From: Ceratodon purpureus
Lineage: Eukaryota; Streptophyta; Bryopsida; Pseudoditrichales; Ditrichaceae
DNA length: 64,000 nt
Assembly (NCBI GenBank): GCA_014871385.1
Contig: CM026421.1
Span: forward strand, 17,281,048 to 17,345,047
Direction: 5' to 3'
A model generated the notes under the pieces. It made no database searches. It was not told where the DNA came from and was given only the letters and a program-made list of their open reading frames with translations. The first letter of the stretch is position 1; every line of letters starts with the position of its first letter. Below are positions 1 to 64,000 of the stretch, piece by piece. Position numbers and translations under genes: made by a program.

Positions 1-1371
1 TCCCTACCCAAATCTCTCAACAACAAGACTGCAATCTCCTCCCCTCCACTGCAACCTGATCGATATATCTACAATCTACCCAGTGCTAGACAACGAGTCC
101 GCTTATAAACCACTTCAGATCATGAACTTCTTCAACGTAACAACGACACCAACATGAGTCACCAGGACTGTGCATGAACTCAAGCAAGGAATCATCAACA
201 CTGTTCTGACGACATGAATTCTAGAATATCATACACATTTATATCTAGCTTATGCACGAGCCTGAGAATATGTACATCGAGGCTGCAGCTTGAATGGATT
301 AGACCGAGTTCAGTGAATTCTTCTTCATAGTTATATGATGATGGTGGATGCCGGGATACGACGCCGTTCGATAAACTTGTCGAGGAAGGGATTTGGTCGG
401 GAGTGGGAAAGGATCTCCGACATCGCATTTGCGTCGATATCGAGTCTGCATGGGGTGCGTCCATGAGGCGCTTATCGGAGCTGCGCAACTGGCACTGCCT
501 ACAGTCGTGCTGCCCTCCATGGCCGACATGTGGAAGTAGGGTACACTTCCCCGAAGCGACTCTTTGAGGGAATTGTAATCACCGCACAACCTAGATTCGA
601 AGTGTGGAAGTCGTTCTTAGTTCTTGCGAAGTAGTACATTTGTAACGGTTTTAGGTGGTGTAGTGGTTTTGTATATAGTACTCCCCCCTATGAGAGTTGA
701 TATCCGCAGAAGGTTTTGATTACACCGGTGGAGATACTTGTGATACCCGTTTAAGTCTTGACAGGTTGTTTAGGTTGAGATCCTTTGAATACCCATGGAG
801 CCGACTGAAGTGGTGGGCACTCCAGGTGGCGAGACTTGGAACCCGGGCTTGAAGGATCCAGAGTGCATTACCGTGGCATGCTCACCCAGGCACCTAAAAC
901 CGACGTCATCTTCAGACTGGTGTACATAGTTGATTCTGTTATCTATTGATTGTGTAGATAGTGATGGTCTTGGGGTTTGCTTCTTCCACGGCGTCAAGGC
1001 TCCGTTCCTGGGAAGGGAACGGCGATGGTTTCGTGAGCTTCGATTTTCACCGTTTTTTGTTTCCAGAAAATGAGCTCGGAGAGATTGTTGAGGGTTTGCT
1101 CTCGCAATGTGTGGTATGACCCTTGGCGCATGGCTACGTCTTTCTGGCGCTCTTCTTCATGCTTATTACTCTGAGGTTGACGGTCACGGGATGTAGGAGA
1201 GTGTGCGAGCGATTGAGATTTTTGGTTTTTGATTTTACCTGGAATTGATTTTCCATTTCGCTGTTTGTGGGAGGATTGGTTTCCGCGTTAGATTGAGCGT
1301 TGGATTTGAGGTGCGGTAGAGTTGATTCGACCTTGGAGCTTCTTGGATTGAATTGAAGGGAATTGGCAGCG
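1..1371. other. Upstream region and probable 5' leader of the scramblase-like gene
   Basis: No convincing coding region was found here. The part from about 1000 to 1371 is T/G-rich and probably holds the promoter and 5' untranslated leader of the gene whose first ATG is at 1372. The far left (1-600) has only short unsupported open frames on the minus strand; it could be the edge of another transcript, but nothing identifies it. Confidence 0.4.
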
Positions 1372-4300
1372 ATGGTGCGCGGGCAGCGTCAAGCATTGCA
1401 GCTGGTATGTGCGTTCTGATGAGTTCTTGATTACTGGCTTGCTTGATCATATTTTTTCAGACTATGGAGTTTTTGATTGTATGGTAACAATAGCCGTGTG
1501 ATGATGGAATTTTCAGAAGTGAGAGATAGTCTGGGGATATCTTTCTTAATGAATTTTATCTGCAGATTGTTTTTGTCTATGTCTGTGAGTGCTTTTACGG
1601 TTCAAGATTATTGGCCATGGTTAGCGGTTGTTTGAACTCGTTTCCTGCACTTGTTGATCGGTTCTTTGAGTCTTAGTGAAATTTCGTGATTCGAAGCTAT
1701 TTGTTTTTTTGGGAAACAGGTCAGGAGAGGTTCTTTGTTATCAGCTGGTGCACGGTCGCCTTACAGGCGAGAGTTAGGGTTTTGTGTCTCAAGTGAAGAG
1801 CTCCCGCGTAACGAAGCCAAGCATGCTGAGTCAACTAATGAGATCAGCTCATCTTGTCGAATTTCGAAGTTGGTAAGCAGGAATGGTGACATCCAAGCCG
1901 TTGGAGCTTTCAACATATTAGAAGGTAATTGCATCTGCTTTGGGAGATAATCGTAGGATCTAAGATCTAATTATAAATTTTCTGTACTTAAAATTATAAA
2001 GCGTTTTGTAACAAACGTCAGTACTTGGATCATTCAGGGCGTCAATGGCTAGGGTTTCAAAAACGTGGCATTTTCTCTTCGGAACAAGCAATGAAGGCTT
2101 CGGATGAGGAGAAGGCAGGTCTTGTTTCTCAATCAGATAATAATGTTGGCGGACACGGGCAGCCTCCACCGACCCAACCACTTGAAGGAGATTTGATGCC
2201 AACATCGGAAGAAGAAGTGAGCACTTTTAATGATCCTTCGTGATTTGTCGTAGAGTTTAGACTTTTTTAGATCCTTTCCTTTCCTCCGTCTAACTGAGGC
2301 TTGTCGTTTCAGGATTTTCAGTTGTCTTTTAGTAATCAGTCGTTGGTGATGTTGGTGGAAATTTGGTGATACGTATAAATATGTAAGTATAGTCTCCAGA
2401 GGAGGACTATTATGCGTCTGAATTATCTTGTATGTTGAATGGATGTGTATCGCCTGTTTGATATGGTCATCTGACTGTGTATGGGAGAACACGTTCAATA
2501 CCGTGGGTGCCATTGAGTGCATCAAACTGAGATTCTGGTGATTGTTTGAAGCCCGCAGATTATTTTGCAAAATGCCGTCATCATTCACTAATTCTCATTA
2601 ACAATATTGTAGGATAAAATTGCTCCTATTTTGGGAAGATCAGACTTGCTTATAACTCGAAATGTGGAGTGGGCTAATCTTGCTCTTGGATTCGAGCAGG
2701 TATGAATGCACTTGCTGGTTTTACTGTACTATTGCACTTGGTATTCTTACTGTAAGATTGCAGTATTTTATCTAAATTATAGTTTTTTGGAAGTCTTGAT
2801 ATTTCTTTGATAATACATGGTGCAGATACACGATCTTGTTCTCATTTATTGATCTTGTGCAGCAAAATAAATATGTCATCATGGATCCCTTGGAGCCGCA
2901 AGCAGTGAGTTGCCGATCACTTCCGAAATGAATTGTACTGGACCATATTGTACTGTTTGTTTTGGTACTTGATGCCCTCTTGTTTGTAACATTCCTTTAG
3001 GATGTTTTTCCAGTATGCGCACATGATACAACGTTGAATGCGTGTGACATGTGTTAATTATATAGACATAACGATTAAAGTTTTGCACTATAGAGTATCA
3101 TTTTCACTTGATGTTGTTGCAGCTGATTTTGCATGTATTGGGTTTTTGATTTTCAGCCAGTGGGGTATATTGTTGAAGAGAGCAACGTAATCTTACGACA
3201 GGCGTGTGATCCTTACCTTTATTACTCTCATGGGTTGTATAGTTCTTTGATGGAAGTATTCTATTAAGATTCATATTTAGCTTAATGGTACTTTCGTAAA
3301 TGAATCAATTACTCGGTATGTTCTCTCAGCTTTCTTAGACGTTTTGCTCTCTTAGCTTGCTTAGTACACGCAAAGGATTTAATTCTATCTCATGCATGAA
3401 CCAAAATTCTCTTCTGAAATTTATTAATCCTACAGGTTATGAGGACCAGACGGCCTTTTGTAGTATCGGTATTAGATGCCAATGGTGAAGAAGTGTGCCG
3501 GGTAGATATCTTTGCGCTAAACTTTTTCTCCTTATTGCCGACCAATAATCAACTACAATATACAGTTGCATCTTTTAAACTATATCTTTGACCACAATAT
3601 ACAGTTTGACCATTGAGCTCTGCCTAGTACAAAGTAGTAGGCGCAATATTTGCATTGTCTCTATTTTATCGAGTACGTCGCATGTAAATCACGGTGAGGT
3701 TTATTTGATTCATTTGAATGTTCAGGTGCGAAGACCACCGTTTTTTATAAATAGCTCAATGTTCATTGAGGTCAATGGCAAGGTAAGTGGTTCGTTCTTG
3801 AAAACTTGAATTCCATGCGCACATCTAGATTCCATGTCGAATGGCCTCTGTTGAGCGTGCTTGATTATGCAAGATTTGATTTGGTCTTATAACGTGTGCT
3901 TTTCACTCTGTGAATAGATTATCGGCGAATGTCATGGAAAATGGCATCTTTGGAAGCGTATATATGATGTGTACATAGGGTAATAGTTTTTCCACGGTTG
4001 TTGAATTGTTTATACTGTTCACTATGTAACGGGTTGAAAGATTCACGAACTACTGAAAATTCTATGAGTAACCGGAGCTTGGAAGGTAGTCAATTTGTCT
4101 AATTTCACTCTCTTTTGCAGAAACAAGCAATTTGCAACAGTGGAGAATCCTGGTCTTTGGAATTGGACTTTCACTCTAGCGGATGATAGTGGAGGAGTTC
4201 TCGCAGTAATCGACCGGAATTGGCGTGGTTTTGGATTTGAGGTGGGGTTTTTTGATAAAAAATTATCAAATTTATGATTATTATTGTTATTATTATTTTC

Positions 4301-6151
4301 ATTTTAGTGGTCATTATGTTCTTAATTTATGAGGGACGTTTTGATTTGTACAATACGGTAGACAAAATCGACAGGAAACTGTCCAGGCTTCACCACTTGA
4401 TTTCAATATTTGTGTACCTGATAGTCGTAGCTGATCTTTGTTTGCAGTTTCTGACTGATGCTGGACAATACATGGTTAGATTTGGGGATGTCTTACCAAA
4501 AGGGAGCATCCACCATCCCGTTCCCACAGCAGAGGGAGTAGACAGGAAGCCATTTTTGCTATCAAAGAACGAAACAACAGGCGCTGCGGAAGTGCATCAG
4601 TTGCAAGAGGCTGCTGAACAGGTTTATTATTTTTCATTGAAATGGGCTGATATGTTGCTCAAGCCTCACTCTTGTCCTTGGTCCATTTTAATGAGGTGTA
4701 GCCTCACTTTATCTGACCACTTTATAATGCGCCATATGTATTTTGGTCAGAAAATAGAATTTACTCTTTCATCCTGTATGTTTTCATTTGTCATGGGTGT
4801 TTGCTATCTGATCAAGTTCGGACATGTACCACCTTTAATATTTGAATCATCTGGTTCATGCTACATCTCAATTGTGATCATTAGTTTAAGATGTTGCACA
4901 TGCGTGTGCCAGGTTGATGCATTAGCCGTGGCTAGACCATTGAAATTGACAGAGCGAGCTGTGGTCTTAGCGCTGGCAGTATCTCTTGACAATGACTATT
5001 TTTCAAGACACAGTCAACATGGGTACGTACTTTTCTTTCCGCACATGTACTCGTTGAGCTGTTCTAAACCACATGCATGAACACGCTGTGTAGTCCAGCG
5101 TTTTAGCGGTGAGACATTATTATCAAGGAGATGCTAAGCTTGTATTCCCCGGTATACCTTCCGGTTTGTTTCGTTTTGTGAGCACGTGGCTTCACGTACT
5201 CTGTCTAATTCATTGCTGAGAGACATTTGCTTTTGTGTACGGCTTTTAGCATGCAACTTTGAACAAGTCGCAGGATACGATGCTGTTTGAAGGGTTCTTC
5301 AGACTCGTGATATTTGATACTTACTAACGTTTTATTCTCATGGCTGACTAACAGTATCGGGATGCCCCTCCCCTTTCCCTTTCCATACTACTCGTCTGGA
5401 GCAGCCGCTGCTGAAGATTCTCCGGCAGGATCATCAAATACCGGTAAGCACTGCCTTTTCTCTGAGACACGAACATTTAAAGAATCAACAGCTTAGGGTT
5501 TAGATCCCAGTATCTTTATATATGATGTCGGCACTGAATGCGATGTTACTTCCACTGTACAATGTGCAAAGAATATTTTATTCCGTAGATTGCATTCAGT
5601 TGTCCTACTTCCTTCAAGGCACATATGCTACTTTAGATGAGTACCAAATGCATTTGTTATTGAGGGTTATACCTATTTGTTACGTTAACATAGTTATCAT
5701 CCCTATATTCTGTTGAATAGTATTATGAAAACTAATATGATCCACAAAGTACTTACTAGACAATTATGCGAGGAATTATGCGAGGAATTTCCGTACCAAT
5801 GACGCCTTACTTTGGATATGTGCAGAGAGTGAAAGTGGGCATGAAGTCTTTCCTCGTCAAGGTTTTCAGGGTACGCAATCTGAAAACACAGCTGGAGATG
5901 GAGAGGTAGCCAATGACACACGTGCAGACGATCCTTACCATGGCATTTTTGATGAGCCTGGTGGTAGTGGCCAGAACACACCAGACTCTGAGACTGATGG
6001 TAAGTGGGGAAAAGTTTTTGACGACAGTCCTGAGCCTGATTCTGGCTCTGATAGTAAATGGGGACAGTTTTTTGACGACACCCCGGATTCGGACTCTGGC
6101 TCTGGTGGTGGCTGGGGGCTTGGCGACTGGGGAGTAGGTTCCGATTCATAG
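1372..6151 (+). CDS. Phospholipid scramblase-like protein (scramblase/AIM25 family) with acidic C-terminal repeats
   Basis: Fourteen exons: 1372-1404, 1720-1924, 2038-2216, 2613-2699, 2863-2904, 3157-3201, 3436-3501, 3726-3782, 3918-3979, 4121-4241, 4448-4621, 4913-5022, 5355-5443, 5826-6151. They sum to 532 codons with consistent phases. Residues 1-139 are basic and Ser-rich, then low in complexity, and could include an organelle-targeting sequence. Residues about 140-420 carry the scramblase fold signature, including the RTRRPF block, ILGRSDLLITR, and an ENPGLWNWTF-DRNWRGFGFE segment. Members of this family move phospholipids between bilayer leaflets or act at the mitochondrial membrane (AIM25); which applies here is not shown. 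The last exon adds an acidic tail with repeated KWG-x-x-FDD-(S/T)P-DSGS units, ending Gly/Trp-rich. The sixth intron appears to use a GC donor (3202). The start is the first ATG that joins in phase to exon 2. The family is confident; the first exon is less so. Confidence 0.88.
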
Positions 6152-7839
6152 AAATCGAATGTAGCAGTGATGATGTCGACCCATTTGCAGTTTTGTACGG
6201 GGCTCGGCAAACGAAGTATAGTTAAGAGTGTACAAAGTACACACGGATTGTAACCAGGAGAATGTTAGGTCGAATGAGATTCTTCACCGGGAGTATTCGG
6301 ACTATCCCGAAGGTAGATGTCAGGGTATTTCAATGAGAGTAGGGTTGGCCACATCTAATTATTCTTACCACCATTGTCTCTCCTCGACAATCGCAGTTAA
6401 TCTTTGTCACTCAGTCTACTTGGAGCCTACAAGGCGGGGCAAAAGCAGCGCATCTGCAATGAAAATGCTATTCCGGCATTTGTAAATTTGTTTCATGTGA
6501 ATCAGTATGCAAGGACATTCCTAGAGGAGCAACTAGGGATATCCCATCCACTGATAGATACAGGCTAGCAACTTTAGCAGTACGTCTTCTAAGTGGGCCA
6601 AAGTTGATTCACTCCTGCATCATGAAGTGGGCCAAAGTTCTTTGTCAGGCCCCTACTATTTATAATACAAGTCATGAGAATTCAAGTTACAACGAAGGCC
6701 GAGCAAACAGAGCAATTGCTCAATAATGTTGAAATGTGGATTCAGGGAGGTAAGGAGGGACGGAGGGACGGAGGAATGTAAACTCATCTCACAGCCAAAA
6801 TTGGAACACAATCATTGGAATAAAACAACATAGGGTCCCTCAAATCATGGACAATGACTCAAGACCAAATATTCAAAACCCCCAGCCCAATGATTGTGAA
6901 CTCATCTACATACTCATCACAACCCCTAAACCAAAAGCTCAAAATCCTCTCACAGTCTGACTCCATTCCCCCATCCCCACGTTGTCACCCCTATAAACGC
7001 GGAACGGGGACAGGACCCCCCCTCCCCCCAAACACCGGATTTCAAACCAAAGAGCACAAACATAACGTTAACGCCCCTCAACCCCATCCCCACCCACCCC
7101 GGTACACACAACAGTACAGTGCAGGCCCAATACCATCATGACCGATCCCAAGTTCGAATCCCTCCCGAATCCCTCCGAAAGGAAGACCCCCTCCCTCCCA
7201 GCCATCTTCGGTTCCAAGTTCGGTTTCCCAGTCTCCGTTTGGTCACGATTATGGTGACCTCCACAACACAAAAGGAGGGAGGTGAGGGTCCAGGGACACA
7301 GACCGAATGAGAGAGAGTGAGAGAGAGCACAGTGATGAGTGAGGAGAGATCAATACACAAGGTGTAAGTTTACTACTTCTGGATTGGCAGCTTCTGTGGG
7401 GGATAGGCCGGCTGTGGATGTGCACGATTGGTTTGCTGCTTGTTCGAGTTCGATTAGCTCTCACGGGTTGTGTCGCTCGTCTTTTCTGCGCTGCCGTCCA
7501 TGAGCGGATTGCTCAACTGATTGCTCACGTTGCAGCCAGTGGCTTTTCTGGTGAGGTTTACAGTTTTTTGAGTTTTTGAGTTTTTGTGGGTTTGGGTTGG
7601 GTTGGGTTGGGTTGGGTTGTGAGATTGCGTTTCAGGTGGAGGGTTTAGGGTGCTCGTGGGTGGGGAGGAGGGGATGGGTAGGTGAGTGTTTGTGTTTCGG
7701 AGGGGAGCTTTGGTGGATTGGTTGTGGGAATTTGCGAAAATTGGCTGAGTTTGTGTGTGATTGATGTGCAGGTGAAGCATGCGAGTTCGTGGTGATTGTT
7801 ATTTGGAGTGGTTGAGGATTTGAGGAGGTAGTGGAGGCC
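6152..7839. other. Spacer: 3' end of scramblase-like gene and leader of the ADIP-like gene
   Basis: No coding region is supported. 6152-6700 is probably 3' untranslated sequence. 6850-7130 is C-rich and purine-poor. A GA-rich microsatellite lies near 7300-7340. A run of five-base GGGTT units at about 7588-7619 sits inside what is probably the 5' leader or a leader intron of the next gene. Confidence 0.5.
7588..7619 (+). repeat. Short tandem repeat, GGGTT units
   Basis: About five consecutive GGGTT units. It resembles a telomere repeat at a glance, but the plant telomere unit is TTTAGGG, so this is treated as an ordinary pentanucleotide repeat in a leader. Confidence 0.85.
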
Positions 7840-10800
7840 ATGGGGATGAGCGATGGTGACGCTGGTTACATGGTGGGTTTTTTTTTCTGGCAGCTTGGGA
7901 ATTCTGTGGACGATGACCGAGTGTTCGATGGAATGGTTCATGTGGTTGGTTGGTTGTTTGTTTGATCGGCAACGTGAAATGGGAGAAAGAGAGTCTCTGT
8001 TTTGGAGGATTGAGAAGTTTCTGTTCTCTTTTGTTGGAGTTAGGGCTGGACGGCATTGGGGTTAATCGTTGTGTTTTGTATAGGTTTTTAAAGCATATTG
8101 ATGTCTCCGGCACTTGTTTGGTTTCTGTGTAGTTAGAGCTGAGTTTGATCAGCAGACGTCCAGAGATGGTATTTTTGTTGACAATTAATGTCATTGTATC
8201 GAAGGGCAGCCTACTGCATTTTAGTGTTGGCGAATCTGATTGCGCTCCTTATGGATTGTTACCAAGCAATTCATCGATGGTTATGATCGGCGATGGTTTT
8301 GTGCCGATGCTTGTTTAGCTCGATTTGATGTGCCGGAATTTCGTGATGGCTGGTGTGCCCGTTTTAGTCTTGTTGTGTTTGACTGACGTCCCAATATTTT
8401 CCTTTTTGACAGGGTGCATATGATCCCAGCTACACTTCTGGGTAGGTCTTCTCAGCTTCATGCCTACCTTTCCTTCCTATCTCCCCTTGTTATCAACATG
8501 TGAAGAAACATTGATGTCATGCATTTGGTGGTATTTTCAGATGTCATTTTCTTGTCTAGTCGGGTCTAGCATTCTTACATTTCTTTGCTCGTTTTGTCAG
8601 ACAATTGTGCTTACTCAGACTTATCGTTATGCATCATATTTTTATACGTTTAGAGTCTTATCTCATTGCAACCCGCCGATTTTGCTTATCTTGCTTGGTT
8701 TGCAACTTGCAGGGATGATACCTTTGCCGATATACACAACCTGGACCATTGCATTAAATACCTCAACCAGTCTTTAGTCACATTTGGCTTTCCTTCTGGA
8801 CTTAATTTGTACTCCAGTGAACCTGTAAGTGCTTTAATCGTCCGATTGTTTCATGATTCGTTTGGGTTTACTTGTCGTTTTGAGACTCACCGTGGTCAAT
8901 GCTTTAGTTTCTGATAAGTACTCTTGATTTGTGGAAATGATGACGTACGTACAGGGTTCAATCGTGCGAACATGTAACTGCATATACGCCATGATTCAGC
9001 AGCGGCAACGGGACATTGAGTATCGCGAAACAGCCAACGAGACCCGGCAGAGGTGCTAGCAGAAGCCCGTCATAGTAGTTATTTTCCTGTCGTTGAGGGT
9101 TTAGGTTGAATGCGTTGCGCGCATCTTATGTTTGAAATAAACAGATTTGTCTGTTTTCTGTAGAATACTTTTAGAGTTCGGGTTTGGACCTTATAACACT
9201 CCCACAAATCATGCTGAAAATTTAGGATGTGCTGTGCAGGCTTATGTCAGATATGTCAAGGCTTGAAGCAAAAGTGGAAAGACTGACGGACCAATTAGCT
9301 AGTAAGGAACGTGAATTGCAAGCAATCACAAGCAAGGTATTCTAAACATTCAATGATAAGAAATATGTCTATCCTGATCATGCGTACATGTTACATTGAA
9401 AATATTGTTGAGGATGACATTTACAGCCAAAGTCAAATCAAAGCATTAATCACTGTACTGTTGTTTGATTACCTCAATTCTAGCGATAAATATCTTAGTA
9501 AACGATCTTTACTAGAATTGACTGATGTGGTATCTGTGCCCAATGGGCGAAATCGTGATTGTCACTCGTTACATTCACCAACCTGAATAGAATTCAGTTA
9601 GTATCCCCCATGATTTGTTTTACTGGTGTCCTGAATGTAGTATGTTATTTTGTTAACAGGAGCAGAAGGCAGCAGCTACCAGCAGAGCGCAAATTGAGAG
9701 GCTTCAGCACGAGAAGGATGAGTTTCAGAGAATGGTGATTAGTACACAGGTGAGCAGCTTTGCATAAAAAGCCTTTGATATAGAGCTAATACAACTTGTT
9801 GTTTTTCAATGCTTGGCATTTTAGCGGGTCATTATTTCAAATCAGCTTCAATTGCCTTATCTAATATGTTGAATGGGTTCTGCCAGCAAGTAAAGATCCA
9901 ACAGATGCATGAGTTGAAGAAGAAGGAGAAAGATTATATCAAGTTGCAGGTATAATGGGAACCCTTTCGATGCTCCTTAAGGTCTTTCCATGTTGAGATC
10001 TTGTTTTCTTGAAAATGTTTCATACGTCTCTAAGGTGATCTGAACCCATATTGGTTGGTTCAGGAACGATTGAATCAAGTCTTGATGGAAAAAAAGAAAG
10101 AGTCCAAGACCGGTATCGAGATTATGAATTTATTACAGGTAACCATTTCCTTCTTTGGTTAGTGAAAGTTTCCTTCCTAGATCAGATTTATGCCCACAGT
10201 TCTTGAAGGTTCTCTGAAAAATGTTTTAGTTCAGAGAGCTAAAAATGTTGTGATGTAGAATGCTGGGCCGAAATATAATGTTGATCAAAAGCTTTCACTT
10301 TCATTACCCACATGGCTTTCGAATGTGAATTCATTATAAACAGCGTATGCATATAGTGACTCTGAACTGCCTCTTAACTCTGAGCAGAAGGAGGGAAGGC
10401 AACGGGGCACTTGGAACACCAAGAAAGCGGATGGTGATTTCTACAAGATGATTGTACGAGACTCCTTTTACTATTCTTGAACAGATGGTGACTCTAAAAC
10501 AGTTAATCTACTATTAATTAATGAGTGTGACCTCTCTTACTTCTTCATTTTTGTGCAATTTTACATTAAGTTCAGATGTCATAATTTTCTGCACTTGAGT
10601 GTCGTCTGTCTTGCTTGAAATCCTGTGATTTGGATTTACATATAGTATGGCATGAAAATTTCGATTTTCAAGGTTGTTGTTCTATGTATGACTAAAGGTT
10701 TTTAGACAGGATATGGTATTTGGACCTTGACTGAATAAATGATCTCTGTGCAGGTGGACGCATATGAAACCAAGAAGCAAGAACTTGTGGCTGAAAATTC

Positions 10801-12861
10801 TGATTTGCGCGCATTGCTTCGATCCATGCAGGTTTGGCAGTATACTTTTCATCAACATCCCTTCGTTTGGCAGTGATCAGATTCCTCCTCCAAGTATCGA
10901 ACCTTGGATCAGGTTGGATAATTCTGCAGCGAAATGATTTTCGTGCCAGGAATGCAATTTTGATGTCAGAGCTGAATCTGTTGCATTGTGATGCAGGGTG
11001 ATATGCGTGATTTTCTGAATACCCCAAGTGGTCTTATGAGACCAGGTACTGGAGCAAGTTCCCATGAACTTGAGCCACCACCCACTCCACTGGGAGGCCG
11101 AACGGTAATTGTAGCCTTAGTTTGCTGAATAACTCCTGTGTTTCGCAATTACTAGGATTACTTCTGCTGTCTGACTTAAACCTATCAAATACTAAGAGAC
11201 ATGGATCGTAGTAGGCTGAACGTTCTGTAGAGAACAGAACATGTGACATATTCTCCTTTAAAGGTCGGGCTGTTCGATCATCCACTTCCGGAAGCTGAAT
11301 GATGTGCTCCTTGTGCAGGATGTATTTGACCTACCCTTTCATATGGCAAGGGATCAGATTGAACATAGTTTGCGTGCCAAAATGTCTACCATTAAGGTAA
11401 AGTTGTCATGCTTGTTGTACAGGAGCTATCTTGTAGGCCTCTAAGTTAATCATTGAATACATTTTTAGTGGGATCCTTCATAAAGAAAATAAACGCTGTG
11501 CAAGTAGGTCTTTTGAATTCTATTCTCCTGCTGTCGCTTTGGGATGAAATCGGCAGTTTCTGTTCTTCAGTGTAGACTGTTTGTTACATGATGTTCCAGT
11601 TGCTGATATGTCTTTCTCACAGGAACGAATGACGCAGCTGCAAGAAAGTCAGATTGGACTTAATGCAGGAAGAGAAACCAGTGAACGTGAGCAAGCTCTT
11701 GAAGCACAGCTTGTAGAGGCCCGCAGTATTATTTCTGAACAGGTACCCTTCCTTCCTGTTGATCGGTCTCTTACCGTGATCACATGTACCATGTCCTAGA
11801 GAACAGAACATTAGTACGTGAGATGAATTTGATAATTCACACTCACGCTTTGCAGTCGACAGTTCCCTTCGTTTCCAATGCATGCCTTGTTCCCCTCGTG
11901 TTGTGTCTCTGAGAAAGCCGATAACTAACCACTAGAATGTAGATAATTACGGTGGAGCACCAGAATTTCTGTAGTTGTTGATTCTCTAGTTAAGTAGAAG
12001 CGGCGAAGGTTTTTATGTTGTCATTTTATCTTATATAAATATTCGTATTCATATTTTTGTAACTTGTGCCTGTCAAGTTTCTTAACCACGATCTCATGGT
12101 TTCTTGGGGATGCAGGCGAGTCTAATGAACAAGCAAACGTCTGACGATGACAGCAGGTATTGTGGTTCTGTTCTTGTTCCTGCAAGGTGCTCTATGTAGT
12201 TCTCATGGATTTAGTACCCAGATCTTGTATCAATTCCTTGATCTCATTTTCTTAAGAGGGGGATTTTGTCAATGTCTCTGTTTGGGTTTTCACGACATGT
12301 GAATAGATATGCCCGTTTAGGAACTGCTTTGGGTGTAACCGCAACTCTGTTTAATCCACTTACATATTAATTCAGTATGAGAAGTAGAAACTCTACTAAT
12401 ATAAGATGTCTAATAGTATGTTACTGTACTTAATATTATCTTCAATATAAATGGTAATTGAACCTTTTTTGGCAGAAATGTTAGTGCGGAGCGAGTGGAT
12501 TCTGAGGATAGGGCAAGTACTGCACAGGACGTATGTATCCAAGTTCCCATTCATAGATGGTTTTTAAGAACATTAATGGCGTGACTAGGATTTTAGTACA
12601 TAGTCTCTGAAAATCTTGAACTCATGCTTAAAGATACAAGGAGGAACAATTACTCATGCTAAAAAATACTAATACATTGCACTTATGTTTTATCTTTTAC
12701 AGACCAACAGTGGAGAACATGGGAATATCATAGCAGGTAGCAATGATCCATCCAGCGTTGGCGATGATTATATTCTACACAGGAAAACAGTTCCTAATGG
12801 GGGTCTCGGGTCTCTTCGACCTCATCGGGTTCCACTTGTGCCCACAGGGTACCACCAGTAG
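7840..12861 (+). CDS. Afadin/alpha-actinin-binding (ADIP/SSX2IP-type) coiled-coil protein
   Basis: Sixteen exons: 7840-7872, 8413-8441, 8713-8824, 8955-9052, 9240-9336, 9660-9749, 9887-9949, 10064-10138, 10388-10453, 10754-10831, 10997-11104, 11319-11396, 11623-11742, 12116-12156, 12476-12530, 12703-12861. The sum is 434 codons including the stop, with every junction in phase. Residues about 22-58 hold the family's N-terminal block (ADIHNLDHCIKYLNQSL, then TFGFP and LNLY), followed by heptad-rich coiled coil to about residue 300 and a Ser/Asp-rich tail. In animals and fission yeast, ADIP relatives (SSX2IP/Msd1) anchor microtubules at centrosomes, centriolar satellites or spindle poles. Plant members are poorly characterised, so a microtubule-organising role is inferred from family only. 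The start is the first ATG giving a phase-0 join, 33 nt before its donor. Confidence 0.85.
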
Positions 12862-15800
12862 CGATTCTCAATAAGTGGTATTACTTCGAATTCTTGAAGA
12901 CTTGTTTTACTCTAATAAACAGTCATGTGTTTGGATCCAGTTTTCTTGTGGATGGTGATGGGCGAGTTTCTGTTGTTCAGAGACCCTGTCTACTGTTCTC
13001 CAAGGTTGAAGGTTTTGGCAACCTCTCGACACATTTGTGCCGATTGGCCTCTTTGAAGGCGTATGTAAATTAGAGATATGCAGTACAGGCGACAAATTCA
13101 GAGCATATTATACGATACATTTGTGTTGATTGCCCGAATGGAAGGGTATGTAAATTTAGGAATATGCAGTACAGGCGGCATATTGAGGACATAGTATGGC
13201 ACAATTGTTAACCATATTGTACCAGGAGATTAATGTCAATGATATGGATTTATAGAAGCATATGAGTTGGAGTATACGTGTATCGATTATCGATTATTTT
13301 CAGTCGAGGCACAATGTGGTAGGCCTGAGTAGTCATCTTAAATTGTATTGTCATACAGAATTACATTTTGTTGGTTGTAAGTTGATTATGAGGTTTTATA
13401 GTTGTGATCATGTATGCAAAACATGTTAATATATTTGGGAGAATAAAGGCCTCAAAGCAACTGAAAAGAAGAATATTTCAAGCAAACCAGTACATGATTG
13501 TCCTAAGAAATGATGTACAAACAAATGTAATGAACTTCGAATTTGGGATTCTATCTAGAGGTTACATTCACCAATGCTACCATCAATCTTTTTTTTTATG
13601 ATATATGAAATGTAACAACAAAATTCTTCTAAAAATTGATCACCTTTAATTTAATTGTATTGAAATGGCTAAAATGAGACGCATTCTGTGCGTTTCTATC
13701 TTGAAATTATGTGTATATAGCAAATTAAGTCCAACTTTATTTTCAACCCTAATATTGTAGCTCTTTTTACAACTTGGACTCAACCACCATTGACCTACTA
13801 GATGGAGTAGCTTCCTAATATAAGCATATGTATGGACTTCCTTGCTTCCAATTTAATTATGTCATACCATTTTACAATACAAATTCAATATGGATTTAAA
13901 AATGCCTATAATCCAATATGGATTTAAAATGCCTATACTGGATTAACATGGTTGCAAAAAGTCTTTAATCCAATATTTACTTTACAAAGGTTTTCTTTTT
14001 AGCTCATAGATAGTTAAATTTTTCATTGATCTTAAAAACTATTATAAAGTTATACTTCTTTAGATTCTTTTATTGGTGGGCTGTAATTTGCACATAATGA
14101 AAATTCAAAGTAGATTCTTGTTAAAGTTTACAAATCAACCATTACTTTTATCTATGCAGATTTTACAAATTTGATGAAACATTAGTTTATATAAAATTTT
14201 ACAGACATATAATAAATTCCAATAATCCATAATCTACCATGATAGTATTTAGACTGAATTTTACTTGACCTTGGCCACCTTCAAAGAAAATGCTACATCT
14301 CACTAATGCCCTTTAAATTTGGTATACAACTGGCTAATGTGATCATTTTTGAGATTGTCAATTAAAAAGAAAAAAAAAACCTAGTATACAATGCAAAATT
14401 TGCATTCCAGTATGAAGAATCAAATATATGTTCACCGTGTGGTCTATGCTCTTACACAAACAACCTACAATAGGACTCACCTTAAACAATGTACTCTTAA
14501 AAGTTGTCGTTCAAAAAATCAACTAAGAAGGTATGACTTGATATGACATAATTCAGAAAACCACGGAATCGATGTCAATAAGATGAGTGAGTTGAGGGAG
14601 GTTTAGGACCATCAGTATTCCAAGAATTAGAGGATGATATTCTTTAAAGCAGAGGTACGGGTATTTAAAGCAAGAATAAACTGAGCTTATTTCTATCCCT
14701 ATTGTGAGGGCTCTCCACCTCTCTTCAATCTTTCTTCCAACCGCATGAGTAGTCAAGCTACTTTTGACCTATGAATGCAACAATTCAAAATAAGACCTTC
14801 TCAGCACTATGAACTTTTGCTTTAAATCGGGGATACGTGTTCATAAAGCGGCAATGGGCCCATGTTATTTCTAACCCTAATCCTCTGAGTGCTCTCCATC
14901 TCTCTCAAATATCTCTTACAACCGTACGAATAGTCAAGCTTTTCTTTACCTTAGAATGGAGTAACTCCTTGTCTGTACCATAGACTTCTACTTTTAAATG
15001 TCTAGCAATGAGATTTGTGCACGAAAGGTCTTACTAAACACTAAATATTACTACACTTCTACTTCTTTACTACATAAGGTAATGACACCCAATTTTGAGT
15101 TAGATCCAAATATGGTTTCCTACCCGTGTCTAGATTGTACTTTTTGATCATCTATTAATGAACTAAATGGCTATTTTAGATCATCTACCTATAAAACCTT
15201 TGACCCTTTCTAACTTTTGCAGACTATATTCAAATCATGCATTCTTTGGTGCGTTATAATCCTCTTGAACTTGCTCATAAAAAAATACAGAAATTTGCAA
15301 TCTCCAACAATAGCAGGTAGGCACAGCAGTTAAAGTGGTGGTTTTAGGTGTTACAACCTGATTGACTAACTTATCAATTACAGAAACGCACAACTCAACA
15401 TTCAGATGAGCACCACCCCCTCTCCCAAGCACACCACCATCCGACCTGGCGATCCCCCTTTGGCCCCCACATCACTTCGAAATTAGCATGCCCAGGTGGA
15501 CCACTTCCGTAACATCGTCATCCGCATCCCTTTGACCCGTCAGCTTGCGTGCGTGGCCGCTGGGCCCCACCCAAAGATTCAGGATAGAAGCCCCGCTGAC
15601 GTGGCCCTGCGCCCTCTGACACCCCTGCATGCGAACGCAGTCACCGCCCCAATCCCCTCACCCCCATACAGAACACCCTCCTCGGACCTATGACCACATA
15701 CGAATACCCCACTAGCTCAAAACCGTCATCAAATCCGATATCGCTACATCTATCTCGTCTGTACATTGTATGGATCCGGTTCTGTGATATGGATAGATGA

Positions 15801-16040
15801 TGGTGTCAGGAAAGGGGGTGGGTGACGGGGATGGGTGGACATTCTCGGCGTCGGCTTTCTTGGATGCTAGTTCGGAGACGAGCTCGTGACGCGCCGGACG
15901 TCGTGACAGGTTTTGCTCTGGCTCCGGGTTCGGCACTTTGCTGGCGATGCTTGCGCTGCTGTGGCGTACTTCTTACGGGAGCTCTAAGTTCCGCTCCACC
16001 TGCTGCTTGCATGTAAGTAAACATCGGCGTTGCTCATCTC
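12862..16040. other. Spacer, AT-rich, with degraded repeats
   Basis: No gene was found. 12862-13400 is probably the 3' end of the ADIP-like transcript. 13400-15200 is very AT-rich with no usable reading frame. A short direct duplication of about 27 bp (ATATGGATTTAAAA-ATGCCTATA type) lies at about 13888-13941. From about 15400 the base composition shifts to GC-rich, which may mark the promoter and transcription start of the PP2C-like gene. Confidence 0.5.
14650..15000. repeat. Diverged tandem duplication, about 178-bp unit, two copies
   Basis: Two consecutive blocks share the same order of landmarks: TTATTTCTA (14687 and 14865), then GCTCTCCA-CTCTCT, CAACCG, TAGTCAAGCT, and a TTTTAAA-type end. 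The offset is 178 bp. The copies are clearly diverged, so this is an old duplication or two decayed units of one repeat family. Confidence 0.65.
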
Positions 16041-17000
16041 GAGCATTTGTCTAGTAAGACGATTCAGTTTGCTGGCTGCTTTCAGGTACTTACTGGAGTC
16101 TGTGTCTGTAACGATCAGGACTTGTGCTTAATTGGAGCGAGAGTTTGTCGTTTCAAGTTTGGTGGTTAGTGGAGTGATTACTTAGCTTGTGCATTTTGTC
16201 TAGAAACGTCGTGACTGGCTATCGGTGGAGTCTCTGTGACGATGATTTGGACGGATGCTAGTCGAGAGGTTTTCTGAGTGATTTGGAGTGAGGTTTTGTT
16301 TTTAAGTAAGTGTTGTTGTTGCTTTCGCTTGTGATGTTTTCTAGAAAGCGTTTGCTGGCGATGGTGATTAGGATTTACGCTTCGGAGTGAGGCTTTGTTT
16401 ATTTTGGTTAGTTTGCAGTAACGGTTGTCCTTGTGAGAAGGATAGGAGGGTCGTTGTTGCTTAGCTTGTGCATTTTTCTAGAGCGGCGGTTTGGTTCAAT
16501 GGCGTTTTGATAGAGTCTTTCTTGGAGTTAGGTAGTGTCTTTGCGGCGACGATGTGCATTCATGCTTCGAAGGCTTCGACTGAGGCTCGGTTTTCTATGT
16601 AATTTGGTCTGGAGTGGTAGCTTTTGGTAGATGTAAGCAAGCGCCGTCGCTGTGGTTTTTTCTAGAGAGACGGCCGAGTTTGGTGGAGTAGGCTTGCTGT
16701 GGATTTCTTTGTTTCGATGATTTGACTTAGACTGGGTTTGATTTTTGTTGCGGCAATTCTTATTTGGAAGGTCAGATGAGTTGGTGTTGCTTCGGTTGTG
16801 CAATTGCTTAGAAACATGGTCAACGTTCCTGGAGATTGGTAGTGTTTATAGCGATGATGATTTGGATTATCCTTTGATCGAGGCTCTGTTTTCTGGTAGT
16901 TTGGAGTTGCAGGCTGTTAGTAGAAAGCCAGCATCGGTGTTACGTAGGTTGTGCAGTTCCTTGTAAAGACGGCCGAATTTTCAGTTGATAGATAGAGTCC
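16040..17000 (+). repeat. Degenerate ~150-bp tandem repeat array in the PP2C-like gene's upstream/leader region
   Basis: A TCTAGAAA-like landmark, usually preceded by a TTGTGCATTTT-like stretch, recurs at 16050, 16199, 16340, 16477, 16661, 16806 (TTAGAAAC) and 16960 (GTAAAGAC). Spacings are 137-184 bp. Between landmarks, fragments such as GGAGTCT-TG, GACGATGATTTGGA, GAGGCTTTGTTT and ACGGCCGA-TTT recur in the same order. The units are diverged and T/G-rich on the plus strand. There is no long open reading frame. Confidence 0.6.
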
Positions 17001-17805
17001 TTGCGGTTTAGGTGACAGCGTTTCGTTGGAGCTGCAGGCATAGTATGGAAGTGATTTAGAGTTTTTTGCGACGGCGGGAATTTCGGAGAGATGCTTTGTT
17101 TGTCTTATACGTCGTCTCGCTTTTGGATTCTTCTAGGGTGGATCGTTTGAACAGTGGCAGTGTCTTGTCACTGGTGATTTTAGGTGTTTGACAGAGGTTG
17201 TGGCTTCCTATGTATATAGATTTTTGTTTCATATGATTAGCATTGCTAAATTTACCTATGATTTGATTTTCTTTCCAAGAACTTGCCCAAGGTCACGAGA
17301 TCGTGAGATAGATGTCTGGCATTCGCGTTACATTGTGTTAACGTAACCGGCGGAACGGTGCTCTAGAGTTATATCTGCTGACGAATTTGGATGTGTGTTG
17401 ATTGGCCTTCTGGTTCCTAGTAGTGCTGTTATTTCTTGTCTCTGTTTATTGGTTGACTCGATTGTTGCACATGCAAGTAAATTGCCTTCCAGGTTGAAGC
17501 TTATGCTACAATCTAGCTTCGGTGTTACTTTGCAACAAGAATGTGATGTAACTTTGTTGTTCACATTCTAAGTTTGTTGTTGTCTCGGTGGTGCAGATCT
17601 TTTCAGCTGGACATGAGCAATAGGTTACTTTCACATGCGTGTACGAGGTTGACCTAGCTCTGGGATTATATTTCTATTCGAACTGCGTCTGTGACTAAAC
17701 CAGTGCTGACTAAATCTAGTTCGTTAGCTGTAATCACCATACCAGGGAAGCGGGAGGAACTCATGGTTAGATATATTCGGGTAGATCAAAAGCAAGAATT
17801 TTGTA

Positions 17806-19363
17806 ATGGGAGGGAAGGTTTACTCTAGAAACATGGAGCAGGAAAGTGACATGGGGGATGGCGGGAAGTACAGTGTTAGGCATGAGAATATGAACTCCGG
17901 AGGTGGAGAGAGCGGGCAAATGCAGCCCCAAGCCATTTATGGTTTCTCTCTATTGCAAGGCCTCCGTGGTAATCCCATGGAAGACTTTCATATCGCAGAG
18001 TTTCGCGATATCGATGGCGAGGAGGTATCAATCCACCTCCTTTCAAACTGTCTGCGTTTTACCTCATGACAGTATCAAGGCTCTGGAACTTGGTTACCGA
18101 CAATTGAAGGTGGATCCCTTGCTGTTACTTATTGCAAGATCAAAGACTTGCAATAGCGGATGTACCATACTGGTATAATATCAGTGTGATTGGTCAAAGC
18201 TCTGGCCTCTTGAGTGAGTGATGTCACTTTGTTCCCGTTTGCAGAGAGAACTTATGTGGACGCCTGCAGAATGTGATTGTATTGTATTTCTTTGTGGCTC
18301 ATATTTCTATTGCTGTGTTGAACTAACGTTCGTTCATTCAAATATTTGTTTCTCAGACTGGCTTATTTGGAATCATTGATTCCCATGGAGGACCTGCTGT
18401 TGGGAAACACGTGCAACATCACCTCTTCAACAACATTCTCTCCGAAGGAGGTGTTCACTTGGATCCAGCAGGTGCTACACGGGACGGATACCTTCTCACT
18501 GACAGAAATGTTCTGGAAAGTTCACTTGAAGGTGGATGCAGTGCTGTCACAGCTATGCTTGTCGATCATGGAAGCCGTTTAATAGTAGCTAATGTGGGAG
18601 ATGCAAGAGCTGTTCTTGCCAAAAACGGGAGGGCTGTGCAGCTTTCAGTTGATCATGATCCTGGGAGCCCCACAGAAAGAGCGAGTGTGGAGAGAAGGGG
18701 AGGCATGGTCACCCAAATCCCAGGTATTAGATGTGGTGTTTTCTCAAAACCAATATCGCCCTGTTCTTGTACCGTAGTGTTTTGCCTCTCTGATCATTCA
18801 TGCTCAAGTCCTTGTGCTTATATTGTGAATTTTTCACACGAAATGATTATGTATTCTGCATGTGATATTTTTAGTGAGTGAGGATATTCACTTCTTGAAG
18901 TGAAGTGATTCATCCGCTTGGTGTTGTTGAGGCAGAGCTAAGTAGTTTTTTGAATAACACTACTTTTATCTTCGTTTGCCTCCACCTGTGTGATTGACAT
19001 ACAACGTCACACTTGCTATCTCGTCATCTGGAAGTCATTTCTCACAACCTCGTCATGCGTACAGGTGATTACTGGAGAGTGGATGGGCTACTCTCTGTTG
19101 CACGAGCATTTGGTGATAAAAGCTTGAAGGAGCACATGAGTGCCAGACCAGACTTGGCTGATCATGTAGTCGACTTGTCTTGTGAATTTCTCATTCTCGG
19201 AAGCAATGGCCTTTGGGCAGTCTTCACAAACCAAGAAATTGTCGACATCGTTCACAAGATTAAAGATCCTACGAAAGCTGCTCAAGAACTTGTCTCAGAG
19301 GCAAGAAATAGGCACAGTGAGGATGACATTTCCTGTTTGGTCATCCAGTTCCGAGAACTATGA
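17806..19363 (+). CDS. PP2C-like protein phosphatase (possible pseudophosphatase)
   Basis: Three exons, 17806-18024, 18357-18723 and 19065-19363, give 294 residues. This is about the size of the small plant PP2Cs of the PP2C10/PP2C39/PP2C58 type, which it resembles throughout (YGFSLLQG, NPMEDFH, ANVGDARAVLAKNG, RVDG-L-VARAFGDKSLK, IKDPTKAAQELV). PP2C enzymes remove phosphate from Ser/Thr using two metal ions held by Asp and Glu. Seen here: E59-D60 of MED and D81 are kept, and so is the DD of the C-terminal EDDISC motif. The DGHGG loop reads DSHGG (S82), and the invariant Asp of SDGLW is Asn (N243, SNGLWAV). Loss of this metal ligand normally cripples catalysis, so activity may be reduced or absent. 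The reading frame and splice sites are otherwise intact. Confidence 0.9.
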
Positions 19364-19775
19364 AAATCCCTGAAACAACCTCTGTCATGATGGTCCAAGT
19401 TTAAGCAAGAGTTTAGAATCGTTTTGTAAATATCAACCTGTGACTGTTGGTTACGGTAGCGTGTGAGCTTCTATTTAATGCGTCGAAGGTATAAGTGTAG
19501 AACTCATTTAGCTCAGAGTGGAGATGGTTTTATGCCAGGTGGGCAGCTGGACCCTTGCTATCGTGTTGGTATTTAGTCTTGAATTATGTTAAGGTAGTTT
19601 GCACCCTGTACAGATACAAGTGAAACTATGGTCCGTTTAGTGCAGTAAAGAGAATCTGAGTTTCTACAATGATACACTTTCTACATGGTTGAACTCGTCT
19701 ATGGTACTTGATAGAGTCACAGTTGCTGTTGTGTTCCTCAGAAGCAACTACAGTATAACCCCATGACTGGGAAAT

Positions 19776-19802
19776 GGGCTCTGGGTTTATTTATAAGATG
19801 AT
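19776..19802 (+). repeat. Direct repeat, left copy (pairs with 23834-23860)
   Basis: A 27-bp block beginning GGGCTCTGGGTTT and ending TTTATAAGATGAT. It recurs at 23834-23860 with one mismatch (A/T at position 14). Surrounding sequence is only loosely similar. Confidence 0.85.
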
Positions 19803-21449
19803 AAAATTGTTTCCAATCCATTCAAGCTTGAGCACGTAGACATGGAAAATTTACTTTGATAAAAAAATGAAAATATCTAAGAATAGTACTTCCAACAATC
19901 AAGAAGTGTGATGATTTGAAGATTTTAGAGTGACAAGGAGAAAATTGTAGATTCAACTTGAACACCGAGTATTTTTATGTTTAAAGACAATAAAACACCA
20001 AAAGCAAGTCTTAGTGTGGCGTATTGGAACACTTTAGTATGAAAATTGGCTACTTCTTTATAAATCTTATTTTCTTGTTGGTTCCAATTTGTTTGCAACA
20101 CCATCTTGTCGCATGTGAACGACACTTTCAATCTTTTGCGACATGTAGGAAAAATGGTTTCTATCATTTTTTCAACTTGTGAATGGTTATCCTTAATTTT
20201 AGACTTGAAATGGGGTCTCAGCTCCAAAATAAGCAATAAAAAATGTATTATCATGATAATACTATATTATGAATTTTTTGGTTTTTAATTTTTCCACGAA
20301 TCACTCAATTAGCCTCTGAATGTCATAGCGTGATCCACATGCAAATTGTAGAATATGGTCTACTTTGCTTGTATTTAAAATGGATCCACAACCTTGATGA
20401 AATTGAGGTCTAAATTATACTTGAAGTTCTAGTCAATTTGGTTTTAACCAGCCATTGGAATTTAAATGTTAAGCTTCTCGTTGGTAAGACATGCCAAATA
20501 CACTACATTAGCAGCCTTTTAGTGGATGAGGTTAATCAAATATAATGGCTTTACAATGCACTTGAATTCAAGTAAGAATATAAAGCTTCATTACTAATAA
20601 TTTTACTGAAATTTGGAATGTTCCAAATATTTAAGAATCTTAATGCTCTGACATGTTTCTTAGTACCAGTCACAATAAAATAGCAGCATCCACTTATCAT
20701 GATATATTTAATATATATATTATGATTTGGATGATTTTTTTCTATAAACATTGCAAGATATTAAGATGGTTACTCCCATATGTATGATCATTTTATAAAA
20801 CACAATTAACACAAACTTCCATCAATAAAATTATAACATTTGATTTTATCTAGATATAAGTATACGTATTGATATACATTTAGAGATTCAAAAGGTATCA
20901 AAGGATGAATTCGATAAAGTATTAAAGATTGATTTTATTTATTTGTAGGTATACATAATGTTGGATCTATTTAGAAATTCAAAAGGTACCAAAGGTTGCG
21001 TAAGATAACGTTTAATCTAAGAAATGAACATAAAATGAATGCTTCTCATTCACACTTGAATGTATAGTCCAAAATAATGAACTTTGGCTAGCAACAAGGC
21101 TATTTTCATAGTTACTAATAGTTGTAGCTGGAATTTGGCTCACCAAATAGATGTCTTTGTAGAATATGCATTTTGAATGATTATTATAGTATGTGAACAA
21201 GTGGAACTATGAGTTCTAGATTTATTAGATATTCAATTTACAAGAACCATGTCATTCTTTGCATGGTCCAATGTACTTGACTTAAAGTTGGGCATTTGAT
21301 TGTGATTTCCAAAATTAGTGGTCATACTTGGTAAGAAGGTCGGTGCATTGGCTGACTATACATAACTTAGGCTCCTAGCATTGACAAAATTAGGATGTAC
21401 ATACAAATCTACTGTCTAAACACCTAAAACATTGCTGACATGAATGCCT

Positions 21450-21727
21450 GTAGCATGATCTAGTATGCCAGTCATGTGGACTTTACATGTATGCCAGCCA
21501 TATGGGCTTTATGCGTGGATCTGAGGTCCGCATCTGAAGTCTCAAAAATTTAGGTTAAATTTTAGGGTTTGAAGATGTTGTGAGATGTCTTTCCGTCACT
21601 TCGCCTAAGCTATAAATAAGGAACCCTAGACTTCCCTCAGCATTAGATCATAGAGTGGTGCTTATCCTTATTCGGTGCTCTGCTGGTAGGCAGAGCATGC
21701 TATTTGTCTGGTAGGCAAAGCTGTTTA
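21450..21727 (+). other. LTR-like fragment with TATA box (uncertain)
   Basis: The stretch has the look of a retrotransposon LTR or TRIM remnant: short repeated phrases (GCCAGTCATGTGGACTTTA and GCCAGCCATATGGGCTTTA), a TATA-like GCTATAAATAAGG near 21610, and directly downstream a leader-like CCCTAGACTTCCCTCAGCATT. No second LTR, primer-binding site or coding domain was identified, so this stays tentative. Confidence 0.3.
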
Positions 21728-21894
21728 AAGTTTGTGAGTGTTTAGTAGTTATTTTTAGAGGAGAGCTTTGGAGTGATAGAGATTTGAAGTTTGTGAGTGT
21801 TTAGTAGTTACTTTTGAAAAAAAGCTTTGGACTAATACAGATCTGAAGTTTCTGAGTGTTTAGTAGTTATTCTAGAGAAGAGCTTTGGAGTGTG
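21728..21894 (+). repeat. Tandem repeat, three ~59-bp units
   Basis: Units start at 21728, 21787 and 21846 with AAGTTT(G/C)TGAGTGTTTAG followed by TAGTTA and an AGAGCTTTGGA block. The spacing is 59 bp each time. The third unit is the most diverged. Confidence 0.85.
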
Positions 21895-22710
21895 GTGATG
21901 AAGACAATGTTCACTTATCTTGGAGTGTGGTTCTGAAGACGGCTTGGTTCCTCTACTTGGCCATGGTGAGTAGTGAACTTATGCATTGTATAATCCTTCT
22001 TCATTTCAACTTGTCCAAATCAATTCCTCATGTATGGTGGCTTACACAATGGTTCTGAAGAGGCATGTGTGGAATGCCAGTTTTGGCTTGAGCTTATAGC
22101 TTGAGGAAAATCACAGAGGTGTAATATTTTGCAGAGTCTACTTCTTGTAGTGAGTTAATCAAGTTGTTGCACCAGTGTGAAGTGTGAGTGTGCTGAAAAT
22201 TAGGTGTGTGGTATGTCTGTATCATGCATGTCAGCCATTTTCCAATGGATGTTGGTAGCATGAAGTTGAATGGAGTTGAATCATGCCGAGCACAAGTGTT
22301 CAAATCATCTCTCTGAACTTCATCGCGAAGTGAAGAATTGTGGGGGTTTTCTGCCAAGTCACAATTGTCAGCCATGTCAACAAATGTTGCGGTAAGAAAG
22401 CTATCTGATCATCATGGCAAAGTTTTGAGGCCGAACAAATTATGTTGGATTTGTAAGCAACTAGATAGCTGACTTCAGTTTAGTCCTTACCACTATGTTG
22501 TTTCCAGCTTGCACACTTTGTGAATAATGTTGATCATTATGCCCTGTATGTGCAGGTCACTCATGCGGCTCAATCCATCACGGAATGGAAGTTGACTGCT
22601 CTAGTGGTTTACAAGTTGTAGTTGGATCACCAACTTGAGAAAAGACTGATGTCTGACTTTCTTGTGTCATGGGGTTGCTGCATTCAGCAGACCTCGCAAC
22701 ATATGCACAT

Positions 22711-23094
22711 GAAGTTTTGGAGGTGTTAGCCCCCGGGGCTAAACCCGTGGGGGGCTAATCTTTAGCACTATTCAGCCCCCACTAAACCTACCCTTCATTT
22801 TAGACTTCTAGTTTGGGAAATCTGTAGGCTAACCATGGGTGTCTCATATCAGTGCTGAACTAAAGTCCAGAGCAGAAAAAAATTCAGATTTTTTGCCGCT
22901 TGTGTAAAGGGGGCTAATGAGGGGCAAAAAAATCTGAATTTTTTTCTGCTCTGGACTTTAGTTCCTGAAATGAGACCCCCATTGTTAGCCTTCAGATTTC
23001 CCAAACTAGAAGGAAGGGTTGCTTAGTTGGGGCTAAAGTGCGAAGGATTAGCCCCCATCGGTTTAGCCGCGGGGGCTAGCACCTCCAAAACTTC
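22711..23094. repeat. 384-bp near-palindromic inverted repeat (MITE-like foldback element)
   Basis: The outermost 35 bases at each end are inverted copies with 33/35 identity (left GAAGTTTTGGAGGTGTTAGC, right arm reverse-complementary). The inner arms also pair: CTAAAGTCCAGAGCAGAAAA around 22860-22880 against its complement near 22950-22970, leaving a short loop near 22905. There is no coding capacity. No clear target-site duplication was found at the outer edges. It is either a foldback/MITE element or the source of a long hairpin RNA. Confidence 0.85.
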
Positions 23095-23833
23095 CTGTTA
23101 GAATTGCACACAAACTGTTCCTGCAACGTATCCAGAATACTGAATGTGGAGGCAATGTCAAGACATGGACCTGATCGAAGAAGTAGATACGTTGTGCTGA
23201 TCTTGTGAGTGATGAGCAAGATTCAAGTAATACTAGCTTACACCCTATGTGCTCACTAATATGTATATAATATCAAATAGTGGGGGTTCCCTGTTTTCCA
23301 TGTTTCCATGTTGCTCAGTGCATGTTGTTTTGTTTGAACTGGTTCAAGTGACCTCATTGGATTAATGGTTGCCTGCCTATGTACTTGTCTTCTTCATTTC
23401 AAGCTTCTTGCTCCTGTTGTCTCCACTAGCTGAACGGCATATATGCAGCTCTGGGCATCTGTTCCATCACTTTGGGCATCCATAGCATCACTTCGCTGAT
23501 AACCAAGGTCCTTCGCCTAACGCCAGGGCTGCTTTAAACTTCAATCGATTGGGAAGGTGGGAGATGAACTCCACAAGCAGAAACTTTCTTCACTTTCTCA
23601 TTCTCTAATGTGCTTGATGCCCACGGGCATTTGAACGGGAGACTGCACAGTTGCTCTGAATTCCATAGAAGGTGATGGCACTCTCTCCGCACAGCAGCAA
23701 CGACGCTTTTCCCATGACAGAATTGGATCGCTCAAGGACACAAGCAGCCGGTGGACGTGGATATGGCTTCGGCCATGGCCATGGCCATGGTTATGCGGAG
23801 CTTTACATGTAGACATGTAAACCCCTAAACCCA

Positions 23834-23860
23834 GGGCTCTGGGTTTTTTTATAAGATGAT
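23834..23860 (+). repeat. Direct repeat, right copy (pairs with 19776-19802)
   Basis: 26 of 27 bases match the left copy. A telo-box-like run (AAACCCCTAAACCCA) lies immediately upstream and has no counterpart beside the left copy. Confidence 0.85.
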
Positions 23861-26074
23861 TTATTTATTTATGAGTAATTGATTTTTATTTTTATGCTCA
23901 TTTGTTAGGTTTCTTTGAATTAGATAAGTTTCGAACGTTTAATACATTAAAATATACGATCCTGATCATCATCGTTGTTTAAACCAAATCTAGTTCGGAA
24001 AAAAATATAAACTTCAAAGTAGGAAATAATAATAATAATCATAAGTTTTATAATATTTTTTAAACGTTCTTCTCTATGTTGAACTTATTTACAACAGAAA
24101 ATATGATTAAACAATAAACCTTAAATTATGTGTGTGAATAACATTTCAAACTTTCAAGTTCTTGAGTCTCTTTTGAAGAAATATTTTAAATACATCTCAT
24201 GTGGTCCATTTTAGGTAGTTCATATGTATATTACATGGTTTAATAAACAAAATAATTACATTGAGAAGACTTGTAAATGCTTAAATATCACATTAAGAGG
24301 TTTATAATTGTTCAAATATTATATTGATGACTTTTCAAACTTTCAATTTATTAAAGTATTTTTAAAGAACTCACTACAATTGAAGTAACACCCTAATTTA
24401 GGTTTCATTAAGGATTCCAAATAAATTTGCTGTGTAGATGGATAAAGAAATAAGCTCAGGTTTTACAGAAACAATGTGTCTAAATCTAAAGGGTTGGACT
24501 GCACTTTGTCTAACATATAAGATGTATTTTAACAAAATGATCAAAATGCTATTCATTGGTAATACCTTTCAATGCATAACCTACTGTAGCACTATAGAAG
24601 CATTGCCGCTTATCAAACAAATATTTATATAATTTATTTTAAAAGTCCACCTTCAAAGAAACAAATTACTTCAAATTTTTTTTTTTAACAAAAATCTCTA
24701 GAAATGATATTAATTTCTCAAATATAGCACAAATTACATTAATTGTTTATTCTACATGGTGCTTTGGTATAGAATACGGTACATATGGATTTCTTTGGAC
24801 AATTATGCAATTGTAAATAATTAGCACTAACCTAATTACTAGGCTTCAGGAAGCGTGCAATCTTTTAATTATTTGATATTCAGGCGTGCTTGAACCCCTG
24901 GGCCCTCAAAGACCCAAGGCGCTCAAAAGTAGCTCTCTTCCTATAACAGAAACATCTCTCAATCAATTGTTATAATCTTGACAAACAAATAAGGAAAGAT
25001 AAAAAAATGAGAAGAATAGGAATGACAAGGAAAGGAAAAGGAAAGGAAATAAAAAGAAATGAATGACAAAAAGAAGAAGTTACAAGAAAAGAGAGAAGCA
25101 TATAAAGAAAAACTAGCCTAGACTAAGGGCTGCTTTAGACCAAGGGCTCGGAAAATTTATTTCGTGAAAGGTTAAAATCATCACTCGTGATTGGCTGAAA
25201 GGCTGAAATTGGCCCCAACGTCTTTATGGTAAGGTGTTCAATAATGCCTCGATTTTCAGCATGAGAAATCTACAACAAAATTAGCAGTGCAAGCAATTCT
25301 TGTGGATGGGAAAACTAAGTGAAAAGATAGACAAAATAGATCCATCATTTTTGGATCCTTCTACAATTAGTTATGAATTTTTGAAGTTGGATTTATAGGT
25401 ATTTCAAAAATGGTGCCCTAAATTGGCACCCTTTTATGTTTGCTCTTATTAATTTGAGGAGCTATTATGCACATTTGAGGGAAGATCACTAGAACTCCAT
25501 TATGGGACCTGCTCCATTTTAGAGCATTCTACCATACACCTCAAGTACGGGCAAATTTTGTGATACAAATGTTTTTCAAAAAAAATGCAAGTTGTGACAT
25601 AGCCCAAACTCAGTCAATTGGGACGGCAGACAAGGAGGGCAGGGGCAGGGGCAGGGGCAGGAAAGAAGAAAGAAATGGTGGGGTAGTGCCGTAACGGTAG
25701 CGGCTTCATCGCGGGAGTCGGTAGAGTCGACTCGCCCACCCTTGAACGAGTAAGTTCACTCCCAACCTTGAACCAACGGGACGACTCGCTTGCTTCACGC
25801 GGCTTCCGCCAACACCTCGGTTTTCTGCAAAACCTCACCGCACTGCGCAAGCCTAGTGTGTCGATGTCGTTCTTCTGAGTGTATCGCAGAGCTTGAGACG
25901 ACCTCTGGATTGGTGCTCTGTCAGTGCGGGGGTGCAGGGGTTTTGACGACGTGCGACTCTGGGACTTGGTGGCGATCGAGGGAGGGAAAGGGGGGTGAGG
26001 TTTGGGGGAATTGGGGGTTGGATTAGGGCGATGATGTGAGGGAGGGGATCTGGTTTGTTAGTAAGGGGGACGGG

Positions 26075-29000
26075 ATGGCGCGGCGGGTGCCGCACCTGGT
26101 GCGGAAGCGAGTGGTGGCGCAATGGGAGAGGTTAGTCGGGCGGGCGATGGAGGCGGAGGAGGAGCGGACGTTGGCGGAGTCGCAGGGGGCGGAGTTCGGG
26201 GACTTGTCGTTCGTGCCGCAGATTTTGCACCAGGAGAAGAAGAATATTGACGAAATCTTGCAGACGGCGCGTGATGTGGAGAATACGTATCCGCAGGTCG
26301 CTCGTATTTGTACGTGGTGCTTGAATCTTTAGCTGAGTATTCTTGTTGGATGAGTTTATTTAGTTTGGAGTTTCGTGATTGAATTGTTGCTGACTTTGAA
26401 TTTACTTGCATTGTGGTTTGGGGGCAGTGTACGAGTATTCGTATGCGTTATCGCAAACCTTGGATCCACGCAGTGAATCCAGGGGGGTGTTGCAGTTCAA
26501 GACGGGTTTGCTGTCTGTTATTAAGGTAAGGTTTTTGATGTTTCAGTTTTGTGTGGAAATAAACGATTAATTAGGTGATATGGAGCATGCCATTGATGTT
26601 GGTCTCTGGAACTTAGCATGATGGATTGGTGAGTTTTTGTTGATATGTTGCAATTTCGTTTGCTGCAGCAAAAGCGTGGGGAGAAATTGGATCGCAGTGA
26701 GGATTTAGTGATAATTGAAGGATTTTACAAAGATTTAAAGCGTAATCTCGACCAACTTGAGAATGAAGATTGGTTGCGGCAACAACCCCAATTCCTTCGA
26801 CTTTCGTATGTCTTGTCCCTTCTTGATTCATGTCACTCGGGGTGAAGTGTTTGGAGTTAATGGTTTTATGAGTGCTCCTAGTTGAGCCAAATTCAGCGTC
26901 ATGAGTTTGCGATTGCTGTGTAGTCCTCACCTTTTAGAACTAACATGTTTTAAGGGTCAAGAAAGTTAGTTCGAGTATTTGGATCAGCTAGAAAATTTCA
27001 GTAACTCAGTGAAGACATTCACATGTGCGGACTTTTTCTTTGATTGGAGCCTTTGCTAATGTAACCTATCGATGGACATCAAGGGCATCTCACTCTGTTC
27101 AAGTGAAAAATTGTCTGCATGTCATGTTGAAGCTTGTTTGATGGATTGTCTTGCAGGCCTGAAGATTGGGCGGAGTTGAAAAGAAAGATTTTGGTTACGT
27201 GCCAGATATTGAATGAGGTTGTCAATCATCTGATAAAGGAAAATCCAGAGGCGAAGCGTCACGTAGAGTTCGACTCAAATGTAAGCTGGTGCTTAATCGC
27301 TTGCTAAAGTGTTGGTGACGGATTGTTCTTGAGAGGAGTTGGCGCTTACTCAAATCCGAAACTGGATTGTTCTGTGCCTTGGTGTTGCTCTTGAGTACTC
27401 CTACAACTGCTGGAATACGACGAACTCTTTCGTTAGTATTAATGTGAACTAAAAGTCTTTTTATCTCGATTCTTGTAACTTTCACCTGGACAGTCAAGCA
27501 AATAACTTATTTATGGAAGTGCAATTGGAGATCTTCGTTTGCAATAAATTCCCACCTACAGATGGCTAAGTGGGCCCAAAGGACCTATTGATAGCCGACT
27601 CTGAATTGAATGTGGTCCTTTCAGTTGAAGGAGGATCTCGAGAAGACTGCGCAAAAGCTTGATGATTACAAGCCTTATAACATCCTACCTTTTGAAGCTC
27701 CTGGCGTGGTCAATCGTTTCCAGAACTCTCCAGAGGTGGGGACTGAAATTTAAGTTGTGAAAGTGATGGAAGTAGAGTTCTAAACATGGTGTTTTCGTTT
27801 TTCGCTTCGGTTTGTTATAAACCTGTCTCAACTAGACAACGTTTTGAGGTCATTTCAATTTTACTGAGAACCCTTTACGAGGAAATGACCTTGTGGTTAG
27901 GTCCGTTCACTGCTGACAGGGTTGTGATTGCAGGTAGTGGCTGCAATGAATGCCCTGGAATGGGACTTGCCTGACGATTATGAGTTCGACGGTGACTTCA
28001 AACGACCAAAACTGAGAAAACTGGATATCTTTGATTTTCTCCAATATGCTTTTGGCTTTCAGGTATTCTCCTCGCTTTCTTTTGAAGTTTATTAATCGTT
28101 CTGCTCCAAACGTTGTAATCACAAGAATACAGTTGTGATTGCTTGTTTTTTACATACGGTGAGCATTGCTCAAGAAATTCGATGGTCGCTCTTGTTATGA
28201 TCATGGTGTTTTAAAGATCCCTGAAGCGTATTTTGGAGAGCTTTCAGATTTCTTGGAAATTAGAGTTACTGTCCTTCGCGTTTTCTGTAATCTTGAAGTT
28301 GATAGCCTAGTGTCCGGGTAACTTGGAATGTGGATTCTAAGGCTAGATTTGAATCGTTAATGTATACTTGTATGCTACGCTTCGGTGGGGTCTAAGGACT
28401 TGCACGTTATCTGAGTAACAGGCTGACAACGTCTTGAACCAACGAGAGCATCTAGTCCTTCTTCTGGCGAACTCACAGTCACGCCTGGATCCCCTGGGTA
28501 ACCCAAACCCTCATTCAATGCACAAGGTACATCTACTGACTAAGTACACAGATGTATAGGCTCTCCAGGGAAATAGCAAAGATTTTAGTTGTGTTTCGAT
28601 TCTTCTATTGGAACTCGCAGTATAGGATTATCCTGAAATAGATTTTGTTTACTGAAATGTGTTCTCGCAGCTTGATGAAACAGCCATCTTTAATGTAAAT
28701 AAGAAGTTGCTGGAAAATTATTTACGATGGTGTGAATTCTTAAGGAAGGCCCCGTCGACAAATCGGTAAGAATATATGTCCTCTTAGCAGCTGACATATG
28801 GTTTGTGATTACTTCACCACAAATTCTACCTAGTTGCACTTTAGTCATTGCATTGTTTGAGACGTTATTCTGAAGTTAGGTTGACACCATCGAAGACGTA
28901 CAAGTTGCGGGTGTTGCTGAAACGATTCCCTTTCGCGTCTTGTTTAGCACTAGTCAAAACTTTGCAACATCTATGTTGTTCATTGTACGAGGTCAAGCAG

Positions 29001-32000
29001 AAAGTTGGTATGGCTCACAGGTTTCACATGGTATCAGAAATGAGACTAATATTTAAATTATGGTTGTCATTTAAATATGTGTGCTTTGCAGTCGCCTAGA
29101 TGGTCGCCTAGAACCCATGCCACAATCGAAGCTCTTCTTCTCAGCCCTATATCTGTTGATATGGGGAGAAGCCGCAAATGTTCGGTTCTTACCAGAGTGC
29201 ATATGCTACATCTTTCATCATGTAAGTATATATTCGATTTGCCATCCATTCTCTACAGGTGAATTGGAGGTTGTTTTTATTTTTTATTTTTTTATTTTAA
29301 ATTTTTATTTTTTTATTTTTTTATTATTTTAATAATTTTTTTCCTAGTGAAAGTAAGTTATTGCACACTTTCTCGATCTTCAGATGATCTTTGGATATTT
29401 GGTTACTAGTAGACTACAGTGGGCTCTGCAATGGAATATATCTGAACAATTTATTTTGGGTGTACAGATGGCATATGAGTTAGCAGATGAGACAAGGAAT
29501 TTGATAGATTATCCCTTCCGTAATAAGTCAACAATCCTCAAAGATTCTGCCGACACATTTCTGGATACAATCATCAAACCCGTTCATGAGGTGGTTGCTG
29601 CGGTGAGGTTCTGAAAGCTTAATCATGAGGTGCCTGGTTTGTCATGAGTCCTGATATGTGGTGTATGTTGTTTTCATATTCTGGTCAAACGAACTTAAGG
29701 TGGATTGGACGAAGAACTTCTGATTTTGCGAAAAACACCATCTCATTCTAACTCGTACTTCTGCAATGAGATGGTCAAATATTACTTTTGTGGCTTGAAA
29801 AGTTAGTGTTCCTTTTGTTGCTAACTGTAAAGATTCTCAATAGAACAACTTGAATGAAGTCGTACTACACAGTTTAGTTAGTATCAACTACAAGTATTAG
29901 TAACCATGCCTTGAAAGGGGTTTGACATTCGCACCGGTTTCTTTCGATAATTAATATTTGAATCCAATGCAGGAATCTAAGGTTTGTAACCATGGAAAAT
30001 CTCCACATTCAAGTTGGCGAAACTACGATGATTTTAATGAGTATTTCTGGGCTCCGTTCTGCTTTGAATTGGGCTGGCCGTGGAGGCTAGATGCGGGCTT
30101 TTTTGTAAAGCCGAAACAGAATACCATTAAGAAGGGCATGAAATTTGTAAGTCGAACCTCCGGCTTGCGTCTCACTCTTACACCTACTCATCTGATCTTC
30201 TTAAGCTGAAATTGCGACAGCAGCTCTATTGATTTTTAAAATAGAAACCTAATAATGCTGAAAAGATTGAAATTGGCATTTCAGCAATCTCGAAGTCCAC
30301 AAGACCAAGTTCCGTTACTTCAGGAACAAAATCAGCCTGGGGCGACGGGTAGGCGGAGGGAGAGAAAAGCAGGAAAATCTCATTTTGTTGAGCATCGAAG
30401 CGGCCTTCACTTGTATCATAGCTTCCACCGACTTTGGATTTTTCTTGTCTGCATGCTTCAGGTGCGTTGGCCTACTGTAGAATACTGCGTTGTAACTTCT
30501 ACGTCTTGGTGCATCATGGTTATTGAATGGTTGAATTTCTTGGTTTTTGTTGTAGAAAACATATGTTAACTTGTTTTTGATGTTGCTTTAGAAAGAGGCT
30601 ATAGTGAATGGTTAGTCCTTTTTAGTTCCTTTACCAACATTACCTCCGGTAGTGTACCCAAGTTCTGTTTATTATTACTTTGAATGAGACAATTCTGTTC
30701 TAGGACTTTTTGACTAGGCATATTTGCTCTTGCTTGTTTAATATTATTTGTAGTACTTCTGGATTTGCTTTTGCTTTGACTTGGCACGACTGATTTACTG
30801 TTCTTTGTGTTAATAGGGGCTTGCAGTATTTGCCTTCTGTGACGGAAAATTGAATACCTCCAGCATCAAGTACATATTGAGTGTCGGCCCTACGTTTATT
30901 ACCATGAAGTTCTTACAATGTAAGTCAACTTCTGGGTTAAATATCATTTATAATATCCGAGAATAGTCTAAGGTTCCAGTGTGTCGTAATAATTTGATCT
31001 TCATTCTGTAATAAATCATGTTCATTGTTCTAAGAAGTGCTAGTGTTAGCGGTATGTTTTGCATTAAGTATCGATAAGGTCGTATCAGTACGCCCTTATA
31101 CGTTGTTAGGCAAGGGTTTTTTAGAACTGCTTATTGCTTCTGCTCTGTGCATATTGTGCATGTTTGCAAATAGCCGAGAATTTCCATTGTGCTGTATGTT
31201 TTGTGGTTGTTCCTAACGTCCTTATTAATATCCTCAGGAGCTGTGTCCCCGTGATAACTTACGATCTGTTGTTTTATCCAGCTGTATTGGATGTGATCTT
31301 GATGATTGGAGCGTACAGAAGCACCCGGGCCCGTACTTTGTCAAGAATCTGGTTACGTTTGTTCTGGTTCGGCAGTCTCTCAGCAATTATCGTGCTTTTA
31401 TTTGTGTAAGTTCCTTATATAACGCTCAGAGTTGTGGGTTTTCCTTTACAGTATTTCTTCGTATTTCTTCTTCATTACAGTCTGGATTATGTTAGCACAC
31501 ACGCGGGCAGTAATGTAGTAGATCACTGGCATTTCAAAGTTATCGGGTTACTCTTTGTCGGCTAAACTCGCCAGTTGATTATGTTTAATGAGCGCTCTCT
31601 TATCCGGATGATGTGCCAATGTCCTGTTTGCGGTGCTGGCAGGAAGACTATTCAGGAACAAGAGAGTGGTTCAGGATCCAATACTTGGTTTAACTTGTAT
31701 TTCGTTCTCTTGATAATCTACGGAGGGTCTCATTTTTTTGTTGCGCTTCTGTTGAATATGCCTTGGCTCCGGCGACTGAGTGAGAATTGCTCCCACTATG
31801 GCCCCATACCATTTTTGAATTGGGTGCACCAGGTATTCCTATCCCTCAGTAATTCCCTTCATTGTTCTGGAGCGCAGATGAAAATCCTTAATATAGTACG
31901 CTAGAGGTATGAGCGAAAGCCTAACTAACTGGATGTATTTATTAATTTTTATACCAGGAACGATATTATGTTGGACGTGGCTTGTACGAAAGGACTAGCG

Positions 32001-35000
32001 ATTACTTCTCGTAAGCATTTCCATCTCCAATCATGTGGGCATTTCGATAGTTAATTATGGGATTCGCGGGAAAAATCCTTGGTTTCTCACTGTACACTTC
32101 AACAAAGCATGTTGTTTCTTGACTTCGAGCTAGATATATTTTGTTTGTGTTCCTCAGTGAAGCACTCAATAATTTTATTCTAGCTTCAAGTCTAGAACAT
32201 TTGAGGGGTTCCCCTTCGGTTCTTTATCGCGGCCTTCTCGCACTTGGTCTTCCTGAAAGGACTTGATAAGCATTTGGATAATTTTCAGCGAGCTGATTTT
32301 TTGTCCTTGCCGTGAAACTATTCTCTTTCACATCACAGGTACATTTTGTTTTGGCTTATTATTTTGGCCTGCAAGTTCTCCTTCAGCTATTTCCTTCAGG
32401 TAATTTCCTCTGACATGTCTTTAAGAGTATTCTGAAGGAACACAACTATGAAGTGAGTTTTAAATATCGGAGTGAACTAACAAAATTGGGCGGCTTGCAT
32501 TGCAGATTAGAACTATGGTGGGGCCAACAAGGATCATCATTGATCTCACAGACATAAATTATCAATGGAGAGATATTTTTTCAAAAAGTATGTTCTTAAA
32601 ACTGCTGTATTGTTGCGTTAATAACATCCATGGTTCCAGTCTCTGCTGAATGACCTGGTGCGAAATTAAAATATTTCTTCACTTCCAGTTACTGCAGTTC
32701 TTTGCGGCGAGTTTGCATCGCCTGCGGGTTTTGCAATGACCTTTTTTTCTAACGAGTCCTTGTATACTGCCAGGTAACCATAACGCAATGACTCTTGTTT
32801 CGTTGTGGGCTCCCGTGGTTATGGTACTCTACACCCGCTATCATCCAATGGTTTGAGTTATTATTAATTTGCGTTATGCACCCTATGTCTGTAAGCTGGA
32901 GAGTACTGTTCATCAGAGTTTGTATGACGGATTTTAGAAGCGCACTGTTACTAGGTGCTAGGTGTATGGCTGTCCGTGGAAAGAGGACGTGATGCACACA
33001 ATTGTCAGAATGTATGTGGTGAGTTGTCCAAGCTTGTCAACCCTTTGATTGATGGTTTGATCTAAAATCCTGATTGCCAGATTTATTTCCTGGACCTGCA
33101 AGTTTGGTATACGGTAATATCTGCACTTGTTGGAGGCCTGGATGGAGCAAGGATAGGTCTCGGAGAGGTGGGCAATAATCCAATTTCTATGTGTGTATTA
33201 CACGTTGTGTTTGTGTAGGACACTACAATTCTTCAATAAGAATCTGGATTGTATGCGCATGAGTTGAGAAATGTTGTACTAACGCAATTTACATTCTTTG
33301 ACCATGTGTATGCATACTCCAACTTCATGGTTATTGGAGACAGTTGAGATTTAAAGTGCAAATGTGTAACTTGGTATCAGATGATAATTTGAATGGTTTA
33401 CAATGTGTCTGATTGTTTGCATCGTGTAAACTGATGCAACATCTGGGCTTGGATCTGATTTTTCTATTCTTACGGTATTTTGCTCTTAATGTGGTAGATC
33501 CGATCCCTGGACATGTTGCGTACCCGCTTCACTTCCTTACCAGAAGCATTTACGAAGCAAATGCAACCTCATCAACATCATGGATCACAGTTAATACACT
33601 ATACTTTGCGTGAAATTGGATTGAGGGCCGCGTATGAACTATCATTGGAAGTTAGAAAGTATTTGGAGGTGTACTGAATGTGTCCTTAATCTGATTTTCT
33701 ATACCTGGCAGGACTTTGAGAGATTCGGTTTATCTTCGCAAAGTGAAGATTGATGCCAGACACTTCGCCCCCATTTGGAATGACGTGATCACATCCTTAC
33801 GTGAAGAAGATCTTATTAACAACAAGTAAGACGATGATATGTTGTTTTGACCATTGTTAACGGTCCGAGTCTTGTAAAGAGCTTCTCACACCTTCATGTC
33901 ATCCTTGCACTAATCGCATGTGGTTTTTTACTGCCTGTAAAATTTTACAGTTCAATTGTGCTGCCTACAGTTTATTTATCTTTCTCCATATCTTATCCCT
34001 CGTTATGGTGGTGCAGAGAGAAGGAGTGGTTGCTCATGCCTGGCAACACCGTGACAAGCCTGTCAACATCTTCACAACAGCTCTCACTTGTCCAGTGGCC
34101 TCTGTTCTTATTAGCCAATAAGGTCTGTGTGGGTATCTTTGTGTATTTATACAGTTAGAAGAGAAGACGACTTCATGTCATATATTATCGTGGTTGTCTA
34201 TTATAGAGTTTGAAGCGTACAAAAAGAATTCATGATTTGAAGTTTTATACCATATAATTTACATTCAATTTTTAGATAAACAAACACTTTTGCTTGGTGC
34301 AGGTGTTCGTTGCTTGTGATATGGCGGATGTGCACAAGCAAGCTACTCAGGAGGAGCTCTGGGAAAGAATAGAACGGGATCCTTACATGAAGTTTGCTGT
34401 GCAAGAGGCTTTCTATACTTTGCGAATCATACTAGATCATCTCCTGGTGAATGATCAGGGTGGCATTTGGTATGCTTGCGCTCTCATAGGCATAATCTTT
34501 ATTATGTTTTTTATGTTATGTTTCAAGCAAGTTGAGTTAGTTTTGTGCCTCCGAGAGAGGAGCTGAGTTGGTTGTGCTGTGGTTTTGATTTTCTTAACCA
34601 TGAGGTCATTAATGTACTCTACAATCCGTCATCTTACAGTCTGGTAGTGTTATTGGTGAAATAGGTCTATATGTAGCCCTATCACAAATATCCAGCCTTA
34701 CAACTTCACCTTGTTCTTCCCTGAAGATGTTTTTATTGTGTCTGCCTAAGAATATACTTTGACAAACTCAACTACCTCAGCTCTTTTAAGGCATGAGGCC
34801 TCACTTATAGTCTTTGGTAATGCATGTGATTAGTCCTTTGCATTACTGTAGAACTCTAACAAGTTTTTTGGCTGCCCGGAGTTCGCAATAACAGCTGTTC
34901 ATTGTTTCTGGCGGAGTGACAGGGTGAAAAAGGTTTACGAGATTATGGAGCAAGCTATGAGTATTAATCAGCTGAGATACAAGTTCCATTTGAAGAAGAA

Positions 35001-38000
35001 CCAACTTGTCAAAGTGCTAGATAAGGCAGCAAGGCTTACGAACGTTATGGTAAAACACTGTGGCAAAACATTGCGGTTTGGCTTCTCGGCATGAAAACTT
35101 TAGAGCATGACCCTGGTATCTACAAACCAAACTATCCGCCTTTTGGAAAATTGTTTTGTGAATTGATAACAAGGGGTCTCATGCTTTATTTGACAGATCA
35201 ACGAGGCCAAAAAGATCGATGAAAAGGAAAATGCTGAAGAAAACGAAATGAAGAAGTCGTTTACAGCTGCAGTCCGAAAAGAATTGCTAGATTTCTATGA
35301 CGTGGTGATGCAAGACTTCATCGCTGATTCAGAGACAAGGTCTGAGATTCAAATTGGAATTCGTTATTGCTGTGGTTTCTACTAGCAAATTATTTGCTTA
35401 CTGAAGTCCCTCGTGCATATTGTGTGTTCGCATGCTGATTGTGTTTCGTATGATGGATAGAATTGATGTTAAAGGTGATCGCGACATTCAAGATGCGATA
35501 CGCGGTGGCCAACTGTTTGCTGAGTTGTCTTTGCCTACGGATGAAACAGTGCGTCCTTTTCCCTCTCCTATGAAACATTTGCTTCACTTGTTGCAGTGTT
35601 GGTATGTTTACTTAGAATTAGTGATATTGATAGTCATCTACTGTAGTGTCGTTTTAAAATTTTCCCTGCTTACTTCGTTGTTTTTTCAAACCATCTTTGT
35701 CTTGATCCTGCAAATGCAGCAGATTGTTATCTAACCGCAATTTTGCCGTTGTACAGACTTTACTAGTTCGTAGATTGAATCATGTGTTAACAATCAAGGA
35801 ATCAGCCTTGAACGTGCCAGTGAACCTGGAAGCTCGTCGACGATTGGAGTTCTTTAGTAATTCCTTGTTTATGAAAATGCCTGATGCACCTCCTGTGCGT
35901 AAAATGTTTTCCTTCAGGTCAGTTTTCCTGTTTCCCACTTTGTTTCAAAAATTGATGATAAATGTAATGAATTGTTGTGAAAAGCAGCTGGAGGTTCTTG
36001 TTTGTATCGTTTTCCCTTGGGTATGAGGATTCTTTTTTACAATTGCAAGCGGCTTTTGGAAAAAGTCATTGCTCAATGCTCATGAGGACTTCCTCTGTTC
36101 GGATGGTGATTTACAGTGTATTTACACCGTACTATTCTGAAGACGTGATTTACAGTCCCCAACAGCTAGCTAAAGAAAACGATGATGGTATTTCTATGAT
36201 GTACTATCTGAGAACCATTGTTCCAGGTATGTTTCTGGCTCTCTGGCAGGTATCATGACTCTAGTCCATCTTCGAACGTGCAGATTTTGTAGGCTAGACG
36301 TGTCGTTCGTTTGAGATATCTTCACAAGATATTTGGATAAATTTATTGTAGTTTTCTTTCATTCCAATATCCTATGCCAATGCTCTCATTTTAATTTGGG
36401 TTTTGATTTCACCAGAAAACGCTCAGTTTCTGAGCATTTCTCTTCAATCTTGATTTGACCGTCGGCTTGTTTTACAGATGAATGGGACAATTTTCTGGAG
36501 AGGGTTTATCCAAAGAAGGAGGACCGCGAAGCTCGGAAAACGCTTCTGAAGACGATCTTCCCTAAGGAGTTTAAATTGAAGCCTCACGAAGAGACAAGGA
36601 AACCCGAAGATCTGGCTGACGATATTAAACTAAATTTGCGACTTTGGGCTTCATATCGTGGACAGACTCTTGCACGAACAGGTAAGTGTTGTTGTTCTGT
36701 ATGTATCTTTGACGTATGTATGACTTGGGAGTAGGGTATGCATACAATAACTTAAAGAACCGACCAAGTTGCGAACTCGATGGGGTTTTTGGAGTTTGTG
36801 TTGTTATTTTCGGTTTGCCAATTTCCTCTGAGGTGTTAAGTTCCCTTGATTTCTTTGCTACATCTGCTTGTGCTGTATTTTGATACATTTGTTTGTTTGG
36901 CACTACCTAATGGTCACATTTGATTTATGCCTATGCAGTTCGTGGAATGATGTATTACAAAAGAGCTCTAATTTTACAGGCGCAAGAAGAAGGAGCAGCT
37001 TTCTCAGGTCATTCATTGTTGAGTTCGTCTCTGCAGTTTATGTATGCTTGCATCACTTACACAGATTGTATTGAATAGCTTCAGTACTGTTAGATTCCAC
37101 GAACTCTCAAGTTATTATTTTGACAATGGTCTTTCGTGCCTTTGGTATAAATTGAAACAGAGGATCTGGAACAAGGATCTCAGCACCCAACAACGAGTGC
37201 CTCAATAGATTCAGGTATTCTTGATGCTCGCGCTCAGGCTGAGCTGAAGTTTCTGTATGTAGTCAGTGCTCAAATATACGGAGAACAACACCAGGGGCTT
37301 AAGGGACCCGAAGGCCGACAGAAAGCCGCAGACATATCCTACTTGATGAAAATGTGAGTGCTTTCTCCGATCTTTCTACTTTCGTCAGTAGATAATGTTC
37401 TTGAGACCTGTTAATCATGTGTTGAAATCTGATGTTGGCACTTCTAATGTACCGATAGGTACTTGGTTTATGTTTTCAAATATTGTATATGCTTTCTCTT
37501 CAGCTTTTGGTTACGTCCACAATGCTATGGCTAGATTTGTTAAGCAGTGAGTGATGACATAGTGACATTGATCGATCCTTGGTATGAATCAATAATCTTA
37601 CTTCGCAACAGTCCCTCAGGATGAAGTAGACTACTCTTGAATGAGTGATTGTACCGTACTTAACAAGAACTGCATGTATTGCAAATGTGTTTGAATCATT
37701 CTTTCGACAGGAATGATTCTTTGAGAATTTCTTACATTCATACGGGCAAGGTGAAGGTGGGAGATAAGGAGGTCACAGAGTATTATTCGAAACTTATGAA
37801 AGCTGATCCTAGTGGAAACGATCAGGTAATGATGCAATGAATGCCGGCCTTGGATCTTGGAGAGAACTGTTCCCATGCTTTGTGCACAAGCATTTAATTA
37901 TCAATGTTTTGTTTCCTCAACCATGCAATAATGATCATGCCTATAGGAATCATCTTCAGCATCCACGCATTGGGACATCTAACGTGACCAGCTACGGGTG

Positions 38001-41000
38001 ATTAGGGGAACATGTTATCACCAAAGGCTTTTTCCATGTTGAAACTGGTTTCTTACAAAGTACTTCAATTTTCGAATGATGGGGAATCTTGGATGCAGGA
38101 AATTTACTCTATAAAATTGCCTGGGGAGGTTATTTTGGGAGAGGGCAAGCCTGAAAATCAAAACCATGCGATTGTGTTCACTCGTGGAGAGGCTCTTCAG
38201 ACTATTGACATGAATCAGGTTTGTCGATCTTGCAGAGTAATCCTACTCTATTCTCCATCTTAAGCATTAAAAATTGAGTGTTATAAATACGTGCACAAAT
38301 CTAGTCAAATTCGGGAGTATTTGAATGTTGGTGAAGAGTTTTATCGTGGTTGTTTGCATTCCAACTTCGTGCAGGAGCATTACTTGGAAGAGACATTTAA
38401 AATGAGGAACCTTCTAGAGGAATTTGATTCTAGAAAGTATGGACTCCCGGATCGGAGACCTACGATTCTCGGTGTTCGTGAGCATGTTTTCACTGGGAGG
38501 TGCAGACATTTCCTTACCTTATTCTTTCTGTGCTTGATGTAAACCTCTTTTTACAACTTATGGTTGGACACACCATTTTGAAACAGTTCATGATCTCAAT
38601 AGGTAGCTTCTCTTCATGATCATTTCTGGGCACGCTTGTGACTGTTTGTGTGGTTGCAGTGTATCTTCTTTGGCTTGGTTCATGTCGCTGCAAGAGCGAA
38701 GTTTTGTAACACTTGGACAACGGGTTCTTGCAAAGCCACTTAAGTTAGTACCTTTACACTCTTGAAGAAGCTGCTAAACGAGTGCATTTCTAATCTTGCG
38801 CATTTTTTGGCAATTTTGCTTTGTTTTTCTGTTGTAACATGATGTCAACGATGGTCACTATAAGAGGTGTTTTTTACGCCTTCCGACTCGAACTGTTGTC
38901 AAATAAGTCTATTTGATGTGATCCGTGGACTGTACGTTTCTGTAGGGTGAGAATGCACTATGGGCATCCAGATGTCTTTGATCGCATATTCCATATCACA
39001 AGGGGAGGCATCAGCAAGGCATCGAAGCAGATAAACCTGAGTGAAGACATTTTTGCAGGTTTGATAAATCTCTTCAAATTTCGATTCACAATCTGCCTTA
39101 AATTTGGTGATTACCAGTAAATAATGAGGACGAAACAGGTCGATTTTGTTGACTGTTTCGATTTGTTCACTTCATGTAAGGTCGAACTTATGTTGTCTGT
39201 CTTTGCTGTTGATCGCTCACTTTCAATGTTATTCTTTCCACTGTAGGATTCAATTCCACTTTACGTCAAGGGCTTGGTACCCATCACGAGTACATTCAGG
39301 TCAGTTACATCTTCAAACTCCCATAGCCTTTGATTGTTTATTGGATTCTTTCTTTAATGAGCTGTTGACAGTGGCATTCAAGCTCATAATTGGTTCATGG
39401 TGCAGTGTGGCAAAGGGCGGGATGTTGGGTTGAATCAAATTGCGGCTTTTGAAGGGAAAGTGGCTTCTGGAAATGGGGAGCAAACCCTTAGTCGTGACAT
39501 TTATCGGTTGGGTCAGCTTTTCGACTTCTTCCGGATGATGTCTTTCTTCTTTACCACCGTTGGATACTATTTCACGACTATGGTATGTTTTTTATGTAAC
39601 TTACCTTAGATAAATTTATGCAAGTTTCGGTGTAACATGCGTTGCGTGTATTTCCCATTAAGGAGACTTGCAATATCCGAATTTATGGAGTTTTTTCTAT
39701 TTTTGTTATATTTTTTGCGAAGGTGTATCCAACTGATGCCCTATTTGATGACTGGCAGCTTACTGTCTTGACGGTCTATGTATTTCTCTACGGCAAAGTG
39801 TACCTGGTATGTTTCGTTTTAAAATCTCAGTGATGTCATCATGTGATCTGCGGTTTCATTTAGCTCACACTTACAGTCATTGGCCGAATTTGTTGTATTG
39901 ATTATTCATCGAGCTTGATATTTTGCAACAGTCACTGTCAGGAGTGGACGCATCACTGAAAGAGAAGGGTCTTTCGGCGAATGTGGCGTTGCAATCAGCC
40001 CTCGACACTCAATTTCTGCTCCAGATTGGTGTTTTCACTGCTGTGCCAATGATCATGAACTTTGTTCTAGAGGAAGGGATTTTGCGAGTAAGAATTTCAT
40101 CTATTCATTGATCTCCAGTATTATTTCCCTCTAATTTGTGACATTCCATCTGCCTTCTATCACATATATACCATTTTCTACGATGGCAAAACATTGCAAG
40201 TTAAGAACAGCATCATCTTGCGACTGCAATCACCAATTCTTCGGCTAACTGGAAACTGGGATGGACTTTTCTTAGCAATTTTCTGTCTATGCAAGACGTT
40301 ACTGCTGTCCCTCTGCTATGTTAATTGCATTCGATTGTGCAGCCTTATCTCACATCCTGCTAATTATTCTTTTCATCCATCTTTATGACATTTCTATTTA
40401 ATGGGAGTGCAGGCGATCATAAGTTTTTTCACAATGCAGCTTCAACTGAGTTCGGTCTTCTTTACCTTTTCACTTGGAACACGGACGCACTATTTTGGCC
40501 GCACTATCCTCCATGGTGGTGCTAAGGTAAATGTCCTGACTTCCTCTGCAAGAAAAGCATGCAACTAATAAAATGACTAGCGAAATATCTGTTGGGCTGC
40601 AGATCATTTTTAGTAGCAAAAAGCGATTTATTATTCCGGACACGTACAGTACCTTGGTTACTTGTTTACATTAGATAATTTGTCATGGTGTTATCAGTTT
40701 TCATGATGTTCGTTGGCGCAACCACAACTTTTACCTGCATCCGTTTTTATTGTAATTTTTTGTTCATGCAGTACGCGAGCACAGGTAGAGGGTTTGTTGT
40801 CGCACATATTCCATTTGCTGAAAACTATCGAATGTACTCTCGGAGTCATTTTGTGAAAGGGTGAGCTATTTCTTGATCGGAGTATCCCTGCACATCTGCT
40901 GTTGTTACAGTGACTTTGTCCACATTGCAAAAACTTTATTGCCCACAACAGTGGCATTGCCTGGAGAGGGTAGCTTACGTTTGTGCTGGATGCAGTTTGG

Positions 41001-42615
41001 AAATTATGCTGCTGCTCATCGTATACCTTGCATATGGGGCTCCAGAGCGGACAACTTTCACCTACCTCCTACTTACATTCAGTAGCTGGTTTCTTGCCAT
41101 CTCGTGGTTGTGGGCTCCGTACATATTCAATCCTTCAGGATTTGAATGGCAAAAGTGAGTGTTGCACTAATCTTGACCTTTGTCGAGTTCCTCTGTATCC
41201 CCTTCCCGTTTGGCCTAGTGCTCTTGTTTCCTATTGTTCTTCTTATGGACTGACAGTGCTATTGCACCTTACACAGGACTGTGACCGACTTTGAAGACTG
41301 GACGAACTGGCTGTTCCACAAAGGGGGTATCGGAGAAGAAGGCAAAAAGAGTTGGGAGGTTTGGTGGATAGACGAGCAATCACATATTCAAACACCTCGA
41401 GGGCGGTTTTGGGAGATAGTTCTAAGCTTGCGGTTCTTCTTGATCCAGTATGGTGTTGTGTATGCTCTGAATGTCGTTGGCCATGACAAAAACTTCCGGG
41501 TTAGTAGTCTGTCCTTTTGCTAATTTCCATTCACTTAGATACTTTTCATAGTTCAACGTAATCAGGTGTACAATTTTTAGAACATTATTACAAATGGTTA
41601 GAATGTCAAGATCTGGTTCTACTGTCATGTCTTGTAGTGTTCGATAATATATGTTACACCTATGGTCTGCGTTATAGCCTTATGGTTCTGGAACACTCAT
41701 GTGGGTTGTGGTTGTGTCAAATGCAGGTGTATGGATTCTCCTGGTGTGTGTTGGCTGGCATTGTCCTGGCTTTTAAGGTAACCAGCATCACCCATTTGCT
41801 ATCTTGGAAATTGAGTCGTTTATAAATCTTCCCATATTCATTATTGAAAATTGTGGAGGTGACAGTTGTAGATTGTACTAGTTTCTTCATTCTTTTTATA
41901 TATTGATTGGTTTGAGTATTTTGACTTTGTTTTTGGATTTGTAGGTATTTTCTGTCAACCAAAAGTCATCGGCGAACTTCCAGCTTGCACTACGGTTGTT
42001 TCAAATGATAGTCTTCTTGGGCATTATTGCCGGCGCGATTGTGGCAGTGGCCATTACAAGCCTCACAATTGGCGATGTGTTTGCAAGTGTTTTGTCGCTT
42101 ATCCCTACAGGCTGGGGCCTTCTATCTGTGAGTTTTCTCAAAACATTTCATGTAGTTATCCCTATGTAGTCTTCAGCACTAGTCTGGCATATTGTCCCAA
42201 TCTTGTGAGTCTACACAACTCTTGTCCTCATTCTGAAGTAGCTTGTCCAAGGAGCAGAAACACATGATTTATAGATTTGTTCAATCATTTTCCGGCATGA
42301 CCTTGTTTATGATGAACTAGATGCTAAAAGTGTAAAGCACAGACGATTGAACTAAATTGTTTTCGTTTGTCTTTCTTTTGACCTCAGATCGCAATCGCAT
42401 TACGACCAGTGATGAAACGGCTGGGATTGTGGAAGTCGGTTCGAGCCATAGCAAGACTATATGAAGCATTTATGGGAGCCATTGTATTCATTCCCATCGC
42501 CCTGCTGTCCTGGTTCCCTTTTGTCTCAACTTTCCAAACCCGCCTTGTCTTTAACCAGGCATTCAGTAGAGGACTAGAGATTTCGACCTTGCTGTCTGGT
42601 GGCAAGGATATGTAG
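26075..42615 (+). CDS. Callose synthase (1,3-beta-glucan synthase, GSL8/GSL10-like)
   Basis: Exons: 26075-26309, 26428-26525, 26669-26805, 27157-27280, 27625-27735, 27934-28062, 28422-28526, 28671-28765, 29092-29221, 29468-29602, 29973-30146, 30285-30461, 30817-30919, 31282-31405, 31643-31832, 31958-32010, 32339-32399, 32506-32587, 32774-32823, 33081-33167, 33498-33589, 33712-33825, 34017-34122, 34303-34469, 34923-35049, 35197-35339, 35461-35548, 35757-35917, 36117-36226, 36478-36681, 36939-37007, 37161-37353, 37711-37825, 38099-38218, 38375-38499, 38660-38743, 38946-39058, 39247-39299, 39406-39582, 39759-39806, 39932-40087, 40413-40526, 40772-40860, 40996-41154, 41277-41499, 41727-41777, 41945-42127, 42388-42615; 2003 residues. 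This plasma-membrane enzyme makes 1,3-beta-glucan from UDP-glucose. Visible are the Vta1-like N-terminus (GRGVLQFKTG analogue), FKS1 domain 1 (LLIWGEAANVRFLPEC), a first membrane block (exons 12-20), the large cytosolic glucan-synthase domain (VRGMMYYKRAL, MHYGHPDVFDR, GKGRDVGLNQI, RLGQLFDFFRM), and the C-terminal membrane helices. No lesion was seen. The N-terminal VLQFKTGL-SVIKQK motif points to the GSL8/GSL10 clade, whose members act in cytokinesis and plasmodesmata in Arabidopsis. Confidence 0.96.
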
Positions 42616-45164
42616 GTGAAAAACTTAGATACTGACACCACTTACTGGAACAGCAGGATTTTTTCATTACTCAGTCCTGTGTATTAAGTAGCCTGTAATA
42701 TCTCCTTGCCAATGAAGATCTTGTGGCAAATTCCCAAAGGAATTGCTTCGCTGAAGCCTATTCATCTATGATATGCTCTTCCCTCATCTTCTCCGTTTTA
42801 TGCGGAAACAAATAGATTGTTTTCTCAACGCTGGAATATTGACCGAAACAAATTGATGTCGGCGCCTTGATATATTTTCGGCATTTCTTAGTGATGTGTG
42901 CCAAAACGGAAGCGATCCCCCTAAGTCGTCTGCTGCTGTTCCTTCTACGGCTATTTTTCTGCCGTCATTACACTTTGAATACCGTAACCTGCAATGAATC
43001 GTTCGTAGAAGGTACTACAACTGCTGAGGTCTACACCTAAGTCAATTGTCGATGGTCGAAACCTCGAACTACGTAGCTTCTGCATCCTCTTTCTTAGCAG
43101 GTTCATCTACGCTTATCCCAGTGGATGCCACCACCTGCAGGCTCATCGGATGGATTTGCCTTCCGGGACATAACTTTATTGAGCTGAATGATCCTGCACC
43201 ATATTTTGCTGTATTTTATTTCGAAGAGGTTGAGTACCTGAAGTCAATGTTCTGAGAGCACTCTTTTATTTCTCAATCGTCGCCTCTGATCCATACCTGT
43301 AGGACGGCCAGCCTGTGGTCTTGAGCTACCCATCCAAGGACAAGCTTGAGACGTTGATGGACTCTCCACCTGCTACGGTACAATTTTGTTCTGAAAAGGG
43401 GCTGACGAGGAAGTGTCAAAGTTCATGAGTCGGCCTTCAAAATCAAATGCTTATTGGAATTTTTTAATTTTTTTTCCATTATACAGAGCACAATGCAACA
43501 TCATTCCACATCTTTACTGTCATTTTCAAAGTAGCAATTGGGTTTGGAATTTGATTGGGAATGATTGTGAGTAAATGCACATTCGTCCTTGCCATGTCAT
43601 TGGTGCCAAAGTACTTGAGCTGTGTTAATTAACTGAGCACAAGGGCTTTGCACATTGATGTGCCAACAGCCACTTCACACCATTGGAAATGCATGACGGA
43701 TACTGGAAGGGACTACGATGATGATGAACAAGTACAGTGGCTTACAAGACCAGATATCCACATCCTTTTGTGACATGTATCACTATCAATGATGTAAATC
43801 CCTTGCTAGGACCAGTGTAAATCCTAGGATTTTTGGTTTGGTTTAGGGTGGCCACAAAGAATACATTGGGAGCGAATTTTTGGCTTCATCAAATTTTTTT
43901 ATGGAGAAGTCTTTTGCCAATCCCTGTTTTTTTCCCACTAATTTCGGATATTGTGTAGTATTATGTCACTAGACACCTTAAAAATGGCAATTTGTTGGGG
44001 GAATGATGGTTCCACCCAAGTAACATGTTCGGTAATTTCTGGCTTTGACCAATCAATGATTTTAGGACTTTATAGCCAAATATAACCAATTGCTAATTTA
44101 TTTTGCCTTTAGGCTCTATTTCGCCAGTAAAATAAACACTGGCTAGGACCGATAATATTATGAAGTTGTTTGTGGATAGACTACATGTGTTAAAAAAGAA
44201 TTATTTTTCAAAAAAAGACGAGTAACATCAATAGTAATGACCATAGTAAACACAATTAGTCTATTGCCCTCCTCTTTTCATGGAAATGAAAATCTAACAT
44301 GTGTATGAATGTAGCCGCAAAGTGATGTTGTAAATAAACTTAGTAGGAGTTGAGTGTTTTATGGATGCATTATGTTTTGAAAATGATGTAAATCTCTGTT
44401 AAAATTTGAGTAGTGTTGGTAGCTATGCATGAACTTCATGCCATGTTCCAAATCCACCTTTAAAAATAAAAAAAATTAAAAAAATTAAAAAAACTATACA
44501 CTCAACTTATAAATTTACTCTACAAGCCCTATTTTTATGCTTCCTCGCCTTATATTATCTATAAGCCATGTTCAAATAGGAGTTTTGAAAATTTTAAACT
44601 TAGAAACTAGTCTATAATATACTCATTAGAAGGTTTTCACTCCAATCCTTTTAGTTGACTTGGAGAATCTTGCTTTTTCCTTTTACAATTTTCATTTAAA
44701 AGTTCAAAACTAAGGATTTAATGTATTGTGCAGATAACTATAAATTGCTTTCTATTAAAATACAACCAAAAGATCTAATATGAAGTTCATTTTAAAATCA
44801 TTGAAAAAGATTCAATTTCTTGTAAATAGTCTAATTTTTAAATTTGAATTAAAATTTAAAGCATAAGCATATAAATTGAAAAGATTTGGCATGTCATTAT
44901 TTATCAAGGAAATTGATCTTTTACTCGACCTGTTAGGGGCGTTTTTGCCTAGGTGGTATGTTGTATGTTACTGTGCTATAACTCATGTTCTTCATCCGCC
45001 AGCTTGTGCATGGTGTGCGTTGGCTTGGTTTACTGTGCATACTTTTTGTTTCTGGTGACTTTCTTTTCATTGGTAATAAAGGTACCATTTGTCCAAAAAA
45101 TAAAAATAAAAAATAAACATTTTATTATGCAAAGAATAAAGGTTACATAAAGTGACATAATTGG
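42616..45164. other. Spacer, AT-rich
   Basis: 42616 to about 43800 probably contains the 3' untranslated region of the callose synthase gene and unassigned sequence with only short open frames. 43840-45160 is strongly AT-rich with A/T homopolymer runs (for example 44461-44500) and nothing recognisable. Confidence 0.6.
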
Positions 45165-46376
45165 TTACTTAAGTGTACCAGGAAGAAGGAAGTTCATTTG
45201 CTTCCCCATCAATGAATACTCCTCTTTCTCCCTTAATTTTCTCAAAGGAAGTCGAGGCCACTCAAAATTAGTCTTCTTTGTTTCTACATCAAAAATAACA
45301 ATATTTCTTGATGAATTGGTGACAAGCATGAGAGACTTATTGAAACTGATAACATATATTTCAAGAAAATTAAAACGTAGATTGACTTGTATATCAAAAT
45401 TTATCTTAATTTGCATTGTTGTCCATGTCAACAATACCTTCGTCGATCTACTTTGAAGATCAATTTCATGCACTTCAAATAAGTCATTTTGTGACATACG
45501 CAAATATGTAAGAAAAAGGCGTTCACCACTTACAATGAATCGTTGATCCCATCTGTACTTTTCGTAATCACGTTCGACAAAGTAACTCTCGGCAAAATGC
45601 AATCTTTCCCAAATATCTGCAAGATGGTTGTACCTCCATAATTCATAGTGTCCCTTGAACAATTGGTTTTGAGGAGAAGCAAAACATAGAACATATAGAA
45701 GATTTTGAAATATAATACTATGAATGAAACCAATATTGGTCATTTCAAGTTTGCTTGAAGTCTTCCACTCCTTCATTACGGAATCATATATGTACACGAA
45801 ATGATTTTGTTGTTTCATAACAAATACCTTGAAAGTCTCGGCAATGTCATCAACGACAAAATTTATGAGTGAATAATAGGAATGTTGTGGTACGCATGGC
45901 AATATAATCTTCATGTCTTTTATAGGATTCCATACAAACAATTGTGTACAATCATTTTCATGATGACATAGTTTTGGAGCTCCCTCGAGAGCTTTGAGAA
46001 GCACAAGCCCTCCATCCATCGCCACGGTTTTAAAGTATCGAGGGTTGAATTGAAATGACGTTTCATGAACATCACGAGGTTTCAACAAGTACCATTTCTT
46101 TGAGCTGATGTCAAGGAAACACAATACCTGGCTTCTATAAATATACCTACGTCTATAATTAATGGTAGTGGGAATAGAATATATTGCTATAAAAGGTGAA
46201 TGTTTGTTTCTATTGCGCACATGTAGCACACTAAAGGCGAGGTTGTTGATGAGCTCATTCCATGTTTTGCATGTAGTGCAATATCTACACAAATCCGGCA
46301 CCGGTAGAAAAGACAATACTTGTTCAACAACTTCCAAAGGGAGTTGACTCCATAATGTACTATTGAAGGCCATCAT
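45165..46376 (-). CDS. F-box protein (single exon, F-box/kelch-like)
   Basis: One uninterrupted frame of 403 residues starting at the ATG at 46376; a second ATG follows directly at 46373. Residues about 8-50 form an F-box (LWSQLPLEVVEQVLSFLPVP, then LCRYCTTCKTWNEL), the segment that binds SKP1 in SCF ubiquitin ligases. The rest looks like a divergent kelch/beta-propeller substrate-binding region: repeated hydrophobic strands and Trp residues such as FVWNPIKD, YDSVMKEWKTSS, ELWRYNHLADIWERL and FDVETKK. This layout is common in large moss F-box families. The target is unknown. Codon use is AT-rich, like its surroundings. It is flanked by AT-rich repeat-bearing spacers, which is typical of fast-evolving F-box genes. 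Confidence 0.88.
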   Translation of the reverse strand: MMAFNSTLWSQLPLEVVEQVLSFLPVPDLCRYCTTCKTWNELINNLAFSVLHVRNRNKHSPFIAIYSIPTTINYRRRYIYRSQVLCFLDISSKKWYLLKPRDVHETSFQFNPRYFKTVAMDGGLVLLKALEGAPKLCHHENDCTQLFVWNPIKDMKIILPCVPQHSYYSLINFVVDDIAETFKVFVMKQQNHFVYIYDSVMKEWKTSSKLEMTNIGFIHSIIFQNLLYVLCFASPQNQLFKGHYELWRYNHLADIWERLHFAESYFVERDYEKYRWDQRFIVSGERLFLTYLRMSQNDLFEVHEIDLQSRSTKVLLTWTTMQIKINFDIQVNLRFNFLEIYVISFNKSLMLVTNSSRNIVIFDVETKKTNFEWPRLPLRKLREKEEYSLMGKQMNFLLPGTLK

Positions 46377-46946
46377 GTAATAACTCACGTAATAGGGTCA
46401 AATTGTTTTACTTTATGAGATGAATTTATTATATTCAAAACATAGAAGACCGATGAGAAAGATTACGAGCCTTATACTTTGAATAATATAAAATGATCTT
46501 ATGTGATGAAGATCTTATATAATGAAGTTAAAGTAAAAAAATAATAAACTTTTTATTTTTAAAATTGGAAGTGGATTCAAAAGCAAAAATTGTTAAAAAT
46601 CATTGTATATATATTTTATATCAAGAAAAATGAAAGTCATTCATAAAATAAAACAAAACATTTTATTTGTTAGAGCCAAAAATGGATATGTATATAATAT
46701 TCTTAAAACAAAAATATTCAATGTTGCTCTTATCATATATCCTTTGAGTTCATGTTATCTATTAGATTTTGAAACCACATGGCATTTACTTTGATAATTT
46801 AAAAGTTGAAAGTAAAATAGATTTTTTTTTTTTTTATTTTGTGTTCATAATATTGGAAACTAGGAGTTTGAAATTCTATTCTTAGGTTCAAGGTCACATT
46901 TTTTGTAAGTTTGTGTTTAGATAGATTTATAATTCAAGATTAATCT
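46377..46946. other. Promoter-side spacer of the F-box gene
   Basis: AT-rich and without a gene; a T run lies at 46821-46835. It should hold the F-box gene promoter on the minus strand, but no specific element can be assigned. Confidence 0.6.
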
Positions 46947-47370
46947 TTCAATAATTCACGAAGGCACCACAGCTGTGGTGTAGTGGTTTTGAGTCATGGC
47001 ACCCCATCAAGGTGGTTGAGAGTTCAAATTCCTTTGAGGCTTTGACGAGGTGATGCTTACCACCATGGTCCACCCAACTGTGGTGGGGGGTCTCGAGACC
47101 TTCTTGTATGGGTACCCAAAAAGACCTTGGGGGGATGACATGTCGCTTGTCTTCAAGGGACTTAGTGTAGAGGCACTTAGTGTAGAAATGTATTTTTACC
47201 TTCGAAAGGGGGGAATAGCTCTAGATTCATTATCTTTTGTCCAGAGGCCATCAGATTAGTGAATAGAATGAACAGAGGCCATCGGATTAGTGAATAGAAT
47301 GAACAAACACTATATTCACGTTGGCCCCTTCAGGGCCGGAGTTCTTCTTCTTCTTCTTCTTCAATAATTC
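46947..47370 (+). mobile_element. SINE-like retroposon with 11-bp target-site duplication
   Basis: An 11-bp perfect direct repeat, TTCAATAATTC, flanks the unit (46947-46957 and 47360-47370). The 5' part has a box A-like TGGTGTAGTGGTT (about 46976-46988) and a box B-like AGTTCAAATTCC (47021-47032), the internal RNA polymerase III promoter of tRNA-derived SINEs. The body is about 400 bp and ends in a (TTC)n tail at about 47341-47359. Inside is a 31-bp tandem duplication (47243-47273 and 47274-47304, one mismatch). Duplication, tail and split promoter together support a SINE. The family could not be named. Confidence 0.72.
47243..47304 (+). repeat. 31-bp tandem duplication inside the SINE-like element
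   Basis: Two adjacent copies of AGAGGCCATC(A/G)GATTAGTG followed by AATAGAATGAAC, differing at one base. Confidence 0.9.
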
Positions 47371-48112
47371 GCCTTCTTCTCATCCAATATTCAAAGTTTA
47401 AAGGCAATAGAAGACGTTTTCATTACAAAGAAAAACTACGTTTTTTTTATACGATAAAGTTTCCGATTTCGTTGAGAAAATACAACATCGCTAAGGAAGA
47501 TTTTTGAAATCCTAACCAAGTTAATTTTATTAAAATGAATTGGATCCATGATATGATGAATGTTTCTTAGCTCTTAACAAATCACTTTGTTGAAATTAAA
47601 AGTTTTAATGTTAAAAAGAAATTGCAACTTTTTAGTACATTGAAAACATTAAATCCTAGTATTCTTACAATCACTATCTTGGCTCAAAAATATTTATGAT
47701 GTTTTAAGCTTTTACTTGTGTGAACTGTTTTGAAATGTTTGTGGTACGCTTTCAAGTCTATATCTACACAGGCAAACCTAAAAAATATTCATCAACCATG
47801 AAAAAGAAAAAACTCCAAACTCCTACCATATGTCATGTACACATCACCTCCCAAAACAGCACAGTAAAACTCTTCAAACTGCACAATAAAACTACATAAG
47901 CTTACCCTTTTGCTGTGGGTCATGGCTCTAACTTAACCTGAGTCACCTGACTTGGCCTTCACCCTCCTCCTCTTCCTCCTCCTTTGTCCTGAACAAGTCT
48001 TCCTCAACACTCCCACATCCAAAAAGTCTTGGCACTCCAAATTTTATCCTTTCCACACCAGCAACCAGCAAGACCTGGACTCTGGAGTCTGCCCTGCTGC
48101 TCTTGAGCTCGG
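47371..48112. other. Spacer between the SINE-like element and the copia element
   Basis: AT-rich to about 47900, then C/T-rich. There is no supported gene. A short open frame at 47952-48134 runs into the candidate LTR and has no recognisable similarity. Confidence 0.55.
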
Positions 48113-48376
48113 TGTTGTGATAACGAATACTTGAGTTACTTTAGATTACTTTCAGTTACATTAGAAGGTTCTAGAACCCTCATGCATGTACAAGATAGAA
48201 AGTTAGAAAGTATCAGTTAGCATGTAAATTTACCCATAACTCCCACTTGGGTACTCAGGCTAACTTCCAGTTTTTCTACCTACATAAGCATGAGGAGAGA
48301 TCATTTCTCAACCTCTTTCTTTTGTGTTCAATTCCTTGCTTCCTTCATGTTTACTTCCTTCCTGTTTTATAATACG
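48113..48376 (+). repeat. Candidate 5' LTR of the copia element
   Basis: It starts TGTTGTGATAACG and stops just before a primer-binding-site-like TTATCAGCACGAG. It contains a TATA-like CTACATAAGC near 48280 followed by a pyrimidine-rich leader, as in copia LTRs. The 3' LTR lies beyond the window, so both ends are inferred, and the right end may differ by several bases. Confidence 0.6.
48164..48176 (+). promoter_or_regulatory. Perfect three-unit heat-shock element in the candidate LTR
   Basis: GAAGGTTCTAGAA matches the heat-shock factor consensus of alternating GAA/TTC units spaced by two bases (GAA-nn-TTC-nn-GAA), followed by CC-CTC, a 2/3 match to a fourth unit. It lies about 105 bp upstream of the TATA-like sequence. 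Function is inferred. Confidence 0.6.
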
Positions 48377-48389
48377 TTATCAGCACGAG
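48377..48389 (+). other. Candidate primer-binding site of the copia element
   Basis: TTATCAGCACGAG directly after the LTR resembles the TATCAGCACGA-type site found after the 5' LTR of many plant copia elements, where a tRNA primes minus-strand synthesis. The tRNA was not identified. Confidence 0.5.
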
Positions 48390-48868
48390 GCTCTTTGAGA
48401 GGGGGGTTCTATGTTTGAGAGGCAATAAGAGTTGTACCACCTTGTTTTTGAGAGAGCCTTGATTCTCATATTCTGGTTCTTCTTGAATTGGTTTGAGAGA
48501 GAGCTTCTAGATTTTCTCACCTCCTAGTTTTTATCCCCTCCTAGTTTTTATCACCTTCTTGTTTTTATCACCTTCTCTTCTAATTTCTAACTTCTGCTTG
48601 CTTTTACTTGTTTCTTCCCCCAAGTTATAGCTAAGCAGGGAGTGATTTCCCCCCCCCCCCCCTTCTTTTCTGACCAAAGCAGTGATTATTGGGTAACCAG
48701 GCTGTTGTGATTAACTTTTTTGATCAAGCTGTTTCCCCCTCTTCTGATTTCCTCCCCTCAATCTCTTTTTCAACTAACCCCCCCAAGCTATTAGTTTCTG
48801 TTACTGTTCTAACCAATCTTGCTATTTTAACCAATACTATTCTGCTCTTGCTGTTCTGCTGCTTCCAC

Positions 48869-51800
48869 ATGGCTGCTTCTACCTCTAACCCCATAGTAGA
48901 TAAAGTAGCTAAGAACATACAACCTCTAACTTTTCCTGAGTTAGAGGCTGATGGAAGCAACTACTTACGATGGTGTGTTGACTTCAAGTCATACTTTGTG
49001 GCTAATGAACTTGAAGGGATACTCAATTATCCTGTCCCTGCACATTTCAATGCCGCACAGAGGAGTCGGGCGATTATCTTTATGCGAAAGCATATTGATG
49101 ATGTACTCCAACAACAATATCTACAGATTGAAGACCCAGCAGACTTATGGAGGCAACTGGAGGCGAGATTTCGACATGAGAAGACCATTTTTCTGCCCAA
49201 GGCCCGCAATGATTGGGCAAACCTAAGAGTGTACGATTTTGCAGATTACACATCATACAACAATGCGTTGTTCAAGATTCTGTCTCAGCTACGTTTATGT
49301 GGAGAAACCAAGACTGAAGAGGAGATCATCGACAAGACTCTATCAACGTTCCCGACGGCGGCCGCATTGCTAGCACAGATGTACCGGAGCATGAGGTTCA
49401 AGACCTACAGCGAGCTAACACAGTTCCTGCTACTCTCCGAACAACAACAACAGTTGCTGCTCAAGAACAATGAAGCCAAACCGCCTCGAGAAGCCAACAC
49501 AGCGGAGATACCGAGCAGGAGGCCCAAGGGTGGTTGGAAGTCTGATCAGCAGAAGCAGAATAAGTTTGCTCCATACACCAAGCCAAACAATAAGTCTTCT
49601 AACCACTCCTCTAGCTCTGGCTCTCGTTCTTCCAATACGTCTGTTTCTCGCAAATGTTTCAAGTGCGGTAGAAACGGTCACTTGCAAAAGGATTGCAGAA
49701 CAGGCGAGTGCAAAACGTGTGGTCGCCCAGGACATCTAACTCGGGACTGTAGATCCAATGCATGTCAAAAGTGTGGCAGGATTGGACATAAGCCTCATGA
49801 GTGCCGGGCCGGAGCATACACGGAGAAGCTATACAAGGAACTCCAGGAGCTCCGAAAGGGTCAGAGGGAATCACACTCTCTGGATGCTCCATCTCTTGAT
49901 GGCACCGACCTTGAAAACTATACTGTGATAGTGGAGTCTTTGAGCACTCACATCTCATCAGAGATGGATGGAGACATGGCTCTCTTGGATAGTGGATCAA
50001 CCCACACGATCCTACGTGACCCACGTTATTTTGATTTCTCGCGACAAGAGTCCGAGACGTGGAGGCATGGCCCCACAGCTTCGCGACGTGATTCCGAAGC
50101 ATGGCGTACCTGTGAGCTCAGCACAGTCGCCGGAAAACGGAAGATGACCTTCCGTGAGGGCCGGGCGAAAGTTAAGCTCCCCGGAGGCGCCACCCTAATC
50201 TGCTCCCATGCCATGTTCGCTCCGGAGGCACAGCGAAGTCTGATCAGCTTCCGCGACCTCCGAGCACATGGAATCCATGCCATGACTGCGATCAGGGATG
50301 GTGAGGAGATTCTAAACCTGATGCAAGGAGACAAGTGCCTAGCTACTGCTCGCTGCGGAGCTAACGGCCTTTATGAGATTCCAATCTCATGTCTCAGTGA
50401 AGGTCACCAAGACCTCTCAACATATTCAGTCACGATTCCTGACAAGGCCAAACTCTGGCACAGGAGGATGGGTCACCCAGGAGTGACCATGTTCAGAAGA
50501 ATGATACCTGTTTTAACAGGTCACGAGGTCTGTCTGAACGATGCCAACAAGATTGGAGTGTGCGAGGCGTGTGCTCAAGGAAAACTCATCCTGAAGCCCT
50601 CACATTGGAAACTGCCGCAAGAGCTCCCTCCACCACTCCATAGGCTCCAAGGGGACATTTGTGGTCCCATTGCTCCTCCATCCGGGCCTTTCAGGTACTT
50701 CCTCGTTCTTGCTGATGCTGCTGGGGTCCATTTTGAAGTCTCTCTATTAAGTACCCGAAATATTGTTTTTTCTAAAATCCTAGCATCCTTGATAAAGTTC
50801 AGAGCCCACTATCCAGAGTATCCAGTCAAATTCTTGCGTATGGACAATGCCCTAGAATTTAAGTCACATGTTTTTGAAGACTATTGTCAAGCCACAGGAA
50901 TTTCTTTAACCTATAATGTCCCATATGAGCATTCTCAAAATGGGTTGGCTGAAGCTTTTATTAAAAAGATTCAACTCATAAGCCGCCCTCTTTTGATCCA
51001 TGCTCATTTACCTTCCTCTTTCTGGTCACATGCTGTATTGCATGCTGCTACATTGCTTAAGTATAGACCTACCTTGCTTCTTGAGCATTCTCCCCTTGAG
51101 GCTCTTATCGGTCACCCTCCTAGCGTTGCACATTTTAGAGTCTTTGGATGTCGTGTTTGGGTCCCTGTTCCAGAACCTGAGCGTAAGACCATAGGATCCC
51201 ACCGCCAAGAAGGCATCTATGTAGGATTTGACTCCGCAAGTATCATCCGTTATGTTTCCCCTCAGACTGGAGTCTTACATAATGCCCGATTTCAGAATTG
51301 TCAATTTGAGGAAACTGTCATTCCTTCTCTTACCTCACCAGGCCCTTCTCAACCTCTAGTTTTCACTACTCCTCAAACCCTCACCATGAATCCAGATCCT
51401 AGGACTAACCTTGCAGACTCAGAAGTCAAAAAACTCCTAGATCTCCAAGCTTTAGCTGAAAAGCTTCCGGATGGTTTCAATGATTCCTCAAGAATCACTC
51501 GAAACCCACTCCCAGGAGCTGGTCAGACAGCACTTAAAGTCTTTCCCAACCGGGATGCTCCTCAGTCCATCTTACCCAAACCCAAGAAACCTAGGTCTAC
51601 TCGGTCCAGTACTCATGTTGAGCCCCTTGTCTCTGCTCCTCCCACCATTTCTTCTTTTGTGTCTAGCTTGGAGGTAGCTACTGACCCGCTCACGTTGGAG
51701 GAAGCAAAAGCCAGCCCTGATTGGCCCCGATGGCTTGAAGCTCTCCAACATGAGTATGCTTCCTTGCAAAAACATCAAGTCTTTGGTCCAATTGTGACAA

Positions 51801-52121
51801 ACTTGGCCACCAAGCCAGTTGGTCACAAGCTGATTTTTACAAAGAAAAGAAATGCTGAAGGGCAAGTTCTTCGCTACAAAGTCCGTTTTGTAGCACAAGG
51901 TTTTACCCAACGCCCAGGTATAGATTACACATCAACTTATTCTCCTGTCATGGACTCTACTACCTTCCGATACCTTCTAGGGATGGCAGTCCAATACTTG
52001 TTGGAAACACAATTACTTGATGTTGTCACAGCCTACCTATATGGTCCATTAGACACTGAGCTTTACATTCAGCCCCCTCCTGATTTTCTCTCTAAACCCA
52101 TCCCAGCTGACACACCCAAGT
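48869..52121 (+). CDS. Copia gag-pol polyprotein, 5' part (gag, protease, integrase, start of RT)
   Basis: The first in-frame ATG is 48869; the frame is also open upstream to 48689. Residues 1-250 are gag (retrotransposon gag/UBN2-like). Residues about 262-312 hold three CX2CX4HX4C zinc knuckles (CFKCGRNGHLQKDC, CKTCGRPGHLTRDC, CQKCGRIGHKPHEC); one is usual in copia gag. An aspartic protease motif LLDSGSTHTIL starts near residue 371. The integrase has an HHCC finger (H-x3-H then CEAC, about residue 530) and DDE residues in GDICGP, RMDNALEF and NGLAEAF (about residues 595, 658, 694). Reverse transcriptase begins near residue 945 and breaks off at the inserted element. Reading past 52121 into the insert meets a stop within a few codons (52136-52138). 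Confidence 0.93.
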
Positions 52122-52157
52122 CATTAGGGGAAAAATGAGGTCTCCTACGGGCCTTGT
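52122..52157 (+). repeat. Left terminal inverted repeat of the inner DNA element
   Basis: It begins CATTAGGGG and contains GGTCTCCTACGGGCCTT. It matches the reverse complement of 62891-62926 at 28 of 36 positions without gaps. The inner 17 bases match 16/17 and the outer seven match 7/7. Confidence 0.75.
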
Positions 52158-52995
52158 AAGGCAGCCCGGATTAGGTGGGCTGCCTGCCCAAAACCCCCTC
52201 TGTCGCTGTCAGCAGGGGTCTGAAACGCTGCCCGAAGCGGACGGACGGGAGTTGCGTGGCCGGGTTTTGCCTCGTTGGCGAGAGGGCGTGGACGGTGGTT
52301 GTTGAGCGCCAATCCTTGGGATTTATTGCTCGGCGATTAATGAAGTGCCTCGATCCGTTGCCTCGATCCACGGATTGTTCGAGTTGTTGCCACAACGGTC
52401 TGGGCGCGATGGCGCCACCGGCTCTACGCCGTTCAGCACCAAGAAAACGAAGCGCCCTGTTCTGCTTCAAGCAAGTCGTTGTTGGCACTGTGAGACGCAC
52501 AATCGTATGTGATTTGCGAGAAAGATTCCGAGTGGCGATGGCGCCCCAGACCGGAGGAGCAAGATTGAGATTGCAATTCATTTCTTGGCAGCGTCCGCTG
52601 GCAGCGACGGCGGCGAGGGGTTGTTCTCAGTCGGCGACCAAGGTTTCAACGAAGAGATGAAAACTGATGTACTTGAAGGGAAGGTAAGTTAACCTAATTC
52701 GATAAACCTTTGTGGGGTGTTCAGGGGCTACTGGGTTTTTGAGCAATTTGAATTTCGATTTCATTAGCCCTTGCTGCCACAACGGCATAAGGCAATGTAG
52801 GTTTCGTGGTCGATAGCGCTTGTAGATGCCACGCAGGTCTATCGAATTAGGTTCGGAGTATTTGAGGTTGTGAATTCAGTTTTTCATTGGGTGTAGGAGG
52901 TGTCCGAAGATCAGAACAAGTTCTCTCGAATAACAGCAAATCACCAAGTGTGACCAGGGGAGATTCAATCAAGATTACCGACTATAGGGTCCACG
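52158..52995 (+). other. Leader region of the inner element, with subterminal hairpin
   Basis: GGCAGCCC at 52160-52167 pairs with GGGCTGCC at 52177-52184, giving an 8-bp stem just inside the left terminus. Two copies of the GCTGNCAGC motif follow (52205, 52597). The remainder is probably promoter and 5' leader of the transposase-like gene. An open frame at 52175-52660 has no recognisable similarity and is not called. Confidence 0.55.
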
Positions 52996-55900
52996 ATGGC
53001 AGCAAGGGCTGAACGAAGCAATCAGTACATTCCCCACTTTGCACTGGACACACGCTATGCCCCGGTCATGAGACGAGGTTCTACGCAAGTGGAGCTGTGC
53101 ATGAGGAGCTCGTTTCCAACACGGAGGTTGCGTGGAGACACGAACATTGACTTGTGGATCAATGGAGACATTTACCCTGTTGACCCAATGACAGGGAAGC
53201 CACCTCCAATCAAGTCGCTAAAAGAGTTCGTTGAATTCATATGTCATGGAGAGCAGGGTCTTTGCGGATATACACTCAGGCTGCTGGATCATTGTGTACA
53301 TGGTTCTACACAGGAGGAGACGCGGATCCAGTTGGCACAGTTGAGCGAAGAAGTGCTTCAGCTTAGAGGCGAAGCTCTGGCCAGCAACTCAAGGGCAGCC
53401 CAAGATGTCCAAATGGGGAGAATGCGTTGCCTTGAGTTAGAGAAGAAATGCAGGGATTTGCAAGCTGAATTACAGGCTGTCCGTGATTGCCATGCCCAAA
53501 GGGTGGAGCAATTGGAGCGCCATGTGCGGGGTCTCCAAGAAGACGTTGACCGCTGCCAGCGGAGGGCCAGTTTCGAGAAGGAGACCCCCATGGGCATGCG
53601 AAATAGGAGGAGGGCTCTCAGAGGGATTCACGAGTTAAAACCTGGATCAGGTGGATCAAAAGCAAGAGTGAAGCTTGTGCGGACAGTGCTGCAACCAGAT
53701 GTGGTGCAGTTTGTTGTCGAAAGGAACCGAGAGAACCGGAAGTGCTCTCGACTGCGGGGGGATAAAGAGTCCCAAAATAGGACTGCAGTAGCACTAGCTC
53801 GAATTTTGTCACGGCATGAAGGTGTAGCGCTCGCTTCTCAGCCTGCAATGGCACATGTTCAGTCAGATATTGCGAAAAATGTGCTCAAATCGATTGGTAA
53901 GAGTATTGGACCGGACAAAATTCTTGCTGCTTGCGACCAGGCAGGGGTTTCCCATCGGGGATATGGTGCTCTCTACAAATCTGTGAAGGCTCCCATTGCT
54001 GCTCTGAACAAAGGAGTCTCCGGGAGTATTTTGCCGAGCCCCTATCACGTGAAACTGCTTCGGCAGGAGTTAAATGCAAACCTGCCACAGTATATTGGCG
54101 AATACTACCATGCTGAAGGTCGACTTATGCTGCCAGCAAGTTCTAAGAAGAACAAGAAGTCCGAGGACATGGTAAAGGAAGTCGTTTTGACTGACAAGAA
54201 TTCCCTATTCGCAGACCTTGAGGTGGTCCAAAGGAGCATGGTGATCTTCTACGGCATCACGGAAGAAGGTAACGTAATCACCTCAGACTGTTGTTTTCAG
54301 AGTTTGCTGCCAGCAGGGTTATTTATCAATTAACCGTGACTTACACATCCACTCGCCATGTTTCCACAGAGTTAAGAGGGGCACCGCTGGTATTTGTCAT
54401 GAAATTGAACGAGGCCGAGATTGTCAATGGCAAGAAGTTTGAACGGGTCAGCATCACATTGATGAATAGGGCGCTCGACCCAAACATTTAGAGAAACCAT
54501 GCCCTGTTTTTCTCAGTCCAGTCGGAGCAGGAAATCTGGCCAGTGGCAACCTTTCAAGTGGAAAAAGAGTCCTACGAAGTTCTGTCGTGGATATTTGGGA
54601 AATCCAAATTTCCATCTGTGATTGCAGCACAGTCCAGTGGCGAGAAACTCACGGTCCCTGAAGTTGGAGAATTCCATGTGGAGTGGCATCTCGCTGCGGA
54701 CATGAAGACGATCAAGTGTATGTACGGGCTTCAGTCGGGGCCGTCGTGTGCGATGAACTGCATATACCGCGAGCAGAAGAGGGCTAAGCCTACCGTAGGG
54801 ACAGCAAGCCAGGCGAGTGCTGCCATCAGAAAACGTGGGAAACCGAACTGGGTGGGGGGACTGTTTGCCAACTCTGTGGAGCCAGAACCATGTGACATGC
54901 ATGCACATACAAGGTGGAGGCCTATCTTGCCAATTCCGTTGCAAAGAGTGCACATTTGTACACTTCACGCCCTAGTTCGCCTAGCGGAGAAGATTGTGCA
55001 TCAATACATCATTTATGTCTGGAACATACAAGATCAAAGACTGAGGGCTACAGCCATAGAGCAAATGGAGAAGTCCTTGTCAGCTATCGGGGCTCACGGT
55101 GGCAATGTGGAGATTAGAAAGGATCCGAAACTGAGTGGCAGCACAGGGAATGTGCCACAGAAGCCATCTTTCAGTGGGGTTGTTGCTAGCAGACTATTTA
55201 AACCAAGCGTATGGTCTGGAAACGACAAGGCCTGGAAAGACATATGTAAAGCAGAGAGCAATAATAGTGGTGGCGGTGCACATCGTAGGGCAAGGGCTGC
55301 TATGTGGCAAGCCTTTGAAGAGGTTCTACCATATTTCAGCGGCTTGGTGCTGACAGCAGAACAACGACTCCAGTTCAAAGGGAAGATAGAAACGTGGGGG
55401 AGAACATTTTTGGAGGCCTTCGGAGAGGAGCATGTGTCGCACTACATGGTGAGTTATATGAACGAGTTTTGGGATGAATTAGGGGTTGATGGCTGACCTC
55501 ACTTTTGTCAATTCTCTATCCAGGACTAACCTTGGAGTGGCTGTTGACAGCATGTAATTGTCAGGTATGGCAGTTGGTTTGTGGAGGAATACGGTAGTCT
55601 GGCCGTATGGAGTTGCCAGGGTATGGAGAAATCCCATCATCAAGCGAAGGCAGCGAATCAAGCGCATACAGCTCACGGTGGTGGCAAAGAGCGCATCAGT
55701 GTTATTTTGCAACAATTCCAGCATTGGTACCGAAATATACAGCATCGGTATAAGAAGAAATTAGAGTCCACCAGGGTTCTCAATACCCCGGATGATGAGG
55801 CAAGATTGGAGGCTACGCGTAGAAGGCGAGAACAATGGCATCGATCAAATGCTGCCAGGGCTTTGGAGAATTGGCGGTCAAGGCGACGGCCTGTTGGCAA

Positions 55901-56090
55901 AGCTTGGGTGTGTCATAACACCGTTGGAGGTGATGGAGCCAACAATGATCAAGCAAGAGGATCTGCCAACGAAGATGACCCCGGGGAGGAGGGCAACAAT
56001 GTGGATCTTGAGGAAGGACGCAACTCAACTGACGGTGACGACGCTGGCAACAACGTGGACAGCGATGACGCTGGCAACGAGCCTGTATGA
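52996..56090 (+). CDS. Putative transposase of the inner element (RNase H-like, DDE-type suspected)
   Basis: Proposed exons are 52996-54268, 54370-54446, 54522-55448 and 55551-56090; about 938 residues in phase. The N-terminal third is followed by coiled coil (about residues 100-195), then a basic stretch, then an HRGYGALYK block. Later blocks resemble a repeat-borne family I have seen in several eukaryotes but cannot name: HLAADMK (candidate first catalytic Asp) followed by C-x3-C-type cysteines, CTLHALVRLAEK, HYM joined to HVIVRYGSW, then YGSLAVWSCQGMEK (candidate Glu) and HGGGK. The tail is Asp/Glu-rich. The third exon would otherwise be preceded by an in-frame TAG (54489-54491); a 75-bp intron with a good pyrimidine tract removes it. 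The donor there (CGG|GTCAGC) is weak, so a true lesion is possible. The transposase role is inferred from position, size and motifs. Confidence 0.6.
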
Positions 56091-57892
56091 ATTGAGTACA
56101 AATTATGCGTTCTAAACTCATTGGATGGACATCTATAATGTAGCAAGTTTTTTATTTTTTTTTATTTTTTTGATCGGAGTAGACAGTGGATCTTCTTTAA
56201 CATGTTTTTTGGTTTCATTCTAGAATAGCCATTTACGGATAGATTTATCAAAAAATGAGGATTTTTTCGAGCAATTCCCTAAAATGGCTATGCATTGCTA
56301 TGTTAATCTCCATAATTATTCAAGAGGCACCCATTGAGAAGGTAGTAACTCCACTGACGGAGAGGTCGCTGGCAGCAAAGAGGATAGTGACGACGCGAGC
56401 AATGGCCGTGTGTGATTTGAGAGCTCTGTGTCTTAGTAATTAATTTGTAGCTATGTAGAATGTGGCTGCGAACAATGTTTTTTTTTTTTTATTGGGTTAG
56501 ACCATGGTTCTCCCTTAAACTTGTTTTGTGGATAACTCACGATAGTGCCCACTCCATGCAATTAGTAATCTCCTTAATTAATGGGTCTTAGTAATCATAT
56601 GTACCGGTCCCACTAAAATTAAGATTTTAATTTCTGAGATGATTTTCTAAGTACCCACAACAAATAGGGATGTGTGGTTTAGGGCCATGGCAATGATTTC
56701 CATGGAGTGGCAATTAAGGAGGATATGAGAGCTTCCCACCAACTCCGTAACCTCCCTTCATTAAACAGTACTTGAGACCCTGAACCCCCCTAACCAAGGA
56801 CGCAGAGGTGGTTGACTCCAGCACGGGTTCCCCTCTCAGTTCTTCTCTTCTTCCCACACGCCGCACGTGGTTGACTCTTGCACAAGTCCGCGCCTTCTTG
56901 CTGTCGAGGCCGCTCCCCTTGCTTCCAGCAAGCGCGCGAGCTTTACTTCGTTTTTCAATTGGAGCTGTGGGTGCCGGAGAGAGACCGTGGACACGAAGGA
57001 GGGCGTCTTCGTGCCGTTGCTGATCGGGAGCACGTGACGCTTAGGGCAGCAGCCGAGGAGTCTAAGAAACCGACTGCGGGCTTGCGGAGTGCAGCTCGAA
57101 GGAGCTGCAGCGTGCGGCGCGGGCCGTGGAGGAGGGGGCAGCGGAGCTCGGGCGCAAGGGACGACCTGCGACTGAGCTGCAAGGAGCTGAAGAGGGAGCT
57201 CCATTGCACGCTCGCTCAGGCGCAAGGAGCTGCGGAGGCGCAAGGGGTAGCGAAGAGCTGCGAGGAGCTGCGGAGGCGCAAGGGGCGCGAGGAGGCAGAA
57301 GGGGCTGCGGGGGTGCAAGGGGCTGCGGAGGCGAGCTGCGGAGGGCAGCTGCAGAGGCGCAAGGGGCTGCGGGGGTGGAAGGGGCTGCGGAGGCGAGCTG
57401 CGGAGGGCAGCTGCGGAGGCGCAAGGGAGGAGCGGAGGAGGCGCGCAGCGGCGAGTTGCGGAGGAGCAAAGCCGTAGCAGGGGTGCCGCGAGGCGCAAGG
57501 AGCGGAGCTGCAGACGCGCAAGGGGCGAGTCGCGGAGGCTGAAGAAAGGGTGAGCTGCAGAGGCGCGCAGGGGCGAGTTGTGGAGGCGAACATTTCTGGA
57601 GGCGCAAGAGACGAGCTGCGAGGCGCGAGGGGCGAGCTGGGGAGGAGCAACAACAATTCTGCTTCGGACTTCGGTGAGGTAAGCTACTGGTTTTCAGCTC
57701 TCTCCTCCGAGCCTCCTCGCATGGTTTTTTTTAATTAGCTGTTGGAGTGAATCGGCCATGGTGTATTCGGAGTAGACAGTGGTTCAGCCATGGCCGCCGG
57801 AGTCCTTAGTTCTACAGGATTTTTGGAGTGAAAATGTAACTAGTCTAATCCGCAAGAATAATACCCTGTCCGTTTCTCTCCTTTCAGCTGCC
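56091..57892. other. Intergenic part of the inner element and leader of the RING-like gene
   Basis: 56091-56800 is AT-rich with T runs and no gene. 56800-57700 is GC-rich, made of GCTGCGGAGGCGCAAGGGG-type words with internal tandem duplication. Open frames occur on both strands here, but they reflect the repeat composition. A pyrimidine tract and TTTCAG at about 57880-57887 suggest a leader intron ending just before the ATG at 57893. Confidence 0.55.
57301..57424 (+). repeat. 62-bp tandem duplication in a GC-rich leader
   Basis: Copies at 57301-57362 and 57363-57424 start GGGGCTGCGGGGGTG and end AGGCGCAA, differing at two positions. Shorter related words fill 57180-57650. Confidence 0.88.
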
Positions 57893-59936
57893 ATGCGCGA
57901 TCCCCCAATCGTAAAACGTGTTGTTTTTGCACTACCAGCGCCAGGGATGTCGAGCCGTAGGAAGGGAAAGGCCGCGGCTTCTCGGGAGGAGGATCGCACT
58001 GAGAAGAAGGAGGCCGTCGTGAAGAAGGAGGTCGTCGAGCTTGCTGACAGCAAGGAGGATGCCAACGATGTTGAGACGCCATGGGATGATGCGTTCGACT
58101 TGGAGGGCTTACCCCCTGCACTTCATGCACAGCTCCACCACCTCGCCCCATTTCTGCTGGGTAGGCATGCTGCGGATTACGATGAGGACTTCTTCGCCCG
58201 CACCTTGCAGCTCTCCAACAAGGGGTTGAAGTTCAGTGACCTCAGCAGCGAGAAGCACTGCAGGAAGAAGGACTTCATCGACAGATGGCCAGAGCGTTCT
58301 TCTGGTCGGCACTACGTTGCTAACTGTGAGGATCCGGAGGCCCAGAGGAAGTACTTGGAGATGTACCGGTGGACCTGTGGAGGTGACCCCAACAATTGGG
58401 CATTCGGGACCACCTTCCTTCGGGCTTGCCACCTCTACTTTGAGGAGGGCGTGGATGTCAACTTCGCCCAGAAGGCGGAGGCAATTGTAAAGGGGCGCGA
58501 GAAGCTGCCAGGGCGTAATCCGCAGAAGTTGACACCCCCGGCCTTGAGGGAGCAGATTGAGGCCATCATCGACTTCCTCGCAGGCCACGTCCCCGGTGCT
58601 GTCAGCAAGAGCAAGGGAGGAGGGGCGGCTGCGAGCGGAGGAGCCAAGGCAGTCGGAGCCACCTCCAAGGCCATCACGGCCGCGGAGGCGAAGAAGGCAA
58701 GGGGTCCTAGATCCGTGCCTGCCCCTGTCAAGGCCGTGGTGGAGAAGAAGGCCGTGGCGCTGAAGAGGGCCGTGACGACCCCTGCTGCCGCTGCCATCAA
58801 GGTGCAGCCCTTGGTGGCAACGGATCCGAAGCAGGTCCTGGAGCAGCAGCGCCTCAAGAAGCAGTCCTTGGAGGCGGCACTTCTGAAGGTGGAGGCCAGC
58901 CGGGACCGCGTGAAGGTCGACCTTGCAACCCAGCGGGACTACATCAAGGCCAAGGAGGCCGAGGAGTCCAAGCTCTACGACGACATCTTCTCCGCCCGCG
59001 AGGCCGCCAAGAAGGCCGCGGCTGATGGCAACGATCAAGAGAAGAGGCGCTTTGATCAGGCGGCCCGCTTAGGCCAAGACAAGCTGGGGCTTGCAAGCAA
59101 GGCACTCCTTGAGGCCCAGGCCCGCATTGACAGGGTCTACAAGAAGTTGGAGGAGATGGAAGCCGATGAGCAGAGACGGCATGCTGAGGTCTCCGCGCTG
59201 ACAGCGGAGATCTCGGCCTTGGAGTTGGCATCAGCTTTCTTGCGGCCGCAGAAGGTGTTGGCTCGTTATCCCCGGGAGTTCCAGGTGTTGCCAATAGCCC
59301 TCAACGACCCATGCCCCTTCTGCGAGCGTTACTTCGTTGACACCTGCTGCGTGCCTTTGTTCTGCGGCTGCTTGGCACATCCTCATTGTATGTTTGAGGC
59401 AGTCTTCTCTCAAGACGCCCGATGCCGTCGATGCGAGCGGGGGATGACTGGAGGGTGGCTTGGGCAGTGGGGCTTCGACCTTGACTCCAAGGCCGCGGAG
59501 GAACTACGCCTCACGGAGGAGATCCTTCTGGCCGAGCCCGCTTCACCACGTGCTGGCAGCAAGAGGCCCGCTGCCCCCTCAGTGGCCGCGCTTCCGTGGA
59601 AGAAGGCCAAGGGCGACCAAGGTTTGTGGCCCCTCATCCCATCTACCCATTTCTTGTTGCCTGCCTTGTTGTTACATTTACATTTTCTTGTTTTCTAACT
59701 CTTGTTTGTTGCTAGCAACTGCAGAGGATGCTCTCCCCGACTCAGACTCCCTGGCGTTCGATCCCACGCAACGCTCTCCTGAGGAGACCCAGGCAGCCCT
59801 ATCTGGAGATGGGAACAAGGACTCATCCGCCACCACGCAAGGACCACCTGAAGCAGAGAAGAACGAGGACGACACCAACATGGAGGGACTGTCGAGCCTT
59901 GTTGAGGCAATTGCCACAAACGCAAACGTGGAGTAG
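57893..59936 (+). CDS. Coiled-coil protein with RING-like Cys/His cluster, carried by the inner element
   Basis: Exons 57893-59621 and 59716-59936 give 649 residues; the join is in phase. The start is the first ATG after a likely leader-intron acceptor; the ATG at 57947 is an alternative. Residues 15-55 are basic/acidic and nuclear-signal-like (SSRRKGK, EKKEAVVKKE). A compact region about 60-220 contains Trp-rich segments. An Ala/Lys-rich linker follows, then coiled coil about 310-450. Residues 474-514 form CPFC, CC, FCGC, HPHC and CRRC in the order of a RING finger, but the Cys expected two residues after HPHC is missing. The C-terminus is acidic. RING proteins often bind E2 enzymes; whether this one does is unknown. 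No close family is recognised. Codon use is GC-rich, unlike the host genes nearby. Confidence 0.65.
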
Positions 59937-61044
59937 ATTCCCACCTTGGATAGTTTTGTAGGCCGGGTTAGGGGTTTGCTGGCAGCGACTTCTGGTCCGG
60001 ACTTTTATGGGCCACCTTTCTTAAACTTTTCCGAACTTGAAAACAATTTGCCTCTGGACTGCCATGTCTCTTTGAAAGATATGGCATTCTTGTAACCCTT
60101 CCTTTTTATTCGCAACTGTATTTCTTCTTTATTGTGGACTGCCGACAGCAAGGGCTGCTCTTTAGCCACCATTTTATCTTTTGAGCTGTTGTTCTCTTCA
60201 AGCCCGCGCTGTCTGAGAGCATTGTGCCCTCATCGAAGTTCTTTCCTTTGTATTTCCCTTCTTCTATGCAATCAGGTTGCATTTTTTATTTCACCGCTGG
60301 TATTTTTTTTTTTCCTTATTTCATTATTCGCCACCATGGTCCCTTTCAATTTTGGCCATTGTTGTTATTTACCATCTGCGACCTACTTCATCTCTTATGT
60401 ACAACTGTTTTTTATTTTTATCTTGTTCTATTAGAATCAAGCGTGGTTCTTTTTTTATTTGCAATCTTCCTTTTTTCCTCTTTGCTGGCACCAAGGGCTG
60501 CATTATGCCCGCCATTGCCAGTTCAGAGCACCAGGTTCACGAAGGAGCCAGCCTCTTCGGAGGAAGTAAGAAACTTTACATTCCTTCCTAATTACTTCAT
60601 ATTTGTCAAGTGCCAAACTCCATTTTCTGCCTCTGAAGGGTCATGTGCTCTATTGTATGCAATTTTTTTTCTTTTCTTATTTTGCGCTGGCAGCAGGCTC
60701 CACCGTCAATGGCGCCACCACAAGTTCAAAGCAATTTTGCGATTCAGACCTAGGCCCTCTGAAACCCCGGCCATTCTTCAGACTTCTTGTATTTTATTCT
60801 TTTTTTCATTTTGCACCCTAGGATTCACCACTGGTAATTGTAACTGTTTTTCTTCTCTATTTCTGCTGGCAGCACGAAGATCAAGGGTACTTCAAATTTG
60901 CCTCCATATAACACGTTAATAGAGGATGTCCCACAGAAAGTCCTGAATGGTAAGCAGAACCACTACCTGAACTCGCTAACGACTTCGCGAAGAACCTAAT
61001 GACTTCCCACATACTGTGACTACCCATCCCCGAAATCACTTTTC
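59937..61044. other. T-rich region of the inner element between convergent genes
   Basis: Several loosely similar modules follow one another: a pyrimidine-rich run, then a GCTGGCAGC-like word, then AAGGGCTGC- or GGCTCCACC-like sequence (around 60146, 60485, 60686, 60865). It could hold the 3' end of the RING-like gene, small exons, or a decayed tandem array. No coding call is justified. Confidence 0.5.
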
Positions 61045-62350
61045 CTACAGCTCCACAATCTTCATCCTTTTGGGAACCGTGACATTTGCAGCTGTAAGGT
61101 GTCTCTCATGGCGCTGGTTGATCTGCATCCAACAAATCCTGTCATATTCGTTTGCTGGCAGCAAGGAGCTCTGAACAGCCAATTCCCAACACATCAAAAC
61201 GACTACATGAATTCGGCTAGACTGGTACCTTTTTCTCACGAACACCGTTGGCCTCTATCAAGACCAGGTTGTACTGCCCAGGTACGTCATCTCCAAGTGC
61301 CATTGCAATTTCGTGCCGCAGGTGGAATACTGGCCAACCCTTGCCAACTTCGAATGTTGGTAGCAAGTTCCCCCTAAACATACAAGACACTTCCACCATC
61401 ACCTCCTCTGGTAGGTGATCCAACGCTTCCCACTGACTGTTGGCAGCCCCCCTATACCTTGTATACATGAACCTGGTGTATAATGTTTGTCTTCCCACGT
61501 GATAGCGGAAAACAATGCTGGTCCTGTTGGCAACGCACTTGATGACATCTTGGCCAATGTGGAACTTCTCGTTCCACCCTGGGTTCATTAGACTGCTCAG
61601 CAGAGCCTCGGATGGACTACTCAAAACAAACAATGTAGGTGTCCGCCTAATGCTGTCAGCAGCTACCGCAAACAAATCAACCATAACATGGATTGGCATA
61701 AACCATTGCTGGTAGACGAAGCTGCTACCAGTTGTTGCTTTCATAGCATTTGCAAAATCGAGAGTGAGCTTTGTTCTAAACGCCTCAGATGTGTGCATGT
61801 CTGGCAAAGGCCACTCCACATCGTTGAACCCTGGAAGCGGGAGTGCTTCAACCTTCCCGTACAGCGTGTCACCTGTTGGAGGCAAATACAGACCACCAAG
61901 GAAGAATGTACCTATGTCCAGCAACTCCGCGTGGCTCTGTCGATTCCGTGTTGCCTCCCCAATCTCAACATGGAGCACAAGAATGGGACCAAGGATAGAT
62001 GCAGGATGTACCCAATCCTCCGAAACCGACGCGTACAGGTAGTTTGCCATTCCCAATTTGGTTGCTGCCTCCGCAGGATCCAAGCGCAGATGCCTTGGTT
62101 GATATGCATGTTGCACAAGCACCTTATCGAGGTCGCATGCTCCATGCTCCGTGGAGATCCAAGAGAAATCTCTGATCTGCGCTTTGAAGGCCCCCCGAAA
62201 ATTTTCTCCACCATGTCGCCTTGCCTCTCTACCCCAAGGCCCATCCGACGCTGGTTGCAGCATAACCCATGAATCATGGGGATCACTACAGCTAAACCCT
62301 AAATCATGGGGATCTTCATGAAGTGGTGGGCTGTAGTGGTCTGTATTCAT
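61045..62350 (-). CDS. Unrecognised protein of the inner element (minus strand)
   Basis: Proposed exons, in transcript order: 62350-61229 and 61170-61045, 415 residues. The 58-bp intron is flanked by AAAAAG|GTACCA and TTCAG|AGC and is in phase. Without splicing the frame ends three codons later (61217). No known domain is recognised. The first 45 residues are Asp/His/Gly-rich. A middle region has strand-rich segments (ILVLHVEIGEA, GTFFLGGLYLPPTGDTLYGK, FMPIHVMVDLFAVAAD). Residues about 325-374 alternate strands around a helix (VMVEVSCMF, VFHLRHEIAMALG, YNLVLIEANG), a pattern loosely like a beta-grasp fold; that is only a guess. It is convergent with the RING-like gene. Length, lack of stops and a plausible splice favour a real gene. 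Confidence 0.5.
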
Positions 62351-62415
62351 GAAGAAGGTGGGCTGTAGTGATCCCCATGAATCATTGGAAGACCACTACA
62401 GCTAAACCCTAAATC
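62269..62415. repeat. Compound direct/inverted repeat with telo-box motifs at the minus-gene start
   Basis: A 25-bp direct repeat occurs at 62281-62305 and 62391-62415 (GA(T/C)CACTACAGCTAAACCC and onward), each copy with the plant telo-box AAACCCTAA. ATGAATCATGGGGATCACTAC at 62269-62289 is inverted at 62365-62385 (20/21). The cluster covers the ATG at 62350 of the minus-strand gene and probably its promoter. Confidence 0.85.
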
Positions 62416-62890
62416 TCTACTGCACAATGCGTGACCACCCACAACCGAAATCGAACAACTTCGCCCAGCCTTTGGAGGCCTCCACCGCTCCATCCTGCTT
62501 GACAACGCAACGACGACAACTCTCTCAGGGGAACGCATGAGGTTCGGAATGACCGTTGGCAGCATTTCGACATCAACACCTTGTGCACGTTGCATCTCAA
62601 AGGGGGAGCGGCAATTCGATTTCGGTAGGTGGCATGTGGAGTCAGTTTCGCAGGCGTTCATAAAGCCCACCACCGCTGACACCCTTCTGCAATGCTCGAA
62701 TTCCGTGCGCGAAGAGGCTCCGTTCTCGACCTGCGGGACTACACGCGCGGGGGAGGGAAGCCTTCCTGCGCGACTATTGGCCGGACCCCCCCATTCGCGA
62801 TTTGGCTCGCTTTTGGCGACCTGCTGGCACAGTTGGTGCCAGCACGTAAAGTGCACGGGCATGCCCAAAACTTTGGCACGGAAAGCATGG
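62416..62890. other. Right subterminal region of the inner element
   Basis: Unassigned GC-rich sequence. A perfect hairpin, TGCTGGCAC (62822-62830), loop AGTTG, GTGCCAGCA (62836-62844), lies about 80 bp inside the right terminus and contains the half-site GCTGGCA in both arms. A minus-strand open frame at 62347-62997 crosses the element boundary into copia and is treated as spurious. Confidence 0.55.
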
Positions 62891-62926
62891 AAAAGGCCCG
62901 TTGGAGACCCCAAACTGCTCCTAATG
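62891..62926 (-). repeat. Right terminal inverted repeat of the inner DNA element
   Basis: It reads AAAAGGCCCGTTGGAGACC and ends CCTAATG; the reverse complement matches the left end at 28/36. Copia reverse transcriptase coding resumes at 62927. Confidence 0.75.
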
Positions 62927-64000
62927 CCTATTCGGGTCTTAGACTTCAACGTGCCTTGTATGGCTTGAAGCAAGCTGGACGCATGTGGTACTCTCATCTA
63001 CATTCTTTCTTGCTTGACCATGACTTCCAACATGACCAGAGTTTACCTTGTATTTTCATCCTTAGAGAGTCCTCTGGTTTTGCCATAGTCGCCATTTATG
63101 TTGATGACATCAATCTAGTGGGTACCCCAGCAACATGCAAGAAGGTTGTTAGTTTACTAACCAACCGCTTCGAGATGAAGTTGTTAGGAAAGACTTCCTA
63201 TTGCCTTGGCCTACAGATTGCTCATCTTCCTGATGGGAGCATTTTTCTTCATCAAACGGGCTATACCCAGAAGATGTTAAAGAGATTTAACATGGACAAC
63301 GCCAACCCTCTCTCAGCTCCAATGATTGGCAAAAGCAGCACCAACGATGATCCCTATCATCCATGCCAAGAAGAGGAGGAGGAGTTCACAGACAAGACAC
63401 GCTACCTGGCAGCTGTTGGGGCCCTGATATATCTGGCAACTTCCACAAGACCCGACATTTCTTTTCCTGTGAGTGTTTTGGCAAGACATAGTCAGAAACC
63501 TTATGTGAGGCATTGGCGCGCTATCAAGCATGTCTTCAGATATTTGCGTGGCACTGAAGACTTGGGACTTCATTATGTCAAGACTGGCTCATCAGATATC
63601 ATCGGTTATGCGGATGCTGGCTACAAATCTGATGTCACCACAGGCAAGTCTCAAACTGGGTACATTTTCCTTTATAGTAATGCACCAATTTCTTGGAAGA
63701 GTGTCAAACAGACGGTGACAGCAACCTCCACCAACCACTCTGAGCTGCTTGCTTTTCATGAGGCCACTCGAGAAGTTGTCTGGCTTCGCAATCTCCACAG
63801 GTTATTGACAACCAAGACCGGCCTCAACACCCCTATCACTCCATCTGTCATATTTGAGGACAATGCAGCATGTGTAGCACAAGTGGGAGCTGGATTTATC
63901 AAAAGCGATCGTGTGAAGCATATTGATCCTCAGATCTTTGGCTACACTCAAGAGTTGATCACCAGTGGTCAAATCCAAGTCCAGAAGGTGGAATCTGCCA
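62927..64000 (+). CDS. Copia gag-pol, 3' part (RT and RNase H), open at window end
   Basis: This continues the reverse transcriptase broken off at 52121. It begins just before the conserved ALYGLKQAGRMWY block. The catalytic YVDD is at 63097-63108. RNase H follows with YADAGY, a HSELLA Glu, EDNAAC and KHID. No stop or frameshift is seen through base 64000, so the frame continues past the window. When the insert at 52122-62926 is ignored the two parts are in the same frame. Confidence 0.93.

Follow-up and report, generated by a model that had tools for sequence, protein, structure and literature searches.

Dispersed copies of the palindrome YGCTGNCAGCR in an apparently unclassified moss transposon: a candidate self-recognition site

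Why should one short palindrome recur throughout a mobile element, and what might read it? The window analysed here, a 64 kb stretch of the Ceratodon purpureus genome, contains 16 matches to GCTGNCAGC (9-mer starts 52205 to 61652), and all 16 lie within one nested DNA transposon (Table 1). This bears out the 16 exact occurrences listed in an earlier note on this DNA. No perfect match is present in the remaining 53 kb of the window, the motif being far denser in the element than around it, contrary to the equal density that the note had named as a refutation. Dinucleotide shuffles of the window (n = 100) gave a mean of 0.64 matches and at most 4, and Markov shuffles of the element only (300 per order) gave means of 0.32, 0.76, 1.37 and 3.59 at orders 2, 3, 4 and 5, with maxima of 3, 5, 6 and 11. 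The expectation of 0.16 copies in the earlier note was therefore too low (shuffle means were 0.3-3.6), but the excess itself is real. When 4+gap+4 palindromes were scanned (gap 0-8, halves with at least three different letters), the top count in nine other 10.5 kb blocks (positions 1-50500) was 5. The genome-wide count, also proposed beforehand as a check, was 6960 motif sites in 362 Mb, compared to 963 for a palindrome with the same letters, and among the matches listed the sites cluster at copies of the element.

Table 1. Features of the nested element and its motif sites (positions in the window; W, window element; E and E2, diverged copies).
Feature	Position	Strand	Remarks
Nested DNA transposon W, entire (10,805 bp)	52122..62926	+	ends defined from other copies
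Left terminal inverted repeat	52122..52157	+	CATTAGGGG...
Site 1	52204..52214		CGCTGTCAGCA; base 83 from left end; nearly fixed in family
Site 2	52596..52606		CGCTGGCAGCG; 5' of gene 1
Gene 1, putative transposase	52996..56090	+	ORFs, third-position excess; exons about 52996-54270, 54372-55490, 55563-56090
Site 3	53551..53561		CGCTGCCAGCG; gene 1 exon 1
Site 4	54128..54138		TGCTGCCAGCA; gene 1 exon 1; E keeps 8 core bases
Site 5	54305..54315		TGCTGCCAGCA; gene 1 putative intron
Site 6	55348..55358		TGCTGACAGCA; gene 1 exon 2
Site 7	56367..56377		CGCTGGCAGCA; within local duplication of gene 1 end
Gene 2	57947..59936	+	ORFs, third-position excess; exons about 57947-59620, 59717-59936
Site 8	58042..58052		TGCTGACAGCA; gene 2; E and E2 keep core
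Site 9	58597..58607		TGCTGTCAGCA; gene 2
Site 10	59196..59206		CGCTGACAGCG; gene 2
Site 11	59551..59561		TGCTGGCAGCA; gene 2; E and E2 keep it
Site 12	59977..59987		TGCTGGCAGCG; 3' of gene 2
Site 13	60685..60695		CGCTGGCAGCA; T-rich spacer
Site 14	60864..60874		TGCTGGCAGCA; T-rich spacer
Site 15	61153..61163		TGCTGGCAGCA; spacer
Gene 3, of no known family (377 aa)	61217..62350	-	ORF, third-position excess
Site 16	61651..61661		TGCTGTCAGCA; gene 3
One-mismatch site	62834..62844		base 83 from right end; mirrors site 1
Right terminal inverted repeat	62891..62926	-	inverted repeat of left end

The element extends beyond the span of its sites, from 52122 to 62926. W is inserted in a copia-type RT gene whose flanks join in frame (...ADTPKS/YSGLRLQRALYGLKQAG, by eye), and none of 12 insertions inspected by eye has a target-site duplication. 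In this genome at least 125 copies of gene 1 were scored, and the elements measure 10.6-11.5 kb. The exon borders of gene 1 and its designation as a transposase are our own putative reading; an in-frame TAG closes the ORF at 54491. Its product has a putative N-terminal coiled coil according to a low-confidence structure model of exon 1, modelled alone (mean pLDDT 41, with only the coiled coil near 70). The RING-like Cys/His cluster of gene 2, like its exon borders, is likewise a putative assignment of ours. The ORFs of the three genes matched no Pfam family and contain no DNA-binding domain recognisable in Pfam. Among viral contigs, two queries retrieved nothing and two others gave pattern matches but no relative, and a near-mode search of plasmids retrieved none. 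Sequence matches of three queries in the PDB (best E 0.0031, to Linker L1, then 0.85 and 0.88) were judged to be chance. In the literature, searches for GCTGNCAGC, TGCTGNCAGCA or YGCTGNCAGCR found the motif in none of the papers listed, TGCTGGCAGCA occurs in papers unrelated by title, and searches for the element itself gave nothing among the matches listed.

With three genes that lack a Pfam match and no target-site duplication, the element looks unclassified. CACTA/EnSpm elements, as described in the excerpt of PMC2613891, resemble it in having termini that begin with CA, and their short motif repeated near the ends, which is bound by TNPA, may have a counterpart here. However, the moss element ends in CATTAGG (CATCAGG in a near copy) instead of CACTA, lacks the 3-bp target-site duplication in 12 of 12 insertions, and carries one nearly fixed left site but spreads its motif over the whole element rather than subterminally. 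Spy, of the PHIS superfamily, is also an inverted-repeat DNA transposon without target-site duplication (PMC4482050, in excerpt); the moss element differs from it in the absence of an AAA/TTT target from the flanks inspected, and in its size of about 10 kb with three genes and no Pfam transposase match. Gene 1 has no Pfam match to a Harbinger-type DDE transposase, although a remote relation is still compatible. The ends of PlavakaB in the CMCT group, 5'-CATCA...TGATG-3', are similar to CATTAGG...CCTAATG, but the excerpted source gives Plavaka target-site duplications of 2-3 bp (PMC12730594), and no Pfam match links the moss element to it.

Other copies from the same genome that were compared with W include its near copy A, a diverged relative E, and E2, a sister of E. 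As had been claimed, a pyrimidine precedes and a purine follows the core in all 16 window sites, which gives YGCTGNCAGCR; these flanks hold for every core in W, but for 13 of the 16 in E and 9 of the 15 in E2. One-mismatch sites number 12 in W (beyond the 16 perfect ones), 23 in E and 33 in E2, against expected values of 1.5, 1.2 and 1.0. The mismatch falls on base 3 or 9 in 9 of the 12 in W (two of the nine, 56042 and 56069, share one short protein repeat) but in 19% in shuffles, and the tolerance of the motif for mismatches at these bases is symmetric. Decay by deamination was rejected as the cause, since five of the nine are transversions. A half-site model was also rejected: of the 51 half-site hits (shuffles, 14.5), the full sites themselves account for 32, and the 19 left over are close to the shuffle mean.

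Is the motif constrained by the proteins it overlaps? Eight window sites are in exons, in all three frames, and eight are outside, so the described placement in exons of different frames, in introns and between genes is correct. Density is similar in both compartments (1.34 per kb in exons, 1.66 outside). On the plus strand, seven sites lie in four ORF pieces in frames 1, 2, 2, 0, 0, 2 and 0, and 5000 runs of synonymous codon shuffling of these pieces gave a mean of 0.37 sites and a maximum of 4. W and E share 58% aligned identity. Cores number 16 in W, 16 in E and 15 in E2, and most of those in E and E2 stand at places different from those in W; between the two lineages the sites turn over, yet their number stays similar. 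Because the sites occur in all frames, in exons and spacers alike, and keep their number while positions change, we read them as a DNA-level signal, as the earlier note had favoured over protein constraint; the nearly fixed left site adds support. The sites of W are evenly spaced (P 0.0027), but even spacing as a general rule was rejected (CV 1.00 in E and 1.21 in E2) and belongs to the W lineage only.

Conservation of the sites between copies, another suggested check, gave a divided answer. Against A, W keeps 128 of 128 core bases and 4532 of 4680 flanking bases (96.8%; Fisher P 0.034), and against E all eight core bases are kept at 4 of the 16 window sites, where 0.59 are expected (P 0.0012). 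E and E2 show no significant excess (core 102/104, flank 2487/2579, P 0.58), nor do W and E2 at three sites in regions above 70% identity (21/24 versus 435/599, P 0.16). Between E and a third-lineage copy on C6 the counts are 78/88 in the core and 1784/2179 in the flank; the part of that copy that was fetched has six sites with Y/R flanks, a left site with one mismatch and only seven cores, a low count that gives no support. The sites of two old copies, however, are unprotected and decay like their flanks (98/104 versus 2374/2540).

The left subterminal site, 82 or 83 bp from the end, is nearly fixed: it occupies base 82 or 83 in 96 of 100 cases among the matches listed. Of 55 left ends found without selecting on the site, 46 carry it in perfect form, and it is retained while the flanking sequence differs. 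In 44 of 45 other segments of the same ends the commonest string is shared by at most 28, and the single segment that varies less than the site (constant in 52 of 55) lies within the inverted repeat. At the right end, neither E nor E2 showed a mirror of this site in the corresponding position; such mirroring, limited to the W lineage, was rejected as a general feature.

We give about an even chance to the proposal that the transposon encodes a dimeric protein which binds YGCTGNCAGCR, serving transposition at the ends and acting against silencing at the internal sites. The interpretation put forward earlier is partly supported; a dimeric binder is proposed because the motif is symmetric, and that the element encodes it is our inference. 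By analogy with the TNPA-bound subterminal repeats of CACTA, the left-end site might join the transposition complex. Through the internal sites, this protein or a sister of it could coat the element and protect it from silencing, as the anti-silencing VANC proteins, with their motif YAGTATTAY, do for VANDAL21 of Arabidopsis (PMC5735166, PMC10398659, both in excerpt). Like the moss element, VANDAL21 is a multi-gene DNA transposon of plants that contains many copies of a short motif specific to it. In those excerpts, however, VANC motifs are tandem repeats in non-coding DNA, whereas 8 of the 16 moss sites are in exons and none is in a reported tandem array; the moss motif is a palindrome, a word that does not occur in either paper. 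Candidate binders would be gene 1 through its coiled-coil N-terminus, the gene 2 product or the gene 3 product.

The strongest competitor, in our view rather unlikely, is that the sites serve transposition and its control only: a transposase or TNPA-like partner would bind them for end synapsis, and the copies further inside would titrate that protein or control expression, with no relation to silencing. The nearly fixed left site fits this, as do seven short derivatives of 318-451 bp that carry 1-3 perfect sites each (although these loci were found via a site), but end synapsis does not need 15 extra sites across 10 kb, exons included, and no matching fixed site stands at the right end of E or E2. 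Distinctly less probable is that the element exploits a host factor for transcription, chromatin or replication; this would suit proteins without a recognisable DNA-binding domain, but not the confinement of perfect sites to the element within the window or their clustering at its copies among the genome-wide matches listed. A passive origin, in which local duplication or mutation spread a functionless motif, is disfavoured and improbable. The pair 56042/56367 does have duplicated flanks and 60140/60483 are weakly similar (74% over 34 nt), but no further pair stands out among the 12 positions compared (next z about 4), the core is kept against A, and the left site outlasts its differing flanks. 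Amplification, which had been allowed as an alternative, accounts clearly for one pair and perhaps for some spacer sites of weak similarity; as the chief origin of the sites, tandem amplification was rejected, the similarity of 60673/60852 being weak as well. A 3' splice-site function of the motif in RNA (GCTGNCAG/C) is scarcely credible, for although 60685, 60864 and 61153 follow T-rich tracts, it would explain neither the left half of the palindrome nor the sites within long ORFs nor the left-end site.

A wider form of the self-recognition reading is possible, though on balance doubtful. The element would represent an unclassified superfamily of plant transposons without target-site duplication, marked over its whole length, exons included, by a dispersed palindromic tag that its own dimeric protein reads. 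A single code would then do double duty, in recognising the ends and in shielding the element from silencing, and selection would keep the number of tags as their positions turn over. The element bears on questions posed by VANC-type anti-silencing, namely by what means a protein that recognises a short motif can act on an entire transposon and how motifs of this kind accumulate. Its own motif is sharp, abundant, independent of tandem repeats and also present in exons. With at least two lineages and many copies in one genome, selection on the sites, the way they turn over and the putative protein by which they are read become measurable.

The earlier note had claimed 16 copies of GCTGNCAGC for W, the DNA transposon nested in the copia-type reverse transcriptase gene, and exactly these were found, with none in the remainder of the 64 kb. 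All 16 read YGCTGNCAGCR, with the pyrimidine before and the purine after that had been described. Markov shuffles of W (orders 2–5, 300 each) gave means of 0.32–3.59 and maxima of 3–11, and in nine other blocks of the window, each 10.5 kb long, no other palindrome of the searched form was counted more than 5 times. The excess is one of whole palindromes, not of half-sites. W holds 12 one-mismatch sites beyond the perfect ones (1.6 expected), and the remaining 53.2 kb of the window holds 7. In 9 of the 12, two of which (56042 and 56069) share one short repeat, the mismatch falls at base 3 or at its symmetric partner, base 9 (19% in shuffles). Along W the sites keep an even spacing (P 0.0027), a feature absent in its diverged relative E and in E2, the sister of E.

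Seven sites lie within four tested plus-strand ORF pieces, in frames 1, 2, 2, 0, 0, 2 and 0, bearing out the claim that exonic copies occupy different frames; synonymous shuffling of these pieces gave a mean of 0.37 sites and a maximum of 4 (5000 shuffles). With gene 3 included, and exon borders being our reading of the ORFs, 8 of the 16 sites are coding (1.34 per kb coding vs 1.66 outside, binomial P 0.80). T-rich tracts precede the spacer sites at 60685, 60864 and 61153, possible 3' splice sites by their look. The end of gene 1 is duplicated locally (56042-56377), a perfect site in one copy being a one-mismatch site in the other. Upstream of gene 2, a GC-rich short-repeat array (57218-57640) contains no perfect site; E and E2 carry 22-bp arrays at a comparable place.

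Conservation of sites relative to flanks, proposed earlier as a check, held for the near copy A and failed in two old W-lineage copies. A has all 16 W sites and three more; core bases are kept at 128/128 and flank bases within 150 bp at 4532/4680 (Fisher P 0.034), the non-core changes being T to C at base 1 of two sites and an altered centre base at one. The old copies show no core protection (98/104 core vs 2374/2540 flank), as dead copies would behave. Thirty W-lineage pieces of 3951 bp have 3 to 6 perfect sites apiece, a variation that likewise gives no support. Between W and E (58% identity, 9618 aligned bases), the complete core is kept at 4 of 16 W sites (0.59 expected, P 0.0012), and at aligned sites 68/96 core bases are kept vs 839/1442 nearby. 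Core protection was not significant between E and E2 (102/104 vs 2487/2579, P 0.58) or between W and E2 at the only three sites in regions above 70% identity (21/24 vs 435/599, P 0.16). Comparison of E with a third-lineage copy on contig C6 (core 78/88, flank 1784/2179) adds no support; the part of that copy covered here has 6 YR sites (cores with Y before and R after) among 7 cores, and its left site has one mismatch. E has 13 YR sites and 16 cores, E2 9 and 15; sites with a single mismatch amount to 12 in W, 23 in E and 33 in E2 (expected 1.5, 1.2 and 1.0), and each of the three has GCTGNCAGC as its most frequent palindrome of this form. The copies compared were hand-chosen, part of the loci having been found via their sites.

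For the left end, the genome has 698 places where CATTAGGNG precedes a perfect site whose start lies at base 68-98; in 96 of the 100 listed the site is at base 82 or 83, and of the remaining four one looks unlike the element. Because this search presupposes the site, a second one used CATTAGGNG plus CGCTGCCC further in (314 places). A perfect left site was present in 46 of 55 listed left ends, these being the rows in the stretch common to both lists. In 45 control windows of the same shape (bases 10-64), the commonest string reached a median of 23/55, the highest value being 52/55 in one window inside the inverted repeat and the next highest 28/55; requiring CGCTGCCC biases toward well-kept ends, equally for all windows. 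At the right end of W a one-mismatch site, absent in E and E2, exactly mirrors the left site (chance about 0.002). Seven short non-autonomous derivatives (318-451 bp), at loci found via a site, share the ends of the element, and each contains 1-3 perfect sites.

Positions of W (in the window), its compared copies and short derivatives
Feature	Location	Length	Remark
W, whole transposon	52122-62926		ends CATTAGG...CCTAATG, placed by comparison with other copies
Copy A	C1	10,834 bp	
Copy E	C1:3181365-3191993	10,629 bp	
Copy E2	C9:5092218-5103742	11,525 bp	
Short derivative	L003:1334-1651		
Short derivative	L008:2841-3247		
Short derivative	L011:3926-4272		
Short derivative	L012:3618-4017		
Short derivative	L013:4474-4874		
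Short derivative	L013:8812-9241		
Short derivative	L014:2323-2773		

Initial ends of W, taken from a 17-bp imperfect inverted repeat, were rejected, since other copies set them 17 bp further out. When the flanks are joined, the copia frame is by eye continuous, with nothing lost or gained, and visual inspection of 12 insertions showed a target-site duplication at none of them. No element ORF gave a Pfam match above cut-off; on that absence, this large inverted-repeat transposon possibly belongs to an unclassified superfamily, and the name transposase for gene 1 is our judgement. Gene 1, which in W has an in-frame TAG, reads like a putative transposase with an N-terminal coiled coil (structure model, mean pLDDT 41). 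Its exon 2 protein is 82% identical between W and E2. In each of the three genes these two copies diverge most strongly at third codon positions, and E2 shows one stop in the exon 1 alignment and one in that of gene 2.

In the genome (362.5 Mb), counted against a control as had been suggested, YGCTGNCAGCR occurs 6960 times vs 963 for YCTGGNCCAGR; the reversed motif, a less fair comparison because it contains CpG, occurs 346 times. Among eukaryotes the search covered this one genome. With exon 2 of gene 1 from W as the query, 125 of 989 first-look candidates scored, every one with an identity of 90-100%; with the same exon from E, 129 of 1012 scored, both lineages among them, and with gene 2, 75 of 2142. 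Many of the more diverged, stop-bearing gene 1 copies listed sit on C6 (110.5 Mb, a single contig), perhaps a sex chromosome.

Because changes are tolerated symmetrically in the palindrome and the excess is one of whole sites, the motif points to a two-fold symmetric protein as its predicted reader. The constancy of the left site suggests that it may take part in transposition. Site number is similar while positions have changed, which points to selection that would act on coverage of the element by sites. Such coverage might serve titration or regulation; we favour anti-silencing over both because VANC of Arabidopsis VANDAL21 (PMC5735166, PMC10398659) is the example best known to us of a motif spread over a whole plant element. 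The present case differs from it in that half of the sites are exonic, none of the 16 perfect sites lies in a tandem array reported in the window, and the motif is palindromic. In the anti-silencing reading, by analogy with VANC, the sites spread over the whole element would serve to protect it from silencing.
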